A stretch of DNA of 64,000 bases from Arthrobacter sp. ISL-65. GTDB taxonomy: Bacteria; Actinomycetota; Actinomycetes; Actinomycetales; Micrococcaceae. The position numbers and the translations under genes were made by a program. Positions 1-64,000 of the stretch are shown here, piece by piece. Numbering within the stretch: position 1 is the first letter of the stretch; each line of letters begins with the position of its first letter. The notes below the pieces were generated by a model that saw nothing but the letters and a program-made list of their open reading frames with translations, did not search any database and was not told where the DNA came from. The stretch spans positions 32,001-96,000 of the forward strand of contig NZ_JAGGPN010000042.1 of the NCBI RefSeq assembly GCF_018613795.1, read 5' to 3'.

Positions 1-258
1 CTTCTGGGGGTACTGCTGCCGGAGGGATGACAGCACGGTGCCCTGCAGCAGGGTGACCTTGGCCGTGGTGTTGCCGGTGGTCACGGCGCCCAGGCCGCGC
101 GCTTCCAGGACAAGCACGTTCTGTCCCGAGCGGGCCAGCAACAGGGCTGTGGTCAGGCCGGTCAGGCCGGCGCCCACCACCACGGTGTCATAGGACTCGC
201 CGGGGGTGAACGGGTCGCCGGTGAAAGTGTCGGTGCGGTCCAACCAGAGTGACGTCAC
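1..258 (-). CDS. FAD-dependent oxidoreductase, N-terminal part (runs off the window)
   Basis: Only the first 86 codons are present. The GTG at 258 follows a purine-rich stretch (AGGTTGAGG). The N-terminus holds a dinucleotide-binding fold near residues 25-60: VVVGAGLTGL (GxGxxG), then a helix and VLVLEAR with the acidic residue that contacts FAD ribose. The following TTGNTTAKVTLLQG stretch resembles the DadA-like oxidoreductases that often carry a C-terminal Rieske 2Fe-2S domain, but that part lies outside the window. The substrate cannot be inferred. It would be a cytosolic flavoenzyme. An inverted repeat about 90 bp upstream (345-362) may be its operator. Confidence 0.8.
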   Translation of the reverse strand, partial: MTSLWLDRTDTFTGDPFTPGESYDTVVVGAGLTGLTTALLLARSGQNVLVLEARGLGAVTTGNTTAKVTLLQGTVLSSLRQQYPQK

Positions 259-344
259 GTGCCTCAACCTGCCTTCGGCCTGCGTCTTTGTCGCGGGGCG
301 TTCCCGCAGCAGGCCCGTCGCTAACAGCGGGGACCCCGACGTAA

Positions 345-362
345 CCGTAAGTGTACTTACGG
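345..362. promoter_or_regulatory. Inverted repeat upstream of the FAD oxidoreductase (candidate operator)
   Basis: CCGTAAG-TGTA-CTTACGG forms a 7-bp perfect inverted repeat with a 4-nt centre, about 87 bp before the oxidoreductase start and just beyond the 3' end of the neighbouring lipoprotein gene. Its size and symmetry fit a TetR- or MerR-like dimer site. No regulator gene is adjacent within the window, so this is only a candidate. The rest of the 159-nt gap shows nothing else. Confidence 0.35.
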
Positions 363-417
363 AGTTGGAGTCGGAACAGGCTTGGAACAGGGCCGGTTGC
401 TTGGGGCAAACATTGCT

Positions 418-1098
418 TTAGCGGGCCTGGAATGCCCCGATGCTCAGGAGCTCAATGGAGGCGTTGCTGCAGGCATCTGAGGGCCGGGCCACGAATAGCG
501 ATGCCGTGTCCTCCGGCGGATAGATCCGGAATCCGGCGGCAGCCGCCTTGGTGCAGTCCGGGTAATTCCCCGCCTGCGTGTAGCGGAGCACCGCGGTCCC
601 TGACTTCCCGGGGGCCAGCAGGACGTCCTGGACGGCGACGGAGGTGTCGCGCTGGGCCGGGGCCCCGATCGGCTGCGCGTTCGGTCCGGTGGTCAGGGAC
701 ACGCCGGCGAACCCCTTGAGGTGGCAGGAGGCCTCGCCGCTGTTGGTGAGAATCAGCTCCATGTAGACGCTGCCGGCGGCACCTCCGCCCGTGTCATCCG
801 TGGCGGCTTTCAGTCCTGAGGCCTTGCACAGCTGGGCGCCGGCGGCGGTGGGCTGCGGTGCCGCTATAGAAGCAGTCGAAGTTGGCGAAGCCGGCTGGGA
901 TTGGGCAGACGAAGCAGAGGGCGACGGCGGTGTGGAAGTTTCGGGGGCTGCCTGCGGGCTCGGGGGGGTTGAGCCGGTGGCCGGTTCGGTTGTCCCCTGG
1001 GTGGAGGGCTGGCTTGGTCCGCAAGCGGTGAGCAGCAACGCCAGGGTGGCAGCCGCCGTCGTGCATATCAGTCCGTTGGTGATTCGCTGAGGCCTCAT
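418..1098 (-). CDS. DUF4232 domain lipoprotein
   Basis: A 226-aa secreted lipoprotein. The start at 1098 (MRPQRITNG) is preferred over longer in-frame extensions because it places a signal peptide directly at the N-terminus, with a hydrophobic stretch ending in the lipobox LLTAC (Cys about residue 24). A Pro/Ser/Thr-rich linker of about 70 residues follows. The C-terminal ~130 residues match the DUF4232 pattern: VYMELILTNSG, then SCHLKGFAGVSL, and two further Cys that may pair. It is probably anchored on the outer face of the membrane. DUF4232 has no established function. Nothing nearby suggests a partner, and it is transcribed away from the RND operon. Confidence 0.8.
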   Translation of the reverse strand: MRPQRITNGLICTTAAATLALLLTACGPSQPSTQGTTEPATGSTPPSPQAAPETSTPPSPSASSAQSQPASPTSTASIAAPQPTAAGAQLCKASGLKAATDDTGGGAAGSVYMELILTNSGEASCHLKGFAGVSLTTGPNAQPIGAPAQRDTSVAVQDVLLAPGKSGTAVLRYTQAGNYPDCTKAAAAGFRIYPPEDTASLFVARPSDACSNASIELLSIGAFQAR

Positions 1099-1581
1099 GG
1101 CTCTAACATTGCGGGCGTTCCTCCCGGAGTCAACGAAGGCGCGGCGGGGACTCTGATTTGATGCCCGGATTGTGACATCTGTGGAGCAGGCTTCGTATAT
1201 TCGGTTCGCGAGGGCTCCCGCCGATGGTGATGCAACGATAAACCAGCTCGGTAGCGCAGAATTACCTAATACTGGGGCCGAAGTTGCGTTGATCTGCAGT
1301 TTTCGGTATGCCAAACTGATCTTGGTCTCGCTTGTCTTTACCTTGTAGGAATCCACTCCCCGCAAGGAATTCCGGCAAGGAATCACCGCTCGTAGTGTGG
1401 CCGCGGTCCATTATCACTCTCGTGGCCAGAAGTGTCCCCCGGCAACGGGGACGCGCAGGGTTGCGGGGAGACAGCTCGGCACTCGTCCGCGGCAACGCCG
1501 CTGCGGACGTTCCTGAAGAGGCGCATCAGTCATTGGTTTCCGGCAACGCCGCCGAAGCCAATAACGATGGGGGCTGAGGTT
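1099..1581. other. Intergenic region between divergent genes, upstream of the RND operon
   Basis: About 480 nt between the lipoprotein (minus) and the first RND gene (plus). An open frame reads through 1432-1581 into the RND gene, but its composition (MSPGNGDAQGCGE...) has no signal or membrane segment and no homology I recognise, so I treat it as non-coding. GGCAACG recurs several times between 1440 and 1555. No clear regulator site or terminator is seen; the RND promoter must lie here. Confidence 0.5.
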
Positions 1582-4500
1582 ATGACCGGTTGGCTTGTCC
1601 GCTGGAGTCTTAAGTTTCGATTGATTGTTTTAGCCACTGCTGCCGGCATTCTGGGGTTCGGATTAACAACCCTGCCGTCAATGCCAGTGGATAATCTTCC
1701 AGAATTCTCTCCGCCGCATGTGGAGATCCAAACCGAGGCACTGGGCCTGTCCGCCGTGGAGGTCGAACAGCTCATTACCTCGCCTATGGAGGCTGACCTG
1801 CTGAACGGGGTTGCCTGGCTCGACGAAATTCGTTCGAAGTCAGTCCCGGGCCTCTCTTCGATTGAGATGGTTTTTGAGCCTGGCACCGATGTCCTCCGCG
1901 CCCGGCAGCTCGTTGCAGAGCGGCTGACGCAGGCCTTCGCGCTGCCCAACGTGTCATCTCCGCCGATACTGATGCAGCCGCTCTCCTCGACGAGCCGCGT
2001 CATGATGGTGCAGATGTCCTCACAGGACGTGTCGCAAATCGACATGTCCGTCTTGGCCCGCTGGGATGTCAAGCCGGCGCTCATGGGTGTCCCGGGCGTG
2101 GCAAACGTCTCCATCTACGGCCAGCGCGAACAGCAGCTGCAGGTGCAGGTGGACCCGAAGCAGCTCCGCGCGAAAAACGTCACCCTAAGTCAGGTGGTCG
2201 AGACCGCCGGCAACGCGGTGTGGGTGTCCCCGTTGAGCTTCCTGGAAGCATCAACCCCGGGCACAGGCGGCTTCCTCGAGTCCGCCAACCAGCGCATCGG
2301 CATCCAGCACGTGCTTCCAATCCGGACACCGGCAGACCTCGGCAAGGTCAGCGTTGAAGGCGCATCCGACAAGACGCTGACGCTGGCCGACGTGACCACC
2401 CTGAGCGAAGACCACCAGCCCCTGATCGGCGACGCTATCACCGGCAAGTCGCCCGGGCTGTTGCTGGTCATCGAAAAGTTCCCCGACACGAGTGTTGCGG
2501 ACGTGACGCAGGGCGTTGAGGCGGTGCTGGACGGGCTGCGTCCAGGCCTTTCAGGCATCGCCGTCGACTCCACCGTATTCCGCCCGGCGTCATTCGTTGA
2601 GTCCGCTATTGGCAGCCTGGGCCTTGCCCTGCTGGTCAGTCTCCTGGTGGTTACGGCGCTGATCGGCATCGCATTCCGGTCCTGGCGGTACGCCCTGCTG
2701 GCCTTCGTCGCCATTTCCGTGGCGGCCGTGGCTGCGGCGCTGGTGCTGCAGTTCCAGGGAGCGGTCCTGAACGTCATGGCGTTCGCGGGCCTGGTCCTTG
2801 CCCTCCTCGTTGTCATCGGCGATGTCATCTCCGACCTGCACAGTTTCCGGCGGGAATCGGCCGATGAGCGGGTGGCACGCGAAGCTCTGCTTGCCCACGG
2901 GCTGCAGCGGTCCCGCGTGCCTGTCCTGTTCGCCGGACTTACCGCTCTGCTTGCCCTCGCCCCGGCGCTGTTTGTCCCGGGTGTGGAGGGTGCGTTCCTG
3001 AAGCCCCTGGTGCTCTCCTACCTGTTGGCCACCGCTGTGGCGATGCTCGTGGCCCTGACGGTGACGCCGGCCTTGGCGAGCCTGCTGCTGCGGGGTAACA
3101 GACGGCCACGGCGCAGCCTTTCGGTGGTCCGCAAGGCCCGGCTCGGCTACGAGCGCTCGGCGCGGGCCTTTACCGGAGCGGTGGCCACAGTGTTCGCACT
3201 TGCGGCGGCTGCAATGGCCATCGCCGCACTTGCCATCGTTCCGGCCGCTACGGAGGAACTTCCTGTTGTGGCCGCTGTTCCCGACCGCACCCTCCTCGTC
3301 GAATGGGCGGCGGGGGCGAGCACAGGGGCCGATGTTATGAACAGGGTGATGACCAACGCCAGCGAAGAGCTGAGCGGAGTCCGCGGAGTCTCCTCCGTGG
3401 GCGGCCACGTTGGACGTGCCATCACCTCAGATTCCTCCTCTGACGTCAATGCCGGCGAACTCTGGGTGACCATGGAGGACGGCGCCAACATCAGCAGCGT
3501 GCGCTCCGAGGTGCGGGAGATCGTTGAGGGCTACCCGGGCCTGACGGCGAAGGTGACCACCTACCCGGAGCAGCAGGTTGCTGCTGCCAGCGAAATCGAC
3601 AACCGCCAGTTCAGGGTGCGCGTTTTCGGCGTGGACCTGGATATCCTCCGCCAGAAAGCGGACGAAATCCGCGGGATCCTGTCGCGTACGGACGGCGTGG
3701 TAGAGCCGCAGGTGGATGTCACGGTAGACCAGCCTGTTGCGGAAATCGAGGTTGATCTCGCCAAGGCGCAGAAGCAGGGCATCAAGCCCGGAGATGTTCG
3801 GCGGGCGGCTGCAACCGTCCTGCAGGGCATCGAGGTGGGGTACCTGTTCGAACAGCAAAAGGTGTTCCAGGTGATCGTCAAGGGTACGGAATCCACCCGG
3901 AACAGCCTGACAAGCGTTACCGACATGATGGTTGACAAGCCTGAAGGCGGGCAGGTCCGGCTGGGTGACGTGGCCAAGGTCACGCTCCGCCCGAACCAGA
4001 CCGTGATCCACCATGACGACACCTCCAGGCGCATCGACGTCGTGGCCAACATCCAGGGCCGCAGCCTCGGCGACGTCACGCAGGATGTTCAGGCGGCCAT
4101 CAAGGGAATGCAGTTCCCCGTGGAGTACCACGCTGAAATCCCGCCGCAGTACGCCGAAAAGCAGGCCGCCGGTGCTTTCATCTGGTGGCTCGCCCTGGCG
4201 GCGGCAGCCGGCATCCTGGTCCTGCTGCTGACGGTCCTCGGCAACTGGCGGCTCGCAGGGCTCGTCTTCCTGCTGCTTCCGGTTGCACTGTCCGGCGGAA
4301 TCCTCGCCGCCGGCCTGGCCGGCGGTTTCGGCTCAATGTACGTGCTGGTGGCCCTGGCGGCGGTGCTCGCCCTGGCAGTCAGGGACGTGGTCATGCTGAT
4401 GGGAACCTATCAATCACTGCAGTCCCGTGCCCCGTCGGATTCGCCGGCGCATCTCATGCGGCAGGCGGCCGGAGAGCGGCTTCTGCCAACTGTTCTGACC

Positions 4501-4740
4501 ACCGTGATCACCGGACTGGCGCTGGTGCCGCTGGTGCTGCTCGGCGGGCCGGTCGGCGGAGGCATGCTCCTTCCGCTGGCGCTGGTTGTGTGGGGCGGGC
4601 TTATTACCACTGCCCTGCTGACCCTATTTATTCTGCCGATCCTGTTCCTCCGCATTGGTCCACGCACCAACACGGACTGGGGGAGCTCATTGGTGATCAA
4701 CAACGGACCGGTTCTGGCAGAGAGGTCGGAAGTGTCATGA
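1582..4740 (+). CDS. RND-superfamily efflux permease with degenerate proton relay (first of pair)
   Basis: A 1052-aa inner-membrane RND permease of CusA/CzcA (HME)-like type. The ATG at 1582 has GGGGGCTGAGGT just before it and starts directly with a hydrophobic TM1, so the longer frame from 1432 is not used. It has the duplicated RND layout: TM1, a large extracytoplasmic loop (VDNLPEFSPPHVEIQTE, EIRSKS), TM2-6, TM7, a second loop, TM8-12. In TM4 the usual relay pair is altered: VVIGD at residues 411-415 replaces the VVVDD of the second permease, so the first Asp is Gly413, and the following IEN is LHS. TM10 keeps an Arg (ALAVRD). It probably forms a heteromeric or regulatory partner of the permease at 5191. 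Substrate unknown; metal or lipophilic compounds are possible. Confidence 0.85.
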   Translation: MTGWLVRWSLKFRLIVLATAAGILGFGLTTLPSMPVDNLPEFSPPHVEIQTEALGLSAVEVEQLITSPMEADLLNGVAWLDEIRSKSVPGLSSIEMVFEPGTDVLRARQLVAERLTQAFALPNVSSPPILMQPLSSTSRVMMVQMSSQDVSQIDMSVLARWDVKPALMGVPGVANVSIYGQREQQLQVQVDPKQLRAKNVTLSQVVETAGNAVWVSPLSFLEASTPGTGGFLESANQRIGIQHVLPIRTPADLGKVSVEGASDKTLTLADVTTLSEDHQPLIGDAITGKSPGLLLVIEKFPDTSVADVTQGVEAVLDGLRPGLSGIAVDSTVFRPASFVESAIGSLGLALLVSLLVVTALIGIAFRSWRYALLAFVAISVAAVAAALVLQFQGAVLNVMAFAGLVLALLVVIGDVISDLHSFRRESADERVAREALLAHGLQRSRVPVLFAGLTALLALAPALFVPGVEGAFLKPLVLSYLLATAVAMLVALTVTPALASLLLRGNRRPRRSLSVVRKARLGYERSARAFTGAVATVFALAAAAMAIAALAIVPAATEELPVVAAVPDRTLLVEWAAGASTGADVMNRVMTNASEELSGVRGVSSVGGHVGRAITSDSSSDVNAGELWVTMEDGANISSVRSEVREIVEGYPGLTAKVTTYPEQQVAAASEIDNRQFRVRVFGVDLDILRQKADEIRGILSRTDGVVEPQVDVTVDQPVAEIEVDLAKAQKQGIKPGDVRRAAATVLQGIEVGYLFEQQKVFQVIVKGTESTRNSLTSVTDMMVDKPEGGQVRLGDVAKVTLRPNQTVIHHDDTSRRIDVVANIQGRSLGDVTQDVQAAIKGMQFPVEYHAEIPPQYAEKQAAGAFIWWLALAAAAGILVLLLTVLGNWRLAGLVFLLLPVALSGGILAAGLAGGFGSMYVLVALAAVLALAVRDVVMLMGTYQSLQSRAPSDSPAHLMRQAAGERLLPTVLTTVITGLALVPLVLLGGPVGGGMLLPLALVVWGGLITTALLTLFILPILFLRIGPRTNTDWGSSLVINNGPVLAERSEVS

Positions 4741-5189
4741 AAAGCAATAGTGATTTTGGGGGCTGGCGTTCTGTTCTGGTGCTGGTCTGCGCAGCGTCCA
4801 TTGGCCTCGCCGGATGTGCCACGGTGAAAACCACCGCGGCGCCCGCCGGGCAGGCAGCGTCCACCATGGAGAAGGCCGGCCCGGATCTGAACAAACTGAC
4901 GCTGACAGACAAGGCAGTGGAAAGGCTGGGAGTGACCACGGTCAAGGTGACCAAGGGTGAAGGCAGTCCGCTGCAGGTGCCCTACGGCTCACTGGTCTAC
5001 GACGCCAACGGAAAGACCTGGGTCTACACCAATCCCGAGCCGCGGACCTACATCCGGGCGGCGGTGACGGTGGAGAAGATCGCCGACAACAAGGTGCAGC
5101 TCCAGTCCGGTCCGCCTGCAGGAACCGATGTTGTCACCGTTGGTGCCGCGGAACTGTTCGGCGCCGAATTCGGCACAAAGGGTCACTGA
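4737..5189 (+). CDS. Short RND adaptor-like lipoprotein (membrane-proximal domain only)
   Basis: A 150-aa lipoprotein. Its ATG overlaps the stop of the first RND gene (ATGA), which implies translational coupling. The signal peptide ends in the lipobox GLAGC (Cys about residue 23). The rest resembles only the C-terminal part of periplasmic adaptor (membrane fusion) proteins: VPYGSLVYDANGKTWVY, then VTVEKI, LQSGPPAGTDVVTVGAAEL. The lipoyl and alpha-hairpin domains of a normal ~350-aa adaptor are absent. That fits a monoderm cell, where no outer-membrane channel has to be reached. It probably sits on the outer leaflet and contacts the RND pump. It lies between the two permease genes, with the second starting one base after its stop. 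Confidence 0.8.
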   Translation: MKSNSDFGGWRSVLVLVCAASIGLAGCATVKTTAAPAGQAASTMEKAGPDLNKLTLTDKAVERLGVTTVKVTKGEGSPLQVPYGSLVYDANGKTWVYTNPEPRTYIRAAVTVEKIADNKVQLQSGPPAGTDVVTVGAAELFGAEFGTKGH

Positions 5190-5190
5190 C

Positions 5191-8100
5191 ATGCGCCGGA
5201 TTGTCGGGTTCAGCCTGAAATTCCGCGCCTTGGTGGTTGCCATCGCGGTGGCAATGATGGCGTTCGGCGGCGTCCAGCTCAGCACGGCTTCGGTGGACGT
5301 CTTTCCCGAATTCGCGCCGCCGAAGGTGGAGATTCAGACCATCTGCATTGGCCTTACCGCTGCCGAGGTGGAGCAGTTGGTTTCCGTTCCGCTCGAAGAC
5401 GCCCTCAACGGCGTTGAGAGTCTGGATGAGATCCGCTCCAAGTCCGTGGAGCAGCTGTCCTCGATCGTGCTGATTTTCGCCCCGGGAGCGGACCTGCTCA
5501 AGGCCCGCCAGCTGGTCTCGGAGCGGATCGCCACCGTCATTCCGTCGCTGCCCACCTGGGCGGCGCCGCCGATGATCCTGCAGCCGCTCTCGTCCACCAG
5601 CCGCGTCATGAAGATCGGGCTGACTTCGGACCAGCGCTCGCTCATGGAAATGTCCATGATCACGTACTGGAAGATCCGCGCCCACCTGCTGCGGGTCCCG
5701 GGTGTGGCCAACGTGGCCATCTGGGGCGAGCGACTGCAGATGCTGCAGGTGCAAGCGATTCCGGAGAAGCTGAAGGCCAACGATGTCAGCCTGAACCAGG
5801 TCATGGAGGTCACTGCCAACGCCCTTGACGCCGGCCTGCTGCAGTATTCGCCGGGTTCCGTCATTGGAACCGGTGGCCACATTGAGACGCCTAACCAGCG
5901 GCTCGGCATCCAGCACGTGCTGCCGATCACCACTCCGAAGGATCTGGCGGAGATCACCATCGAGGAGAAGAACGGGAAGCCGCTCCGCCTTGGTGACGTG
6001 GCCAATGTGGTGGAGGACCACCAGGCGCTCATTGGCGACGCCGTGATCAACCAAGGTCCCGGGCTGATGCTCATCGTCGAAAAACTTCCATGGGGCAACA
6101 CCCTGGAAGTCACCAGGGGCGTTGAGGCTGCCCTGCAGCAGATGGAGCCGGGACTCAGCGGCATCACCGTTGATACGGAGATCTTCCGTCCGGCAACGTT
6201 CATCGAGGAATCCCTGAACAACCTCAGCCGCGCGCTGTTGCTGGGCTGCATCCTTGTTGTGCTGGTGCTGGGTGCATTCCTCTTCCAGTGGCGAACGGCA
6301 CTGATCAGCCTGATCGCCATCCCCCTGTCGCTGGTGACGGCGGCGTCCGTCCTCTACCTCACAGGTGCATCGGTGAACACCATGGTCCTGGCAGGGCTGG
6401 TGATTGCCGTCGGGGTGGTGGTGGATGATGCGATCATCGACATCGAGAACATCATCCGAAGACTCCGGCAGCACCGGGCGGAGGGCGGGACACGGTCCAC
6501 GGCCTCGGTGGTCTTGGAGGCCTCGCTGGAGGTACGCGGGCCGATCATCTACGCCACGCTGATCATCATCGCTGCGGCGGTGCCGATCTTCTTCCTGCAG
6601 GGACTGACCGGGGCCTTCTTCAGGCCGCTGGCCATCTCCTACACCCTGGCGGTGCTGGCATCCATGCTCGTGGCGCTGACCGTCACACCCGCGCTGGCCC
6701 TGATCTTCATGCGGAAAGTCCCGCTGAAGGAACAGGAACCGCCCCTGGTGAGGGTGCTCAAACGCGGTTACCGCGCGGTCCTCAGCCGGATGGTGAGGCG
6801 GCCCGTGGCGGGGTACGCGACCTTCGGCGCCATGGCGGCCATCGGTGCCATCACGGCACCGCTGCTCGGGCAGTCGCTGCTGCCTGACTTCAAGGAGCGC
6901 GACTTCCTGATGCACTGGCTGACCCAGCCGGGCACGTCGGTTTCGGAGGAGTACCGCGTCAGCCAGAAGGCCTGCGAGGAACTGCTCACCATCAAGGGCG
7001 TCCGGAACTGCGGCTCGCACATCGGGCAGGCCTTCAACGCAGACGAGGTCGTGGGCGTGTACTTCGGGGAGAACTGGATCAGCATCGACCCCGCGGTTGA
7101 CTATGACACGACGTTGAAGTCAATCCATGAAGTGGTGGACGGCTATCCCGGGATCGTGCGCGACGTCCAGACCTACCTGAAGGAGAGAATCCGTGAGGTT
7201 CTCACCGGCGCCAGCAACGCCGTCGTCGTCCGGCTTTACGGGGACGATCTGGCGCTCCTGCGCTCAAAGGCGGCGGAGATCCATTCGATCTTTGACAATA
7301 CGGAAGGAGCAATTGACGTCCAGACGGCGCTGCAAAAGGACATTCCGCAGATCAATATCGAGGTCGATCTGGCCAAGGCCCAGAGCTACGGGCTGAAGCC
7401 GGGCGACGTCCGGCGGGCCGCGGCAACGATGGTGGCCGGCGAGGAAGTGGGCGACGTTTACCGGGGCGGCAAGGCATACGACGTCCAGGTCTGGAGCCCG
7501 CCAGAGGTCCGCTCCGATATCAGCAGCATCAGGAATCTCCCCATTGATACACCGAGCGGGCAGAAGATCCTGCTGTCCGATGTGGCGAGCGTCCAGGTCA
7601 AGCCGACCCCGAACGTCATCCAGCGCGATGCACACTCCAGGCGTATCGATATCCAGGCCAACGTGAAGGAAGGTGCACTGGGCACAGTAGTTGCGGCCAT
7701 GGAGGAAGGGCTCACGAAAGTGGAGCTGCCCCCGGGCTTCCGTACTCAGATCCTGGGTGAGTTCCAGGAGCGCCAGGCGGCGACCAACACCCTGCTGTCA
7801 CTCGCCATTGGGGCGCTGGCCGTGATCTACCTGCTCCTGCAGGTGGCCTTCGGAAGCTGGCGGCTGGCGACGCTGGTGATCCTCACCCTGCCGATTGCCC
7901 TGGTGGGCGGCGTCTTCGCGGCCTTCATGGGCGGAGGGGTACTGTCACTGGGGTCCATTGTGGGCTTCCTGACGGTCATGGGCATCGCGGCCAGGAACGG
8001 CATCCTGCTCATCAACCACTGCCAGCACCTGGAGAAGTATGAGGGTGAAAAGTTCGGTCCGGAACTCGTGCTGCGGGGCGCCGGGGAACGCCTCTCGCCG

Positions 8101-8328
8101 ATCCTCATGACCACCCTGGCCACCGGGCTTGCCCTGGTGCCGCTGGTGGTCCTGGGAAACATCCCCGGGCATGAGATTGAACATCCCATGGCCCTGGTGA
8201 TCCTCGGCGGGCTGGTGACGTCCACGCTCCTGAACCTGTTCGTGGTCCCGTCGCTGTACCTGAGGTTCGCCAAGCCGAAGGCCGAGCGGCACCAGGCACC
8301 GCCGGAGCCCGTCCTGGCTAACGCCTAG
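5191..8328 (+). CDS. RND-superfamily efflux permease (second of pair, relay intact)
   Basis: A 1045-aa permease homologous along its whole length to the gene at 1582 (FSLKFRALVV start, VDVFPEFAPPKVEIQT, DEIRSKS). The ATG at 5191 is one base after the lipoprotein stop. TM4 reads VVVDDAIIDIEN with Asp412-Asp413 and the IEN motif kept. TM10 reads GIAARNGILLINH, as in HME-type pumps, so this subunit should be proton-driven. Extracytoplasmic loops follow TM1 and TM7. Gene order permease, adaptor lipoprotein, permease suggests that all three form one complex exporting an unknown substrate. The last codon overlaps the convergent SRPBCC gene by 4 nt. Confidence 0.9.
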   Translation: MRRIVGFSLKFRALVVAIAVAMMAFGGVQLSTASVDVFPEFAPPKVEIQTICIGLTAAEVEQLVSVPLEDALNGVESLDEIRSKSVEQLSSIVLIFAPGADLLKARQLVSERIATVIPSLPTWAAPPMILQPLSSTSRVMKIGLTSDQRSLMEMSMITYWKIRAHLLRVPGVANVAIWGERLQMLQVQAIPEKLKANDVSLNQVMEVTANALDAGLLQYSPGSVIGTGGHIETPNQRLGIQHVLPITTPKDLAEITIEEKNGKPLRLGDVANVVEDHQALIGDAVINQGPGLMLIVEKLPWGNTLEVTRGVEAALQQMEPGLSGITVDTEIFRPATFIEESLNNLSRALLLGCILVVLVLGAFLFQWRTALISLIAIPLSLVTAASVLYLTGASVNTMVLAGLVIAVGVVVDDAIIDIENIIRRLRQHRAEGGTRSTASVVLEASLEVRGPIIYATLIIIAAAVPIFFLQGLTGAFFRPLAISYTLAVLASMLVALTVTPALALIFMRKVPLKEQEPPLVRVLKRGYRAVLSRMVRRPVAGYATFGAMAAIGAITAPLLGQSLLPDFKERDFLMHWLTQPGTSVSEEYRVSQKACEELLTIKGVRNCGSHIGQAFNADEVVGVYFGENWISIDPAVDYDTTLKSIHEVVDGYPGIVRDVQTYLKERIREVLTGASNAVVVRLYGDDLALLRSKAAEIHSIFDNTEGAIDVQTALQKDIPQINIEVDLAKAQSYGLKPGDVRRAAATMVAGEEVGDVYRGGKAYDVQVWSPPEVRSDISSIRNLPIDTPSGQKILLSDVASVQVKPTPNVIQRDAHSRRIDIQANVKEGALGTVVAAMEEGLTKVELPPGFRTQILGEFQERQAATNTLLSLAIGALAVIYLLLQVAFGSWRLATLVILTLPIALVGGVFAAFMGGGVLSLGSIVGFLTVMGIAARNGILLINHCQHLEKYEGEKFGPELVLRGAGERLSPILMTTLATGLALVPLVVLGNIPGHEIEHPMALVILGGLVTSTLLNLFVVPSLYLRFAKPKAERHQAPPEPVLANA

Positions 8329-8906
8329 CCCCGAACCCGCTGGTCCATCCGCCGCCCACGCCCCGCCACCCGCGGGAACGTGGGCGGCGGTGGTGCGGGG
8401 ACGGAATGCGTACCCGTTCCCACCCGCCGGCGCCGCAGTTCCAGCGCGAGGCTTTCCTGGCCGCGGGCCATTGCCCAGCGGTGGTTGGCCGAGAAACCGG
8501 GTTTCAGCAGCCTGCTGAGCCGCCTCAGCAGCGGCTTGGTGGCGCTGACCCGCCAGTCATACGTGATCAGGACCTCCGGGCCGTCCTGCTCGAACGTCCA
8601 GCGTCCGGTCCCGTCCAGGTCGCCCGTTGCGCGGATCGCGAAGCCCTTGCTGGTGATCGGTTCCGTGACGGTCAGGGTCCACCGAAGGGTGTAGGGGAGC
8701 CAGCCCTTGGTGTGCAGCCTCGCCATCCGCCCCACGCCGTTTTCCCTGCCCGGATGGATGGGGTTGACGCTTAGGTACACGGACGGCCACCACCGGGCCA
8801 GTCCGGCGGGATCACCCAGGATCTCCGCGACGTCGTCCGTTGTCCCGGCCACGCGCCAGACCGTGACGAAGGCGTAGTCCGTGCTCCGGGTGCCTTTGGC
8901 GTTCAT
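8325..8906 (-). CDS. SRPBCC (polyketide cyclase/dehydrase-like) family protein
   Basis: A 193-aa soluble protein with START/SRPBCC features: early strand VWRVAGTTDDVAEILGD, then LARWWPSVYLSV, a middle beta-sheet (GWLPYTLRWTLTVTEP) and FEQDGPEVLITYDWRV, ending in a long helix (NHRWAMARGQESLALELRRRR). The start at 8906 is set by a strong AAGGAGGC 5 nt upstream; a longer frame to 8942 would include that site. Such proteins bind hydrophobic ligands in a deep cavity, and the ligand here is unknown. The C-terminal ~30 residues are Pro/Arg-rich and probably disordered. It converges on the RND operon with a 4-nt overlap and no visible terminator. Confidence 0.75.
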   Translation of the reverse strand: MNAKGTRSTDYAFVTVWRVAGTTDDVAEILGDPAGLARWWPSVYLSVNPIHPGRENGVGRMARLHTKGWLPYTLRWTLTVTEPITSKGFAIRATGDLDGTGRWTFEQDGPEVLITYDWRVSATKPLLRRLSRLLKPGFSANHRWAMARGQESLALELRRRRVGTGTHSVPAPPPPTFPRVAGRGRRMDQRVRG

Positions 8907-9011
8907 GTGTGCCTCCTTGCAGCGGATAGATCTGGACTCCATTCAAGCGCGTGCGGCCCGTCCGCCATAGACTGCTGGCGTAAGTCACCACGCCCAAATT
9001 GAGGAGTAGCG

Positions 9012-9365
9012 ATGAACTACAGCGGAAGCCAGTATGAGAAGGCCGTGACGGCGGGGGAGCTTGACCGCAGCCACCTCGGCCATACGGTGAGCTTTCAGCC
9101 GAACGACTTCACCGTGGTCTTCGGCAGGATCGCCGGAATCGCCCGGACCGACGCGCAGGTGTACCTGACCCTGGACGGAGTCGGCGGCGGCACCCATCTG
9201 AAGGATGAGTACGACCTGCCCGTGGCGCACGAGGTGTACGTGCAGTTGGATCCGCTGAGCAGCGCGGGAAAGACCATCTCGGACGCGGAGCGGGTCATCA
9301 AGGAGAAGCTGGACGAGATCAGGAAGAACCTCCTCGACCGGGAACAGAAGTCCAGCCCCGAGTAA
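9012..9365 (+). CDS. Conserved hypothetical protein, 117 aa
   Basis: A small soluble acidic protein, MNYSGSQYEKAVTAGE at the start and a charged C-terminal helix (ISDAERVIKEKLDEIRKN). TTGAGGAG lies 5 nt before the ATG. The middle (TVVFGRIAGIARTDAQVYLTL) reads as beta strands. I do not recognise a family. The gene is monocistronic and ends in a strong terminator at 9393. No signal peptide or membrane segment. Confidence 0.65.
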   Translation: MNYSGSQYEKAVTAGELDRSHLGHTVSFQPNDFTVVFGRIAGIARTDAQVYLTLDGVGGGTHLKDEYDLPVAHEVYVQLDPLSSAGKTISDAERVIKEKLDEIRKNLLDREQKSSPE

Positions 9366-9392
9366 CAGGCCCGGTTGTTGGCTCCTGCAGCG

Positions 9393-9428
9393 AAAAACCC
9401 CGCCGCACAAGAGTGCGGCGGGGTTCTT
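9393..9428 (+). terminator. Rho-independent terminator
   Basis: A 13-bp perfect stem, AACCCCGCCGCAC (9396-9408) with GTGCGGCGGGGTT (9413-9425) and a 4-nt loop, flanked by AAAAA and TTCTT. It ends the 9012 gene and is symmetrical enough to work in both directions. Confidence 0.9.
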
Positions 9429-9864
9429 CCAGGCAACCGCTCCGCGTATGGGGGAACACGGAGCGTTCCTGTCAAAACTAATGGACAGCTTGCTTAGGTT
9501 TCAAATCGGCGCCACCTTTTTCCAAGCCCGCGGCGGTAATATCCGGCTACCGTCGCCGTAACGGGTCTCCTCGATCTACGGCTTCGGTAGGCGGCCCGCT
9601 CTGCGAACCGGGGAATGAGCGGGCCGCCGCACCCCGCGCGACATACAGCGCGTCTGCACCGCCGCCCTGGAACTCCGGCCGTGAGGCTGCCGTCAACCCT
9701 GACGATGGATACGATTGCTTCCCTACAAGCCCTGAGGGTGGCTGCAGAAGGAATTGCTCCAGCGATCCATTAGAAAACTCTGCAGATCGTCGGTGACTTT
9801 AAAGCGGTCGCGGGCCCTGCCAGGAAACACAAGCGATCACACGCAAATGTGTAATTATCGGTCC
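9429..9864. other. Intergenic region with a second strong inverted repeat
   Basis: About 435 nt without a supportable gene. It contains a 12-bp perfect inverted repeat, GGCGGCCCGCTC (9590-9601) and GAGCGGGCCGCC (9617-9628), with a 15-nt loop and no T-run, so it is not a typical terminator. A smaller repeat, GCTCCG...CGGAGC, lies at about 9440-9464. The promoter of the gene at 9865 must lie near the end of this stretch. Confidence 0.5.
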
Positions 9865-10386
9865 ATGCCCGAAACCGCAGATCACCCCGTCGCCGTTCGT
9901 GCGACGGCTTTCATCGGACCCTCAAGGTGGCTGCAGCGCCCGGTGCGCCTGGTCCGGTATGACGCCTACTGGGCAGATGGCCGCCTGGACTTCGACGTAA
10001 GCCTCTCGAAGATGATGTACCGGGGTTACCCGGCGGACTTCGCTGCCATCGATGAGAGCGTGCACGCCCAATGCCCGGAAGTGGGAACCGGCCGGTGGGT
10101 GGACGATTTCGGACGGGTTGTTGAAGGACCCACCCGGACTGATCCGAACCCGCCGGGAAACGGTGGAGGGGAACCTCGGAAGTATGGAGTTTCCAGGCAC
10201 GAGTCGGATACCAAGGCGAACCGCAAGTGGCGCGTCGGCTTTGGAGTAGCCAGTCTTGGCCTTGGCCTCTACCTCGTCACCGGGCCGATCAGTGACGGAT
10301 TCGCCGGTTTCGTGGGAATGCTGTGCTCCATCTTCGGCCTGTCATCACTCGCGGGCCTGCTCCCCAGAAAATACCAATGGTGGTGA
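9865..10386 (+). CDS. Hypothetical protein with two C-terminal membrane segments
   Basis: 173 aa if started at the ATG at 9865 (MPETADHPVAV); an in-frame ATG at 9847 is also possible and neither has a clear ribosome site. The N-terminal ~115 residues are soluble and Trp/Tyr-rich (RLVRYDAYWADGRLDFDV, GRWVDDFGRVVEGPT). Two hydrophobic segments follow (VGFGVASLGLGLYLVTGP and GFVGMLCSIFGLSSLAGLL). No family recognised. Codon use fits the neighbours less well than core genes do, so the gene may be recent or poorly conserved. Confidence 0.5.
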   Translation: MPETADHPVAVRATAFIGPSRWLQRPVRLVRYDAYWADGRLDFDVSLSKMMYRGYPADFAAIDESVHAQCPEVGTGRWVDDFGRVVEGPTRTDPNPPGNGGGEPRKYGVSRHESDTKANRKWRVGFGVASLGLGLYLVTGPISDGFAGFVGMLCSIFGLSSLAGLLPRKYQWW

Positions 10387-10500
10387 GTCGCTTGCGAGCT
10401 CCCTGGTTTGATGGCAGTCATGGGGGGCATCCGCCACGGCCGGAGTGGTCTCCATGTTCGCCCTCCCGCGCAGGTCCATCCGTAGCGGTCTGCCTTACTA

Positions 10501-11130
10501 ATGGGCTCGGAGAATATGGCTCAGTCGCGGTGGGCTCCCATAAGCCGTCGGCGCTTCGGATGGGGCCTCATAGCGGCGTTTCTCGCCGGAGTCCTGGGGT
10601 TTGCCGTTCATACGGCCGCTATCTGGAGTCTTGAAGCTGGTGTGACCCGTTTGTTTTTTCTCGTCTTGTCGGACTGGCAACTCATTTTCGGTGCGCATCT
10701 CCTCAGCGGCGTGACTGGGGCGACCGGGCTGGCCTTATTGGCTCCGCCACTCATCAGGCGAATAACCCGAACCTGGCTTCGCCGGCTGGCTGCTGTGCTG
10801 GTGGTTTTGGCCGCTGCCGCAGCCGCCTTGCCGTGGCTGCTGTACCTCGTGGGCATCGGACTGAACGCTGCTTCAGCAACTTACACCAGAGTCACGGCTG
10901 AAACCGGCGAAAGTGTCATCGTCGAGCAGTCGGGCTTCGACCGCGGAGACTACGCCGTCTACCGACAGGAAGCCCCCTTCCTCTACGAGAGGAGTGCAGA
11001 GGGGAAGTCTGTCTCGGACGCCTTCGATCCGGGTGAGTGCACACTGGCGGATAGGGCCGCGGATCTCCTGCTCACTTGTGGAGTGGATAGTGTTCCGGTT
11101 CCGCCCCTTGATGCGGCCTCCATTTCCTAA
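10501..11130 (+). CDS. Hypothetical membrane protein
   Basis: 209 aa from the ATG at 10501 (a second ATG, MAQSR, is 15 nt on). It has three or four predicted membrane helices: GLIAAFLAGVLGFAVHTAA, LIFGAHLLSGVTGATGLALL and LAAVLVVLAAAAAALPWLLY. A C-terminal extracytoplasmic part of ~80 residues carries two Cys (FDPGECTL, LLTCGVD) that could form a disulfide. No family recognised and no obvious operon partner. The 114 nt before it and the 148 nt after it show no gene. Confidence 0.6.
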   Translation: MGSENMAQSRWAPISRRRFGWGLIAAFLAGVLGFAVHTAAIWSLEAGVTRLFFLVLSDWQLIFGAHLLSGVTGATGLALLAPPLIRRITRTWLRRLAAVLVVLAAAAAALPWLLYLVGIGLNAASATYTRVTAETGESVIVEQSGFDRGDYAVYRQEAPFLYERSAEGKSVSDAFDPGECTLADRAADLLLTCGVDSVPVPPLDAASIS

Positions 11131-11278
11131 GACAACGTCAGAGGGCGCGAAGTGAGTGAGGTCCGTCCGCCTCGTCTAGCTCACCGAGCGCGCTGATCGC
11201 CTCGTCGGCGTCGTCCGGCATTGCAAGAATTTTGTTGCCGCTGCGTCACTGCGGACGAATTCTTGGTAAAGCAAAAGG

Positions 11279-11312
11279 CCCCGGTTCCCTTTGTTTATCA
11301 AGGGAACCGGGG
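11279..11312. terminator. Bidirectional terminator
   Basis: CCCCGGTTCCCTT (11279-11291) pairs perfectly with AAGGGAACCGGGG (11300-11312) over an 8-nt loop. On the minus strand it follows tRNA-Ser(CGA) by 11 nt and ends in CCTTTTG. On the plus strand it ends in TCTTTCT, serving the 10501 gene. Confidence 0.85.
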
Positions 11313-11322
11313 TCTTTCTAGT

Positions 11323-11412
11323 TGGCGGTGACGGTGGGATTTGAACCCACGTTGGCTTTTACACCAAACAACATTTCGAGTGTTGCACCTTCGGCCGCTC
11401 GGACACGTCACC
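11323..11412 (-). tRNA. tRNA-Ser(CGA)
   Basis: A 90-nt class II tRNA. Acceptor stem GGTGACG/CGTCACC, D-arm GTCCGAGCGGCCGAAGG, anticodon arm CAACA-CTCGAAA-TGTTG (anticodon CGA, decoding UCG), long variable arm, T-arm GTGGGTTCAAATCCCAC. Unlike the other three tRNA genes here, the 3' CCA is encoded. Confidence 0.95.
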
Positions 11413-11549
11413 AACCTGACTAGGGTACCGGAGCAAGGCCCGCATCCCCAAAACGGCATGCTTTTGCGCCGCGGTTCAGGCCGCAGGAGCGGCCACGCCG
11501 GGCAGCATCTTCCCGGAAATTGGGGCCGGGCACTAGATTCATAAGCAAG

Positions 11550-12602
11550 ATGACTACTTCCCAGCAGCAGACCGAAGCAACCGCATATTGGACCGTGGGC
11601 CCCGGCCAGGGTGAACTGCGCACCGAGGAGCTGGCCGCCCCCGGCCCGGAGGAGGCCCTGGTGCGCTCGCTGTACTCCGGCATCAGCAAGGGCACCGAAC
11701 TCGTGGTCCACCAGGCCGCCGTTCCGCCCTGCGTTGCCGAGGAAATGCGCGCCCCGCACCAGGAGGGCTCCTTCCCGTCGCCGGTGAAGTTCGGCTACCT
11801 GTCCGTGGGGGTGGTGGAGCAGGGCCCGGCGGATTGGGTGGGGCAAACCGTGTTCTGTCTCCACCCGCACCAGGACCGCTACGTGGTCCCCGTTTCCTCG
11901 CTCACCCGCGTTCCCGACGCCGTTCCTCCCCGCCGCGCCGTCCTCACCGGCACCGTGGAAACGGCGGTCAACGCCCTTTGGGAGGCGGGGCCAAGGCTGG
12001 GCGACCGCGTCGCCGTGATCGGCGCCGGACTGGTGGGCGGCATGGTGGCCACGCTGTTGCGCACGTTTCCCCTCGCACGGCTCCAGCTCGTGGACCTCGA
12101 CCCCTCGCGCAAGGACCTCGCCGACGCCGTCGGCGTCGACTTCGCTCTTCCGGATGATGCCCTGCCGGACTGCGACATCGTGTTCCACTGCTCCGCGTCC
12201 GAAGGCGGACTGGAACGCAGCCTGAAGCTGGTGGGGGACGAGGGCGACATCATCGAGATGTCCTGGTATGCCGACCGGAAAATTACGCTCCCACTCGGTG
12301 AGGACTTCCACGCCCGCAGGCTGTCCATCCGCGCCAGCCAGGTGGGCGCCGTGGCGCGGGCCCGCCGGCACCGCCGGACCAACGCCGACAGGCTGGAGCT
12401 CGCTGTGTCCCTGCTGGAGGACCCGGTGTTCGATGCCTTCCTTACCGGCGCCTCCGACTTCAGCGGGCTGCCCGGCGTGGTCCAGGACCTGGCCGAGGGC
12501 CGGCTCGAAGCGCTGTGCCACGTCATTGAGTACCCGCCCACTGAAGCCACCGGCGCCGAATACCCCGTCCATAAAGCCAAACCCACCGAAACCGCGAGGT
12601 AA
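11550..12602 (+). CDS. MDR-family (zinc-binding alcohol dehydrogenase-like) oxidoreductase
   Basis: 350 aa from the ATG at 11550 (MTTSQQQ). N-terminal GroES-like domain with RSLYSGISKGTEL in place of the usual catalytic-zinc Cys region, so the catalytic zinc site is probably missing, as in the BchC-like branch. The Rossmann domain begins with RVAVIGAGLVGGMVATLLR (about residues 150-170), followed by LQLVDLDPSRKDLA. Reaction unknown; presumably NAD(P)H oxidoreduction of a small alcohol or sugar. It is followed after 3 nt by the pterin-synthase-like gene and then by a glycosyltransferase, which suggests one pathway. Confidence 0.8.
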   Translation: MTTSQQQTEATAYWTVGPGQGELRTEELAAPGPEEALVRSLYSGISKGTELVVHQAAVPPCVAEEMRAPHQEGSFPSPVKFGYLSVGVVEQGPADWVGQTVFCLHPHQDRYVVPVSSLTRVPDAVPPRRAVLTGTVETAVNALWEAGPRLGDRVAVIGAGLVGGMVATLLRTFPLARLQLVDLDPSRKDLADAVGVDFALPDDALPDCDIVFHCSASEGGLERSLKLVGDEGDIIEMSWYADRKITLPLGEDFHARRLSIRASQVGAVARARRHRRTNADRLELAVSLLEDPVFDAFLTGASDFSGLPGVVQDLAEGRLEALCHVIEYPPTEATGAEYPVHKAKPTETAR

Positions 12603-12605
12603 CCA

Positions 12606-13019
12606 GTGTTCAGCCTGACCGTACGCCGCCACTTTATGATCGCCCACAGCCTTCCCCGCGAGGCCTTCGGGCCTGCCCAGGGCCTGCACGGGGCGACCTT
12701 CGTCGCGGAGGTGACGTTCCGCCGTCGTGCCCTTAACGACGACGCCATCGTTTTGGACATCGGCGCGGCTGGCGACATGATCGAGGAGGTGCTGGCCGGG
12801 CTCAATTACCGGAACCTCGACGAGCACCCGGACTTCGCTGGCAAACTGAGCACCACGGAGGCGCTGGCGCAGTACATCGCGGACGCCGTGGCGGAGCGCC
12901 TGCGGGAGGACAAGGACGGACGGGAACTCGCCGGCCTGGACGTCACCCTCCGGGAGAACCCGGACGCCTGGGCAAGCTATGCCCTTGAGTTCCAGGCCCT
13001 CGAGCCCGACCGCCGCTGA
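12606..13019 (+). CDS. 6-pyruvoyl-tetrahydropterin synthase/QueD-fold protein lacking catalytic residues
   Basis: A 137-aa T-fold protein of QueD length, in the order of the family: FMIAHSL (first zinc His kept), LHGATF, LNYRNLDEHPDF, STTEALAQYIAD, VTLREN. Compared with E. coli QueD, the HGH zinc motif is HGA, the catalytic Cys four residues before it is Ala (GPAQGLHG), and the LDH catalytic pair is LNY. Only the C-terminal Glu (LREN) remains. The standard reaction therefore looks impossible by the known mechanism. The GTG or ATG choice at 12606 follows the previous stop by 3 nt. I recall actinobacterial relatives with the same HGAT and LNYRNL signatures, so this is probably a family trait, not decay. 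Confidence 0.8.
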   Translation: MFSLTVRRHFMIAHSLPREAFGPAQGLHGATFVAEVTFRRRALNDDAIVLDIGAAGDMIEEVLAGLNYRNLDEHPDFAGKLSTTEALAQYIADAVAERLREDKDGRELAGLDVTLRENPDAWASYALEFQALEPDRR

Positions 13020-13026
13020 CGCCGCC

Positions 13027-14232
13027 ATGCTCCCCCCGCTACCGGCCCCGCCGCCAGCCATCCGGCTCCTGGTTCCCGCGAACATCCGCCATAACTCCGG
13101 CGGCAACGTCTACAACGCCGCGCTGGCGCAGGGCCTCGAGCAACTGGGAACCGAAGTAACCATCCAGCCGGTCGGCGGCGAGTGGCCGGTGGCCAGCAAG
13201 GAAGAACGACGGCGGCTGGCCGGCTTGCTCACGGCGGGAACCAGCGCAGGAGCCCAAGCAGGGTCCCCGGCGGGGGTGCCCGCCAACACCATCACGATCG
13301 TTGACGGCCTGGTGGCCTCCGGCGCCCCCGAAGCGATGGAGGCTGCCGCCGCGGCCGGCCACCCGCCGTGGGTCCTGCTGCACATGCCCCTGGACGAGCA
13401 CCCGGACCTGGAAGCCCGGGCGCTACGGGCGGCCGACGGCGTGATCTGCACCAGCGGCTCCGCCGCCGCCGAGATCAGCCGGCGGCACGGCCTGGCCGGC
13501 GTCCGCGCGGCGCTGCCCGGCACAGAGCGTGCCCGGGTGGCGGCCGGATCTGAGCCACCGCGCCTGTTGGCCGTGGCGGCACTGCTGCCGAACAAGGACC
13601 AGCTGGTTCTCCTCGGGGCGCTGGCCCGGCTGCGGGATCTGGAGTGGACGGCGGCCCTCGTCGGTTCGGCCACGGCGGACCCCGACTACGCCCGCAAGGT
13701 GGCGGCGGCAGTAGACCGCTACGGCTTGGGCGGCCGGGTGCAGCTGCCCGGTGAACTGACCGGCGAGGCGCTGGAGCAGCAGTGGGAGGCCGCCGACCTG
13801 AGCCTGCTGGTCTCCAAGGTGGAGGCTTTCGGCATGGCGGTCACCGAGTCGGTGGCCCGCGGGGTACCGGTCATCGTCCGGGCCGGCACGGGGGCGGTGG
13901 AGGCGCTGGGGCTGGGTGCGGAAACTGCCCCAGGACCTCCGGACGGTGCTGGACCCGCACTGCCCGGCGCCGTCGTCGAAATGGGTGGTGTCGGTGACAG
14001 CGGAGACGCTGGAGACGGCCAATCCGGCGACGGTGACCCAGGGCCGCTGGCGGCCCTTCTGCGCAGATGGCTCACAGACCCCGGGTTGCGCGCCGAATGG
14101 CGCCGGCGGGCCCTCGCTGGCAGGGAACTCCTGCCGGGCTGGGACGCCACTGCGCGGCAGGTGCTCGGCTACGTGGCGCCGAAAGCGTCGCAGGGCGGCC
14201 ATTCCTCGCAACCGCCTGCTGATGGAGAATGA
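13027..14232 (+). CDS. GT4-family glycosyltransferase
   Basis: 401 aa from the ATG at 13027 (an in-frame upstream start at 12979 would overlap the previous gene). GT-B fold: N-terminal LLVPANIRHNSGGNVYNAAL with a gly-rich donor/acceptor loop, then VLLHMPLDEHPDLEARAL, LLAVAALLPNKDQLVLLGAL opening the C-terminal domain, and the EX7E motif EAFGMAVTE near residue 275 that binds the nucleotide-sugar. A ~45-residue Gly/Asp-rich insert around residues 300-345 (GAVVEMGGVGDSGDAGDG) is unusual. Cytosolic or peripheral. Placed 7 nt after the pterin-synthase-like gene, so it may glycosylate a product of that pathway. Confidence 0.8.
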   Translation: MLPPLPAPPPAIRLLVPANIRHNSGGNVYNAALAQGLEQLGTEVTIQPVGGEWPVASKEERRRLAGLLTAGTSAGAQAGSPAGVPANTITIVDGLVASGAPEAMEAAAAAGHPPWVLLHMPLDEHPDLEARALRAADGVICTSGSAAAEISRRHGLAGVRAALPGTERARVAAGSEPPRLLAVAALLPNKDQLVLLGALARLRDLEWTAALVGSATADPDYARKVAAAVDRYGLGGRVQLPGELTGEALEQQWEAADLSLLVSKVEAFGMAVTESVARGVPVIVRAGTGAVEALGLGAETAPGPPDGAGPALPGAVVEMGGVGDSGDAGDGQSGDGDPGPLAALLRRWLTDPGLRAEWRRRALAGRELLPGWDATARQVLGYVAPKASQGGHSSQPPADGE

Positions 14233-14235
14233 GGC

Positions 14236-15459
14236 ATGACCACCCACGTCCCGTCTGCCGCCACCCTGCCAGCCGTTGAAGCCCTCACCCCGGAGCTGCT
14301 CCAAGCCTGGGCCTGGCACCGGCAGGGGCTGGACGGCACACTCGAAGGCCGCACGCCGCAGGAGGTGCTCGCCGCGGTGGGCTGGGCGAGGTCCGTGGGC
14401 GGCGCCAACCCGTACCTGACCCTCTTCGCCCGCGCCGGAATCCGGCGTGAGCAGGTGGATACGGACGTCCGCGAGCTCAGGATCCACGAACTGCCCACCG
14501 CCCGCGGTTGCACCTACGTGCTGGGCCGGGAGGACTTCGACTGGGCGCTGAGCCTGGGTAAAAGCGCTGAAGAGGCCTTCCGGGTGCTGGCACGGCTCGG
14601 CGTCGACCGCGGCGAGATCACGCTGCTGGAGGAACAGATCCTGCACGTCCTCGGCGAAGCCGATGGTCCGCTGGACCCCAGACAGCTCAAGGAGGAGCTG
14701 GGGGAGTCGGTGCGCAGCCTGGGCGAGGAAGGCAAGAAAAAGGGGGCCGCCACCACGTTGACCACGGCGCTGGGGCTGCTGCAGGCAGACGGCAGGATCC
14801 GCCGCGTTCCGGTCAACGGGCGGCTGGACCAGCAGCGCTATGCGTACACAACGTGGGGCCTGCCGCCCAGCCGGCTCGGACCCGAAGGAGCACGCGAGGA
14901 ACTGATCCGCCGCTACCTCGGCTGGACGGGCGGCGCCACCGTCAAACAATCCCAGTGGTTCACCGGCTTCACCCTCACCGACAGCAAGGCGGGGCTCGCC
15001 GCCGTCGGGGCCGTGGAGGTGCCCACCGCCGGCGGCGACGTGCTCTGGATGCTGCCGGCCGACGTCGAACGCCTCGCGGACTTCAACCCGCCGGAAGGGG
15101 AACAGATCCAGCTGCTGGCCGGCACCGATTCTCTGGTGCTGCACCGCCGGAACGCGCCGGACCTGTTTGCGGACGAGGACCGGGACCGGAAGCTGCTGAA
15201 CGCCACCCTGGCGCTGCAGGCGGACCTGCCTGACCATCCCATCTTTGACCGCGGCAGGATCATTGGGCTCTGGCAGTACGATCCCGGCAGGGAAAGGATC
15301 GCCGCCTGGCTCTTTGCTGGCCGGACGCCCGCCGTGGAACAGCGCATCGCCGAGGTTGAGGCGTGGATCCGGGAGGACCTGGGTGACTTCCGCTCCTTCA
15401 GCCTGGATTCACCGGCGTCCCGCCAGGTGCGGATCGACGCGCTGGATTCCGCCGGCTAG
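14236..15459 (+). CDS. Winged-helix DNA-binding protein of the AlkZ/YcaQ (HTH_42) family
   Basis: 407 aa, ATG 3 nt after the previous stop with GGAGAATGAGG before it. It follows the HTH_42 pattern: an N-terminal helix (LLQAWAWHRQGLDG), PYLTLFARAGIRRE, three tandem winged-helix regions, and the C-terminal IIGLWQYDPGRERIAAWLF domain. AlkZ-type glycosylases need a QxQ or QxD motif before the PYL segment; here the aligned residues read GWARSVGGANPYL, so both Gln are absent. DNA-glycosylase activity is doubtful. It may be a regulator or have another DNA role. Co-transcription with the preceding three genes is likely but could be incidental. Confidence 0.8.
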   Translation: MTTHVPSAATLPAVEALTPELLQAWAWHRQGLDGTLEGRTPQEVLAAVGWARSVGGANPYLTLFARAGIRREQVDTDVRELRIHELPTARGCTYVLGREDFDWALSLGKSAEEAFRVLARLGVDRGEITLLEEQILHVLGEADGPLDPRQLKEELGESVRSLGEEGKKKGAATTLTTALGLLQADGRIRRVPVNGRLDQQRYAYTTWGLPPSRLGPEGAREELIRRYLGWTGGATVKQSQWFTGFTLTDSKAGLAAVGAVEVPTAGGDVLWMLPADVERLADFNPPEGEQIQLLAGTDSLVLHRRNAPDLFADEDRDRKLLNATLALQADLPDHPIFDRGRIIGLWQYDPGRERIAAWLFAGRTPAVEQRIAEVEAWIREDLGDFRSFSLDSPASRQVRIDALDSAG

Positions 15460-15467
15460 CAGGCCAG

Positions 15468-15974
15468 TTAACTGCCGGTGCGGTGCGCCGCGAAGAACTC
15501 CCGCAGCAGCACGCCGCATTCCTCCTCCTGCACGCCGGCATAGACCTCCACCCAATGGTTCAGGCGGCGCTCGCGCAGAATGTCGAACACGGAGCCCGCC
15601 GCCCCGGCCTTCTCATCCCAGGCCCCGAACACCACGCGGTGGATCCGGGCCAGAACGATCGCTCCGGCACACATGGCGCACGGTTCCAGGGTCACCACCA
15701 GCGTGCAGTCCTCCAGCCGCCAGCCGTCGCCGCTGCCACCGTCGAGAGCCGCGCGTTCCCGCAGCCGTGCTGCGGCCTCGCGGATGGCCACCACCTCGGC
15801 GTGCGCGGTGGGGTCCCCGAGGGCCTCGCGCTCGTTGCGTCCGGCGCCCAAAACAGTTCCGTCCGGACCGATCACGACGGCGCCGATCGGCACATCCTCG
15901 GTAGCCAGGGCCCGCCGGGCTTCTTCGAGGGCAAGGCCCATCCATTCCAGGTGTTGCGGATCCGCCGGGGCCAT
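15468..15974 (-). CDS. tadA: tRNA(adenosine(34)) deaminase
   Basis: 168 aa. It deaminates A34 of tRNA-Arg(ACG) to inosine. The zinc deaminase motifs are complete: TAHAEVVAIREAA (His ligand plus catalytic Glu) and LEPCAMCAGAI (two Cys ligands). The N-terminal helix LEWMGLALEEARRAL and VPIGAVV match TadA. Its likely substrate, tRNA-Arg(ACG), is encoded at 36552 in this window. It is transcribed convergently with the 14236 gene and divergently from the PAP2 gene, with about 60 nt of shared upstream region. Confidence 0.92.
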   Translation of the reverse strand: MAPADPQHLEWMGLALEEARRALATEDVPIGAVVIGPDGTVLGAGRNEREALGDPTAHAEVVAIREAAARLRERAALDGGSGDGWRLEDCTLVVTLEPCAMCAGAIVLARIHRVVFGAWDEKAGAAGSVFDILRERRLNHWVEVYAGVQEEECGVLLREFFAAHRTGS

Positions 15975-16034
15975 GGGTCAATGATAGTTTCGAAGGATAC
16001 TTAGCATCGGACAAAGCAAACGCCGGGAGTGACG

Positions 16035-16868
16035 ATGAAGTCCCTGACTGAGAGGTACGGCAGGTGGCTTGGGCCCTACGCGGCCCTTTGGATCACCCTG
16101 GTCGTCGGCGGCTTCCTGGTGATCGTCCTGACGCTCCTCAGCGCTGAGGTATATAACAGCGTTGTGGACCAAGACGGCGTCTCGGGGCTGGACAAACCCG
16201 CCCTCCAGCTGGCCAAGGAGTACCGGAGCCCCGAACTCGATTCGGCCGTTACGGCCTTCACGAACATCGGCGGCGGCATCGGCATGCCCATCCTGGCGAG
16301 CATCCTCGTGGCCTGGCTGATCTATGTCAGCCGCAGCTGGCGGCCGCTCATTCTGGTGGGCGGCGCGGCGGCAGTCTCGGTGACCGCCACCAGCGTGGGC
16401 AAGACGCTTCTGGGCCGCACCCGTCCCGACCATCTCGACGCCGTTCCGCCGTTCGAATTCTCGCCGTCGTTTCCCAGCGGGCACACGTTGAACACCACCG
16501 TGGTGATCAGCATCGTGGTGTACCTGGTGTGCCTGCAGTTCCGGAAGACTTCGGCACGGACGTGGGTGATCGTCTCGGGGGCGGCGTTCATCATCGCCAT
16601 GGGACTGAGCCGGGTGTTCCTCGGCCACCACTGGCTGACGGACGTGATGGCCGCCTGGTTGATCGGGGCGGCCTGGGTTGCCGTGGTGATCCTGGCCCAC
16701 CGGCTGTTCCATGTCATCCGCCGGCGGGAGCATGCGGGCCCCGCGCCCACGTTCGAGCACCCGGCCCATCTGAAGGACGACAAAGCCGACCGGGCGGACC
16801 GCCTGCAGGGGACTCCCGATGCCGGGGACGGCGCCGGAAACCGGGGTGGGGAGCCAAGCCCCGGGTGA
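16035..16868 (+). CDS. PAP2-family membrane phosphatase
   Basis: 277 aa. ATG at 16035 with GGGAG 5 nt upstream; a GTG at 16029 falls inside that site. Five or six membrane helices. The three acid-phosphatase motifs are intact: KTLLGRTRP, PSGH and SRVFLGHHWLTD. It probably dephosphorylates a lipid phosphate such as undecaprenyl pyrophosphate or phosphatidate on the outer face. The C-terminal ~45 residues are hydrophilic and cytosolic. The next gene, upp, starts 12 nt after the stop. Confidence 0.88.
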   Translation: MKSLTERYGRWLGPYAALWITLVVGGFLVIVLTLLSAEVYNSVVDQDGVSGLDKPALQLAKEYRSPELDSAVTAFTNIGGGIGMPILASILVAWLIYVSRSWRPLILVGGAAAVSVTATSVGKTLLGRTRPDHLDAVPPFEFSPSFPSGHTLNTTVVISIVVYLVCLQFRKTSARTWVIVSGAAFIIAMGLSRVFLGHHWLTDVMAAWLIGAAWVAVVILAHRLFHVIRRREHAGPAPTFEHPAHLKDDKADRADRLQGTPDAGDGAGNRGGEPSPG

Positions 16869-16880
16869 TAGTTTTGACCC

Positions 16881-17516
16881 ATGCGCACACTCGTCGTGGA
16901 CCATCCGCTGGTCGCCCACAAGCTCACCGTCCTGCGGGATAAGAACACCCCCTCACCGGTCTTCCGCGAGCTCACCGAGGAGCTGGTCACCCTCCTGGCC
17001 TACGAGGCCACACGCGACGTCCGCACCCAGCCGGTCACCATCGAAACCCCGGTCGCCACCACCACCGGCACCGCGTTCACCAAGCCCACCCCGCTGGTGG
17101 TTCCCATCCTGCGCGCCGGGCTGGGCATGCTCGGGGGCATGACCAAGCTGGTCCCCACGGCCGAAGTGGGTTTCCTGGGCATGGCCCGCGACGAGGAAAC
17201 CCTGGACATCATCACCTACGCGGAGCGCCTGCCGGATGACCTTTCCGGCCGCCAGATCTTCGTGCTGGACCCCATGCTCGCCACCGGCGGAACGCTGCGT
17301 GAGGCCATCAAGTTCCTGTTCAAGCGCGGCGCCGCCGACGTCACCTGCATCTGCCTGCTGGCCGCTCCGGAGGGCCTGGCCAAGCTGGAGGAGGAACTCA
17401 AGGACGCCAACGTCACCATCGTCCTCGCCTCCATCGACGAGAAGCTGAACGAAAAGGCCTACATCGTGCCGGGCCTGGGCGACGCCGGCGACCGGCTCTA
17501 CGGCATCGCCGGGTAG
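16881..17516 (+). CDS. upp: Uracil phosphoribosyltransferase
   Basis: 211 aa, full family length. It converts uracil and PRPP to UMP in pyrimidine salvage. Motifs: [10 protein letters not shown] near residue 75, PRPP loop [12 protein letters not shown] (residues ~131-142), and the C-terminal uracil-binding [12 protein letters not shown]. Soluble, cytosolic. It is close behind the PAP2 gene and may be co-transcribed with it, although GTTTTGACC before the start could be part of its own promoter. Confidence 0.95.
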
Positions 17517-17604
17517 ACCGGATCGCTCGAACCGGCGGGCCTCGACCAAAGTCCACCGGCGGAGGTCTTCCGGAGCGCGGGGCGCCCCGGCTAGCCTGTG
17601 CACC

Positions 17605-17982
17605 ATGGACTGGAAACTTGAACTCGTCTTCGTACCCGTGTCCGATGTGGACCGCGCCAAGGACTTCTACGTCAACAAGGTCGGTTTCAACGCCGACTAC
17701 GACGAGCGGCCCATGGACGGGCTCCGCTTCGTCCAGCTGACCCCGCCCGGTTCGGGCTGCTCGATCGCCATTGGCGAGGGCCTCAACGATGCTCCTCCGG
17801 GCACGGCGCCCAGCCTTCAGCTGGTGGTCAGCGACATCAACGCGGCCCATGACCAGCTCAAAACGAACGGCGTGGACGTCAGCGACGTGGACATCCAGGA
17901 CTGGGGCCACTTCGTCTACTTCGCCGACCCCGACGGCAACAAGTGGGCGGTGCAGTACCTCCCAAACCGGCCGAACGGCTGA
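17605..17982 (+). CDS. VOC-superfamily (glyoxalase-like) protein
   Basis: 125 aa. Two beta-alpha-beta-beta-beta halves: LVFVPVSDVDRAKDFYVNKVG in the first, LQLVVSDINAAHDQLKTNG in the second, and the usual closing VYFADPDGNKWAVQYL. His and Glu metal ligands are not all obvious. Members include dioxygenases, resistance proteins and ligand-binding proteins, so the role is open. Soluble. Free-standing between upp and a HAD phosphatase. Confidence 0.82.
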   Translation: MDWKLELVFVPVSDVDRAKDFYVNKVGFNADYDERPMDGLRFVQLTPPGSGCSIAIGEGLNDAPPGTAPSLQLVVSDINAAHDQLKTNGVDVSDVDIQDWGHFVYFADPDGNKWAVQYLPNRPNG

Positions 17983-18019
17983 GTTCCGAAGGACGCGGCG
18001 GCGAACCGGATGAGGCAGG

Positions 18020-18709
18020 ATGGAAGCCATGAGCCTTCCTGCCGAATCCGCCACCATCACGCTGACAGCCCGCGCCGTCCTGTTCGACATGGACGGCACC
18101 CTGGTAGATTCCACTGCCATCGTGGAGCGCGTGTGGACCGAGTTCGCCGGACGCTACGGCCTTGATATCGCGGAAATCCTCCGCACCTCCCACGGAGTGC
18201 AGGCGCTGGATACTGTCCGCCGCTTCGCTCCGGAGGGGGCCGACGTCCATGCCCTGGCCGCCGAACTGGGACAGATGGAACTGACCGAGACCGACGGCAT
18301 CGTCGCAGTGCCGGGTGCGCTGCAGCTGCTCGAGTCCCTGCCCGCCGACGCCGTGGCACTGGTGACGTCGGCGTCGCGCGATCTCGCCACCGTCCGGATG
18401 GCGGCGGCAGGGGTGGAGATGCCGGCAGCCATTGTCACGTCCGAGGACGTGTCCCGCGGCAAGCCGCACCCCGAGGGCTACCTGGTCGGCGCGTCCCTGC
18501 TCGGGGCAGACCCCACGGAGGCAGTGGTTTTTGAGGACGCTCCCGCCGGCATCGCCGCAGGAGTCGCCGCCGGTATCCGGACCGTCGCGGTGGGCCCGAA
18601 CACCGGCGTCCTTCCCGACGGCGTGCTGCACATTCCGGACTACACCGCCGTTACCGCCACGGTGGAAACCGGCCAGGACGGACGCCCGGCGGTCTTCCTG
18701 CGGCTCTAG
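18020..18709 (+). CDS. HAD-family sugar-phosphate phosphatase-like hydrolase
   Basis: 229 aa from ATG 18020; an in-frame ATG at 18029 is equally possible. Motif I VLFDMDGTLVDST (nucleophile Asp and general acid Asp), motif II LVTSAS, motif III Lys in GKPHPEGYLVG, motif IV FEDAPAGIAAGVAAG. The alpha-helical cap inserted after motif I and the GKPxPE signature place it near glycerol-3-phosphate, 2-deoxyglucose-6-phosphate or fructose-1-phosphate phosphatases (YfbT/GPP group). Exact substrate unknown. Soluble. Confidence 0.85.
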   Translation: MEAMSLPAESATITLTARAVLFDMDGTLVDSTAIVERVWTEFAGRYGLDIAEILRTSHGVQALDTVRRFAPEGADVHALAAELGQMELTETDGIVAVPGALQLLESLPADAVALVTSASRDLATVRMAAAGVEMPAAIVTSEDVSRGKPHPEGYLVGASLLGADPTEAVVFEDAPAGIAAGVAAGIRTVAVGPNTGVLPDGVLHIPDYTAVTATVETGQDGRPAVFLRL

Positions 18710-18719
18710 TCTGCACCTG

Positions 18720-19130
18720 TCAGGACAGGTCGTAGACCGTGGCGCCTCCGATGGTCTCGGCCTGGAAGTGGCCGCCACCCACTCCGAGATGCGCGCCGCG
18801 GCGTCGGAGCCGGTTTTACCCTGCATCATGCTTCCGCCAATTGAAGTAGTGGATCTTGCCCTTTGCGACGAGCTGCTGGAACTCCTCCCGCGTGGGTGCG
18901 GGATCCGTCCCGTTGAAGCTCCCGACGGCCATGACCGGCAGTTCGGCGGCAAGCTGGTAGCCAGCCGCGTTGTTGGAACCCACGACGGCGGCGGCCCAGG
19001 TGTAGTTTGCCGAGTCAGTCTGAAGCGCTGTCACCAGGGCGTCCGGCGGGGTGCTGGTGCCCAGGCGGCCGCCCATGCCACCGCCGCCCCCTCGGCCGGT
19101 GAATCCGCCCTGTGCCCGAGTGCCGGATTT
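18720..19130 (-). pseudogene. Remnant of a YkcB-type mannosyltransferase C-terminal domain
   Basis: Only the last ~130 codons of a second copy of the neighbouring 19225 gene remain. Shared order: Gly-rich GGGGGMGG linker, DALVTALQ, AAVVGSNNAAGYQLAAELPVMAVG, FNGTDPAPTREEFQQLVAKGKIHYF. The frame then breaks at about 18845 (one base too many: NWRKHDAG* in place of IGGSMMQGK), and again at about 18767 (SEWVAA to HFQAETIGGATVYDLS*). The original stop at 18720 is still there. No N-terminal membrane part is found upstream, so this is a truncated, frameshifted gene relic. Confidence 0.75.
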
Positions 19131-19224
19131 GCGAGATTGCCTAGCCCAGCCAGGTGCCCTGCCGGGCAAAGTCCTGGGCTTTAGCGGGGGATGAGGACCG
19201 TGGAATGGTGTTGGCCATGATTGC

Positions 19225-21186
19225 CTAGTTGGTCAGCTTGTACACGGTGGAGTTGCCTACGGTCTGGCCCTCGAAGTTTGCGGCAACCCAAGTGGCTACC
19301 TCAGAGTTTCCGCCGCGTCCGCGGCCTCCGCCCATGCCGCCGCCGGAGATGAAGTAGCCGATTTTACCGTTGGCCACCATCTCCTGAAACTGCGCGAGGG
19401 TGGGGTAGGGGTCGCCGCCGTTCCATCCGCCCAGGGCAATCACATTGGTGCCCGTGGCAAGTTCCAGGCTGGCCGCCTGGCTTGCGCCGGAAACAATTCC
19501 GGACCATTTGGCGGTGCTGGCCTTGAGCAGCGCGGTGAGTTCGGAGTTCGCCGTACCGGCGCCGTCGGGACCCATGGCAACGTTAGGAGCACTGCCGCCG
19601 TCGGTTGAGCCGTTGGGCGCCAACCCGGACCCGTCGGGGGCCAGGCCGGAACCGTCCGGCAACCCCGAGCCGGACGTGCCCGGTCCGGCAAAGCCGGCGC
19701 GTCCCCCCTGCCCGCCCGGTCCGCCCATCGCAGAGGCGGTGGGGCCTGACGTCGGAATCGATCCGGAGTGGGGCTGGGCTGCCGTGGCGAAGGTCCACGC
19801 AGTGCTGCCCAGCCCGCCGGCCAGCAGCGAAACCGCCACGACAGTCGCCGTCGCCGTCCTGCGGAACCGGGCGGGAATCGCCTGGAGCGAATCTATCCGG
19901 AGCAGCAGCGCGACGGCGGCCAGGACACCGAGGATCACCACGGCCACCCTGATCCAGGGCAGCCAGGTGTCGCGACCCAGAAGCACCGCGGACCAGACCG
20001 ACCCCGCAAGGACTGTGGCGGCCAGCGTGATCCGGGCGGGCAAGTGGGAACGGCCACGCCACAGTTCCACGCCACCCATGCCCACCAGCGCGGCGATTGC
20101 CGGGGCCAGCGCAACTGCGTAGTACGGGTGGACAGTGCCGCTCATGAAGCTCAGGATGCCGGTGGTGACCAGGAGCCAGCCACCCCAGAGGACCAGGGCT
20201 GCCCGGGTGCGGGATGTGCGCGCTTCACGGCGGGTGAACCACAGCCCGGCACCCAGCAGGATGAGGGCCGAAGGGAGCAGCCAGGACACCTCACCGCCGA
20301 AGCTGGTCCCGAACATCCGGGTGATCCCCGCTGCGCCGCCGAAGCCGACATTTCCGCCCATGCCGCCGCCACCGCCGGGCATGCCGCCACCGCCGCCTTC
20401 GGAGCCGGTGATGCGGCCCAGGCCGTTGTAGCCGAAGGTCAGTTCCAGGAAGCTGTTGGTTTCGGACCCGGCCATGTAGGGCCTGGTCGAAGCGGGAGTG
20501 AGCTGGAACAGGGCGATGTAGCTGCCGGCCACCAGCAGGATGCCGCCTGCAGCGGCGAGCAGATGCAGAAGCCGCCGTCCGAGGCTCGTGGGGGCAGCCC
20601 AGACGTAGGCCAGTGCGAGGCCGGGAACGATCAGGAAGCCCTGGAGCATCTTGGTCAGAAAGGCCAGGCCGATCACGGCACCGGCGGCGGCCAGCCACTT
20701 CCAGCCGGCCTTTTCAATGGCACGGGTAGTCAGGTAGGCGGCCAGCACCAGGCACAGGGTGAGCATCGCGTCGGGGTTGTTGAACCGGAACATCAGCGCG
20801 GCCACCGGAGTCAGTGCCAGCACGCCGCCGGCGAGTAGTCCCGCCGCGGGTCCGGATATGCGCTTGACCGTCAGGTAAAGGAGTCCGACGGCGGCCACCC
20901 CCATGAGCGCCTGCGGCACCAGCATGCTCAGCGGCGAGAAGCCGAAAACCCGGCCCACGAGGGCGGGAATCCACAGGGCCGCCGGTGGCTTGTCCACGGT
21001 GATGGCGTTTCCGGCGTCGAGGGAGCCGAACAGCAGCGCCGTCCAGTCCTTGGTGCCCGCCTGGATGGCTGCGGCGTAGAAGGAATTGGCGTATCCCGTG
21101 GCTTCGAGGTTCCACAGGTACAGCACGGCGGTGAACGCCAGCAGCGCTGCGGCCGAGGGCCGGACCCAGCGCGGCTGGTTTCCCAC
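19225..21186 (-). CDS. ArnT/PMT-like (GT39/YkcB-type) mannosyltransferase
   Basis: A polytopic GT-C glycosyltransferase. The first luminal loop has NAITVDKPPAALWIPAL, typical of the family (acceptor/donor Asp). About 11 membrane helices fill the first ~450 residues, with a Gly/Met-rich loop (GGGGGMPGGGGGMGG) near residue 270. A Gly/Ser-rich linker leads to an extracytoplasmic C-terminal domain (TALLKAST, LATGTNVIALGGWNGGDP, GKIGYFISGG). It should move a sugar from a polyprenyl phosphate made by the GT2-GtrA protein upstream. The uninterrupted frame begins at GTG 21186 without a ribosome site. The true start is probably 21347, one frame away (see 21187-21347). Confidence 0.85.
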   Translation of the reverse strand: MGNQPRWVRPSAAALLAFTAVLYLWNLEATGYANSFYAAAIQAGTKDWTALLFGSLDAGNAITVDKPPAALWIPALVGRVFGFSPLSMLVPQALMGVAAVGLLYLTVKRISGPAAGLLAGGVLALTPVAALMFRFNNPDAMLTLCLVLAAYLTTRAIEKAGWKWLAAAGAVIGLAFLTKMLQGFLIVPGLALAYVWAAPTSLGRRLLHLLAAAGGILLVAGSYIALFQLTPASTRPYMAGSETNSFLELTFGYNGLGRITGSEGGGGGMPGGGGGMGGNVGFGGAAGITRMFGTSFGGEVSWLLPSALILLGAGLWFTRREARTSRTRAALVLWGGWLLVTTGILSFMSGTVHPYYAVALAPAIAALVGMGGVELWRGRSHLPARITLAATVLAGSVWSAVLLGRDTWLPWIRVAVVILGVLAAVALLLRIDSLQAIPARFRRTATATVVAVSLLAGGLGSTAWTFATAAQPHSGSIPTSGPTASAMGGPGGQGGRAGFAGPGTSGSGLPDGSGLAPDGSGLAPNGSTDGGSAPNVAMGPDGAGTANSELTALLKASTAKWSGIVSGASQAASLELATGTNVIALGGWNGGDPYPTLAQFQEMVANGKIGYFISGGGMGGGRGRGGNSEVATWVAANFEGQTVGNSTVYKLTN

Positions 21187-21347
21187 CAGCAGCCGGGAGG
21201 CCTTGCCGGCCGGCGGGTTCGCTCCGGGTTGGCGTCTTTGGTGGCCTGATCTTCCGACATAGCCGGCGCGGGCTGCACGGCGCCCACCGACTTGTGCTCT
21301 GTCGTCGGGTCTGTCGCCTGGTTTGGGGGAGTGACGGTGGTGCTCAT
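21187..21347 (-). other. Displaced 5' end of the mannosyltransferase gene (frameshift)
   Basis: An ATG at 21347 overlaps the stop of the upstream GT2 gene as ATGA and opens MSTTVTPPNQ...MSEDQATKDANPE, a hydrophilic N-terminal tail. This frame leaves the mannosyltransferase frame near 21208. Adding one base after GAG restores NPPAGKASRLLVGNQPRWV and joins the two frames. The coupled start and the sensible joined protein suggest a single-base deletion, by mutation or sequencing error. Confidence 0.65.
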
Positions 21348-22777
21348 GACTGTGCCATTTCTGTGTTCGGGGCGGATGCCTGCGGGAGGGATGGCTCGGA
21401 AGCGGCAGGATCTGCGGGAGCGTTGGTGGGGACTGGCCGCCGTCGGAAGACCCACAGCCGGAACAACAGGAACTTCACCGCGGTGGCCGCGAGGTTCGCG
21501 GCGGTGACGGTCGCCAGTTCAAGCCAGCGGTCCGGCGTCGTGCTTCCCGGCAGTGCGCCGCTGTGGACCAGTGCGAGCGCGCCGGAGGTGAGGGCGAGCC
21601 CGATCCCAAAAACCAGCAGCCCTTCAAAGTGGTGGCGGGCAACATCACTGTTGCCGGCGATGCCGAACGTGAAACGCCTGTTCGCGGCGGTGTTGGCCAC
21701 GGCCGTGGTGAGCAGGGCCAGCAGGTTGGCCAGCTGCGGGTCCATCAGGTTGCGGCAGAGGTAGAAGAGGACCAGGTAGGCCAGGGTGGACGCCACGCCA
21801 ATGGTGCCGAACCGCACCAGTTGGCCGAACAGGCTTCCGCCAGGGCATTGCTCCTGGCTGCGGGATCCGGCGGGGAGAGGGCCGCGGGCCAGGGCCGCGC
21901 GGAGTTCGGCGACGGGGATACGGCCGGTGACCATGTCCTTGCTGAGCCGGGCCATGCCACGCATGTCCGCAAGAGCCGTCTGGACGATGTCCACGCTGGA
22001 GTTGGGGCCGTCGGTCCAGTCCACCGGCACCTCGTGGACGCGGAGGCCGCACCGTTCGGCGAGGACCAGGAGTTCGGTGTCGAAGAACCAGGCGGTGTCC
22101 ACGGTGTGCGGCAGGATCTGCTGGGCAATATCGGCCCGGATGGCCTTGAAGCCACACTGCGCATCGCTGAAGTGGGCGCCCATGAGGGACTGCAGCATGA
22201 AGTTGTAGCCGCGGGAAATGAATTCGCGCTTCGGCCCGCGGACCACCCGGGAGTTGCGGGTCAGCCGCGTGCCGATGGCCAGGTCGGAGTGGCCGGAGAG
22301 CAGCGGGGCCAGCAGCGGACCCATGGCGGCCAGATCGGTGGAAAGGTCCACGTCCATGTAGGCCAGGACAGGTGACGGCGAAGCCAGCCAGACTTTCCGC
22401 AGGGCGTTGCCGCGGCCCTTCTCGTCGAGGTGCACCACGGTGACCTCGCGGAGTTCCCGGGCCACCCGTTCGGCAGCCTTGAGCGTGCCGTCCGTGCTCG
22501 CGTTGTCTGCAACGGTAATGCGGAACGAGTGCGGGAACGTGCCGCGCAGGTAGGCGTGGAGCCGGCGCAGGCACTCCTCCAGGTCGCGTTCCTCGTTGTA
22601 GACCGGGATGGTCACGTCCAGGACCGGTTCCGTGGTGGCGGTGTCGATGGGCGACCGCCGCGTGTGCCGGGTCTGCGCCGGGGCAGGTCCGGCCGCGCCG
22701 GCTCCCTGGAGCGCATGCGGCTGGGTGCGCAGCGGTGGGTGCGGCGGGGTTCCGGAGGCCCGGTCAGTGATGGTCAT
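21344..22777 (-). CDS. GT2 polyprenyl-phosphate sugar transferase fused to GtrA
   Basis: 477 aa. The N-terminal ~60 residues are disordered. A GT2 domain follows (residues ~60-300): VTIPVYNEERDLEECL, ADNASTDGT, AYMDVDLSTDL (DxD) and the GYNFMLQSLMG region of dolichyl-phosphate mannose synthases. The C-terminal ~150 residues are a GtrA-like domain with four membrane helices (LVRFGTIGVASTLAYLVLFY, ANTAANRRFTFG). It should charge polyprenyl phosphate with a sugar and help present it outside. The stop overlaps the start of the mannosyltransferase gene, which would use this lipid-linked sugar, as in the B. subtilis YkcC/YkcB pair. Confidence 0.9.
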   Translation of the reverse strand: MTITDRASGTPPHPPLRTQPHALQGAGAAGPAPAQTRHTRRSPIDTATTEPVLDVTIPVYNEERDLEECLRRLHAYLRGTFPHSFRITVADNASTDGTLKAAERVARELREVTVVHLDEKGRGNALRKVWLASPSPVLAYMDVDLSTDLAAMGPLLAPLLSGHSDLAIGTRLTRNSRVVRGPKREFISRGYNFMLQSLMGAHFSDAQCGFKAIRADIAQQILPHTVDTAWFFDTELLVLAERCGLRVHEVPVDWTDGPNSSVDIVQTALADMRGMARLSKDMVTGRIPVAELRAALARGPLPAGSRSQEQCPGGSLFGQLVRFGTIGVASTLAYLVLFYLCRNLMDPQLANLLALLTTAVANTAANRRFTFGIAGNSDVARHHFEGLLVFGIGLALTSGALALVHSGALPGSTTPDRWLELATVTAANLAATAVKFLLFRLWVFRRRPVPTNAPADPAASEPSLPQASAPNTEMAQS

Positions 22778-22986
22778 GGCTCAACAGTGGCCGCCGCTGT
22801 TATGAGGGTTTTAGGGCCGAGCTGTGCGGGGGCTGTGGAAGTGACTTCGACGCTCCGCCGGCCGTCAGCATCAGCTGTGATTGCCGTTTTTCTGCGCCAC
22901 CCTGCATGGTTGCCGCCGGTGTGGTGGACGCCGAGGCTTGCATTTCTGCACCACTTTGCCTGCGGCAGGAAGATCAGCGACGCAGA

Positions 22987-23018
22987 AGGGCCCCGGATCC
23001 GTGCGGATCAGGGGCCCT
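22987..23018 (-). terminator. Inverted repeat, probable terminator of the muralytic enzyme gene
   Basis: AGGGCCCC-GGATCC...GGATCA-GGGGCCCT forms a long near-perfect hairpin about 70 nt downstream of the stop at 23089. On the minus strand the tail is only TTCTGC, so it is weak as a classical terminator. The rest of the 311-nt gap (22778-23088) holds no gene. Confidence 0.5.
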
Positions 23019-23088
23019 CGGCACCTAGGCGGTCAGCCTAAAGCGGTGCAAAAATGTTCGTCGTCAGCCCGATTGGCCGCGGGAACGC

Positions 23089-23928
23089 TCAGTACCAGTT
23101 GTGGGCGAGGTGCCAGTTCAGCGCACCGCACGGGGAGTCGTAGCGCTCCTGGATGTAGTCCAGGCCCCAGTTGATCTGGGTGCGGTAGTTGGTGCGGTAG
23201 TCCGCCCCGGCGGTAGCCATCTTCTCGGCGGGCAGTGACTGGACGATGCCGTAGGCGCCGCTGCTCGCGTTGGTGGCCGTCGTGCGCCATTCCGATTCCT
23301 TGGTCCAGAGCCGCTTCAGGCACTGCATCTGGTCTGCCGACCAGCCGAAGGACCCCAGCTTGCTGGCCGCGTAGGCCTGCGCGCCGGCGGGATCGTTCAG
23401 GGCCACAGGCGCAGCGGCCTTCGCGGGGGCAACCTTCGCGGGGGCAACCTTGGCGGCGGGAGCCGGGGCAGCCTTGGCGACGGGAGCAGCCTTGGGCGTG
23501 GCAGCCTTGGTGGCCGCCTTCGGAGCGGCAACCTTGGGCGCCGCGGTCTTGGCGGCAGCCTTCGGCGTGGCTTTGGCGGTCGCCTTAGTTGCCGACTGCG
23601 GAGCGATGGACGCCGCGGAGGGCGCGGGCAGGGCGGAGATGAGCGTCTTGTCGAAGCTCAGGGTCTGCCCGGCGTCAGCGGTGGTGGCGGTCGTTTGAGC
23701 GGCGGAAGGCGTAGCCTGCTCGGCTGCCTGGCCTGCGGCGCCGACGCCAACGAGCACGGCTGCGGCAGTGGTTAGGACCGCTGCCCGGCGCCCGAAGGAC
23801 GGAAGGCTTGCGGTCAAGCGGCCCCAGGCCGTCGCAGGCCGGGCCGGCTCTGCACGGTGACGGGAAATCTTGTGGTCAGACTGCTGGGAGGCGCGATCAG
23901 GGCGCGCCTGTGCCTTGAATTCAGACAT
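23089..23928 (-). CDS. Secreted muralytic/transglycosylase-like protein under c-di-AMP riboswitch
   Basis: 279 aa. A basic N-terminus is followed by a signal-type hydrophobic segment (AAVLTTAAAVLVGVGAAGQA, residues ~49-68), then ~100 residues of Ala/Lys/Pro low-complexity repeats (KAAPKVAAPKAATKAA) likely to span or bind the wall. The C-terminal domain (residues ~180-279) is lysozyme-like: LGSFGWSADQMQCLKRLWTK, ESEWRTTATNASSGAYGIVQ with the catalytic-type Glu, and INWGLDYIQERYDSPCGALNW. It resembles the resuscitation-promoting/aggregation-promoting factor C-terminal fold. Probably cleaves peptidoglycan. ATG at 23928 follows GAGAGG. Control by the riboswitch at 23958 fits this class of target. 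Confidence 0.85.
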   Translation of the reverse strand: MSEFKAQARPDRASQQSDHKISRHRAEPARPATAWGRLTASLPSFGRRAAVLTTAAAVLVGVGAAGQAAEQATPSAAQTTATTADAGQTLSFDKTLISALPAPSAASIAPQSATKATAKATPKAAAKTAAPKVAAPKAATKAATPKAAPVAKAAPAPAAKVAPAKVAPAKAAAPVALNDPAGAQAYAASKLGSFGWSADQMQCLKRLWTKESEWRTTATNASSGAYGIVQSLPAEKMATAGADYRTNYRTQINWGLDYIQERYDSPCGALNWHLAHNWY

Positions 23929-23957
23929 GGTTGATTGCCTCTCAACACCTGCGGAGT

Positions 23958-24110
23958 TAGCTGTCGGGTTCGGATGAGGTCATCCGGCCGCACGGAAATT
24001 CACGTGTCGGCTTCACCCCAAGGGCTGATGCGGAAAGCCCGGGACTCTGGTTCCCCCGCCTCTGCCTGAACTAGCGGAATCCGGGAAGCGGCAGAGCTGG
24101 GCGTCAATCC
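23958..24110 (-). ncRNA. Cyclic di-AMP riboswitch (ydaO/yuaA type)
   Basis: On the minus strand the leader of the muralytic gene contains the conserved ydaO blocks in order: GACGCC near the 5' side, the paired GCTCTGCCGC / GGCAGAGGCGG arms, GGGGGAACCAG (24048-24058) and TTGGGGTGAAGCCG (24008-24021), then the closing GCCGGATGACCTCATCCG hairpin. This class senses c-di-AMP and turns off many actinobacterial wall-hydrolase and potassium genes. Boundaries are approximate. No downstream terminator stem is evident, so the switch mechanism is not clear from sequence. Confidence 0.88.
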
Positions 24111-24190
24111 GGACATGCAGCTCTAGTGGCGGCTGCACCCAATCGACGGTACAGGAGGCTTTTGATTAAGTCACATTTAGGTAACGGACA

Positions 24191-25804
24191 TCACGACGAC
24201 GGCGCGGCGCCTTGCTTGGGCAGCCGGACGGCAAATTCTGTCCGTCCCGGCCTGGACGTGACCTCCACCGTGCCGCCGTGAGCCTCCACGATGGACTGCA
24301 CGATGGACAGGCCCAGGCCGCTGGTTCCCTCTGCCGACGCAACCCCCGGTTCCCCCTGCGAAGCCGCGGTACGGAGGGCCGTTTGCGCGCCTGCGCCACC
24401 GGTAGCAGAACCCTTCGCTGTCGCGGATGCAGGCGCCAGGGGCGCCTGCGCCGGGGTCGCGCGTGACGCGTCCGCGCGGGCGAATCGCGCGAAGACCTTG
24501 TCCACAAATTCGGGCGGGATGCCGGTGCCGTCGTCCGTGACCGTAATCACAGCGCTGCCGTCCGCCGACCGCATCACGCCGGTGGTCACCGTGGTGCCGG
24601 GCGGGGTGTGCTTGCGGGCATTGGAGAGAAGGTTGACGAGGACCTGGTGCAGCTGTGAGGCATCGCCCCGGACCGACACGGGTTCCTCGGGAAGGTCGAG
24701 GTGCCACGCCCGGTCCGGTGCCATGACTTTTTCGTCGCTGACGGTCTCAATCACGAGCTGCGTGAGGTCAACGTCGCTGAGCTTGAGCGGTTGGCCCTCG
24801 TCGAGCCGGGCCAGCAGCAGGAGGTCCTCCACCAGGGCGGTCATCCGTTCCGACTGGCTCTGCACGCGTGCCAGGGACCGCTGCCCGTCCGGAGTGAACT
24901 TTTCGGTCATGCGCATCAGTTCGGTGTAGCCGCGGATGGCCGTGAGCGGAGTGCGGAGCTCATGGGAGGCGTCCGCCACGAACTGCCGCACCTTCATTTC
25001 GCTTTCCTGCCGCGCCTCCAGCGCGTTGGAGACGTTGTCCAGCATCTGGTTCAGGGCGTGACCCACGCTGCCCACTTCGGTTCCGGGATGGGCGTTCGAC
25101 GGCGGGACGCGGACGGCGAGTGCCACCTCACCGGCGTCCAGCGGCAGGCGAGACACCTGGGTGGCCACCTCGGAGAGCTGCTCCAGGGGTTTCATGGTGC
25201 GGCGGATGAGCACCGTCCCGGCAAGGCCGATCAGCACAAGGCCGCCCAGCGAGACGATGGTGATGGTCCACACGAGCGATGTCAGGGTGTTCTGCTTTTC
25301 CGCGAGCGGGAGCCCGGTGACGATCACGTCGCCGTAAGGCGCCTGGGCGGCGACCAGGCGGTAGGTGCCAGAGGACAGGGTGCGTTCGACGGGCACGCCG
25401 TCGCGGCGGAGCGCCAGGAGGACTTGGTCGTCCGCTGCCGACAGCGAGGCGACGGTGGCGTCCGTGGCAATGAAACCTGCACTGATGACGGTGCCGTCCT
25501 CGATCCGGGCCGTCACGGTGCCGATCCGCTGGCCGCGGGCGCCCAGCGGATCGGGCTTGGTGCCAGGATTGCCCTGCGGTGGCCGGCCGAACTCGCTGGA
25601 GCGGTGCGCCGCATCCGAGAGCTGCTTGTCCAGCTGCTGGGTCAAATAGGAGTCCATCGAGGCGTAGCTGAAAAGGCCGATCGCGCCGCAAATGGCCACC
25701 AAAAGCGCCATGGCAACGAGGACCAGGCGCGTGCGGAGGTGCCAGGTGTCCGGCTTCAGCCAGCTTCGGCGCTGGGTACGGATTGCACCGGAAAGGTTTG
25801 CCAC
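24191..25804 (-). CDS. Two-component sensor histidine kinase
   Basis: 537 aa, GTG start 3 nt after the response regulator stop. Layout: TM1 (residues ~26-47), an extracytoplasmic sensor of ~130 residues, TM2 (~180-205), HAMP (RRTMKPLEQLSEVATQVSRL), HisKA (ADASHELRTPLTAIRGY, phospho-His), and HATPase_c with N-box LLSNARKH, G1 VTDDGTGIPP and G2 GTSGLGLSIV. Unusual: a ~50-residue Ala/Gly-rich insert between G1/F-box and G2 (ASATAKGSATGGAGAQ). Resembles TrcS/MprB-type OmpR-linked kinases. The likely targets are the envelope genes on either side. Signal unknown. Confidence 0.92.
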   Translation of the reverse strand: MANLSGAIRTQRRSWLKPDTWHLRTRLVLVAMALLVAICGAIGLFSYASMDSYLTQQLDKQLSDAAHRSSEFGRPPQGNPGTKPDPLGARGQRIGTVTARIEDGTVISAGFIATDATVASLSAADDQVLLALRRDGVPVERTLSSGTYRLVAAQAPYGDVIVTGLPLAEKQNTLTSLVWTITIVSLGGLVLIGLAGTVLIRRTMKPLEQLSEVATQVSRLPLDAGEVALAVRVPPSNAHPGTEVGSVGHALNQMLDNVSNALEARQESEMKVRQFVADASHELRTPLTAIRGYTELMRMTEKFTPDGQRSLARVQSQSERMTALVEDLLLLARLDEGQPLKLSDVDLTQLVIETVSDEKVMAPDRAWHLDLPEEPVSVRGDASQLHQVLVNLLSNARKHTPPGTTVTTGVMRSADGSAVITVTDDGTGIPPEFVDKVFARFARADASRATPAQAPLAPASATAKGSATGGAGAQTALRTAASQGEPGVASAEGTSGLGLSIVQSIVEAHGGTVEVTSRPGRTEFAVRLPKQGAAPSS

Positions 25805-25807
25805 GGC

Positions 25808-26548
25808 CTACTCTGCCGGCTTGATGACGTAGCCCGCGCCGCGGACCGTGTGAATCATCGGCGGGTGCACGGCATCCACCTTTTTGCGCAGGTATGAGAT
25901 GTACAGTTCGACGATGTTGGCCTGGCCGCCAAAGTCGTAGTTCCACACCCGGTCCAGGATCTGGGCCTTGCTGACCACGCGCTTGGGGTTCTCCATGAGG
26001 TAGCGCAGCAGCTCGAACTGGGTGGCTGTCAGCTGCAGCTCGTCGCCGGCGCGGGTGACTTCGCGTGTGTCGAGGTTCAGGACGAGGTCGCCCACCACAA
26101 GCTCAGCGGAATCCATGGCCGCGACGCCGGAACGCTGGACCAGCCGGTGCAGGCGCAGCAGGACTTCCTCCATACTGAACGGCTTGGTGACGTAGTCGTC
26201 GCCGCCCGCGGCGAGGCCCACGATGCGGTCCTGTACCGCGTCCTTGGCGGTAAGGAACAGGGCCGGGACCTCCGGTGCGAAGGCGCGGATCCTGCCCAGG
26301 AGCTCGACGCCGTCGAACCCGGGAAGCATCACATCAAGCACCAGCACGTCCGGGCGGAACTCCTTGGCGAGCTTCACGGCCTCCGGACCGTCGGCAGCGA
26401 CGGCGACCGACCAGCCAGCCATGCGCAGGCCCATGCTCATGAGTTCTGAGAGGCTCGGCTCGTCGTCGACCACAAGGGCGCGGATGGGGGATCCGTCCGG
26501 GTGGGTCAGCTGCGGAAGGTTGTTGGTCATGGAGTGCGAAGTGGCCAT
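25808..26548 (-). CDS. OmpR/PhoB-family response regulator
   Basis: 246 aa from the ATG at 26548, chosen because GGAGAG lies 7 nt upstream. Receiver domain: VVDDEPSL acidic pocket, phospho-acceptor Asp in VLVLDVMLPGFDGVELL, LTAK (Thr) and KPFSMEEV (Lys). The C-terminal winged helix (residues ~145-240) has LTATQFELLRYLMENPKRVVS and HTVRGAGYVIKP. It partners the kinase immediately downstream. An in-frame extension to 26590 would include the ribosome site and is rejected. Confidence 0.93.
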   Translation of the reverse strand: MATSHSMTNNLPQLTHPDGSPIRALVVDDEPSLSELMSMGLRMAGWSVAVAADGPEAVKLAKEFRPDVLVLDVMLPGFDGVELLGRIRAFAPEVPALFLTAKDAVQDRIVGLAAGGDDYVTKPFSMEEVLLRLHRLVQRSGVAAMDSAELVVGDLVLNLDTREVTRAGDELQLTATQFELLRYLMENPKRVVSKAQILDRVWNYDFGGQANIVELYISYLRKKVDAVHPPMIHTVRGAGYVIKPAE

Positions 26549-26744
26549 GTGACAACTCTCCGTTCTGGTGATTAGCCGCCGCTTTGGCAACCCTGTGCGC
26601 CGGCTGTGAATCCCAGCCTAGCGAGCTGAAAGGCGTCGAGTACGTGTTTTTGGGTCACAGCCATGGCTCTTGCGCCGCACAGGCCAATCACAGGAAGGCT
26701 TTCCAGTCTGGAACGGACACTTCCGCACCCCTAAGGAGACCGCA

Positions 26745-27776
26745 ATGAGCGGACAGCAGCACCCACCTGTTCCAGAAACCACACCCCTGCCTCCGGCGCC
26801 GCAGCCGGAGAGGTACTCATGCCAGCCAGGGCCGGGGGCCGGCCGGGATACCGGTTCCGGGGCCGGGCCCGCCCGGCCTGCCGAACCCGAAACTGAACCT
26901 GTGACCTCCCTGGGCACGTTCTCTTCGGGCAGCGCCGCCTCAAATGCCGCACCGCACGCCGTCGTGTCGAACCCTGTCGCCCCGGGCGGCGACCCCAACT
27001 CCCAAACCACGAACTACCAGGCCCCGTACGCGGGCTGGGGTGCCGGCGGGGCGCAGCCTTCCGGCGGCGGCGCCGGCTGGGGAGGGCCGCCGTCGGCCGG
27101 AACAGCGGGAGGTCCGGCGGCCGGCGGCAAGCCCTGGACCATGAAGCGGGGGCTGGTCGTGGCCGGTGCTGCCACGGTTCTGGCCGCTGGCGCCGGAGCC
27201 ACCGTTTACGGTTTGGGCAGCAACGCTGCCGCTGCCGGCGGAACGGCCGCAGGTGCCCAGGGCGGGTTGGCGCAGGGTGGAACGCAGGGCGGTTTGAGCC
27301 AGGGCGGCTTGCCGCAGGATGGCGGGTCGATGGGCGGTCCGGGCATGCAGGCGCCGGGAAGCGGAACGGTGCCAGACCAGGGAGGCGACTTCGCGCCCAA
27401 CGGCCTCGGCGGCATGGGCAGCGGCGTTTCTGCAGCGGTCCATTCGGAGTACGTGGTCGAGGAGAACGGCGCCTACGTCACCAAGGTGGCGCAGCTCGGC
27501 ACTGTGTCCACCGTTTTCTCCGGTTCGGTCACGGTGAAGAGTGCCAACGGCTTCACGCGCACCTACGCGCTCAGCGACGACACAGCGGTGAGCAACATGC
27601 TGCAGCGGCGCCAGCAGTCGGTAACCGGCGACCTGACAGCGGCTGACATCGTGGCGGGAGCCACCGTTCGGATTGTGGCAGGCAAGGATGGCTCGGCGTT
27701 TGCGGCGGAGAGCGTGCAGGTGAGCGGTACCACCACGCAGTCGGGCGGAAGCACAGGTTCGAGCCAGGCCAGCTGA
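26745..27776 (+). CDS. Single-pass membrane protein with Pro/Gly-rich arms
   Basis: 343 aa; ATG at 26745 follows AAGGAG. The N-terminal ~135 residues are a Pro/Gly/Ala-rich cytosolic tail. A single helix follows (RGLVVAGAATVLAAGAGATVYG, residues ~143-165), then a Gly/Gln-rich linker (GGLAQGGTQGGLSQGGLPQ) and a C-terminal domain of ~100 residues (VTVKSANGFTRTYALSDDTAVS, GDLTAADIVAGATVRIVAG) that resembles DUF5666-type beta barrels. Transcribed divergently from the two-component system, so it may be a regulatory target. Function unknown. Confidence 0.7.
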   Translation: MSGQQHPPVPETTPLPPAPQPERYSCQPGPGAGRDTGSGAGPARPAEPETEPVTSLGTFSSGSAASNAAPHAVVSNPVAPGGDPNSQTTNYQAPYAGWGAGGAQPSGGGAGWGGPPSAGTAGGPAAGGKPWTMKRGLVVAGAATVLAAGAGATVYGLGSNAAAAGGTAAGAQGGLAQGGTQGGLSQGGLPQDGGSMGGPGMQAPGSGTVPDQGGDFAPNGLGGMGSGVSAAVHSEYVVEENGAYVTKVAQLGTVSTVFSGSVTVKSANGFTRTYALSDDTAVSNMLQRRQQSVTGDLTAADIVAGATVRIVAGKDGSAFAAESVQVSGTTTQSGGSTGSSQAS

Positions 27777-28372
27777 CTACTGCGGGAGGGGCAGCGCCCA
27801 GGCCACCCGGGGCGCTGCTGCCGTCGCTCCGCTGGATTTGACCGGAGCCGCACGCCCTACCGAGCAAAAAATCCCCCGTCCGGACTGCGTCATAGCTGGA
27901 CAATCCGAAAATCGCGGCTGTAGGTTTCGGCAATCGGGATGTCATTGAATATTCGGCGTATATTCATCAAAAATCCGAACAGAATTCCGCAGGAGCAGGT
28001 TTCCGACCGCCCGTTCAGGAAAATAAATCAAAATATCCACGAACGGCAAAACTGTGATTTATCACACAAACGCGCCGTTTGTCTCAGTATGCGGACGGTT
28101 CCGTCCATTGTTACTTGCAAGTTCTCATTGTTACGTTGCACACTTTCAAATGTGAACAAGAACTCAACAGCACCTGCAGCCGCAGAACATTGGCCCAGCA
28201 CACCAGCTGCTGCCGACATGCGCTGTTGTCGAATGCACGCCTAACTTTCACCACCCCACGAAGTTTTTAGGCATTCGCCCCCAGCCCAGCGTAGGGCGCC
28301 CCTCCCCAAAATCATTGCGGGACCCAAGCATTCGAGCCGCGATGACGGCCATTCACATTGAGGTAAGCATTC
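27777..28372. other. Long AT-rich intergenic region before the winged-helix gene
   Basis: About 600 nt without a supportable gene. A 9-bp hairpin, GCAGCGCCC/GGGCGCTGC (27791-27818), follows the upstream gene but has no T-run. From ~27890 to ~28280 the base composition is much richer in A+T than the surroundings (runs such as AAATAAATCAAAATATCC), with a palindrome TGTGAT-TT-ATCACA at 28053-28066. This looks like a complex promoter and long 5' leader for the 28373 gene. Confidence 0.55.
28053..28066. promoter_or_regulatory. CRP-like palindrome with short spacer
   Basis: TGTGATTTATCACA is a perfect 14-nt palindrome with CRP/FNR-type half-sites. The spacer between TGTGA and TCACA is 4 nt rather than the usual 6, so GlxR/CRP binding is uncertain. 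It lies ~310 nt upstream of the winged-helix gene in the AT-rich stretch. Confidence 0.35.
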
Positions 28373-29248
28373 ATGTCAGTTGCATCCGGATACGTCCACA
28401 TCTCAGTCCGTAACGCCAACAAAGCAGGCCAGGCATCGGGCCTGCGGCAGGGATTCGGCGCCCGCCCCGCCTTCGCTCCGGGCGGCCAGGCAAACAGCGT
28501 TCCCGCCGCTCCGGGTTACGCGCCCCAGGGGTACAACCCGAACTCGTACGGCCAGCTGCGCGCCGTCCAGGCTGACGAAGCCGCCCCGCTCACAGCGCCC
28601 ACGCCTCTTGTGGCCCCGGCTGCCGCCGCACCGGTCCGCGCCGTACCCAATGAAAACGTTGCCCGCGGATTCGTCCTGTACATGGGCATTGACGAGGAAA
28701 CCGCGGCTGCCGCCGGCACCTCGATCGCCAAGCTTGCCCAGGAGATCCGGGCCTACGCCCAGTCGCTTGTAACCGGTGCCGAGAGCTACGCCGCCGTCGC
28801 TGTGGCGCCGGCCAGCGCCCCCGGTTCTGCGCTCGACGTCGTCCGTTCCACCTTTGGTGACCCCACCGTCAATGCCCGGCAGCGCACCGAGACCGCCCGC
28901 GTGCAGCCGGCCCAGGATCCCCGCCCGTCGGGTGTCCTGATCGACCTCGCCCGCCGCGAGGTGCACCTCGACGGCGAGTCCCTGAATCTGACGTTCAAGG
29001 AATTCGAACTGCTCAACTACCTCGTGGAGAACGGCACCCGCACCGTGGGGCGCGACGAACTGCTCGAGGGCCTGTGGCGGAACGCCGAAGAGGTGCCGAA
29101 CGAGCGCACCATCGACGTCCACATCCGCCGCCTGCGCTCCAAGCTCGGCCGCCTCGCCAACACCGTGCGTACCGTTCGTGGCCAGGGCTACCGCTTCTAC
29201 GAGCACCCGGAAGTTGTTGTCTGGGCCGCTCCGGAGTACTCGATCTAG
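28373..29248 (+). CDS. OmpR-type winged-helix protein without a receiver domain
   Basis: 291 aa. The C-terminal ~100 residues are a PhoB/OmpR DNA-binding domain: VLIDLARREVHLDGE, LNLTFKEFELLNYLVENGTR, RTIDVHIRRLRSKLG and TVRTVRGQGYRFYEHPE. The N-terminal ~180 residues contain no phospho-acceptor domain. They begin SVASGYVHISVRNANKAG, continue with an Ala/Pro-rich stretch, then a short predicted alpha/beta segment (ARGFVLYMGIDEETAAAAG, AKLAQEIRAYAQSL). It is likely a transcription factor controlled by abundance or by its novel N-terminal region. The long AT-rich leader upstream suggests strong or complex regulation. Monocistronic. Confidence 0.8.
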   Translation: MSVASGYVHISVRNANKAGQASGLRQGFGARPAFAPGGQANSVPAAPGYAPQGYNPNSYGQLRAVQADEAAPLTAPTPLVAPAAAAPVRAVPNENVARGFVLYMGIDEETAAAAGTSIAKLAQEIRAYAQSLVTGAESYAAVAVAPASAPGSALDVVRSTFGDPTVNARQRTETARVQPAQDPRPSGVLIDLARREVHLDGESLNLTFKEFELLNYLVENGTRTVGRDELLEGLWRNAEEVPNERTIDVHIRRLRSKLGRLANTVRTVRGQGYRFYEHPEVVVWAAPEYSI

Positions 29249-29455
29249 TCCATCCTTGGCACCGCCCTAAAAGCGGCACGATCCCTCTGCGCCTGTGCTC
29301 GTTCCTGCCCACCGTCGCCCTCGCCTCGCAAGCTCGGCCAGGGAACCCTGACGGCGTGGGCCCAAACAACGGCGCTTTCGGAATGTGCCGCCTTTTGGCG
29401 TTCAGCTGACCAAATCCCAAGCACTTGCCTCCGCGGCTGGAGATAGGCTTGGGCC

Positions 29456-29983
29456 ATGAGTGCGCACCATAAGAAGCGACTGGTCCTTATGCGCCACGCC
29501 AAAGCCGACTGGCCGGGCGGGGTAGCGGACCACGAGCGTCCCCTGGAGGAGCGTGGCCACCGCGAGGCGCCCCTTGCGGGCAAATGGCTGCTCAAGCACA
29601 GCATCGTCCCCGATTTCATCCTGTGCTCCAGTGCTCTGCGAACTCGGCAGACGTGCACTTGGGTGTGCAGTGAACTCGGTGAGAAGGCTCCGACGCCGAA
29701 ACTTGAGGACGGGCTCTACGGCGCCTCCGCGCTGCGCATGCTCGCGGTCATCAACCATGTGCCGGACACCGTGACCACGCTGATGGTGATATCCCACATG
29801 CCCGGCGTGCAGGACCTGGCCATGCACCTGGCCTCGCGGGATTCCAATCACGACGCCTACATGGATGCCGCAACGCGATTTCCCACGAGCGGGCTGACCG
29901 TGCTGGAGACAGAGAAGCCCTGGGCGGAGCTGGATGGCCAGGATGCCAAGCTCACGCACTTCAAGGTTCCCCGCGCACACTAG
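29456..29983 (+). CDS. SixA-like histidine phosphatase
   Basis: 175 aa. The phosphoglycerate-mutase fold signature is at the N-terminus: LVLMRHAKADWPGG (RHG-type motif with RHA), then PLEERGHREAPLAGKWL, FILCSSALRTRQT, and the second catalytic His in LMVISHMPGVQDL. Length and motif order match SixA-like short histidine phosphatases, which can act on phospho-His proteins or small phosphates. Substrate unknown. Its stop overlaps the convergent 29980 gene by 4 nt. Confidence 0.85.
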   Translation: MSAHHKKRLVLMRHAKADWPGGVADHERPLEERGHREAPLAGKWLLKHSIVPDFILCSSALRTRQTCTWVCSELGEKAPTPKLEDGLYGASALRMLAVINHVPDTVTTLMVISHMPGVQDLAMHLASRDSNHDAYMDAATRFPTSGLTVLETEKPWAELDGQDAKLTHFKVPRAH

Positions 29984-30603
29984 CCTCTTCGCTGGGAAGT
30001 TTTCCGCGGGGCTGCCTGCTGAACAGGTTTCTGCTGACCAGGTTTCTGCTGAGCAGGGCGCTGCGCTGGCTGCCGGGCGCCCGCGGGAAGCCTCGTCGCA
30101 GGACGGGCCGGTGATCCAGCAGCGCCGGCCGTGCGGGCTGGACCGGCATCCCGGGGCCTGGACATGGCAGTGGGTCGGGTGAGTGCATTCCGCTGCAGCC
30201 GCCTCCGGGGCGGCCAGACCGCCGCGCAGAACAGCACCAGCAGCGTCAGGCATCCCGAAGCCGACGCAAGGTAGAAGTAGATGTCCGAATCCCGGGTAGT
30301 CACGGCCTGGCCCAGAGAAGCGGCTTCCTGGTTGAAGGCGAGTCCCCACATGCGCAGGAAGGCGATGCTGCACCCGATGAACAGGCTGGTTCCCACCCCG
30401 CCCGCCAGCAGGGCAAGGTAACGGTGGCGGGCAAAGGCTTCCGCCACGGACGCCACGTACCCCACGGCCACGGCGCCGAGGAATGCAACCAGTGCCGCTT
30501 CTTCCAGCGAAATGGACGTCAGCACCAGCAGGCCTGCCGCTGCGGCAAACGCACCGATCGCTGTCTTTCCGCTGTTACCCATGTGGCGCATGGGACTAAT
30601 CAT
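29980..30603 (-). CDS. Four-helix membrane protein with Pro/Gln-rich tail
   Basis: 207 aa. Four hydrophobic segments: IGAFAAAAGLLVLTSISL, AALVAFLGAVAVGYVAS, YLALLAGGVGTSLFIGCSIAF and YLASASGCLTLLVLFCAAVW. A basic Ala/Pro/Gln-rich tail (~65 residues, QQKPGQQKPVQQ) follows. The ATG overlaps the stop of the TetR gene as ATGA, so it is the last gene of the ATPase-YhgE-TetR operon. I do not recognise the family. Confidence 0.7.
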   Translation of the reverse strand: MISPMRHMGNSGKTAIGAFAAAAGLLVLTSISLEEAALVAFLGAVAVGYVASVAEAFARHRYLALLAGGVGTSLFIGCSIAFLRMWGLAFNQEAASLGQAVTTRDSDIYFYLASASGCLTLLVLFCAAVWPPRRRLQRNALTRPTAMSRPRDAGPARTAGAAGSPARPATRLPAGARQPAQRPAQQKPGQQKPVQQAAPRKTSQRRG

Positions 30604-31250
30604 CCCTGAGGATCGGGCCCCTTCAGCACGTAGCCGCGCATGATTGTCATGATGGCTGCAACGCTTTGGTCACGGCTCCGTTCGGGGTTGTACGTCTGGC
30701 GGTCCAGCCCCACCACAAAGCAGGCGCCAAACACGGCTGCCTCCAGGCTTCCCCGCGAAATGGTGGCGTCCACCGGGTACTGTGCAGCAACGCTTTCGAT
30801 GGCCGTGCCGATGACCTGCAGCAGCCGGGTCCGGAGCTCGGCGAAAGTGTCCTGCCATTCGCTCGGGGTACGCCACTGTTCGCCCACCCACAGCCTGGCG
30901 AAGGACGGATACTCGGCCATGAAATCCATGGCCTGGCCGATCATCGCCTCCATGCCGGCCAGCGGGTCCGCCGTCCCGCCCTTCACGCTGAGCAGCCTGG
31001 CTTCGAGGATGTCGACGCCATGCCGCAGGAGCTGGGCGATTAGGTCGGACTTGCTGCCGAAGTTGTAGTAGACGGTCCCCTTGGACACGCCGGCCGCAGC
31101 GGCGATCTCGTCCACCGTCACACCAGACGCGCCGCGTTCCCCGATCAGGTCCATGGATGCCTCGAACAGCTTCTGCTTCGTGGCATTGGTCCGGCCGGGG
31201 CGGAGCTTCCTCGGTGCAACGGGTTCCTGGTCCGCCTCCAGCGTGCTCAT
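30600..31250 (-). CDS. TetR-family transcriptional regulator
   Basis: 216 aa. N-terminal HTH: NATKQKLFEASMDLIGERG, ASGVTVDEIAAAAGVSKGTV with YYNFGSKSDLIAQLL closing the HTH. The C-terminal ligand-binding helices include MIGQAMDFMAEYPSFARLW. Start at 31250 overlaps the YhgE stop by 4 nt. It is the third gene of the four-gene operon, and the 18-bp palindrome at 34048 upstream of the first gene is the likely site of autorepression. The inducer is probably a substrate of the YhgE-type transporter. Confidence 0.9.
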   Translation of the reverse strand: MSTLEADQEPVAPRKLRPGRTNATKQKLFEASMDLIGERGASGVTVDEIAAAAGVSKGTVYYNFGSKSDLIAQLLRHGVDILEARLLSVKGGTADPLAGMEAMIGQAMDFMAEYPSFARLWVGEQWRTPSEWQDTFAELRTRLLQVIGTAIESVAAQYPVDATISRGSLEAAVFGACFVVGLDRQTYNPERSRDQSVAAIMTIMRGYVLKGPDPQG

Positions 31251-33283
31251 ACGGCGATCTCCGGTTTCAGGGTCTTAAGGGTCCAGAACTTGTTCTTGCG
31301 GACGGCCAGCGTCGAAAGTGCCATCCCCAGCAAAGTGTAGCCAAACAGCCCCGCCACGGTGGCCGGTATCAGGGACAGGTCCGCCCCGTAGACCAGGTGC
31401 CGCATGCCATCCACCACGTAACCCATGGGCAGGACCCGGTGGACGGCGTGCAGCGGTTCGGGCGTGGTCTGCCACGGGAAGGTGCCGCCCGAGGAGACGA
31501 GCTGCAGCACGAGCAGGATGAGCACCACCAGCTTTCCCGGCGAACCGAGGAGCGCCACCACGCCCTGGATGATGGCGCTGAACGCCATGGCGGCTGCCAG
31601 CAGGAACAGCCACATCAGCCATGGATGGGCAGGATGCAGTCCAAGGCCGACGTTCACGACGACGGTGAGCAGGCTGGCCTGCACGGCAGACACCGCCAGG
31701 AACGGAAGCCAGCCCCCGACGGCGATCTTCCAGGCCGGCGCGTTGGAGGCCAGGGCGCGCTGGGTAATGGGCCGCATTGCCTGGACCAGCATGAAGATGC
31801 CGATCCACAGGGCCAGGGTCATGAAAAAGGGGGCAAGCCCTGCACCGTAGGAGCCGGCCTTTGCCTGCGAGACGTTGCTGACGGCCACGGGGTCGGACAT
31901 CACGGCGGAGAGGCTGCTCTTCTGCGAGTCATCCGGGTGGGGGACCTTGCCGGCTCCCTGGGACAGCCCGTCAGCCAGTTTCCCGGCACCGGCCGCGGCG
32001 GTGCCCGCTCCGCTCTCCAGCTGCGCCGCACCGTCGTCGAGCTTTTGGGCACCCGCCGAGAGGGCGGCGGAACCGTCCACCGCCGTCTGCTCACTGGAAG
32101 CCAGAGTTGCGGCTCCGGCCGCCAGCCGGTCTGCCCCGGCAGACGCCGTCGAGATGCCGCCGGTCAGCGCGGGGGCGGCGGCGGCCAGCCGGGCTGCGCC
32201 CGCACTGACCGCAGCTGATCCGTCGGAAAGCTGCTGGATCTGCGCGGCGTCTGCCTGCATCTTCGCCTTGGCGTCACTGCCCGGGCCGGAGGCAGCTGCG
32301 GAATCGACTTCCGCGAGCACCTTGTCCGCCTGTTCCTGGGTCAGGACGCCGGCGGCCACCAGCTTGCTGTTGGACTCCTGCAGCCGGCCGCGGAGGCCAT
32401 TTTCTGCTGCCTCGAGCTGCCCGACGGCGTCCTGCACCTTGCTGTTCAGCGCCGCGTTTCCTGCCGCAACCTGCGCGGCACCGTCAGCGAGGCGCTGCGA
32501 GTCCGCCGGAAGCCCGGCCGTCCTGTCCCGCAGTTCCGCCAGCCCTCCGCTCAGCTGCCCGGCACCCTCCGAGAGCTCGTTGGCCCCGTCACGGAGTCTG
32601 ACCTGGCCGTTGTAAAGGTCGGCGGCCCCGGTTTCCAGCTTCCCTGTTCCCTCATGCAGGGTGACCGTACCGTCGTGCAGCCGGGTGATGCCGTCCGCCA
32701 GTTGGGTAGCGCCGTCGGCCGCTTTCACCATCTGCGTGTGGATGGTGCCGAACCCGGTGAGAAGTTGGTTGGCTGTCTCCGCGCCGACCTCCTTGGCCAC
32801 CGACGCATGGACGGCAGCGGTCAGCTTGTCCACGATGGTGCTCAGCAGGTAGTTGTTGGCGTCGTTGGTGGTGACGTTAAGCATGGCCTGGGTCGCCGAA
32901 TCGAAGCTGCCCGGCGAGGCGAGGTTGGCAGAGAAGTCCTTGGGGATCCTGAGGGCGAAGGCATACTTTCCGTCGCTGACGCCCTGGTCCGCCTCCGCAG
33001 CAGTCGGGACCGTCTGCCAGTTGAACACGTGCCCGTCAAGGAGGCTGTCCGCCACCTTCTGTCCGGCCTCCAGCCGCGTTCCATTGCCGGCGGCCGCCCC
33101 GGTGTCCTCCACCACGAGCGCGGCGTCGATCCGGTCGAGGTTGCCGTACGGATTCCAGTTGGCGTAGAGGTACACCGCGCCGTAGAGCAGAGGCACCAGG
33201 GTCAGGGCCAGGATGGTCAGCTTGGGCAGCAGCCCGCCGGTCATGCGCTTGAGTTCGGACCGCGCCAGCCGCAAGACAGTCAC
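31247..33283 (-). CDS. YhgE/Pip-type membrane transport protein
   Basis: 678 aa. N-terminal TM (LPKLTILALTLVPLLYGAVYLY), then the Pip signature NWNPYGNLDRIDAALV. A large extracytoplasmic region (residues ~60-460) carries many imperfect heptad-like repeats of the L-DG-A-L-GA type. Five C-terminal helices follow and match an ABC-2 permease half (LWIGIFMLVQAMRP, GVVALLGSPGKLVVLILLVLQ, SSGGTFPW, LPMGYVVDGMRHLVYG). Family members include phage infection protein and ABC-2-like exporters. Overlaps the degenerate ATPase upstream and TetR downstream by 4 nt each. Substrate unknown. Confidence 0.88.
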   Translation of the reverse strand: MTVLRLARSELKRMTGGLLPKLTILALTLVPLLYGAVYLYANWNPYGNLDRIDAALVVEDTGAAAGNGTRLEAGQKVADSLLDGHVFNWQTVPTAAEADQGVSDGKYAFALRIPKDFSANLASPGSFDSATQAMLNVTTNDANNYLLSTIVDKLTAAVHASVAKEVGAETANQLLTGFGTIHTQMVKAADGATQLADGITRLHDGTVTLHEGTGKLETGAADLYNGQVRLRDGANELSEGAGQLSGGLAELRDRTAGLPADSQRLADGAAQVAAGNAALNSKVQDAVGQLEAAENGLRGRLQESNSKLVAAGVLTQEQADKVLAEVDSAAASGPGSDAKAKMQADAAQIQQLSDGSAAVSAGAARLAAAAPALTGGISTASAGADRLAAGAATLASSEQTAVDGSAALSAGAQKLDDGAAQLESGAGTAAAGAGKLADGLSQGAGKVPHPDDSQKSSLSAVMSDPVAVSNVSQAKAGSYGAGLAPFFMTLALWIGIFMLVQAMRPITQRALASNAPAWKIAVGGWLPFLAVSAVQASLLTVVVNVGLGLHPAHPWLMWLFLLAAAMAFSAIIQGVVALLGSPGKLVVLILLVLQLVSSGGTFPWQTTPEPLHAVHRVLPMGYVVDGMRHLVYGADLSLIPATVAGLFGYTLLGMALSTLAVRKNKFWTLKTLKPEIAV

Positions 33284-34008
33284 TTGCCCACCTCACCCGT
33301 CAGGCTGGAGTTTTTGTCCACATATTCGGACTTCGGGGGCGTTGTGGGGCCATTATCTGTACAAAAACTCCCCGGGGAGGGACGGCGGGCCGCGTTGCCG
33401 ATTGCCGCGGACGGTCCGGTCCAGCCGTCCGGGAGGGCAGTAACGGTTGCGACGACGGCGAGGGGCCGGCCGCCGTCGTGCGCCAGTTCCCTGAGCCGCG
33501 GCAGCCAGTTGGCAGAATCGGCGCCGTGCCGGTCGGGGGAGTCCACCACAAGGAGGTCCGTGCCGGGGTTGGCGAGGGCTAGCGCTGTAAGGAGCTCGAT
33601 GCGGCGCGCCGAAGGGAGCTGCTCCGTCCACATGCCGGCGACGTCCTCGAAGCGGTTGACCTTCAGCCACGGCTTGCTGAGGAGGGCGCCGCGGTAGCGC
33701 CGGGGAATCAGGGCCAGATCCTCGGTCACGAGGTCCGCCACGCTTAGGTGCTGTTCGGGTTCGTTGACGCCGGGGGAGTCCACCAGGGCGCTGGCGCGCC
33801 GCAGCGGTCTGATCCCGACCGAGCCGTCCCAGCCGGCCGTGCCGCCGTCGGGCCTCATCCGGCCACTTAGGACAAGCGCGAGGGCGGTCCTCTGGTCCTG
33901 GCGGTCGCCGGTCACCAGCAGCAGTTCGCCGCTGGCCACCTGCAGGGAAGTCGGCGGCAGGAGGTCAAGCCGCCGGCCTTTCACGCTGAGCTGTCGTGCG
34001 CAGAGCAA
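33280..34008 (-). CDS. Degenerate ABC-type ATPase-like protein
   Basis: 242 aa, co-translated with the YhgE gene (4-nt overlap). Overall order is that of an ABC nucleotide-binding domain: strand LSVKGRRLDLLPPTSLQVASG, phosphate-loop region LLLVTGDRQDQRTALALVL, LLTALALANPG and Walker-B-like LLVVDSPDR. Walker A lacks the Gly-Lys-Ser/Thr core, no LSGGQ is visible (LPSARRIEL), and the catalytic Glu after Walker B is Ser. ATP hydrolysis by the standard mechanism is unlikely. It may be a structural partner of YhgE. The last ~30 residues come from a 65-bp palindromic repeat (33307-33371). Confidence 0.75.
   Translation of the reverse strand: MLCARQLSVKGRRLDLLPPTSLQVASGELLLVTGDRQDQRTALALVLSGRMRPDGGTAGWDGSVGIRPLRRASALVDSPGVNEPEQHLSVADLVTEDLALIPRRYRGALLSKPWLKVNRFEDVAGMWTEQLPSARRIELLTALALANPGTDLLVVDSPDRHGADSANWLPRLRELAHDGGRPLAVVATVTALPDGWTGPSAAIGNAARRPSPGSFCTDNGPTTPPKSEYVDKNSSLTGEVGK
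33307..33371 (-). repeat. 65-bp palindromic dispersed repeat, copy 1 (inside the ATPase 3' end)
   Basis: The ends are inverted: GGAGTTTTTGTCCA and TGTACAAAAACTCC. Read on the minus strand, it starts with GGAGTTTTTGTACAGATAAT exactly like copy 2 at 38819, has the same 65-bp length, and matches it at roughly 50 positions. Here it is read in frame as part of the ATPase gene and supplies the residues SFCTDNGPTTPP...DKNSS before the stop. REP/MITE-like; no transposase is present. Confidence 0.8.
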
Positions 34009-34047
34009 GGGAGCCTTTCGCAGAAGTTGTCTGCTTCAAGGCTAACC

Positions 34048-34065
34048 GAACTGACTAGTCAGTTC
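34048..34065. promoter_or_regulatory. Perfect 18-bp palindrome, probable TetR operator
   Basis: GAACTGACTAGTCAGTTC is a perfect 18-nt palindrome 40 nt before the first codon of the ATPase-YhgE-TetR operon. It has the size and form of a TetR-family operator (ACTGACTAGTCAGT core) and the operon encodes a TetR regulator, so autorepression is likely. It also sits 10 nt from the 3' end of the upstream gene. Confidence 0.75.
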
Positions 34066-34074
34066 AAATAGACA

Positions 34075-35532
34075 CTAGAGCCCGTACTTTTCCAGCAGCC
34101 GCAGCCAGACCTCGCTGATGGTCGGATAAGAAGGCACTGCGTGCCAAAGCCGGTCCAGGGGAACCTCCCCGACGACGGCGATCGTCGCGGCATGGAGGAG
34201 CTCGGCGACGTCCGGCCCGGCGAAGGTTGCACCGAGGAGCACCTTGCGGTCCTCGTCCACCACCAGCTGCGCCCAGCCCTTGTAGTTCTGGCCGTGCAGG
34301 GAGGACCCGGCCACCTCGATGGGCAGCTCCACCGATGATGCGTTGTAGCCGTCCTTGCGGGCCCGTTCCAGCGACCGGCCAATGTTGGCCAGCTCGGGGT
34401 CTGTGAACACCACGTTGGGAATGGCGTGTTCGTCGGCTGTCTGCGCGTACCGGCTCCACGGCTCAGGCTCCCCGCGAAGCTCGCCCTTGGCCCGGGCGGC
34501 AAAGGCTGCGCCGGTGGCCCGGGCCTCGTACTTGCCCTGATGAGTCAGCAGTACTTTGCCCGCCGCGTCGCCCACCGCGTACAGCCAGGGACCGTCGTCG
34601 TTGCCCGACGCTTCGGCCACCAGGCCGGTTGAGTCAGTGTGGATGGCCAGGGGCTTGCCGTTGCTGGCGGACAGGCCCACACTCTCCAGTCCGAGCCCTT
34701 CCAGCGCGGGCTGCCGGCCGGTCGACACCAGCAACTGGTCCACCGTGACGGTGTCGCCGCCGTCGAACGCGAGCGTCAGGGAACCGTCGGAATTCCTCTG
34801 GACGCTGCGGGTCTTGGTGTTGAGCCGGAGCTCCACGCCGTCGGCCCGCAGGCCGGCGGCGACAAGTTCCGCGGCCTCAGTGGGAAAATTGCGCAGCAGT
34901 CCGCTGCGCCCCACCAGCGTGACCGTGGACCCGAGACGGGCAAAAGCCTGGGCAAGCTCCGTGCCGGCGACGCCGCCGCCCAACACGCCCAGCCGGTCGG
35001 GGACCTCCTTTGCCGAGGTCGCCTCCCGCGTGCCCCAGTATTCAACCTCGGACAGCCCCTCGACGGGCGGCCTGTTGGGCGTGGAGCCGTTGGCAAGCAC
35101 GACGGCGTGACGCGCCGTGAGCGCGTAATCGTCGCCGTCCAGCCCGGCTACTCCCACTGTCCGCTCACCGGTGATGCGTGCCCGGCCGCGGATCAGCTCG
35201 ATGCCTGCGCCCTCCACCCATTCCACCTGGCTGGCATCCTGCCAGTGGGACGTGAAGGAGTCGCGCTGCTTGAGGACCGCGGCGGCGTCGAGCGTTCCTG
35301 TCACGGCTTCGCTGGCGCCGGGAACTGTCTGGGCGCCGTGCAGTGCGGTGCCCGGTCGCAGCAGCGCCTTGGATGGCATGCACGCCCAGTAGGAGCACTC
35401 GCCGCCCACCAGCTCGGCTTCCACCAGGACTGCCGTCAAGCCGCCCTGCACCACCCGGTCCGCGGCATTTTCCCCTGCCGCGCCGGCGCCGATCACAATG
35501 ACATCGAATTCCCGTTCAACAAGACGTGGCAT
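34075..35532 (-). CDS. NAD(P)/FAD-dependent disulfide reductase-like protein
   Basis: 485 aa, group I pyridine nucleotide-disulfide oxidoreductase. FAD fold VIVIGAGAAGENAA, redox-disulfide GGECSYWACMPSK (CxxxxC), NAD(P) fold LGVLGGGVAGTELAQAF, second FAD motif YAVGDAAGK. The C-terminal interface domain ends with HAVPSYPTISEVW, whereas the usual family motif is HxHPTxSE, so the catalytic His-Glu dyad is rearranged. Close to lipoamide dehydrogenase, mercuric reductase and mycothione reductase, but exact substrate unclear. Transcribed away from the FadR regulator, with a shared ~130-bp upstream region. Confidence 0.85.
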   Translation of the reverse strand: MPRLVEREFDVIVIGAGAAGENAADRVVQGGLTAVLVEAELVGGECSYWACMPSKALLRPGTALHGAQTVPGASEAVTGTLDAAAVLKQRDSFTSHWQDASQVEWVEGAGIELIRGRARITGERTVGVAGLDGDDYALTARHAVVLANGSTPNRPPVEGLSEVEYWGTREATSAKEVPDRLGVLGGGVAGTELAQAFARLGSTVTLVGRSGLLRNFPTEAAELVAAGLRADGVELRLNTKTRSVQRNSDGSLTLAFDGGDTVTVDQLLVSTGRQPALEGLGLESVGLSASNGKPLAIHTDSTGLVAEASGNDDGPWLYAVGDAAGKVLLTHQGKYEARATGAAFAARAKGELRGEPEPWSRYAQTADEHAIPNVVFTDPELANIGRSLERARKDGYNASSVELPIEVAGSSLHGQNYKGWAQLVVDEDRKVLLGATFAGPDVAELLHAATIAVVGEVPLDRLWHAVPSYPTISEVWLRLLEKYGL

Positions 35533-35662
35533 GGCAACAGCCTACGCCCGCTCCTGCCGCGAATTTTGGGAGGCGCTGCCGTAACAATGGACCCCGCCGT
35601 TCTGGGGATATGGGACATCCGCTACGGTGAGGAAAAGTACGGACAGTGCAAAGGAGCCCTCC

Positions 35663-36391
35663 ATGCAGCCCTCCAACGTGGTTCCGCCGGCCCGCTTCGG
35701 CGCCCAGGCCCGCCTGCGCGCCCTGCAGTCGGACATCATGGAGCTGATCCTGGACCGTGAACTGGAGCCCGGCGACGCCCTTCCCACCGAAAACGAGCTG
35801 TGCCTCGCCCTCGGCGTGGGCCGGAACACGCTCCGGGAGTCGCTGAAGGTCCTGCAGGCGCTAGGGGTCATTGAGATCCGCCACGGCTTCGGCATGTTCG
35901 TTGCGCCCAGCAATTTCGAATCCCTCGCCGACGGCCTGATTTTCCGCGGGCGGCTCTCGCTGCGGCACCACGGCCTGGAAGCGCGGCAGCTCGTGGACGT
36001 CCGCCAGGCGCTGGAGGCGGGGCTGATCGGCAGCGCAATGGGTGAGATGACGGCCGAACAACTAGCCGGCATCGAGGAGTCCGTGATCCGCATGGAGGAG
36101 AGCGCGGAGGCGGGTGAGGCCTTTGTGGAAGCCGATGCGGAGTTCCACCGCAGGCTTTTTGAATCCCTTAACAATGAACTCCTGCTAAACCTGCTGGGCG
36201 TCTTCTGGAAGGTTTACCGCAAGATCTATACCGAGGTTGGACCCGGCGTGGAGGATCTGCCGGCACTCGCTGCAGTGCACCGGAACATCTATTCGGCCGT
36301 GGCTGCCGGGGACAAGGCCCGGGCAGCCCGCGAGCTGACGCACCACTTCGAGGGGTTCCGCCAGCGGATACGCGAGGCGGTCGGCGAATAG
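35663..36391 (+). CDS. FadR/GntR-family transcriptional regulator
   Basis: 242 aa. ATG at 35663 with AAAGGAG 9 nt upstream; longer in-frame starts are rejected. N-terminal winged HTH: ALQSDIMELILDRELEPGD, LPTENELCLALGVGRNTLRE, SLKVLQALGVIEIRHGFGMFV. The C-terminal FCD domain has the metal-ligand pattern DVRQALEAGL, EADAEFHRRLFE, LAAVHRNIYSAV and ELTHHFEGFRQ. Such regulators respond to carboxylic acids or sugar acids. No linked catabolic operon is next to it. Possible targets are its divergent neighbour or pckG 0.5 kb away. Confidence 0.88.
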   Translation: MQPSNVVPPARFGAQARLRALQSDIMELILDRELEPGDALPTENELCLALGVGRNTLRESLKVLQALGVIEIRHGFGMFVAPSNFESLADGLIFRGRLSLRHHGLEARQLVDVRQALEAGLIGSAMGEMTAEQLAGIEESVIRMEESAEAGEAFVEADAEFHRRLFESLNNELLLNLLGVFWKVYRKIYTEVGPGVEDLPALAAVHRNIYSAVAAGDKARAARELTHHFEGFRQRIREAVGE

Positions 36392-36510
36392 GTAGTCCGG
36401 TTCCGGACCAGTTTGGTTCTGGATCACGTCGGTTCTGGATAGCGGGGGATAGCGGGTTTGTTGCCACTGCCCCCTGCATGCAGGCCTCGTCCCTAACCCA
36501 TGCTTAACGC

Positions 36511-36546
36511 AGAAGGCCCGCACCGGTTTCCCGGTGCGGGCCTTCT
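36511..36546. terminator. Strong bidirectional terminator
   Basis: AGAAGGCCCGCACCGG (36511-36526) pairs perfectly with CCGGTGCGGGCCTTCT (36531-36546) over a TTTC loop, followed by CTCT. It lies 5 nt after the 3' end of tRNA-Arg (minus) and also ends transcription of the FadR gene (plus). Confidence 0.88.
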
Positions 36547-36551
36547 CTCTG

Positions 36552-36625
<74 letters not shown>

Positions 36626-36727
36626 ATCTTCCGGTTCTCAGTGAGCTTTTCGCTCGCCCCGAACCTCGAATAACTTTACGCGAGGAGGGCCGCAGTTCCA
36701 AATTGAGGACCATGTAATTTACACAAC

Positions 36728-36755
36728 TAGACCGGTCTATGTGACCTTCGTCACT
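36728..36755. promoter_or_regulatory. Two palindromes upstream of pckG (CRP-like site and TAGACCGGTCTA)
   Basis: TAGACCGGTCTA (36728-36739) is a perfect 12-nt palindrome. It is followed directly by TGTGACCTTCGTCACT (36740-36755), which fits the CRP/GlxR consensus TGTGA-N6-TCACA except for the last base. Both lie 150-180 nt before the pckG start in an AT-rich 270-nt region. A cAMP-linked regulator plus a second repressor on a gluconeogenic gene is a reasonable inference. Confidence 0.5.
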
Positions 36756-36904
36756 AATTTCGACTTTTCTAAATCAAAATTCCGCGAAATCCCGCGGAAG
36801 TTGACTACAGGTGGGCAGGACATCCGATGTCTGACCGTGAATTGGTCCAGATCATCAGAAATAGCATTTAGGACACACCACTGAACCCGAAGAAGGGAAC
36901 TGCA

Positions 36905-38731
36905 ATGGCCCACCTGGCGCGACTGCCGCTGCTTGAGAAAGCACCCACCACCCATGCCGGACTGCTGGCGTGGGTCGAAGAGGTCGCTGGGCTTACCCAG
37001 CCGGACCGGATTCATTGGGTCGACGGCTCCGAGGAAGAAAACACCCGCCTCACCGACGAACTCGTCGCGGCCGGCACCCTGAAGCGGTTGAACCAGGACC
37101 TGTTCCCCAACTCCTTCGCAGCCTTCTCGGACCCCGCTGACGTCGCCCGCGTCGAAGAGCAGACCTTCATCTGCTCTGAAAAGGAGCACGACGCAGGCTT
37201 CACCAACAACTGGATGGCCCCGGCGGAGATGAAGGAGAAGCTGCGCGGGCTGTTCTCCGGCTCCATGCGCGGCCGCACCATGTACGTCATCCCGTTCGTC
37301 ATGGGCCACCTCGACGCCGAGGACCCCAAGTTCGGCGTCGAGATCACCGACTCCGCCTATGTTGTTGCCTCCATGCGCATCATGGCCCGCATCGGCACGG
37401 ACGTCCTGAACCGGATCACCGAAACCAACGCCTTCTTCGTTCCGGCCCTGCACTCCCTGGGTGCTCCGCTGGAGGCCGGCCAGGCAGACGTACCGTGGCC
37501 GTGCAACCCGGACAAATGGATCGTCCACTTCCCCGAAGAGCGTTCGATCTGGTCGTTCGGCTCCGGCTACGGCGGAAACGCGCTGTTGGGAAAGAAGTGC
37601 TACGCCCTGCGCATCGCCTCGGTCATGGCCCACGACGAGGGCTGGCTTGCGGAGCACATGCTCATCCTCAAGCTCACTTCGCCGGAGCAGAAGACCTACT
37701 ACGTCTCGGCTGCCTTCCCGTCCGCCTGCGGCAAGACCAACCTCGCCCTCCTCGATCCCACCATCGATGGCTGGAAGGTGGAGACCCTGGGTGACGACAT
37801 CACCTGGATGCGGTTCGGCAAGGAAGGCGAGCTCCGCGCCGTCAACCCCGAGGCCGGCCTGTTCGGCGTGGCCCCCGGCACCGGCTGGGGCACCAACCCC
37901 AACGCCATGCGCGCCATTGCCAAGGGCAACAGCATCTTCACCAACGTTGCGCTGACCGACGACGGCGGCGTCTGGTGGGAGGGCATGACCGAGGAAACCC
38001 CGACGCACCTCACTGACTGGCGGGGCAACTCCTGGACGCCCGAATCCGGCCAGCCGGCAGCCCACCCGAACTCGCGCTTCTGCACCCCGATCGACCAGAT
38101 CGACATGCTGGCCGAGGAGTACCACAGCCCGAACGGTGTGGAACTGTCCGCCATCCTGTTTGGCGGCCGCCGCAAGACCACTATCCCGCTGGTCACCGAG
38201 GCCCGCGACTGGACCAACGGCATCTTCATGGGCTCCACCCTGTCGTCCGAGACCACCGCTGCTGCGGCCGGTGCCGTCGGCGTGGTCCGCCGCGACCCCA
38301 TGGCCATGCTTCCGTTCATCGGTTACGACGCCGGCGACTACCTGAACCACTGGGTCAACCTGTCCGCCAAGGCTAACCCGGAGCGCCTCCCCAAGATCTT
38401 CCTGGTCAACTGGTTCCGCCGCACGGCAGCGGGCGGCTTCGCCTGGCCGGGCTTCGGGGACAACGCCCGCGTCCTGAAGTGGGCCATCGAACGGCTCGAA
38501 GGAAAGGCCGACGCCGTGGAGACCCCCATCGGCTTCGTCCCGACCGGCGACTCCATCGACCTCACCGGACTCGACATGACGCCCGCGCAGGTGGAGGACG
38601 CCGTCCGCGTCGACGCCGACGAGTGGAAGACCGAGCTCGCCTCGATCGAGGAGTGGTTCGCGAACTTCGGCGATTCGCTGCCCGCAGCGCTCCAGCAGGA
38701 GCTCGACGGCCTGAAGGGCCGTCTGGCCTAG
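36905..38731 (+). CDS. pckG: Phosphoenolpyruvate carboxykinase (GTP)
   Basis: 608 aa, full length. It converts oxaloacetate and GTP to phosphoenolpyruvate, CO2 and GDP, the entry step of gluconeogenesis. Motifs: [15 protein letters not shown] (kinase-1a P-loop with the reactive Cys), [10 protein letters not shown] (kinase-2, metal Asp), [23 protein letters not shown] and [11 protein letters not shown] at 36905 follows AGAAGGGA. Cytosolic. Monocistronic with a strong terminator at 38766. Upstream palindromes at 36728-36755 suggest carbon-source control. Confidence 0.96.
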
Positions 38732-38765
38732 ACCACGCCCTTTTTAGGCCGGTCAACAAAGTACA

Positions 38766-38807
38766 CGGCGGCCCCGCACCTTTTTCTTCAAAGGTGCGGG
38801 GCCGCCG
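38766..38807 (+). terminator. Terminator of pckG
   Basis: CGGCGGCCCCGCACCTTT (38766-38783) pairs with AAAGGTGCGGGGCCGCCG (38790-38807): an 18-bp perfect stem with a 6-nt loop, 34 nt after the pckG stop. The tail is not T-rich, but the A/T pairs at the stem top and its strength support a terminator, probably for both strands. Confidence 0.8.
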
Positions 38808-38818
38808 TCGTCCGTTCC

Positions 38819-38883
38819 GGAGTTTTTGTACAGATAATGGGCGCTAAACGCCCCTAAAGTCGCGACAAGTGTACAAAAACTCC
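38819..38883 (+). repeat. 65-bp palindromic dispersed repeat, copy 2 (intergenic)
   Basis: Starts GGAGTTTTTGTACAGATAAT and ends GTGTACAAAAACTCC, making ~12-bp inverted ends. Same length as copy 1 at 33307-33371 and identical over the first 22 bases. It lies between the pckG terminator and the 3' end of hmp, where a REP-like element would normally be found. Confidence 0.82.
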
Positions 38884-38896
38884 CCAGCCTTAGGGG

Positions 38897-40057
38897 CTAG
38901 GCGGCCAGCCAGATGTCCGGGCCGAAGACCTCGTAGTGGATCCGTGTTGCGGGGATGCCTGCCTCGATGGCCTCGTTGCGGATGTTCTTCATGAACGGCA
39001 GCGGGCCGCACAGGTACAGGGAGGCGTTGGCGGGCAGGTCCACCTCGCGCAGGGACATGAAGCCGGACTTCGTGCCCGCCTGCGGTTCCTCCAGCCAGAG
39101 CTGGAGGTCGGCGCCGTCGAGGCGCTCGACGTCGTCCGTCATCTGGGAGCGCAACGCCCAGCTGTCCATGGTGCTTTCGGCGTGAAGGACCAGCACTTGG
39201 CGGTCGGAGCCGGTTTCGGCGAGGGAACGCAGGATCGAGGCGGTGGGCGTGCAGCCAATACCCGCGGAGGCGAGAACCACAGGACCGTCACCGTCCTTCA
39301 GGGTGATTTCGCCGTAAGGGTTGGAGCTTTCGATGATGTCTCCGACCTCCACGCTGTTGTGGAGCACGGGAGAGACCTCCCCGCCGTCGTCGATCTTGGT
39401 GGTGAAGCTGCGGCTGGTGCCGGCATCGCCGGAGAGCGAGTACTGCCGGACCTGGCGGAGGCCGTCGGGCAGGGTAATTTTGACGCTGATGTACTGGCCT
39501 GGAAGCGCGGCGGTGACCGGGGTGTCATCCGCAGGGGCGAGGGTGAACGTCACGGCACCTGTTCCGGCGGGGGTCTTTTCAACTACGGTCCAGGGCATCC
39601 ACATTCGAGTGTTCGCCTGGGCCGCGTAAAGGCCTTTTTCCAGCTTGATCAGGGCGTCCGCCATGAGCCAGTACACCTCGGTCCAGGCTTCTGCAATTTC
39701 CGGGGTGATGACCTCGGCCAGGTCCTCGGCGATAGCGGCAAAGAGGTGCTCATAGACCACCTGGTACTGCGGCTCGGCGATGCCGAGGGAAGCGTGCCGG
39801 TGCGCGATGCGGGACAGCACGGTTTCCGGGACGGTGTCCGGGTTGTTGACCAGGTGGGTCGCGAAGGCGGCGATGCTTCCGGCCAGGGCCTGCTGCTGGT
39901 TGCCGTTGCGCTGGTTGGAGCGGCTGAACAGCCCGTCCAGGAGTTCCGGGTGCGCGGCGAAGAGCCTGTCATAGAACTTGGGGGTGATCTCGCCGATTCG
40001 TGAACCGACCAGGGGAAGGGTGGCTTCGATGATAGGACGGGCTTTGTCCGAGAGCAT
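38897..40057 (-). CDS. hmp: Flavohaemoglobin / nitric oxide dioxygenase
   Basis: 386 aa from the ATG at 40057 with AGGAG upstream. It oxidises NO to nitrate using NAD(P)H. Globin domain (residues ~1-135): FYDRLFAAHPELLDGLFSRS, proximal-His region AHRHASLGIAEPQY, YEHLFAAI. The FAD-binding domain has RQYSLSGD (RxYS), followed by an NAD domain with LASAGIGCTPTASILRSL and LYLCGPLPFM. A repressor gene of the NsrR type lies immediately upstream, with an inverted repeat in the gap. Stop lies 13 nt from the 65-bp repeat. Confidence 0.95.
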   Translation of the reverse strand: MLSDKARPIIEATLPLVGSRIGEITPKFYDRLFAAHPELLDGLFSRSNQRNGNQQQALAGSIAAFATHLVNNPDTVPETVLSRIAHRHASLGIAEPQYQVVYEHLFAAIAEDLAEVITPEIAEAWTEVYWLMADALIKLEKGLYAAQANTRMWMPWTVVEKTPAGTGAVTFTLAPADDTPVTAALPGQYISVKITLPDGLRQVRQYSLSGDAGTSRSFTTKIDDGGEVSPVLHNSVEVGDIIESSNPYGEITLKDGDGPVVLASAGIGCTPTASILRSLAETGSDRQVLVLHAESTMDSWALRSQMTDDVERLDGADLQLWLEEPQAGTKSGFMSLREVDLPANASLYLCGPLPFMKNIRNEAIEAGIPATRIHYEVFGPDIWLAA

Positions 40058-40144
40058 TGACACTCCTGAGCTAGTGGTCCGGGGTCTTTGGCCGGACCGG
40101 TACTGCCGATACTCGCATTCGAAATACGAGTTTCTGCATGGTCT

Positions 40145-40165
40145 ATTTCTACACCTTGTAGAAAT
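40145..40165. promoter_or_regulatory. Inverted repeat before hmp, probable NsrR operator
   Basis: ATTTCTACA-CCT-TGTAGAAAT is a perfect 9-3-9 inverted repeat in the 200-bp gap between nsrR and hmp, 88 nt before the hmp start. A nearby GAAATACGAGTTTC is partly similar. The gene order and the AT-rich symmetrical form fit a nitric-oxide-relieved repressor site. The neighbouring 40178-40256 part of the gap is G-rich with no gene. Confidence 0.7.
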
Positions 40166-40256
40166 GATTTTCCAAATGGAGAAGGGCCCCAGTGAGGTAG
40201 GGGGCAGGGGCGCGCAGCGGCGCGCAGGGGCGGCCGGGTCAGGCGGGTGAGGCGGC

Positions 40257-40706
40257 TCAGGCGCCGGGGCGCAGCCCGATGGCCTCAAAAACGGGTGTCA
40301 TCTGGCGGGAGGTCGGCAGGTCGGCCACCACGACGTCGTCGAGCTCGCGGTAAAAAGCCTCGCGCGCCCGCGCCATGGCACCGCGGAGCCGGCATTCATT
40401 GATGAGGGGGCAGCTGCCCGCCGGGCCTATGCACTCGGCGGCGTCCTCCCTGGTATCCAGTTGCCGCAGGACCTGCCCCACGGTCACGCGGTGGCCGGCC
40501 GCGCTGAGCCGCGAGCCTCCGTTGCGGCCACGCTCAACGTCAATCAGCCCCAGCATCCGCAGCTTCGCCACGGCCTTGCTGACGTGGTTGTAGGGGGTTC
40601 CCACGGCGTCCGCGACGTTCTGGGTGGTAAGCAGGCCGCCCTCGGGTGCGGCTGCGAGCACCATAAGGGCGCGCAGGCTGACATCCGCGAAGGCGTTGAT
40701 TTTCAT
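40257..40706 (-). CDS. nsrR: Rrf2-family regulator, NsrR-like
   Basis: 149 aa. N-terminal winged helix MKINAFADVSLRALMVLAAA, TTQNVADAVGTPYNHVSKAV, LRMLGLIDVERGRNGG. The three Cys of the Fe-S cluster region are present: ECIGPAGSCPLINECRL, spacing C-x6-C-x5-C. This Cys pattern with the partner gene hmp supports NsrR, an NO-sensing repressor. The sister families IscR and RirA differ in context. It lies ~200 nt upstream of hmp on the same strand. Confidence 0.85.
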   Translation of the reverse strand: MKINAFADVSLRALMVLAAAPEGGLLTTQNVADAVGTPYNHVSKAVAKLRMLGLIDVERGRNGGSRLSAAGHRVTVGQVLRQLDTREDAAECIGPAGSCPLINECRLRGAMARAREAFYRELDDVVVADLPTSRQMTPVFEAIGLRPGA

Positions 40707-40806
40707 GCTTCTAGCCTAATGACCTGTGCAAATCGCAGTTCCGTCCGGTGGAAATCGCATGGCCATGCCCGTCGCGTGCGTGCCGCGACCCGCCCTTCCG
40801 CCCGGT

Positions 40807-41289
40807 CTAGTCCGCCCAAATGACAGGCTCGTTGGAGTCGGCGGCGAGGTCGCCGAACTCCCACTCACTGCCCTCGGTGGTGGGGGAGTACGGCAGGACG
40901 GCTGCGAACACCGCGCCGTCCCGGTGCTCGGTGGCCACATGGATGGCGTCCGAGTCCTCCTCGACCAGGGTGATGTCGCAGACGATGGCGGCAGCGCGGA
41001 ACTCGTCCCGGTGCTGGCGCAAAAGTTCCGTGATGTCGCGGATCATCGCGTCGGCGTCGAACTCGCTGTCCCCGTCGGCATCCGGATCTGCCGGCGAAAC
41101 AGCGACGAGGCGGACGTCACCGCCGTCCTCCACCACAAGGGCGAACGGCAGAAACCCGCCGCTGCGCTCAAGCTGCTCCTGGGCCGCCGCCATTCCGGTG
41201 CCCAGGAGGTTTTCCAGATCCGTGGCGGTCGAGTCGGGCACGGATGCGCGCCACGATGACTGGGCCGGGGTCGAGTCGGGTGATGCCAC
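40807..41289 (-). CDS. Conserved hypothetical protein, 160 aa
   Basis: A soluble acidic protein. The region LENLLGTGMAAAQEQLERSGG, FLPFALVVEDGGDVRLVAVSP, AAAIVCDITL, DAIHVATEHRDGAVFAAVLPY looks like an alternating alpha/beta fold. I recall similar small actinobacterial proteins but know no function. It starts 10 nt after the stop of the phosphomannomutase gene and is probably in the same transcript. Confidence 0.7.
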   Translation of the reverse strand: MASPDSTPAQSSWRASVPDSTATDLENLLGTGMAAAQEQLERSGGFLPFALVVEDGGDVRLVAVSPADPDADGDSEFDADAMIRDITELLRQHRDEFRAAAIVCDITLVEEDSDAIHVATEHRDGAVFAAVLPYSPTTEGSEWEFGDLAADSNEPVIWAD

Positions 41290-41298
41290 GGGGCTGTC

Positions 41299-42717
41299 CT
41301 AGCTGCGGACCAGAGCCAGCACGCGGTCGCGCACCCGCTCCATCGTGGCCCGGTCCGTGGCTTCGGCGTTCAGCCGGAGGTACGGTTCGGTGTTGGAGGG
41401 GCGCAGGTTGAACCAGAAGCTGCCGTCGGCCGCGGTGAAGGTGCTGCCGTCAAGGTGGTCCACCGCCACGTTCTCGGTTTCGAAATCGGCGCGGACGCGC
41501 TCCACTGCGCCGGCCTTGTCATCGATTTCGGAGTTGATTTCGCCGGAGGAAACGTACGGTTCGTACTCCCGGCCGAGCTCAGAAAGCGGGCCGTCCTGTT
41601 CACCCAGGGCGGCCAGCACGTGCATGGCCGCAAGCATGCCGGTGTCCGCGTTCCAGAAGTCACGGAAGTAGAAGTGGGCGGAGTGCTCCCCGCCAAAGAT
41701 GGCGCCCTCCTCCGCCATGACGGCCTTGATGAAGGAATGGCCCACCCGGGTACGCACCGCACGTCCGCCGTCTTCGGCGACGAGTTCCGGCACAGCGCGG
41801 GAGGTCAGGAGGTTGTGGATGATGGTGGGATTTGCTTCGCCCTGCGCCTTTGCGCGGGCGATTTCGCGGCGGGCCACCATGCCCGTGATGGCCGACGGCG
41901 AGACCGCCTCGCCCTTTTCATCGATGACGAAGCAGCGGTCGGCGTCGCCGTCGAACGCCAGGCCGATGTCCGCACCGTGTTCGACGACGGCGGCCTGCAG
42001 GTCGCGCAGATTTTCCGGTTCCAGGGGGTTGGCCGGGTGGTTCGGGAAGGAGCCGTCCAGTTCGAAGTAGAGCGGAACGATGTCGAAGGGCAGTTTCGGC
42101 AGCAGCGTGTCGCCCAGGACGGCCGGGGTGGTCAGTCCAGCCATGCCGTTGCCTGCGTCCACTACGACCTTGAGGGGGCGCGAACCGGAAAGGTCCACGA
42201 GCGTGCGGAGGTATTCGGCGTAGTCCTTCAGCACGTCACGGACGCCGATCTGGCCCTGCGTTTCGGCAGCCGGGATGGAGCCGGTGTTCAGGTACTGCTC
42301 AGCGAGTGCCTGGATCTCCTTGAGGCCCGTCTCGGAGGAGATGGGGACGGCGCCGGCCTTGGCCATCTTGATGCCGTTGTATGCGGCGGGGTTGTGGCTT
42401 GCGGTGAACGTGGCACCTGCGGCGTTCAGGGCCCCGCACGCGTAGTACAGCTCGTCCGTGGAGATCAGGTCCAGCAGCTGGACGTTGGCCCCGCGGGTGG
42501 CGGCGCCGTTGGCGAACGCCTTGCTGAATTCAGGGGAGGAGGGGCGCATGTCGCCGCCGACCAGGACGGTCTGGCCCTCCAGGCCAAGTACGTCAACGAA
42601 CGCTGCGCCTACGGCTTCGACGATTTCGGCGGTGATGGATTCGCCCACGATGCCGCGGACGTCATACGCCTTGAACGAGGCCGAAAGGTCAAAAGTACTG
42701 GTCTGGTCGCTAGTCAC
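41299..42717 (-). CDS. manB: Phosphomannomutase/phosphoglucomutase
   Basis: 472 aa. It interconverts 6-phospho and 1-phospho hexoses for GDP-mannose or glucose-1-phosphate supply. Four alpha-D-phosphohexomutase motifs: catalytic phospho-Ser loop TASHNPAAYNGIK, metal loop LAFDGDADRCFVID, sugar-binding GGEHSAHFYFRDF and phosphate-binding RPSNTEPYLRL. The N-terminus FKAYDVRGIVGE is typical. Cytosolic. Mannose donors made here could feed the polyprenyl mannosyl transferases at 19-22 kb. Confidence 0.9.
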   Translation of the reverse strand: MTSDQTSTFDLSASFKAYDVRGIVGESITAEIVEAVGAAFVDVLGLEGQTVLVGGDMRPSSPEFSKAFANGAATRGANVQLLDLISTDELYYACGALNAAGATFTASHNPAAYNGIKMAKAGAVPISSETGLKEIQALAEQYLNTGSIPAAETQGQIGVRDVLKDYAEYLRTLVDLSGSRPLKVVVDAGNGMAGLTTPAVLGDTLLPKLPFDIVPLYFELDGSFPNHPANPLEPENLRDLQAAVVEHGADIGLAFDGDADRCFVIDEKGEAVSPSAITGMVARREIARAKAQGEANPTIIHNLLTSRAVPELVAEDGGRAVRTRVGHSFIKAVMAEEGAIFGGEHSAHFYFRDFWNADTGMLAAMHVLAALGEQDGPLSELGREYEPYVSSGEINSEIDDKAGAVERVRADFETENVAVDHLDGSTFTAADGSFWFNLRPSNTEPYLRLNAEATDRATMERVRDRVLALVRS

Positions 42718-42846
42718 GGCACTTATCTTACGGGCAAGCCCGAAGCAGCCTGTGGAGGGGAAGTCACAGAAGTTCGCGCCGGCCGTTTGTCCACATGGCC
42801 GGTGCCCGGGGTTTGGTGTGTCAGGGCCGGCTGGGATACTGAATCA

Positions 42847-45060
42847 ATGGCAAATAACCAGCACGCTCCTGTCCTTGCTTCTGCCCCCGGCCCCTCCGGT
42901 ACCGGCGCCGGAAGGGAACAGGAAGCGGTCACTGGGACCCGCGGCCAGGCCCTGTCGGTGCTGCGCGAGCTGGTAGGCCGGCCGGATGCCGACTTCCACG
43001 ACGGCCAGTTCGAGGCCATCGAGGCGCTGGTCGACGGCGGCCGCCGGACCCTAGTGGTGCAGCGGACGGGCTGGGGAAAATCCGCCGTTTACTTCGTGGC
43101 GTCCCTGCTGCTCCGGCGGCGCGGGGCGGGACCCACGCTGATCGTTTCGCCGCTGCTCGCCCTGATGCGCGACCAGGTGGCGGCTGCCGCCCGGGCAGGC
43201 GTCCGGGCCGTGGCCATCAACTCTGCCAACCAGCTGGAGTGGGATACGGTGCGGGAGCAGCTTGCTGCCGACCAGGTGGATGTCCTGCTGGTGTCCCCCG
43301 AACGGCTCACCAACCCTTCGTTCCGCGAAAACCAGCTGCCAGAACTCATCCGGCGCACGGGGCTGCTGGTTATCGACGAGGCCCACTGCATCTCAGACTG
43401 GGGCCACGACTTCCGGCCCGACTACCGTCGCATCGCCGACCTCATCGCGGAGCTGCCGGACACCGTGCCTGTACTGGCCACCACAGCCACTGCCAACTCG
43501 AGGGTGGTCCACGACATCGAGGAACAGCTGGGCGACGGCGTGCTGACCATCCGCGGCGCATTGGGCAGGGAGTCGCTGCGGCTCGGGGTCCTGGCGCTGC
43601 CCGACTCGCGCGAGCGTCTCGGCTGGCTGCTCACGCACCTTGCGGATCTGCAGGGCAGCGGGATCATCTACACCCTGACGGTCTCCGCCGCCGAGGACAC
43701 CGCCAGGCTGCTCGCGGAGGCAGGCCACAAGGTACTGGCATATACCGGCCGCACAGACCCGGCAGACCGGGAGAGGGCGGAGCAGCTCCTTAAGGACAAC
43801 CAGGTCAAGGCATTGGTGGCCACCTCCGCGCTGGGGATGGGCTTCGATAAGCCGGACCTCGGTTTCGTGGTGCACCTCGGCGCACCGTCATCCCCGGTTG
43901 CCTACTACCAGCAGGTGGGAAGGGCGGGCCGTGGTGCCGCCAATGCAGACGTCTTGCTCCTGCCGGGGTCCGAGGACCGCGAAATCTGGCAGTACTTCGC
44001 CACGGCCTCCATGCCCTCCGAGGAGAAGGCCACCGCTGTGCTGACCGCGCTGGCGGAAGCAGGTTCGGCCGTGTCCACCGTTGCTTTGGAAGCCCGGGTG
44101 GACCTGCGCCGGACGCCCCTGGAACTCCTGCTGAAGGTGCTCGCCGTGGACGGCGCAGTGGAACGGGTAGGCGGCGGCTGGCGCTCCACCGGAATGCCCT
44201 GGACGTACGACGCCGAACGGTACCGCCGCATCGCGGAGGCCCGGGTGGACGAGCAGGACTCCATGGTCATCTACCAGGACACCGCCGGGTGCCGGATGGA
44301 GTACATCACCTCGGTCCTGGACGATGAAACCGCCGCCGCGTGCGGCCGCTGCGACAACTGCGCAGGGAGATGGTTCCCCTCGGAGGTCGCCTCCACAGCC
44401 ACGGAGGCTGCCGGGCAGACCCTCAGCCGTGCGGGCATCGTGCTGGAGTCCAGGCTCCAGTGGCCCAGCGGAATGGACCGCCTCGGGGTGCCGGTGAAAG
44501 GCAAGATCAAACCTGACGAAAACACGGCGGACGGCCGGGTCCTCGCCAGACTGACGGATCTGGGCTGGGGCGGGGCGCTGCGCGAACTCTTCGCAGCCGG
44601 GGCTCCGGACCGAGCTGTCGATCCCGGCATGCTGCAGGCCTGTGTCCAGGTGCTCCGCGAATGGGGCACCGGTGATTCCCGGATTCCGGGCTGGAGCGGC
44701 GCAGGCAGGCCGGCGGCGATCGTCAGCATGCCCTCGCGCAGCAGGCCCGAACTCGTGGACTCCCTGGCCCGGGGCATCTCCCAAATCGGCCGCATCCCGT
44801 ACATCGGCCAGCTGCAGCTCGAGCACGGCGGGCCCACCGGCGGACGCGGCGGCAACAGCGCTTACCGGCTGGCCGGTGTGTGGGACCGTCTCGTGGTGGG
44901 GGAGTCACTGTCGGCAGAGCTCGCTGGCCTGGGCGGCGGCAGCGTGATGCTCATCGACGACCTCGTGGACAGCCGGTGGACCGTCACCGTCGCGGGACGC
45001 GCGCTCAGGCGGGCCGGTGCGGGCGCGGTGCTTCCGCTGGCACTGGCCCAGGCCGGCTGA
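42847..45060 (+). CDS. RecQ-family DNA helicase with C-terminal phosphoribosyltransferase domain
   Basis: 737 aa from ATG 42847; upstream in-frame sequence is antisense to manB and is rejected. Helicase core: LVVQRTGWGKSAVYF (motif I), IDEAHCISDWGHDFRPDY (motif II plus RecQ aromatic loop), TTATAN, VATSALGMGFDKPD, YYQQVGRAGR (motif VI). A RecQ zinc-binding Cys set follows (CRMEYITSVL..CGRCDNC). No HRDC domain is seen. The last ~200 residues end in VMLIDDLVDSRWTVTVAGRAL, a PRPP-type loop with Asp-Asp, and resemble a ComF-type PRTase. DNA repair or recombination is likely; the PRTase role is unknown. The 3' end overlaps the MFS gene antisense by 56 nt. Confidence 0.88.
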   Translation: MANNQHAPVLASAPGPSGTGAGREQEAVTGTRGQALSVLRELVGRPDADFHDGQFEAIEALVDGGRRTLVVQRTGWGKSAVYFVASLLLRRRGAGPTLIVSPLLALMRDQVAAAARAGVRAVAINSANQLEWDTVREQLAADQVDVLLVSPERLTNPSFRENQLPELIRRTGLLVIDEAHCISDWGHDFRPDYRRIADLIAELPDTVPVLATTATANSRVVHDIEEQLGDGVLTIRGALGRESLRLGVLALPDSRERLGWLLTHLADLQGSGIIYTLTVSAAEDTARLLAEAGHKVLAYTGRTDPADRERAEQLLKDNQVKALVATSALGMGFDKPDLGFVVHLGAPSSPVAYYQQVGRAGRGAANADVLLLPGSEDREIWQYFATASMPSEEKATAVLTALAEAGSAVSTVALEARVDLRRTPLELLLKVLAVDGAVERVGGGWRSTGMPWTYDAERYRRIAEARVDEQDSMVIYQDTAGCRMEYITSVLDDETAAACGRCDNCAGRWFPSEVASTATEAAGQTLSRAGIVLESRLQWPSGMDRLGVPVKGKIKPDENTADGRVLARLTDLGWGGALRELFAAGAPDRAVDPGMLQACVQVLREWGTGDSRIPGWSGAGRPAAIVSMPSRSRPELVDSLARGISQIGRIPYIGQLQLEHGGPTGGRGGNSAYRLAGVWDRLVVGESLSAELAGLGGGSVMLIDDLVDSRWTVTVAGRALRRAGAGAVLPLALAQAG

Positions 45061-46480
45061 CCTCGGCCCCCGCGTGCCGGTGCAGCATAAAGCTGTCGGC
45101 GGTGCTGAGGAGCATCAGCACCGCAATCGACAGGAACGCCCCACGGTAGGCGGCCACGCCGCTGCCGTCCGGTCCGGCTGACAAAATGGCGCCAAACCCG
45201 GACGAGATCAGGGAATCCGACTCGAAGACGCGCAGCAGCAGGGCGCCCACTGCGATGCCGGCCCCCGTGGCCAGCTGCACAAGCGTCGCCGAGACAGCGT
45301 TGGCTGACGTCAGCTGCTCCGGCACGATATCTGCGTACTGGACAGATGCGTACGCGGAGAAGCCGATGGAACGGAACGCCCCGCTGCACACGAGCAGCGC
45401 GAACACCAGCGGTTCCGGTGTTGCCGGGGTCAGCATCGCGCAGAGGGCGAAAGTCGTAGCCGACGCCAGGGACGCGAACACCAGCACCGGCTTGAACCCG
45501 AAACGCCTGATGAGCGGCGTCGTGGCGGGTTTGATGCCGATGTTTCCGATGAACACGGCGGCAACCATGATGCCTGCGTGCAGGGGGCTCCACCCGAAGC
45601 CGTTCTGGAACATCAGCGGCAACAGGAACGGCACGGCACTGATGGTCAGCCGGTAGATGAAGCCGCCCGAATTGGTGGCCCGGAAGGTGCGGGTGCCGAA
45701 CACCGTCAGGTCAAACAACGGGTGTGCCGCGCGTCGCATCCAGAAGACCGCCGCTGCCAGCGCGAGAACCCCGGCCAGAATGCTGGGCCAGGTCCAAAAG
45801 CCGCCGGGGTGGCCGCTGGCCAGTTCAAGGCCCGCCACCAGCGCGCCCACGCCGGCCGTTGTCAGGGCAAGCCCAAGCCAGTCCAGCCGGCGGGCCCGGT
45901 CGCCGGGAACCGCAGGAACCAGGCGCAGGGCGGCGAGGAAGGCTGCGGCGCCGAGCGGCAGGTTGATCAGGAAGATCCAGTGCCAGGACAGGTAGGTGGT
46001 CAGAGCGCCGCCCACCAGTGGTGCGAGGACCGGAGCCAGCAGCCCCGGCCAGACGAGATAGGCGGTGGCGCGCAGCAGATCCGACTTTGGCGTCCCGCGA
46101 AGCACCAGCAGTGTACCGACCGGCACCATCATCGCCCCGCCCAGGCCCTGCAGGACGCGGCTGATGGTCAGCACCGTGAGGTCCTGGCTGGCTGCGCACA
46201 GCAGCGACGCCAAAGTAAAGACCGCGATGGCCAGGCAAAAAATCCGCCGGGCCCCGAGGCGCTCGGCCAGCCAGCCGCTCAGTGGGATACCCATGGCCAC
46301 TGTCATCAGGTAGGCGGTCATGGTGATGTTTACGCTGGCCGACGGCACCCCAAAGTCCCCGGCGATGCTCGGGATGGCGGTGGTCAGCACGGTCCCGTCC
46401 AGGAACTCCATGAAGAACGTGGCCGCCACAAGCAGGGCAAGCCTGGGGCTCCAGGCTGCGTTGGGGGAAAGCTTGCTCAT
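45005..46480 (-). CDS. MFS drug exporter, DHA2-like
   Basis: 491 aa, ~14 membrane helices. N-terminal motif FMEFLDGTVLTTAIPSIA (motif D1), motif A GWLAERLGARR, then motif C-like LAPLVGGALTTYLSWHWIF typical of proton-coupled exporters. Later helices include GIMVAAVFIGNIG. The substrate could be a drug, dye or antiseptic. Start at 46480 lies upstream of tRNA-Ser(GCU). Its last 56 nt overlap the RecQ gene on the other strand. Confidence 0.88.
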   Translation of the reverse strand: MSKLSPNAAWSPRLALLVAATFFMEFLDGTVLTTAIPSIAGDFGVPSASVNITMTAYLMTVAMGIPLSGWLAERLGARRIFCLAIAVFTLASLLCAASQDLTVLTISRVLQGLGGAMMVPVGTLLVLRGTPKSDLLRATAYLVWPGLLAPVLAPLVGGALTTYLSWHWIFLINLPLGAAAFLAALRLVPAVPGDRARRLDWLGLALTTAGVGALVAGLELASGHPGGFWTWPSILAGVLALAAAVFWMRRAAHPLFDLTVFGTRTFRATNSGGFIYRLTISAVPFLLPLMFQNGFGWSPLHAGIMVAAVFIGNIGIKPATTPLIRRFGFKPVLVFASLASATTFALCAMLTPATPEPLVFALLVCSGAFRSIGFSAYASVQYADIVPEQLTSANAVSATLVQLATGAGIAVGALLLRVFESDSLISSGFGAILSAGPDGSGVAAYRGAFLSIAVLMLLSTADSFMLHRHAGAEVSRPGPVPAEAPRPHRPA

Positions 46481-46595
46481 GCAATCATCCTGACACCGGA
46501 AAGCGGTTTATTGCCTTGGTGGTCCGGCACTCGGACGGCCGCTACGGCCGGACTGGCGGCGCCAAGCGGCAGGGAAGGGGCCCGGGAACGCAAAC

Positions 46596-46619
46596 GGCCC
46601 CGGTCCAAGGACCGGGGCC
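46596..46619 (-). terminator. Terminator after tRNA-Ser(GCU)
   Basis: GGCCCCGGTCC (46596-46606) pairs perfectly with GGACCGGGGCC (46609-46619). On the minus strand it follows the tRNA by 6 nt and ends in GTTTG. Confidence 0.8.
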
Positions 46620-46624
46620 AAACG

Positions 46625-46712
46625 CGGAGACGGGGGGATTTGAACCCCCGGTGGAGTTGTGCCCCACACTTCATTAGCAGTGAAGCCCATTCGGCCGCTC
46701 TGGCACGTCTCC
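46625..46712 (-). tRNA. tRNA-Ser(GCU)
   Basis: 88-nt class II tRNA. Acceptor GGAGACG/CGTCTCC, anticodon arm CTTCA-CTGCTAA-TGAAG (GCU, decoding AGC/AGU), long variable arm, T-arm CGGGGGTTCAAATCCCCC. CCA is not encoded. Confidence 0.95.
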
Positions 46713-46805
46713 AATTGCTATTCCTAGCCCACCAAGGATACGCAGAACCGGCCATCCAGTGCAAAACGGCCGGGGTGGCCCGCCCGAAACGCGCCAGCCC
46801 CGGCC

Positions 46806-46849
46806 GGGAGGCGACGCGAAAAACTCCGGGAGGCGACGCGAAAAACTCC
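46806..46849. repeat. 22-bp perfect tandem duplication
   Basis: The 22-nt unit running GGGAGGCGACGCG...AAACTCC occurs twice head to tail (46806-46827 and 46828-46849), followed by a partial AGGAGGG. It lies between tRNA-Ser(GCU) and the 3' end of the prolyl oligopeptidase gene. Its AAAAACTCC end resembles the ends of the 65-bp repeat. Confidence 0.8.
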
Positions 46850-46875
46850 AGGAGGGTTGCTCCGAAGTCCCGCGA

Positions 46876-49104
46876 TCAGGCCGTGCCTTCTGCCAGCGCC
46901 TTCCACAGGAAGTGCTGGCTGCGGCCCTGGAGCGCGGCGGCCTGCCGGTTGTCCGAGGCGCCCGCATGCCCGCCCTCCAGCGCTTCGTGGAACCAGATGT
47001 TGGGGATGCCCATGGCCAGCATGCGCGCGGCCATCTTCCTGGCCTGCACGGGACCGACCCTGTCGTCGGACGTTGCGGTCCAGATGAAGGTTTCCGGATA
47101 CTCCACGCCGTCCTTCAGCTGGTGGTACGGGGAGAAGGTCCTGATGAATTCCCAGTGCTCGGGCAGGTCGGGGTCGCCGTACTCGGCAATCCACGAATGC
47201 CCCGCCGACAGCTTCGTGTACCGGCGCATGTCCAGCAGCGGCACCCCGCAGGACACCGCGCCGAACAGTTCGGGATACCGCGTCAGCATGTTGCCCACGA
47301 GCAGGCCGCCGTTGGAGCCGCCGACGCAGCCGAGACGCTCGCGGCTGGTGACGCCCCGGGAGATCAGGTCCCTGGCCACCGCCGCAAAGTCCTCGTAGGC
47401 GCGGTGCCGGTTTTCCTGCAGTGCTGCCCGGTGCCAGGACGGGCCGTATTCCCCGCCGCCGCGGATGTTGGCCACAACGTACACGCCACCCCGGCTGTGC
47501 CCCTCCGCAAGGCCGTCGCCGGGAACTGCGGCAGTCCGCCGCTCCAGCCAGGCCCGGCCGATGGTGCCGCTGTACGCCGGCGTGCGCGAGACTTCGAAGC
47601 CGCCGTAGCCGGAGAGCTGGGTGGGGTTCTGCCCGTCGAGCACCAGGCCGCGGGTGGCCACCTGGAAGTAAGGCACCTTCGTGCCGTCCGCCGAGACGGC
47701 GAAGTGCTGCTGCACCTCGTAGTCCGCCTCATTGAAGAACGACGGCGACGCCTTCACCTCCACATGGCTGCTCACCACGCCTGCCATGGCGGTTCCGCCG
47801 GAAGCCCCGCCGTCGGCGGTCGCCCGGGTGAGTGCCCCGCGGGTCAGGGTGCTCGGGGTCGTGAAGCCGGTGGCCACGAGCCAGAAGTCGTCCCCGGCCC
47901 CGTCTTCCGCCTCGTCCTCGTCATCCACGGCGAAGGCATTGACGTCGTGCATGGGCGGGCAGGCGTCCAGCAGCGAGGACCCCCACGAGTCGGCAGGATC
48001 CAGCACGCGGATCTCCGAGGACACGTCCTTCAGCAGGTTCAGCAGCAGGAAGTTCCGGGTCCAGCTCCAGGACTGCAGGGACGTGTGCGCGTCCGGGGCG
48101 AAGAGGACCGTCAGCTCGCGCTCCCCGGCTACAAACGCGCGGAAATCAGCGGCGAGCAGGGAGCCGGCGGCATAGGTGGTGCCGTTCACCGTCCAGTCGC
48201 GCTGCGGCCTGAACAGCAGCCATTCCCGATGCACGCCCGTGTTCACGTCGGTGGGCACGTCCACCGGCACCCAGTCACCGTCCTGCAGCACGGAGGTGCG
48301 GCGGTTGAAGAAGTCGATCCAGTCCAGCGCGAACGTCCGCTCAAAGCCGGGCGTGGAGTCGTGGGCCACGATCGCCATCATGTGGTCCTCGGGGATCTCG
48401 AAGATGCGCGGCGCATCGCTCAGGGCCTGGCCGCGGCGCAACCGCACGGCGGTGCGCGCGTACGAAGACGCCGTGCGGGGGAGATCCTCTGCGGTGCTGG
48501 CGACCAGCAGTGTGTCCGCATCGAGCCACGAGACGTTTCCCTTCGCCGTCGGGAGATCAAAACCGCCGGCGGCGGGATCAACGAAGGCGCGGGTCTCGAC
48601 GTCGAACTCGCGGTAGCGGTTGGCGTCGCCGCCGTCGGGGGAGAGCGCCACCAAAGCGCGCCGGTACGGCTGCCCGGCTTCCGGCCGGAGCAGGTTTGCG
48701 CCATGGAAGACCCACTCCACGCCGTCGGCGGCCGCCAGGGCATCCACGTCGAGCAGGACGTCCCAATCCGGGGCGTCGCTGCAGTAGCTGTCCCAGCTGG
48801 TCCGGCGCCACAGGCCCTTGGGGTTCTGCCGGTCCTTCCAGAAGTTGTAGTACCACTCGCCGTGCTTGCTCACCATGGCGATCTTGTCCGTCGAATCCAG
48901 CACCTCGAGGATCTCGCCCTCGAGCCGGGCGTAGTCGGCGTCCTCGAGCAGGTCCTCCGTGCGGGCATTCTGCTCCCGCACCCAGGCCAGCTGTTCCTCG
49001 CCGTAGATGTCCTCCAGCCAGATGTTCTCGTCGGTGGGTGCGGGCGCGGTCTCGGTGGGAGCGGCGCCGGACGCGGGGGCAGAATCAGCTGCAGTGGTGG
49101 TCAT
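46876..49104 (-). CDS. Prolyl oligopeptidase family serine peptidase (S9A-like)
   Basis: 742 aa from the ATG at 49104; upstream in-frame codons overlap the divergent gene and are rejected. N-terminal cap and beta-propeller domain (WLEDIYGEEQLAWVREQN, then WYYNFWKDRQNPKGLWRR), followed by an alpha/beta hydrolase: VYVVANIRGGGEYGPSWH, GxSxG nucleophile LGCVGGSNGGLLVGNM, Asp in TSDDRVGP and His in EGGHAGASDN. It cleaves short peptides after proline or a similar site. No signal peptide, so cytosolic. Stop codon follows the tandem repeat. Confidence 0.9.
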   Translation of the reverse strand: MTTTAADSAPASGAAPTETAPAPTDENIWLEDIYGEEQLAWVREQNARTEDLLEDADYARLEGEILEVLDSTDKIAMVSKHGEWYYNFWKDRQNPKGLWRRTSWDSYCSDAPDWDVLLDVDALAAADGVEWVFHGANLLRPEAGQPYRRALVALSPDGGDANRYREFDVETRAFVDPAAGGFDLPTAKGNVSWLDADTLLVASTAEDLPRTASSYARTAVRLRRGQALSDAPRIFEIPEDHMMAIVAHDSTPGFERTFALDWIDFFNRRTSVLQDGDWVPVDVPTDVNTGVHREWLLFRPQRDWTVNGTTYAAGSLLAADFRAFVAGERELTVLFAPDAHTSLQSWSWTRNFLLLNLLKDVSSEIRVLDPADSWGSSLLDACPPMHDVNAFAVDDEDEAEDGAGDDFWLVATGFTTPSTLTRGALTRATADGGASGGTAMAGVVSSHVEVKASPSFFNEADYEVQQHFAVSADGTKVPYFQVATRGLVLDGQNPTQLSGYGGFEVSRTPAYSGTIGRAWLERRTAAVPGDGLAEGHSRGGVYVVANIRGGGEYGPSWHRAALQENRHRAYEDFAAVARDLISRGVTSRERLGCVGGSNGGLLVGNMLTRYPELFGAVSCGVPLLDMRRYTKLSAGHSWIAEYGDPDLPEHWEFIRTFSPYHQLKDGVEYPETFIWTATSDDRVGPVQARKMAARMLAMGIPNIWFHEALEGGHAGASDNRQAAALQGRSQHFLWKALAEGTA

Positions 49105-49165
49105 GCGCCCATCCAAACAACATCCCCGCTCAGCTAGCAAGTCACATGCCGATACTCTGGAAGGC

Positions 49166-51172
49166 GTGGTTATTTCGCAGAGCATCCGGGCGGCGCTGAT
49201 TGGCGCCGGTCCGAGAGGTACCAGCGTGCTGGAGCGGCTGCTCGCCAACTGGTCCGCCGCCCGCCCTGCCGGAGCCCGCCTGCACATCGACGTCATCGAT
49301 CCGTTTCCGGCCGGTCCGGGGCACGTCTGGCAGCCCGGCCAGTCCCGCCTCTACCTGATGAACACGCAGTCGTTCTACCCCACGCTGGTGCCCGAGGACA
49401 CGGGGCTGGCCGCGCCGGTGGCCGGCACCACCTTCGACCGCTGGCGGACAGCCCAGCAGCGCAGCCCCCTGCCAGAGCTCACCGACGACGAGCGGGCGGA
49501 GCTTGCCGTACTGGGATCCGGCGACTTCCCCAGCCGCGCAATCTACGGCCGCTACCTGCGGTCCACAGTCGAGGAGTTGCTCGCCGCGCTGCCCGACGGC
49601 GTCACCATCAAGATGCACCAGGCGGTGGCTACCGCTGCGCGCCGGCAGCCGGACGGAAGGTTCGAGGTCGAACTGGACGAGGTCGAACTGGACAGGGGCG
49701 AACTGGACGAGGTCGAACTCGACGGCGGCGGGACCTTCACCGTCGATTCGGTGGTGCTCGCGTTGGGCCACCTCGCGTCCCGCCTCAGCCCAGAACAGCG
49801 CGAATTGCAGGCTGCCGCCGCCCAATTTGGCCTGCGCTACTTCCCGCCCGCCGTCCCGGCCGACGTCGACTGGGGCGCGATTCCGGCCCAGAAGCCGGTG
49901 CTGGTCCGCGGGATGGGCCTGAACTTCTTCGATGTGATGGGGCAGCTCACGGAGGGCCGGGGCGGGAAGTTCGTGGAGGCCGGGGACGCCCTCGAGTACC
50001 TGCCCTCGGGCCAGGAGCCGATCATCTTCGCCGCGTCCCGGCGCGGAACGCCGTACCGGTCCAAGGCCACCCTCGCGGGCTACTACCCGGCGTCGGTCAC
50101 GCTCCGCTACTTCACCGGGAAGGCGCTGCAGAGGTTCGCGGCTGCCGGGATTGTTCCGGCATTCGACCACGACCTTTGGCCGCTGCTGCACCGGGACGCG
50201 CTCTGGGCCTACTACACGACCCTCGTGCGCTCGCAGCCGGACGCCGTGCAGGACCACGCCGCGTTCCTCAAGGAGCTGGACGAGGCCCTGCACCCGCATG
50301 CCCACAGCACCGGCCGGTGGGAAGAGGACTTCAACGCCGTCGTCGGCCGCCATGTCCATCCGGGCAGCAGGCTGGACCTGCGTGGCCTGGCCGCGCCGCT
50401 GTCCGGGCGGCGCTTTGCTTCGCGTGCCGAGCTGGATGCCGCCGTCGTCGATTACCTCGATGACGATGCCCGCCGCTCAGCGCTCGGGGAGGACGACCCC
50501 GTCAAGATGGCCATCGGCGCGCTGCACCACGGCCGCGCCGTGCTGAAATCGGTGGTGGCCGACGGCGGGATCACCGATGAGTCATGGGTCGCCGGCCTGC
50601 GGGGCTGGTTTGAGTCGCTGGTGGAGGGCCTGGCCAGCGGTCCTCCGGCGCTGCGCGCCGAGCAGCTGGCAGCTCTGGCACGCGCCGGAATTGTCAGCTT
50701 CGTGGGCCCGGACCCCAAGTTCGGCGTGGCCCGCGGGAAGCGCGCCTTCACCGCCGCCTCGCCGTGGGTCAGGGGCGGCGCCGCCGAAGCACACACGCTG
50801 GTGGAGGCCCTGGCCCCCGCCAACCGGGTAGCCCTCAACGAGTCCCCATTGCTGGAGCAGCTCCTCGCCGACGGGCTCGTCCGGCCACGGACCATGATGA
50901 CCGTGGAAGGCACGCCGGTGCAGTCCTCCGGGCTCGACGTCCGCCCGCACCCGTACAGGCCGGTTGCGGCGAACGGCGAGGTCACGGACCGGATGTACGT
51001 GCTGGGGCTCCAGCTCTCGGCCGCCCAGTGGGGAACGGCCATCGCCGCCGAAGCGGCCCAGCAGGCCGGTCCGGTGTACCCCAGCGGGCAGCGCACGCTC
51101 CGCGACGCCGACGAGATCGCCCGCGCCATCCTCGGACTGGCCCCAAACGCTCCCTCAGCTCCTGCCGCTTGA
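49166..51172 (+). CDS. Large FAD/NAD(P)-binding protein
   Basis: 668 aa from the GTG at 49166 (VVISQSIRAALIGAGPRG); the ribosome site is poor (GGAAGGC directly before it). FAD_NAD-binding domain: ALIGAGPRGTSVLERLL, VIDPFPAGPGHVWQPGQ, LYLMNTQSFYP and SRAIYGRYLRSTVEELL. Then VVLALGHLASRLSPEQ and the second half with IVSFVGPDPKFGVARGK and YVLGLQLSAAQWGTAIAAE. This matches a group of adenylate-binding proteins of unknown reaction. Residues ~170-190 are a repeated ELDEVELD block. Divergent from the prolyl oligopeptidase gene with a ~60-bp gap. The stop lies inside the first 32-bp tandem repeat. Confidence 0.82.
   Translation: MVISQSIRAALIGAGPRGTSVLERLLANWSAARPAGARLHIDVIDPFPAGPGHVWQPGQSRLYLMNTQSFYPTLVPEDTGLAAPVAGTTFDRWRTAQQRSPLPELTDDERAELAVLGSGDFPSRAIYGRYLRSTVEELLAALPDGVTIKMHQAVATAARRQPDGRFEVELDEVELDRGELDEVELDGGGTFTVDSVVLALGHLASRLSPEQRELQAAAAQFGLRYFPPAVPADVDWGAIPAQKPVLVRGMGLNFFDVMGQLTEGRGGKFVEAGDALEYLPSGQEPIIFAASRRGTPYRSKATLAGYYPASVTLRYFTGKALQRFAAAGIVPAFDHDLWPLLHRDALWAYYTTLVRSQPDAVQDHAAFLKELDEALHPHAHSTGRWEEDFNAVVGRHVHPGSRLDLRGLAAPLSGRRFASRAELDAAVVDYLDDDARRSALGEDDPVKMAIGALHHGRAVLKSVVADGGITDESWVAGLRGWFESLVEGLASGPPALRAEQLAALARAGIVSFVGPDPKFGVARGKRAFTAASPWVRGGAAEAHTLVEALAPANRVALNESPLLEQLLADGLVRPRTMMTVEGTPVQSSGLDVRPHPYRPVAANGEVTDRMYVLGLQLSAAQWGTAIAAEAAQQAGPVYPSGQRTLRDADEIARAILGLAPNAPSAPAA
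49670..49735 (+). repeat. In-frame acidic tandem repeat within the FAD/NAD(P)-binding gene
   Basis: The DNA repeats GAGGTCGAACTGGAC and close variants about four times, giving EVELDEVELDRGELDEVELD. It adds ~20 acidic residues in a loop before the VVLALGH strand. Likely slippage-prone and variable between strains. Confidence 0.7.
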
Positions 51173-51264
51173 GCGCGGACGCTTCCTCAGCTCCTGTCGC
51201 TTGAATCCGGACGCTCCCTCAGTTCCTGCCGCCTGAATCCGGACGCTTCCTCAGCTCCCGGCGG
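51147..51264. repeat. 32-bp tandem repeat, 3.7 copies
   Basis: Units at 51147-51178, 51179-51210, 51211-51242 and a partial unit at 51243-51264, each ACGCT(T/C)CCTCAG(C/T)TCCTG... with only a few differences. The first unit contains the stop codon of the upstream gene. It lies before the terminator of the convergent VOC gene. Function unknown; it may be a VNTR locus. Confidence 0.85.
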
Positions 51265-51291
51265 AGTGCGACCCTCGGGCGAGCACAAAGA

Positions 51292-51331
51292 ATGCCGGCC
51301 GGTAGCTTCCTGCGAAGCTGCCGGCCGGCAT
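51292..51331 (-). terminator. Terminator of the VOC gene
   Basis: ATGCCGGCCGG-T-AGCTTC (51292-51309) pairs with GAAGCT-G-CCGGCCGGCAT (51314-51331), with one mismatch and a 4-nt loop. On the minus strand it is followed by TCTTTG, 18 nt after the stop of the 51349 gene. Confidence 0.82.
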
Positions 51332-51348
51332 CCAATCGGCGAACGTGA

Positions 51349-52170
51349 CTACAGGGCGCCCTGTCCGCCGGTTTCGGCCTCGCCCGCGTTGCTCTGGCCA
51401 GTGTCGGCCACGAGCTTGAACCTCGCCCCGGTGGGGTCCGTCAGCGTGGCTAGCCGGCCGTGGGGTGTGTCATCCGGTCCGTCAAGGACCGTCGCACCCA
51501 TATTGACCGCCTTGTCGATGGAAGCGTCAGCGTCCTCTACAGCGAAATAGACGACCCAGTTGGAGGGGACTTCGGCGGGAAGGTCGGCCGACGCGTCATA
51601 AATCCCGGCTTTTGCCTCCCGGCCGGCGCCCAGGGTTATGTAGCGGAACTCCGGTGTGTCGCTCATCACGTCGGTGTCCCAGTCAAACACTTCCTGATAG
51701 AACTTCACCGCGGCGGCGTAGTCCTTGGTGTGAAGCTCGTGCCAGGCCGGGGCGCCCGGCTCGCCAACAAGCTCGTAACCGCGCATCTCCCGCGGCTGCC
51801 ACACACCAATCGCGGCGCCGGAAGCATCACCGAAGAACGCCATGTGGCCCTGTTCCGGGACGTCCATGGGTTCCATGTACACCTGGCCACCGTTTGCGGC
51901 AACCGCCGCGGCTGTGGCGGCGGCGTCATCGGACCACAGATAGGTGGACCACATGTCCGGCATACCCTCCTGGTCCTCTTGCTTCTGCATGATGCCGGCG
52001 ACGGTCTTGCCGTTCTTTTGGGCGGTGATGTAGCCGCCGTACTTTTCCTGGTCCGCGGTCTCGAAATCCCAGCCGAACAGTTCGCCATAGAACTGTTTCG
52101 CCTGGTTGGCGTCGGTGGTCATAAGGTCGACCCAGCAGGGGGCGCCGGGCGTGGGTTCGGGCGTAGGCAT
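51349..52170 (-). CDS. Two-domain VOC-superfamily (glyoxalase-like) protein
   Basis: 273 aa from the ATG at 52170 with AGGAG 7 nt upstream; extension to 52263 is rejected. Two consecutive VOC domains: first PGAPCWVDLMTTDANQAKQF, FYGELFGWDF, MAFFGDASGAAIGVWQP; second PAWHELHTKDYAAAVKFY, WVVYFAVEDADASIDKAV, LATLTDPTGARFKLV. This 27-kDa layout is common in actinobacteria. Role unknown: detoxification or ligand binding. Soluble, monocistronic, with a strong terminator. Confidence 0.85.
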   Translation of the reverse strand: MPTPEPTPGAPCWVDLMTTDANQAKQFYGELFGWDFETADQEKYGGYITAQKNGKTVAGIMQKQEDQEGMPDMWSTYLWSDDAAATAAAVAANGGQVYMEPMDVPEQGHMAFFGDASGAAIGVWQPREMRGYELVGEPGAPAWHELHTKDYAAAVKFYQEVFDWDTDVMSDTPEFRYITLGAGREAKAGIYDASADLPAEVPSNWVVYFAVEDADASIDKAVNMGATVLDGPDDTPHGRLATLTDPTGARFKLVADTGQSNAGEAETGGQGAL

Positions 52171-52286
52171 GGTCTGCTCCTGGTGTGGTTGCGGGACGTT
52201 CCCGCAGGTCATGGAGGTGCTACGGACAGAACCGACACTATGCCGGGGGTGTGACAGTTTCAATGGGGGTGAGACAGGGTGTGCGC

Positions 52287-52418
52287 TCAGCGCTGGTCCG
52301 AGTATGAGGTGCCCGGCTCCTGGTCGTCGTCGGCCTCAATCCACTCGATGAAGTCCTTCAGTGACATGCACCAGTAGTAATCCGAGTAGCGCAGGCTCTG
52401 TTTTTCAGCCTTGCCCAT
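52287..52418 (-). CDS. Small hypothetical protein, 43 aa
   Basis: MGKAEKQSLRYSDYYWCMSL opens this 43-aa frame, which continues to an acidic tail ending SYSDQR. The ATG at 52418 has GGGGGG and GAGG upstream. The aromatic, evenly charged composition looks more like a real small protein than chance, but I know no family. A longer frame reaches 52523. It lies between the VOC gene and tRNA-Ser(UGA). Confidence 0.4.
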   Translation of the reverse strand: MGKAEKQSLRYSDYYWCMSLKDFIEWIEADDDQEPGTSYSDQR

Positions 52419-52632
52419 GACCTCGACCCCCCACATGCAACGGTGGATGCGGAATCTCCCTCCCGCGGTCGCGGAATGGAGCGGTGCTGATACAAGTGAA
52501 CGCCTTTCGGCAAGGGCGCGCATGAGTGGCGCGTACTCGAATTCTGCCGGGCCGGTACTCGGATTACCTGATTTTCGGGCACCCCGTCCGCACCCCTACC
52601 TGCTGGTGGAAAGAGCCACTACTTGCCTACGC

Positions 52633-52680
52633 AAAAGGCCGGCCAAGCCAACCTTTCGATTGGCCCGGCCGGCCCTCAAA
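52633..52680 (-). terminator. Terminator of tRNA-Ser(UGA)
   Basis: GGCCGGCC-AAGCCAA and TTGGC-CC-GGCCGGCC form a long stem around CCTTTCGA, and the minus strand ends in TTTTGCG. It lies ~45 nt after the tRNA. Confidence 0.8.
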
Positions 52681-52723
52681 ATGGCCGTCATTGCGGTGCT
52701 TTCGCAACGCGCCGGCCCCTGCG

Positions 52724-52811
52724 CGGAAGGTAAGAGATTCGAACTCTTGGTACGGGGTTACCGCACACTGGTTTTCAAGACCAGCTCCTTCGGCCGCTCG
52801 GACAACCTTCC
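52724..52811 (-). tRNA. tRNA-Ser(UGA)
   Basis: 88-nt class II tRNA. Acceptor GGAAGGT/ACCTTCC, D-arm GTCCGAGCGGCCGAAGG, anticodon arm CTGGT-CTTGAAA-ACCAG (anticodon UGA), variable arm GTGCGGTAACCCCGTAC, T-arm AAGAGTTCGAATCTCTT. CCA is not encoded. Confidence 0.95.
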
Positions 52812-52924
52812 CTAACTAGTAGTGTTTCATAGGCAGTTGGCTGCAACAAAAACCGCCGCGTGGCAGTTGTCGCCGCTGCACAGTATTTTTGGGGCAGGAA
52901 TTAGTTAGAAATCGGGAGTTCGCC

Positions 52925-53908
52925 ATGAAAGCCGTCTTTATCTCGGAGCCCGGCGGGCCGGAAGTGCTGGAAATCCGCGAGGTGCCGGCTCCCGAGCCGG
53001 GCCACGGCGAGGTCCTTATCGATGTTGTGGCCGCCGGCCTGAACCGCGCCGACGTCCAGCAGCGGAGGGGCTACTACCCGCCCCCGCCGGGTGCTTCGGA
53101 GATTCCCGGGCTGGAGGTATCCGGAAGGATCGCGGGTTTCGGCCCCGGCGTCACCAAGCCGTTTTCCGTCGGGGACAAGGTGGTGGCGCTGCTGTCCGGC
53201 GGCGGCTATGCGCAGCAGGTCGCGGTGCCCTCGGAACAGGTGCTGAGGATTCCCGACGGCGTGGATTTGGTTACCGCTGCCGCCCTGCCTGAGGTGGCGG
53301 CAACCGTGTACTCAAACCTGGTCATGACCGCGCAGCTGCAGCCGGGGGAGACGGTCCTGATCCACGGCGCCACGGGAGGCATCGGCACCATGGCCATCCA
53401 GCTGGCCAAGGCGTTGGGGGCCACGGTGGCAGCCACCGCGGGCACCGACGAGAAAGTCAGCACAGCCAAGGCGTTCCTCGGCGCCGACATCGCCATCAAC
53501 TATGCGGAGGAAGACTTCGCCGAGAGCCTGCGTGCCCAAAACGGGGGCAAAGGTGCCGATGTCATCCTGGACGTCGTGGGCGCCAAGTACTTGCAAAAAA
53601 ACGTTGACGCCCTGGCCGATTACGGCCGGCTCGTCGTCATCGGGCTGCAGGGAGGCGCCAAGGGGGAACTGGACCTCGGGCAGCTGCTGCGCAAGCGTGC
53701 GGCCGTCGTAGCCACCGCGCTCCGCTCCCGCCCGACAGCCGAGAAAGGCATCATCATGACGGCGGTCAGGGACTCCGTGTGGCCCCTCGTCGCTGACGGG
53801 CGGATCCATCCGCTGGTGGCGAAGACCTTCCCGCTGGACCAGGCCAGGGCAGCCCACAAATACTTCGACTCCGGCGAGCACGTGGGCAAGGTCCTGCTGG
53901 TGATGTAG
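52925..53908 (+). CDS. NAD(P)H-quinone oxidoreductase (MDR, PIG3-like)
   Basis: 327 aa from the ATG at 52925 with GGGAG upstream. MDR without zinc sites: N-terminal MKAVFISEPGGPEVLEIREV, GLNRADVQQRRGYYPPPPG (PIG3/TP53I3 signature), then LIHGATGGIGTMAIQLAKAL for NADPH binding and GADVILDVVGAKYLQKNV. It should reduce quinones with NADPH, one electron at a time. Soluble, monocistronic. The next gene is a PadR regulator with its own promoter. Confidence 0.9.
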   Translation: MKAVFISEPGGPEVLEIREVPAPEPGHGEVLIDVVAAGLNRADVQQRRGYYPPPPGASEIPGLEVSGRIAGFGPGVTKPFSVGDKVVALLSGGGYAQQVAVPSEQVLRIPDGVDLVTAAALPEVAATVYSNLVMTAQLQPGETVLIHGATGGIGTMAIQLAKALGATVAATAGTDEKVSTAKAFLGADIAINYAEEDFAESLRAQNGGKGADVILDVVGAKYLQKNVDALADYGRLVVIGLQGGAKGELDLGQLLRKRAAVVATALRSRPTAEKGIIMTAVRDSVWPLVADGRIHPLVAKTFPLDQARAAHKYFDSGEHVGKVLLVM

Positions 53909-53971
53909 CGCCACGCCCGCTGCGGTAGATACTCAGTATTGCCACGCAGAAAAACTAACGCTAGGCTCGAG

Positions 53972-54010
53972 GCATACGCGGTATGCACGCGTCTTGGGGG
54001 CGCGTGCATA
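53972..54010. promoter_or_regulatory. Nested palindromes before padR (probable PadR operator)
   Basis: GCATAC-GCG-GTATGC (53972-53986) overlaps the left arm of a larger inverted repeat TATGCACGCG (53982-53991) ... CGCGTGCATA (54001-54010). All lie 27-65 nt before the padR start. Two overlapping symmetrical sites around a short promoter fit autoregulation by the PadR protein. Confidence 0.7.
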
Positions 54011-54036
54011 CTGCCGACTTACACCCAAGGAGCCAG

Positions 54037-54651
54037 ATGTCCATCCGCCACAGCCTCCTCGCCCTCTTACAGGACCAGCCGCGTTACGGCTACCAGCTCA
54101 GGGTCGAATTCGAAGACCGCACGGGTGCCACCTGGCCGCTGAACATCGGGCAGGTCTACACCACCCTCGACCGGCTGGAACGTGACGGCCTGGTCAGCAA
54201 CGACGGCGGCGACGGCGAAGGCCACGTCGTGTACAGCATCACCGAAGCGGGCAGGGCGGAGGTCCAGGGCTGGTTTGCGACACCGGTGGAACGCAGCAAC
54301 CCGCCGCGGAACGAGCTCGCCATCAAGCTGGCGCTGGCCGTCACCCTGCCCGGGGTGGACGTCGCCGCCATCATCCAGGCCCAGCGCACCGCTTCCATGC
54401 GTGCCCTGCAGGACTATACGAAGTCGCGGCGGGACACCGCGGCCAACCAGCGGGCGGCGGACACGGCCTGGCTGCTGGTGTTGGATTCGCTGATCTTCCA
54501 GACCGAGGCCGAGATCCGCTGGCTGGATCTGTGCGAGGCCCGGATGGTGCAGCTAGCGCAGGCCTCCGGGACGCGCAGCCACCCACGTAAACCGTCCAAC
54601 GGGGTCACAGCTGAAGAGGCTGCCCCGCTCACAGCGGAGAACCGCCGGTGA
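54037..54651 (+). CDS. PadR-family transcriptional regulator
   Basis: 204 aa from ATG 54037 with AAGGAG upstream. N-terminal winged helix: RHSLLALLQDQPRYGYQL, EFEDRTGATWPLNIGQVYTT, LDRLERDGLVSNDG, YSITEAGRAEV. The C-terminal helices (RALQDYTKSRRD, TAWLLVLDSLIFQTEAEIRW) form the Vir-AR dimer part. It is overlapped by the ABC ATPase gene (GTGA), so it probably represses this ABC operon in response to an antimicrobial or envelope signal. Confidence 0.9.
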   Translation: MSIRHSLLALLQDQPRYGYQLRVEFEDRTGATWPLNIGQVYTTLDRLERDGLVSNDGGDGEGHVVYSITEAGRAEVQGWFATPVERSNPPRNELAIKLALAVTLPGVDVAAIIQAQRTASMRALQDYTKSRRDTAANQRAADTAWLLVLDSLIFQTEAEIRWLDLCEARMVQLAQASGTRSHPRKPSNGVTAEEAAPLTAENRR

Positions 54652-55382
54652 GCGTTCAGGGGCCGCAGCAGGTCCTTGAACTCGCCAAAGTCAGCAGGAC
54701 GTTCGGGCAGGGCACGACGGCGGTTGCCGCCCTGCGGGATGTCGACCTCACCGTCAATGCCGGGGAATTCGTTGCGGTGATGGGGCCGTCCGGCTCCGGA
54801 AAATCATCACTGCTGGCGCTGGCCGGCGGACTGGACCGGCCGACGTCGGGCAGTGTCTTTGTGGAGTCAACGCCCTTGGCGGGGCTGGGACTTAACGCCC
54901 TGGCCCGCCTCCGCCGGCGTGCGGTGGGCTATGTCTTCCAGGATTTCAACCTGGTTCCGACGCTGTCGGCCGCGGAAAATGTTGCCCTGCCGCTCGAGCT
55001 CGACGGCGTGCCGGCCAGGAAAGCGCACCGGCAGGCAGTGGATGCCCTGCGGCAGGTGGGGATCCCGGAGCAGGCGCAGCGGTTCATGGATGAAATGTCC
55101 GGCGGGCAGCAGCAGCGCGTGGCCATCGCACGCGCCATCGTGGGGAGCCGCCGGCTGATCCTCGCCGACGAACCCACCGGCGCTCTCGACTCCACCACCG
55201 GCCACGGCGTGATGGAGGTGCTCCGCTCCCGGGCTGACGCCGGCGCCGCCGTCATGCTGGTCACGCACGAGGCACGCCACGCCGCGTGGGCGGACCGCGT
55301 GGTGTTTATCCGGGACGGCCGGATTGTGGATGAGGCAACGGCCATGCACAATCCCGCAGTTCTCCTGGCGCCGGCCGGCTGA
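54648..55382 (+). CDS. MacB/LolD-type ABC transporter ATP-binding protein
   Basis: 244 aa, GTG start overlapping the padR stop. Complete ABC motifs: Walker A GPSGSGKSS, Q-loop FQDFNL, signature MSGGQQQRVAIARAI, Walker B LILADEPTGALD, H-switch VTHEAR. The EMSGGQQQR and DEPTGALDS context is of the LolD/MacB group that powers FtsX-like permeases. It should work with the frameshifted permease one base downstream, for export or extraction of an envelope compound. Confidence 0.93.
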   Translation: MSVQGPQQVLELAKVSRTFGQGTTAVAALRDVDLTVNAGEFVAVMGPSGSGKSSLLALAGGLDRPTSGSVFVESTPLAGLGLNALARLRRRAVGYVFQDFNLVPTLSAAENVALPLELDGVPARKAHRQAVDALRQVGIPEQAQRFMDEMSGGQQQRVAIARAIVGSRRLILADEPTGALDSTTGHGVMEVLRSRADAGAAVMLVTHEARHAAWADRVVFIRDGRIVDEATAMHNPAVLLAPAG

Positions 55383-55383
55383 G

Positions 55384-58237
55384 ATGGCCCTGGACGTAGC
55401 GCCCGTGCCCCACGGCCGGTGGCACAGTTTCCGTCTTGCCCTCCGGATGGCACGCCGGGACATCAGCAGGCACCGCGGCCGCTCCCTGCTGATCATCCTC
55501 CTGATCCTGCTGCCCGTGGCCGGCATGACCGGCGCCGCCGCCCTGGCGCAAAGCATGCAGGAAACACCGGCGGAACGGGTGCAGTACCAGCTGGGCAGTA
55601 CGCAGGCGAGGTTCCGCAGCATGCCCGCCTCCAACGCCGAGACGGTGCAGGATCCCGTGCTGGAGACGGCAACCATGACGCGGAACTTCACCAACGATCC
55701 GGACTTCAAACCGCGGGATCCGCGCGATGCCATCCCCGCCGGCTACGAAGTCCTGACCGAATCGCAACTGACGCTCACGATCAGGACCGGCGCGTCCGAC
55801 GTCAGCGGGTCCGATGTCCCGGTGATGGCCAAGGCCGTCGACGCCCTGAACCCCGCCTTCACCGGAAAATACACACTTCTGGAGGGGCGGCCCGCCGCCG
55901 CCCGTGACGAAATCCTCGTCTCGCCCGGAGCGCTGGAACGCTTCGGGATCCGCCTCGGGGACAGGCTGACGACGGCGGACGGCACCTTCGCCGTCGTCGG
56001 CACCCTCCGGGATGCCACCTACTCGGACGGCAACCCCATCCTGTTCCTCAAGCCTGGCCAGGCGGCAATGGACAGCCCGGCCGCGCAGGGGAGTCCGCTC
56101 GGGGAAACGATGTATTACCTCGTTGGTTCAGAACCCGTTCGGTGGGACCAGATCCGTGACCTGAACAGGTCCGGCATCGCTGTGCTTTCCCGTGCCGTGG
56201 CACTTGACCCGCCGGTCGCATCGGGCGCCGCCGAGGGCCCCGGGACCATGCCCGCCGCCGGCTACGTTGCCGGGGTGCTGATCGCCGCACTTGCCTTGCT
56301 CGAAGTGGGTCTCCTTGCCGGGGCAGCGTTTGCGGTGGGCGCCAAGCGCCAGGTCCGCGAACTCGCCCTGCTTGCCGCCAGCGGAGCGGAGGCACCCACC
56401 GTCCGCGCGGTGGTGACTGCCGCCGGGCTGTGGCTTGGGACTATCGCTGTGATGGCCGGTGCCGTGCTGGGGGCCGGCGGGGCTGCCGCAGTGGTGGGCG
56501 TAACCAGGCACCTGGGCTCAGTCCGGTTTCCAGGCTTCCACCTGGACATTCTGCCCACTGTGGCGGCCATGGCCATGGGCCTGCTGGCATGTTTCCTGGC
56601 CGCGGTGGTTCCCGCCCGGCAGGTTGCAAGGCAGGCGGTTCTCGGCGCATTGAAGTCCGGCCGCGCACCGGCTGTGCGGGGGCCGTGGCCGGCGCGGGTG
56701 GGCGGTGGACTGCTGGTTTTGGCCATCACGTTCCTGGCGGCGGGGCACACGCTGGGTCTCAGCGGGGACCTGGATGCCCGCGCCGCACGGATCCCGCTGG
56801 TTGCAGCCTTGCTCACCGGCGGTGCCGTCCTGGCGGTGGCGGCCCTCGTTTTGCTCACCGGGACATTCGTGAAAGTCCTGACTGCACGGACGGCCTGGAT
56901 GCCGCTCCCGCTGCGGATGGCTGCCCGTGACTCTGCCAGGAACCGGAGCCGCACGGTGCCCGCCGTGGCCGCGGTTCTCGCCGCCGCAACGCTGGCCAGT
57001 GCCGCAATGGTCCCTCTCCGCCAGCCAGATGGAGGAGGCAAGACGCACGCACATGTGGGCCGCGCAGGAAAACCAGGTCTCCCTGCCGCTGGAAACCGCA
57101 CCGGTCCACGCCACAGGAACGGGCCCCGACCAGGCCATCGACCCGGCTGCGGTGGCCGCGGCGCTGCGGCGTGAGCTGAGCACCGTGCAGTGGACGCGGG
57201 TCCTTAGGGGGCCGGTGACGAGCAAGTGCGACATGCGGGTGTCGGCCGACGGATCCCTTCCTGCCAGTGGTGGGGGTGTGGACTGCCGGCAATACAAGCT
57301 CGCCGTGCCGGCGGGCCAGGAATGCCCTGCCACCCCGCAAGGCCGAGTCCTGGACGGGCAGGACTGGCGGTGCAACGGATCGATGTTCCCTGCCGGCGTC
57401 TCAGGCCAGCTTCCGCAGCTGGTGGTTGGCGGCGTCGGCGAGCTGCGGTCCCTGCTGGGCCGGGAACCAAGCCCAGCCGCTGTGGCCGCACTGAACAGCG
57501 GCGGAATGGTGGTCAGCAACCCGGTCTTCGAAAAGGACGGGGTAACCACCCTTCAGTCCTATGACGTGCGCCAATCCCTTCCCGGCCCCGGTTCAGCCGT
57601 GGTTTACAAGCCCCTGAGCAACACAGCGCTGCCCGCCGTCGTGGACGCCCCGGACGTGCCGGTCCCGTTCTACGGCGTCATCCCCCCGGGCACCGCTTCC
57701 AGGCTGGGCATCCACTTCGACAACTCCGTACTGCTCGCCCAGCTGTCCGCCTACCCGGAAGCCGCCGAGCAGGACAGGGCGTCAGCGGCACTGGCCCAGA
57801 TCTACCGGATCCAGGCCATGGGTTTCTACGTTGAGCCGGGCGCGGACCGTACCGGGTCCGAACTGCTGTGGCTGATCGTCGGCATCAGTGCCCTCATCAC
57901 GCTCAGCGCCGCCGGCATCACCACGGGCCTGGCGCTCGCCGATGCCCGGGCAGACCACATAACGCTCGCAGGAGTCGGGGCGCCGCCGCGGCTGCGGAAA
58001 GCTCTGGCAGGTGCGCAGTCGCTCATGACCGCGTCCCTTGGCACCTCTCTGGGAGTGGGCGCCGGGGTGGTACCCGCAGTCCTGCTCATCGGGGCCACCC
58101 GGATGTTCGCGGTGTCCGTGGTTCCCTGGCTGCCGCTGCTGGCCCTGCTCGTCGCCGTGCCGCTAACCGGCAGCGCACTGGCCTGGGTCTTCGCGCGTGC
58201 CCGCCTGCCCGTGTCCCGGCGAAGCGCCGGCACCTGA
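55384..58237 (+). pseudogene. FtsX-like ABC permease split by a frameshift
   Basis: The first frame (55384 onward) has TM1 (SLLIILLILLPVAGMTGAAA), an extracytoplasmic region and three helices (PAAGYVAGVLIAALALLEVG, ATRQV..), then a second FtsX unit (RMAARDSARNRSRTVPAVAA). At about 57010 an extra G after ATG shifts the frame. The other frame continues SLSASQMEEARRTHMWAAQE...to RSAGT* with further helices (WLIVGISALITLSAAGITTG, WLPLLALLVAVPLTG) and stops at 58237. Without the extra base it would be one ~950-aa permease. It is either a recent pseudogene or a sequence error. Partner ATPase directly upstream. Confidence 0.8.
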
Positions 58238-58435
58238 CAACCGCTCCTGACAGCCGCACTGGACCCCCGGAGCGGACGACGGCGGTACAGGCGGGGGCCG
58301 TCCGTTCATCGCGGCGTCGCGACCGCTCGGCGATTCCTCCGGCAGGGCTCCGAAAATGGCCGCGGTTGCAGCCATACCCGTTGGTAGGGTGCCGGTGGCA
58401 CATTCCGTGCCAGCTGGGAATCTCAAGGAGGAGAC

Positions 58436-60736
58436 ATGGGCACCATGCCTGAGGACGGGACCCGAACGGCGGACGGGGAACGCAATCCCGCCGCCGACGA
58501 ATCGCTGCCGCCGACGTCCGTTGATGACGCGGTCCGCGACGCTGAGGAGCGCAGATGGACCCCCGCGAAGATCGCCACCTGGGTGGCCATCGCACTCCTG
58601 GGCGGCGTGGCCTGGTTCATGCTGGCACTGGTCAGGGGTGAGACGGTCAACGCCATCTGGTTCGTGTTCGCCTCGGTGTGCACCTACCTGATCGGGTACC
58701 GCTTCTACTCGAAGGTCATCGAGCGGTATCTGCTCAAGCCGGACGACCGCCGCGCCACGCCGGCCGAGTACAAGGCTGACGGCAAGGACTTTGTCCGCAC
58801 GGACCGCAATGTCCTCTTCGGGCACCACTTCGCCGCGATCGCCGGGGCAGGCCCGCTCGTGGGGCCGGTCATCGCCGCCCAGATGGGGTACCTCCCCGGC
58901 ACCATCTGGATCATCCTCGGCGTCGTGCTCGCGGGCGCCGTCCAGGACTACCTGGTCATGTTCTTCTCCATGCGCCGCGGCGGCCGTTCCCTCGGCCAGA
59001 TGGCGCGTGAGGAGCTCGGAGTCATCGGCGGCACCGCCGCCCTCGTGGCCACCCTGCTCATCATGGTGATCATCGTCGCGATCCTGGCGCTCGTCGTCGT
59101 CAATGCCCTGGGCGAGAGTCCCTGGGGCGTCTTCTCCGTGGGCATGACCATCCCCATCGCGCTCTTCATGGGCGTGTACCTGAGGTACCTGCGTCCGGGC
59201 AAGGTCATGGAGGTTTCCATTATCGGCTTCGTGCTGCTCATGGCCGCCATCATCGGCGGCGGAGCCGTGGCCGGCACCGAATGGGGCGCGGCGTTCTTCC
59301 ATCTGGACAAGGTCACCATCGCGTGGGGCCTCATCGTCTACGGCTTCATCGCGGCCATCCTGCCGGTGTGGCTGCTGCTCGCACCGCGCGATTACCTCTC
59401 GACGTTCATGAAGATCGGCGTGATCGCGATGCTGGCCGTGGCCATCATCGTCGTGCGCCCCGAAATCACCGTCCCCGCCTTCAGCGAGTTTGCGGGCCGC
59501 GAGAACGGACCGGTCTTCTCCGGCGCCCTGTTCCCGTTCCTCTTCGTCACCATTGCGTGCGGCGCGCTGTCCGGCTTCCACGCCCTGATTTCCTCCGGCA
59601 CCACGCCGAAGCTCATCGAGAAGGAGCGCCAGACCCGCTTCATTGGCTACGGCGGCATGCTGATGGAATCCTTCGTCGCCATCATGGCGCTGGTTGCCGC
59701 CGTTTCCATCGACCGCGGGATTTACTTCGCCATGAACGCTCCCGTGGCGCTGACCGGAGGAACGGTGGAGACGGCGGCCCAGTGGGTCAACGGACTTGGC
59801 CTGGCCGGGGTCAACATCACTCCCGACGTCCTGGCCCAGACCGCCTCGAACGTGGGCGAGGAAAGCATCGTCTCGCGCTCCGGCGGCGCACCCACGCTGG
59901 CGGTGGGCCTTGCCCACATCATGCAGCAGTTCATCGGCGGAACCGGCATGATGGCCTTCTGGTACCACTTCGCCATCATGTTCGAAGCCCTGTTCATCCT
60001 CACCGCGGTCGACGCCGGAACGCGCGTTGCGCGGTTCATGCTGCAGGATTCAATCGGGAACTTTGCCCCGAAGTTCAAGGAAGCGTCCTGGCGGCCCGGC
60101 GCCTGGCTCTGTACGGCGATCATGGTCGGCGCGTGGGGCGCCGTGCTGCTGATGGGTGTCACCGACCCGCTGGGCGGCATCAACACCCTGTTCCCGCTGT
60201 TCGGCATCGCCAACCAGTTGCTGGCCGCGATCGCCCTGGCGGTGTGCATGGCCATCGCGGCGAAGCGCGGCTCCTTCAAGTACCTGTGGATCGTTGCCGT
60301 GCCATTGGCCTTCACCGCCGTCGTCACCATCACGGCAAGCATCCACAAGATCTTCTCCTCCGTCCCGGCGGTGGGGTACTTCGCCAACAACGCCGCCTTC
60401 AGCAAGGCGCTGGCGGACGGGAAGACCTCCTTCGGCACGGCCAAGACCACGGCGGCCATGGAGGCGGTGGTCCGCAACACCATGATCCAGGGCTGGCTGT
60501 CCATCATCTTCGTGGTGCTGAGCATCATCGTGATCGTTACCGCGGTGCTTGCCACGGTGAAGGCCTTCCGGAACACCGCGGCCGGCGTCCCCAACGTCAA
60601 CAACGAGGACCGGCCACATCCCTCACGCGTCTACGCGCCCGCCGGGCTGATCCCCACCCCCGCCGAACGCGAGCTAATGGCGGAATGGAACAAGCTGCCC
60701 GCGGACCTGCGTGTCGAGCGGGCGGGGCACCACTGA
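58436..60736 (+). CDS. cstA: Carbon starvation / pyruvate transporter CstA
   Basis: 766 aa, ~16-18 membrane helices. ATG at 58436 with AAGGAGGAGAC upstream. Motifs of the CstA family: FVRTDRNVLFGHHFAAIAGA, GPLVGPVIAAQMGYLPG, QDYLVMFFSMRRGGRSLGQM, HALISSGTTPKLIEKE and GGINTLFPLFGIANQL. It imports pyruvate and peptides during carbon limitation in bacteria studied. The N-terminal ~45 residues are soluble and acidic. The ybdD-type gene overlaps the stop by one base. The 200-nt region before the start shows no clear site. Confidence 0.95.
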   Translation: MGTMPEDGTRTADGERNPAADESLPPTSVDDAVRDAEERRWTPAKIATWVAIALLGGVAWFMLALVRGETVNAIWFVFASVCTYLIGYRFYSKVIERYLLKPDDRRATPAEYKADGKDFVRTDRNVLFGHHFAAIAGAGPLVGPVIAAQMGYLPGTIWIILGVVLAGAVQDYLVMFFSMRRGGRSLGQMAREELGVIGGTAALVATLLIMVIIVAILALVVVNALGESPWGVFSVGMTIPIALFMGVYLRYLRPGKVMEVSIIGFVLLMAAIIGGGAVAGTEWGAAFFHLDKVTIAWGLIVYGFIAAILPVWLLLAPRDYLSTFMKIGVIAMLAVAIIVVRPEITVPAFSEFAGRENGPVFSGALFPFLFVTIACGALSGFHALISSGTTPKLIEKERQTRFIGYGGMLMESFVAIMALVAAVSIDRGIYFAMNAPVALTGGTVETAAQWVNGLGLAGVNITPDVLAQTASNVGEESIVSRSGGAPTLAVGLAHIMQQFIGGTGMMAFWYHFAIMFEALFILTAVDAGTRVARFMLQDSIGNFAPKFKEASWRPGAWLCTAIMVGAWGAVLLMGVTDPLGGINTLFPLFGIANQLLAAIALAVCMAIAAKRGSFKYLWIVAVPLAFTAVVTITASIHKIFSSVPAVGYFANNAAFSKALADGKTSFGTAKTTAAMEAVVRNTMIQGWLSIIFVVLSIIVIVTAVLATVKAFRNTAAGVPNVNNEDRPHPSRVYAPAGLIPTPAERELMAEWNKLPADLRVERAGHH

Positions 60737-60957
60737 TGAGTGCTGCGCCCGGACCGGCCGGCCTGCTTCATCCGGTAGCGGGGGCCTTCCGCGGCTTCGC
60801 GCGGTACGTGCAGGGTGTCATGGGCGCCGACGCGTACCGGAAGTACCTGGAGCACCATGCGGCGGCCGGCCACGGCACGCCGCCCATGGACGAGCGGGCG
60901 TTCTGGCGGGACCGGACTGACCGCCAGGACAGCAATCCGCAGGGCAGGTGCTGCTGA
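60736..60957 (+). CDS. YbdD/YjiX-type small protein (CstA partner)
   Basis: 73 aa, overlapping the cstA stop (TGATG). Core features of the family: GFARYVQGVMGADAYRKYLE, HHAAAGHGTPPMDERAFWR. In E. coli CstA and BtsT, a YbdD/YjiX protein is needed for pyruvate uptake. The sequence ends in QGRCC*. No membrane helix. The pairing with cstA makes the assignment firm. Confidence 0.85.
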   Translation: MSAAPGPAGLLHPVAGAFRGFARYVQGVMGADAYRKYLEHHAAAGHGTPPMDERAFWRDRTDRQDSNPQGRCC

Positions 60958-60959
60958 CC

Positions 60960-61424
60960 ATGCCAGGTCCGCCGGCCGGATTCGCCGTCCGCAGGATCGG
61001 GCCGACGGATGCCGCTGCGCTCATCGGGCTGGCCGCCACGGACAACCTCTTTGACGAGGATCCGGGGACCGCACCGTCGGGGGAACTAACCCCCGACGGC
61101 GCCCGGGACTTCCTCGCGGACCCCTCGGTTCTCTTCTGGCTGGCGGAGGCCGGGGGACAGACTGTTGGTTTCCTGCACTGCTGCATCCAGCGGCGCCGGA
61201 CGCCCGGCCCCTGGGCGGAGCTGTTGCTGATGGAGATGGGAACTCATGCCGAGTGGCGCCGCCGGGGCATTGGCCGGGCGCTTATAGCGGAGATGGAGGC
61301 CTGGATGAGGGGCAACGGGGTGGCGGAAGTGTGGGTTCCGGCCAACACGTATGCCGTCGGTTTCTACCGCAACTGCGGTTTCGCTAAGGACGAAGGCGAA
61401 ATCCTGGTCAAGGAGCTTCGTTGA
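60960..61424 (+). CDS. GNAT-family N-acetyltransferase
   Basis: 154 aa. The acetyl-CoA motif A is LLLMEMGTHAEWRRRGIGRA (R/Q-x-x-G-x-G/A as RRRGIGRA), followed by VAEVWVPANTYAVGFYRNCGF (motif B). ATG at 60960 is two bases after the ybdD stop, although GTG 60948 is also in frame. Substrate unknown: an amine, protein or antibiotic. May be transcribed with cstA-ybdD. Confidence 0.85.
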   Translation: MPGPPAGFAVRRIGPTDAAALIGLAATDNLFDEDPGTAPSGELTPDGARDFLADPSVLFWLAEAGGQTVGFLHCCIQRRRTPGPWAELLLMEMGTHAEWRRRGIGRALIAEMEAWMRGNGVAEVWVPANTYAVGFYRNCGFAKDEGEILVKELR

Positions 61425-61462
61425 CTGGACTCCGCATTCCGGGCCCGTGAGAGTATGAACGC

Positions 61463-62185
61463 ATGAGCGATCCCGAAGACACTCAACCCACCCAGGCGGC
61501 GGGTCCGCAGGCCGCCGTCCAGCCCGGCCAGCCGGGCGTTCGGCCCGCTGCCCAGCCTGAGTCCGCGGCTACTGTGCCGTCTACTGTGCCGTCCGAGGAC
61601 GAGGAGCCGGTGGAGGGGACCACACTCGATGCGGGGGCCGCCGATCGCCCCGCCGAGGCGGAAAAGCCCAGGCCCAGCAACCTGCAGGACCTCGTGGATG
61701 AGCCGGCCAAGGTAATGCGGATCGGTACCATGATCCGGCAGCTGCTTGATGAGGTGAAGTCCGCGCCGTTGGACGACGCCGCGCGCGGCCGCCTTGCCGA
61801 GATCCACGAGCGTTCCATCAAGGAACTCGAGGACGGTCTGGCGCCGGAACTGGTGCAGGAGCTGGAACGGATCAGCCTGCCCTTCCCGGACAACGCCACG
61901 CCGTCGGACGCCGAACTGCGGATCGCCCAGGCCCAGCTGGTGGGCTGGCTGGAGGGGCTTTTCCACGGGATCCAGACGGCGATCGCCGCCCAGCACGCGG
62001 CCCGGGAACACGCCATGGCCCAAATGCAGCTCCGGCAGCTTCCGCCGGGGACCGTCATTGCGCCCGGCGTCGTCATCGGTGAAAACGGCGAGCCGCAGCG
62101 TTCCAAGGCGCCCCAGCCCGGCAGCGACCCGCTGCACCCGGGCCGGAAGGAAGACCCCGACCACGGCCCCGGCCAGTACTTGTAG
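61463..62185 (+). CDS. bpa: Bacterial proteasome activator (Bpa/PafE)
   Basis: 240 aa. N-terminal ~70 residues are disordered (Pro/Ala/Glu). Then the helical core: LVDEPAKVMRIGTMIRQLL, SIKELEDGLAPELVQELERI, DAELRIAQAQLVGWLEGLF and REHAMAQMQLRQLPPG. The C-terminus ends in GQYL, the HbYX-like signal that docks into the 20S proteasome pocket. This ATP-independent ring opens the proteasome gate for unfolded proteins. It implies that the genome also encodes a 20S proteasome. The 38-nt gap to the GNAT gene has GAGAGT before the ATG. Confidence 0.9.
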   Translation: MSDPEDTQPTQAAGPQAAVQPGQPGVRPAAQPESAATVPSTVPSEDEEPVEGTTLDAGAADRPAEAEKPRPSNLQDLVDEPAKVMRIGTMIRQLLDEVKSAPLDDAARGRLAEIHERSIKELEDGLAPELVQELERISLPFPDNATPSDAELRIAQAQLVGWLEGLFHGIQTAIAAQHAAREHAMAQMQLRQLPPGTVIAPGVVIGENGEPQRSKAPQPGSDPLHPGRKEDPDHGPGQYL

Positions 62186-62191
62186 GCCTCT

Positions 62192-62635
62192 TTGGGATTT
62201 TTCACGGCCGCCCTGCAAGGGCGGAAAGATGACGCAGAGCTTGGCAAAGGCTTGTGGCGCCGCGCCCACGACCGGTTCCACCGGGGGCTGGACCGCTACC
62301 ACCAAGTGCTCGAGGGCGTGGAGGACGACCAGCTCTACGGAGAGCTGGTGGAGGTCGCCAACCAGTTGGCAGGGCTCTCCGGCCGCGTCCGGGAGATCTG
62401 TGTCGAGGCACAACGGCGGTCGCCCAGCGACGGCCTGGATATTCCGCATGCCCTGTCCGGTGTTCACCGCTCACTGTCCAAGGCAGGCAACTCGCTGGCG
62501 GCCACCGCCGAGGCGGCCGCGATGCTGCGGCTTGCCGTGGGACCCGTGCCGGTTGGCGCGGCCTCCGTCTGGCGCCGGGCCGAGACTGTTATTGAGCAGG
62601 TGGCCGACGCCGAGCGGCTCCTGTCGGAGTCCTGA
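62192..62635 (+). CDS. Conserved hypothetical helical protein
   Basis: 147 aa, almost all helix: AELGKGLWRRAHDRFHRGLD, RYHQVLEGVEDDQLYGELVE, VANQLAGLSGRVREICVEA and AETVIEQVADAERLL. The start is TTG 62192 (no good ribosome site), 6 nt after the bpa stop. A later start is possible. Probably co-transcribed with bpa. I recall similar actinobacterial proteins of unknown function. Confidence 0.65.
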   Translation: MGFFTAALQGRKDDAELGKGLWRRAHDRFHRGLDRYHQVLEGVEDDQLYGELVEVANQLAGLSGRVREICVEAQRRSPSDGLDIPHALSGVHRSLSKAGNSLAATAEAAAMLRLAVGPVPVGAASVWRRAETVIEQVADAERLLSES

Positions 62636-62746
62636 CGGCGGTATTCGCCTGCCGCCGAAATATTCCCCGGCAGCCGGTGTTACGCGGCTAGCATAGCTTC
62701 GTCTTATCCCGTGCGCTGCCGAGCGGATTGTTGGCAGGATGGACAA

Positions 62747-63592
62747 ATGACTTCTTCACCCACACTGACATTCAATGACGGCAACCCCATTCCCCAGCTG
62801 GGCTACGGGGTGTGGCAGGTTGAAGACGACGTCGCCGAGAAGGTTGTCTTCCAGGCGTTCCAGGCCGGGTTCCGCCACATCGACACCGCCAAGATCTACG
62901 GCAACGAATCCGGCGTCGGCCGGGCGATCGCCAGCTTCGGGCTGTCGCCGGAGGAAATCTTCATCACCACCAAGCTCTGGAACGCTGACCAGGGCTATGA
63001 ATCAACGCTGGCCGCGTTCGAGGAGTCCCTGGAGCGGCTGGGCCTTGAAACACTGGATCTGTACCTGATCCACTGGCTCCAGCCCAAACAGGATAAGTAT
63101 GTGGACACCTGGAAGGCGCTGATCGAACTTCAGAAGCGCGGCAAGGTCAAGTCCATCGGCGTCTCCAACTTCACCGTCGAAGGTCTGCAGCGGATCATCG
63201 ACGAGACCGGCGTGGTGCCGGCCATCAACCAGGTGGAACTGCACCCGTACTTCAGCCAGTCGGAACTGCGGGAATTCAATGCCTCCCAGGGCATCGTGAC
63301 CCAGGCCTGGTCGCCGCTGGGCCAGGGCGGTGAACTCCTGGAGGACCCGGTCATTGCGGGCATCGCACAGAAGCACAACGCCACCCCGGCGCAGGTGGTC
63401 ATCGCATGGCACCTCGCCATCGGAAACGTCGTCATCCCCAAGTCCGTCACCGAATCCAGGATCCGTGAGAACTTCGACGCGCTGAACGTCACGCTGGACG
63501 CCGAGGAGGTTGCAGCCATCAACGGGCTGGACCGCACCGCGGAAGGAAGCGGCAGGATCGGCCCGGACCCGGCTGTCTCTGACTTCGCCTAA
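62747..63592 (+). CDS. Aldo/keto reductase
   Basis: 281 aa from ATG 62747. AKR motifs: GFRHIDTAKIYGNESGVGRA (catalytic Asp and Tyr), EIFITTKLW (Lys), LDLYLIHW (His), GVSNF and the coenzyme site IPKSVTESRI. Closest in type to 2,5-diketo-gluconate reductases (AKR5). NADPH-dependent carbonyl reduction; substrate unknown. Soluble, monocistronic, followed by a G/C hairpin at 63613. Confidence 0.92.
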   Translation: MTSSPTLTFNDGNPIPQLGYGVWQVEDDVAEKVVFQAFQAGFRHIDTAKIYGNESGVGRAIASFGLSPEEIFITTKLWNADQGYESTLAAFEESLERLGLETLDLYLIHWLQPKQDKYVDTWKALIELQKRGKVKSIGVSNFTVEGLQRIIDETGVVPAINQVELHPYFSQSELREFNASQGIVTQAWSPLGQGGELLEDPVIAGIAQKHNATPAQVVIAWHLAIGNVVIPKSVTESRIRENFDALNVTLDAEEVAAINGLDRTAEGSGRIGPDPAVSDFA

Positions 63593-63612
63593 TTCCCAGG
63601 CTGCCCACGGTG

Positions 63613-63650
63613 AGGCCCCGCCACGTTCGCTTACGCGGACAGGGCGGGGC
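63613..63650 (+). terminator. Possible terminator of the aldo/keto reductase gene
   Basis: GCCCCGCC (63615-63622) pairs with GGCGGGGC (63643-63650) over a 20-nt loop, 20 nt after the stop. No T-run follows, so it is only likely. Confidence 0.45.
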
Positions 63651-63707
63651 GTCTCCGTGTTGATCGGACTCGGCTGGCGGCGTTCTTGCTGGCGAGGGTT
63701 TACCGGC

Positions 63708-63887
63708 TCAGGCGGCGAGCTGTTCCTGCTGGACCGCGACGGCGTCGACGATGGCCCAGCCGTCCTCGCCCGTGATGCTGCGGCTGGCGAAAAGCTCTGC
63801 CGCCGTCACGGTGTCGAAGACCTCGGTGCGGATCCGGCCGCAGTCGGCGTCGAAGTAAGTTACGTGGAACTCCTGATTAATTTCCAT
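63708..63887 (-). CDS. Small hypothetical protein, 59 aa
   Basis: MEINQEFHVTYFDADCGRIR, followed by VFDTVTAAELFASRSITGED and WAIVDAVAVQQEQLAA*. It reads as a small beta-alpha-beta protein. Start at 63887 is chosen over a longer start at 63902. I do not recognise the family. It starts about 40 nt after the end of the partial gene at 63927. Confidence 0.55.
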   Translation of the reverse strand: MEINQEFHVTYFDADCGRIRTEVFDTVTAAELFASRSITGEDGWAIVDAVAVQQEQLAA

Positions 63888-63926
63888 GGCTCCATGGTGC
63901 AACCGGGGTCTGACATTTTTGGCAGT

Positions 63927-64000
63927 TCAGTCCGGCGTGTTGCGGAGCCGGAGCACACGTTCCTTGGCCAGAACGGCTGATCGCTCGCTTTTCTCCGCCG
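63927..64000 (-). CDS. C-terminal end of an unidentified gene (runs off the window)
   Basis: The last 24 codons before a TGA at 63927 read AEKSERSAVLAKERVLRLRN then TPD. The charged helical composition and third-position GC bias look like coding sequence, but the piece is too short to identify. Confidence 0.35.
   Translation of the reverse strand, partial: AEKSERSAVLAKERVLRLRNTPD

Follow-up and report, generated by a model that had tools for sequence, protein, structure and literature searches.

What does a protein of the PTPS/QueD fold do once its catalytic residues have been replaced, and which reaction could it share with a dehydrogenase and a glycosyltransferase? A locus in Arthrobacter sp. 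ISL-65 raises this question at positions 11550–14232 of the 64,000-nucleotide stretch of DNA that was analysed (the window), where an MDR dehydrogenase, a PTPS/QueD-fold protein and a GT4 glycosyltransferase follow one another in that order. A sequence-only reading had described such a trio with gaps of 3–7 nt, and the open reading frames are separated by 3 and 7 nt. The 7-nt gap belongs to a GT4 start at ATG 13027; the alternative ATG at 12979 would overlap the PTPS gene. The features are as follows.

11550..12602, + strand: dehydrogenase of the MDR fold, from a weakly BchC-like branch that lacks the usual zinc ligands (ORF, profiles, alignment, structure matches)
12606..13019, + strand: PTPS-IV (COG0720) T-fold protein with FGPAQ signature (GTG start; PF01242, alignment, model)
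12675..12677, + strand: Ala24 codon, at the catalytic Cys position (Ala in 167/167 aligned FGPA-type proteins)
12687..12695, + strand: HGA (residues 28–30) replacing the zinc motif HGH (alignment, Ala 136, His 31, n = 167)
12801..12809, + strand: LNY (residues 66–68) replacing LDH (alignment, catalytic His is Tyr/Phe in 164/167)
12954..12956, + strand: Glu117 codon, pterin-anchoring Glu of the T-fold (alignment, Glu in 167/167)
13027..14232, + strand: GT4 glycosyltransferase (PF00534) retaining E-x7-E (ATG start; alternative start 12979)

Family and residues of the T-fold protein

The PTPS reading frame matches PF01242 with 88.6 bits (Pfam profile), and its residues 21–25 read FGPAQ. The consulted parts of two publications give FGPAQ as the signature of PTPS-IV, an already named subfamily of COG0720 (PMC5445326, PMC5041015). 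The window protein is a member of this subfamily and is not a one-off, the subfamily having been named and a structure solved before. The replacements proposed earlier, Cys to Ala, HGH to HGA and LDH to LNY, were found by alignment at Ala24, residues 28–30 and residues 66–68. The protein reads AxxxHGA where PTPS-I has CxxxHGH, and FGPAQGLHGA where PTPS-II and PTPS-III have CxxxxxHGH or ExxHGH. Alignment with QueD-like proteins, which have Cys in all eight rows with a letter at the Ala24 position, showed that zinc His 14 and 28 and Glu117 are retained. In an alignment of 167 distinct FGPA-type sequences, the Glu and the first and second zinc His are kept throughout. T31, D51 and E85 are further invariant polar residues. 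Conservation of HGA and LNY was borne out in part, since the third zinc position is Ala in 136 proteins and His in 31 and the catalytic His has become Tyr or Phe in nearly all.

The predicted structure (pLDDT 94.6) is a T-fold. Its closest solved structure is SCO6650 of Streptomyces coelicolor (3d7j; 54% identity, rmsd 0.7 Å, TM 0.92), which shares HGA and LNY and reportedly has neither zinc nor PTPS activity. Escherichia coli QueD (PTPS-I, 4ntk) shares the T-fold, the anchoring Glu and two of the three zinc His, but has only 21–23% identity, and the window protein lacks the Cys, the third His and the Asp/His pair (residues compared through the QueD-like proteins aligned here). The QueD model TIGR03367 gave 37.7 bits against a cut-off of 89.25, and a search of the genome for the queuosine gene QueC found none; a queuosine role was rejected on these two grounds.

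The 31 proteins with the third His form a separate clade from Rubrobacteraceae, Chloroflexota and Thermomicrobiota, in a tree of few columns and long branches that included every third HGA protein. Members of this sister clade have the same gene neighbourhood and have also lost the Cys. The third zinc ligand was therefore probably lost after the catalytic triad. The sequence-only reading had held that homologues with intact HGH and Cys in the same cluster would make this copy merely a decayed one; HGH does occur, in the sister clade, but the Cys was found in 0 of 167 proteins.

Conservation and gene neighbourhood

Relatives were collected with a pattern scan, from which the best 80 of 562 confirmed relatives were used. 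The complete trio occurs at 114 of 125 PTPS-IV loci in five phyla (labels from record titles), with PTPS-IV almost constantly between the MDR and GT4 genes, so that the proposed three-gene linkage is conserved; these loci, which include 14 from Halomonadaceae and 45 from Micrococcaceae, are not independent. Within the genus, PTPS-IV is present in 61/61 genomes, and dN/dS values of 0.11–0.22 in four pairs indicate purifying selection. Taxon labels came from record titles, kinship codes or identity to named loci, neighbour families from the profiles of a single clustering, and genes from our own calling script.

A GCH II or RibD_C gene lies at 82 of the 125 loci, a methyltransferase at 71, a CDP-alcohol transferase at 54, LPG_synthase_TM at 44 and a creatininase at 22, or at 23 with locus L090, where the script overlooked the gene (at least one such miss). 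FolB adjoins the cluster in Rubrobacteraceae and Chloroploca. Two loci taken as Streptomyces and near-identical to SCO6650 (L089 and L090) have the same trio as the window, and also hold CDP-alcohol transferase, methyltransferase, LPG_synthase_TM, creatininase and GCH II, which the window does not. The expected co-occurrence of precursor and lipid genes is thus found in many taxa, where GCH II, RibD_C and CDP-alcohol transferase adjoin PTPS-IV, but not in the window. GCH II (PF00925) and RibD_C (PF01872) have been printed as PTPS-IV neighbours in publications whose consulted parts do not mention the MDR and GT4 partners (PMC5445326, PMC5041015). Neither gene is at the window locus; their proximity is a statistical tendency and does not define the subfamily as a residue would. 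The literature searched yielded no function for PTPS-IV and no papers on the MDR/PTPS-IV/GT4 cluster. The trio probably belongs to a biosynthetic pathway.

The dehydrogenase and the glycosyltransferase

The MDR protein has Ser46 in place of the Cys of GxCGTD and Tyr83 where the GHE motif has its His, with Glu137 close to the position of the third ligand, a correspondence set by the zinc motifs and not by full-length alignment to a zinc enzyme. On this footing the suggested absence of the catalytic zinc Cys holds, and the Cys/His/Cys ligands of zinc-dependent MDR alcohol dehydrogenases are missing. Ser46, Tyr83 and Glu137 are invariant in 38 of 38 MDR sequences, which also have invariants of their own (H107, S238-W239, F253, H254, R257 and Q264-V265). 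The BchC model TIGR01202 gave 43.6 bits against a cut-off of 291, and structural matches were to generic polyol or alcohol dehydrogenases only.

The third protein is a GT4 enzyme, with 60.8 bits to PF00534 and the E-x7-E pair E282/E290 (numbered from 12979). A GT4-type enzyme that acts on a pterin, UDP-glucose:tetrahydrobiopterin glucosyltransferase (5ze7), is among its profile matches with 57 bits, but this is far below its best PDB match, the Tll1590 protein (6kih, 160 bits), and its match to D-inositol 3-phosphate glycosyltransferase (116 bits).

A possible pathway

The GCH II, RibD_C, methyltransferase, LPG_synthase_TM, CDP-alcohol transferase and creatininase genes of the fuller clusters point to a 2-amino-4-oxopyrimidine or pterin that derives from GTP and is afterwards glycosylated. 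Of the cluster reductases, one (L092) was scanned in NCBIfam; its best match, 128 bits, was to TIGR01508, 2,5-diamino-6-(ribosylamino)-4(3H)-pyrimidinone 5'-phosphate reductase, the archaeal model. This score is below the cut-off of 186 and leads only slightly over the generic RibD C-terminal model (120 bits), with bacterial RibD at 85 bits. A search for the RibD deaminase domain among called genes at the PTPS-IV loci gave only TadA-sized proteins, in Micrococcaceae; the 2-amino group, as recognised by the pterin-site Glu, would therefore stay in place.

The early archaeal riboflavin/F420 route consists of ArfA, ArfB and ArfC. The fuller clusters resemble it in the scanned reductase, nearest to the archaeal model, and in the creatininase-fold protein at 23 loci; they differ in that GCH II replaces ArfA and that the scanned creatininase (L089), with 134 bits for MftE against 37 bits for ArfB, is nearer to the former. 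These components are absent from the window.

The window locus may accordingly be read, with slightly less than an even chance of being right, as the minimal MDR, PTPS-IV and GT4 form of a widespread pathway acting on a GTP-derived pyrimidine or pterin. The substrate we infer would be bound by the T-fold protein through its conserved Glu, the likeliest ligand being 2,5-diamino-6-(ribosyl- or ribitylamino)-4(3H)-pyrimidinone phosphate or a pterin derived from that compound. Lacking the Cys/Asp/His triad and, in the HGA clade, one zinc ligand as well, PTPS-IV would carry out a condensation, a tautomerisation or the trimming of a side chain. The zinc-ligand-free MDR would transfer a hydride to or from the same molecule, and the GT4 enzyme would then attach a sugar. 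In the fuller clusters, a dedicated GCH II and RibD_C reductase would supply the pyrimidine, and the methyltransferase, LPG_synthase_TM and CDP-alcohol transferase would finish the product and perhaps link it to the membrane or export it; the window genus would draw its pyrimidine from the housekeeping enzymes of riboflavin or folate synthesis. More tentatively, the trio may be the core of an undescribed pathway in at least five phyla, in which a triad-less T-fold enzyme, in one clade also short of a zinc ligand, converts an archaeal-type diaminopyrimidine to a new metabolite of pterin or pyrimidine type that bears a sugar, may be linked to the membrane and would be part of core metabolism in the Arthrobacter group. 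If true, it would show reuse of a zinc enzyme fold after loss of the triad and then of a metal ligand. Direct tests of the function are within reach, given the cross-phylum linkage, a partner list that hints at intermediates, the HGH sister clade and a minimal trio in soil bacteria that grow readily.

Among 8 of the 14 RibD_C loci of the window genome that were scored, no cluster-type reductase was found (best non-RibD match 26 bits, against more than 100 for cluster members); a single query with the cluster methyltransferase brought up no relative, and the trio has no linked GCH II. Local genes therefore do not support the proposed substrate. A second GCH II fused to an acyl-CoA-dehydrogenase-like domain (G000, C51) was rejected as a trio partner because full-length copies occur in 19 of 61 genus genomes (one with stops; in one further genome as two adjacent ORFs) and PTPS-IV in all.

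Alternative readings

A decaying, functionless QueD paralogue would agree with the lost Cys, zinc His and catalytic Asp/His and with the missing QueC, but the residue pattern is fixed across phyla and, being recurrent in conserved families, is not due to chance. Presence in every congener, purifying selection, a confidently modelled fold and retention of the trio refute this reading, whose probability is negligible. The loss of the triad throughout a conserved subfamily agrees instead with the reuse of the fold suggested earlier, and PTPS-IV-type proteins should not be annotated as QueD or PTPS. A role in coenzyme F420 biosynthesis has been stated in a review from unpublished work, in the part consulted (PMC5041015). 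CofH/FbiC was searched for in carrier genomes, and CofH exceeded the cut-off in 27/80, namely 9/10 of the presumed Rubrobacteraceae (family f18) and 18/23 of the other non-Micrococcaceae actinobacteria, but in 0/32 Micrococcaceae and in 0/15 genomes reached via named loci of Halomonadaceae, Chloroploca, Caenispirillum, Variovorax, Ornithinimicrobium and Mobilicoccus. The F420 role is disfavoured and appears very improbable.

Two further readings leave the trio intact. PTPS-IV could catalyse nothing itself and serve as a carrier or scaffold from which the MDR and GT4 enzymes receive a pterin-like ligand, as its missing triad and zinc ligand, intact binding Glu and near-constant position between two enzymes would allow; the invariant T31, D51 and E85 also fit a real active site, and we regard this as unlikely. 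That the same pathway uses dihydroneopterin or its phosphates, pterins of the folate branch, and not a riboflavin-branch pyrimidine is a doubtful but serious candidate. Known substrates of the T-fold are dihydropterins, according to the consulted part of one review (PMC5041015), the adjoining FolB would suit such a pterin, and the window genus has no dedicated GCH II or, in the RibD_C loci scored, reductase. Against it, GCH II or RibD_C recurs beside the trio, and GTP cyclohydrolase I is not among the recurrent annotated families.

GCH II variants and the creatininase

Where GCH II is altered, the creatininase would be a likely deformylase in the pyrimidine pathway proposed above. Actinomycete clusters whose GCH II carries Met or His where the E. 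coli enzyme has Tyr105 have a creatininase at 6/6 loci, which represent two lineages, compared with 0/19 for those with Tyr. A general rule that the creatininase accompanies a non-Tyr GCH II was rejected, since proteobacterial GCH II proteins with a creatininase retain the Tyr in 16 of 16 cases.

Organization, Family and Fold of the Trio

The MDR dehydrogenase, PTPS and GT4 genes of the window are co-directional, and the gaps of 3–7 nt claimed for them in the sequence-only reading were confirmed as 3 nt (MDR/PTPS) and 7 nt (PTPS/GT4).

11550-12602, same direction as PTPS and GT4: MDR dehydrogenase (ORF reading)
12606-13019, same direction as MDR and GT4: PTPS (ORF reading)
13027-14232, same direction as MDR and PTPS: GT4 glycosyltransferase (ORF reading)
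14236-15459, 3 nt behind GT4: AlkZ-like gene (PF06224)
15468-15974: TadA-like protein (147 bits to TadA, cut-off 150)

The AlkZ-like gene was left out of the unit because its family occurs at 16 of 141 loci (including the best 80 of 562 relatives), all in Micrococcaceae. At 1720-8328 the window also holds a tandem pair of proteins of >1000 aa each, which by eye look like RND-type transporters.

The PTPS matches PF01242 at 88.6 bits and falls well under the cut-offs for QueD (37.7 vs. 89.25 bits) and 6PTHBS (36.6 vs. 125.5 bits). Among solved chains, SCO6650 of S. coelicolor (3d7j, E 5e-38) is nearest in sequence, and a structure model of the window protein (mean pLDDT 94.6) superposes on it with a TM of 0.92 and an rmsd of 0.7 Å; the model also matches E. 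coli QueD (4ntk) at 21–23% identity. SCO6650 reportedly lacks zinc, triad and PTPS activity and has residues suited to pterin binding. The window PTPS carries FGPAQ, which one study gives as the signature of subfamily PTPS-IV, with PF00925 and PF01872 as its neighbours (PMC5445326).

Conservation and Residue Pattern

At E <= 0.001, PTPS-IV was present in 61/61 genomes of the genus, 57/197 of the family and 59/394 of the class (L033-derived query; 2 of the 59 weak). Against the window genes, Nei-Gojobori dN/dS was 0.11–0.22 for PTPS (4 pairs), 0.16–0.25 for MDR (4 pairs) and 0.29–0.51 for GT4 (3 pairs), values that are approximate because dS is about 0.8–1.3. The 228 proteins located were reduced to 177 by removing identical or short ones: 167 FGPA-type proteins (HGA or HGH), the truncated protein of locus L055, 8 QueD-like proteins and one PTPS-IV with HGV, neither HGA nor HGH (L106:9824-10207).

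The replacements described for the window PTPS (catalytic Cys to Ala, HGH to HGA, LDH to LNY) were borne out by the sequence. Conservation of HGA/LNY among homologues held in part: HGA is found in 136 of the 167 FGPA-type proteins and HGH in the other 31, and Tyr or Phe replaces the catalytic His in 164. Homologues with intact HGH and Cys had been named as the sign of a decayed copy; HGH does occur in those 31, but the Cys position is Ala in 167/167. All 167 retain the anchoring Glu and first two His, and 8 the catalytic Asp. The QueD-like proteins (n = 8) have Cys, three His and the Asp/His pair. A decayed gene is ruled out by the spread through the genus, the dN/dS values and this residue pattern.

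In an 85-row tree with every third HGA protein, which carries a tool warning of long branches and few columns, three single groups appeared: the HGA-type (support 100/99), the QueD-like proteins (100/99) and the HGH-FGPA-type (99/86), the last drawn from Rubrobacteraceae, Chloroflexota and Thermomicrobiota. Rooted on QueD, the tree would be most simply explained by loss of the triad first and of the third zinc His later, in one lineage. FolB (dihydroneopterin aldolase) adjoins HGH-type clusters (L130:11947-12327, L169:7784-8155), with divergent orientation in Rubrobacteraceae and the same orientation in Chloroploca.

Linkage and Partner Genes

Sixty loci of 12–20 kb and the first 24 kb of the window were read, together with 80 named loci, the best 80 of 562 confirmed relatives; these were located through PTPS pattern and tblastn and thus not selected by neighbours. 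Removal of 8 QueD-like loci, 4 duplicates and 4 without a called PTPS left 125.

Table. Genes beside PTPS-IV (125 loci, including the best 80 of 562 relatives)
MDR immediately upstream: 121
GT4 immediately downstream: 118
Both (three-gene linkage conserved, as proposed): 114
GCH II: 51
RibD_C: 63
GCH II or RibD_C: 82
Methyltransferase: 71
CDP-alcohol transferase: 54
LPG_synthase_TM: 44
Creatininase: 22 from called genes, 23 counting L090 (tblastn)

Judged by record title, loci with all three genes in place belong to Actinomycetota, Chloroflexota (4/5), Pseudomonadota, Acidobacteriota (1/1) and Gemmatimonadota (1/1); GT4 is directly downstream in 0/2 Thermomicrobiota loci. Partner Pfams are GTP_cyclohydro2, RibD_C, Methyltransf_25, LPG_synthase_TM, CDP-OH_P_transf, Sulfatase, Creatininase and FolB, and the suggested co-occurrence with GTP cyclohydrolase and CDP-alcohol transferase was found (Table). 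GCH II or RibD_C is present at 10/45 Micrococcaceae loci (set including the best 80 of 562 relatives); the window locus and the four congener loci read (L109-L112) lack both and all other extra partners. One congener (G106, L112:9734-11278) has MDR-PTPS with GT4 not adjacent, and encodes elsewhere in its genome (C11:272525) a protein weakly related to the cluster methyltransferase (37% identity).

All 14 Halomonadaceae loci carry the trio with GCH II, methyltransferase, LPG_synthase_TM, CDP-alcohol transferase and creatininase. Their common block (L179:8041-17035 and 13 more) comprises CDP-alcohol transferase, MDR, PTPS-IV, GT4, methyltransferase, LPG_synthase_TM, GCH II (367–401 aa; YLAQEGRG vs. 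YLRQEGRG in others), creatininase; L229 adds RibD_C, and in L179 an FkbM methyltransferase follows.

The one reductase scanned against NCBIfam (L092) scored best with TIGR01508, the archaeal reductase of 2,5-diamino-6-ribosylaminopyrimidinone phosphate (128 bits, under the cut-off of 186), ahead of generic RibD C-terminal (120 bits) and bacterial RibD (85 bits) models. The L089 creatininase scored higher with MftE (134 bits, cut-off 172) than with ArfB (37 bits, cut-off 180). A phmmer query with the deaminase half of the RibD of the window's genome gave 30 hits among called genes, one in QueD-like locus L139 and 29, exclusively Micrococcaceae, of 154–205 aa that look like TadA.

SCO6655, a GCH II paralogue near SCO6650, reportedly yields a formylated pyrimidine owing to Met in place of a Tyr. 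At the position of E. coli Tyr105, Met or His occupies the GCH II of 6 actinomycete cluster loci, with creatininase at 6/6, and Tyr that of 19, with creatininase at 0/19; L235, outside the pattern parse, has Tyr and no creatininase. This link is suggestive only, since the 6 loci represent two lineages. Proteobacterial GCH II with creatininase has Tyr in 16/16 (L139 left out).

Possible Roles of the Trio

PTPS-IV has been assigned to F420 synthesis in one report, on the strength of unpublished work (PMC5041015). CofH (TIGR03551) was above cut-off in 27/80 PTPS-IV genomes: 9/10 of a family taken to be Rubrobacteraceae, 18/23 other actinobacterial carriers, 0/32 Micrococcaceae and 0/15 genomes reached via the named loci (best 80 of 562 relatives). 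Carriers without CofH are common, and F420 is therefore not the general role.

The absence of the catalytic zinc Cys from the MDR was upheld: Ser46, Tyr83 and Glu137, which from motifs we take to be the metal-binding positions of zinc MDRs, are invariant in 38/38 sequences. Together with invariant H107, Ser238-Trp239, F253, H254, R257 and Gln264-Val265, they argue for a coherent rather than broken branch. In fold the MDR comes closest to generic polyol and alcohol dehydrogenases. For the GT4, E282 is conserved in 24/24 sequences and E290 in 90% or more. The PDB entries related to it include Tll1590 (6kih, 160 bits), glycosyltransferases of inositol-phosphate type (7qsg, 116 bits) and, more weakly, tetrahydrobiopterin glucosyltransferase (5ze7, 57 bits).

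The reading with the best support is that a re-used T-fold, flanked by a glycosyltransferase and an enzyme of hydride transfer, would bind a pterin or a 2-amino-4-oxopyrimidine; its substrate, reaction and product are inferred. No description of the MDR-PTPS-GT4 unit was found in the open-licence literature searched.

The window's genome has one PTPS copy; neither QueC nor a match to the L119 cluster methyltransferase was found in it, and the 8 RibD_C loci scored, out of 14, held no reductase of the cluster type. If the trio acts there, its substrate would come from housekeeping genes. Of the two GCH II genes in this genome, one belongs to the rib operon and the other is fused to an acyl-CoA-dehydrogenase-like domain (L159:9530-11386, equal to C51:36329-38182). 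The GCH II part of the fused gene is 73% identical to the L092 cluster GCH II, and the gene is full length in 19/61 genomes of the genus, with stops in one copy.
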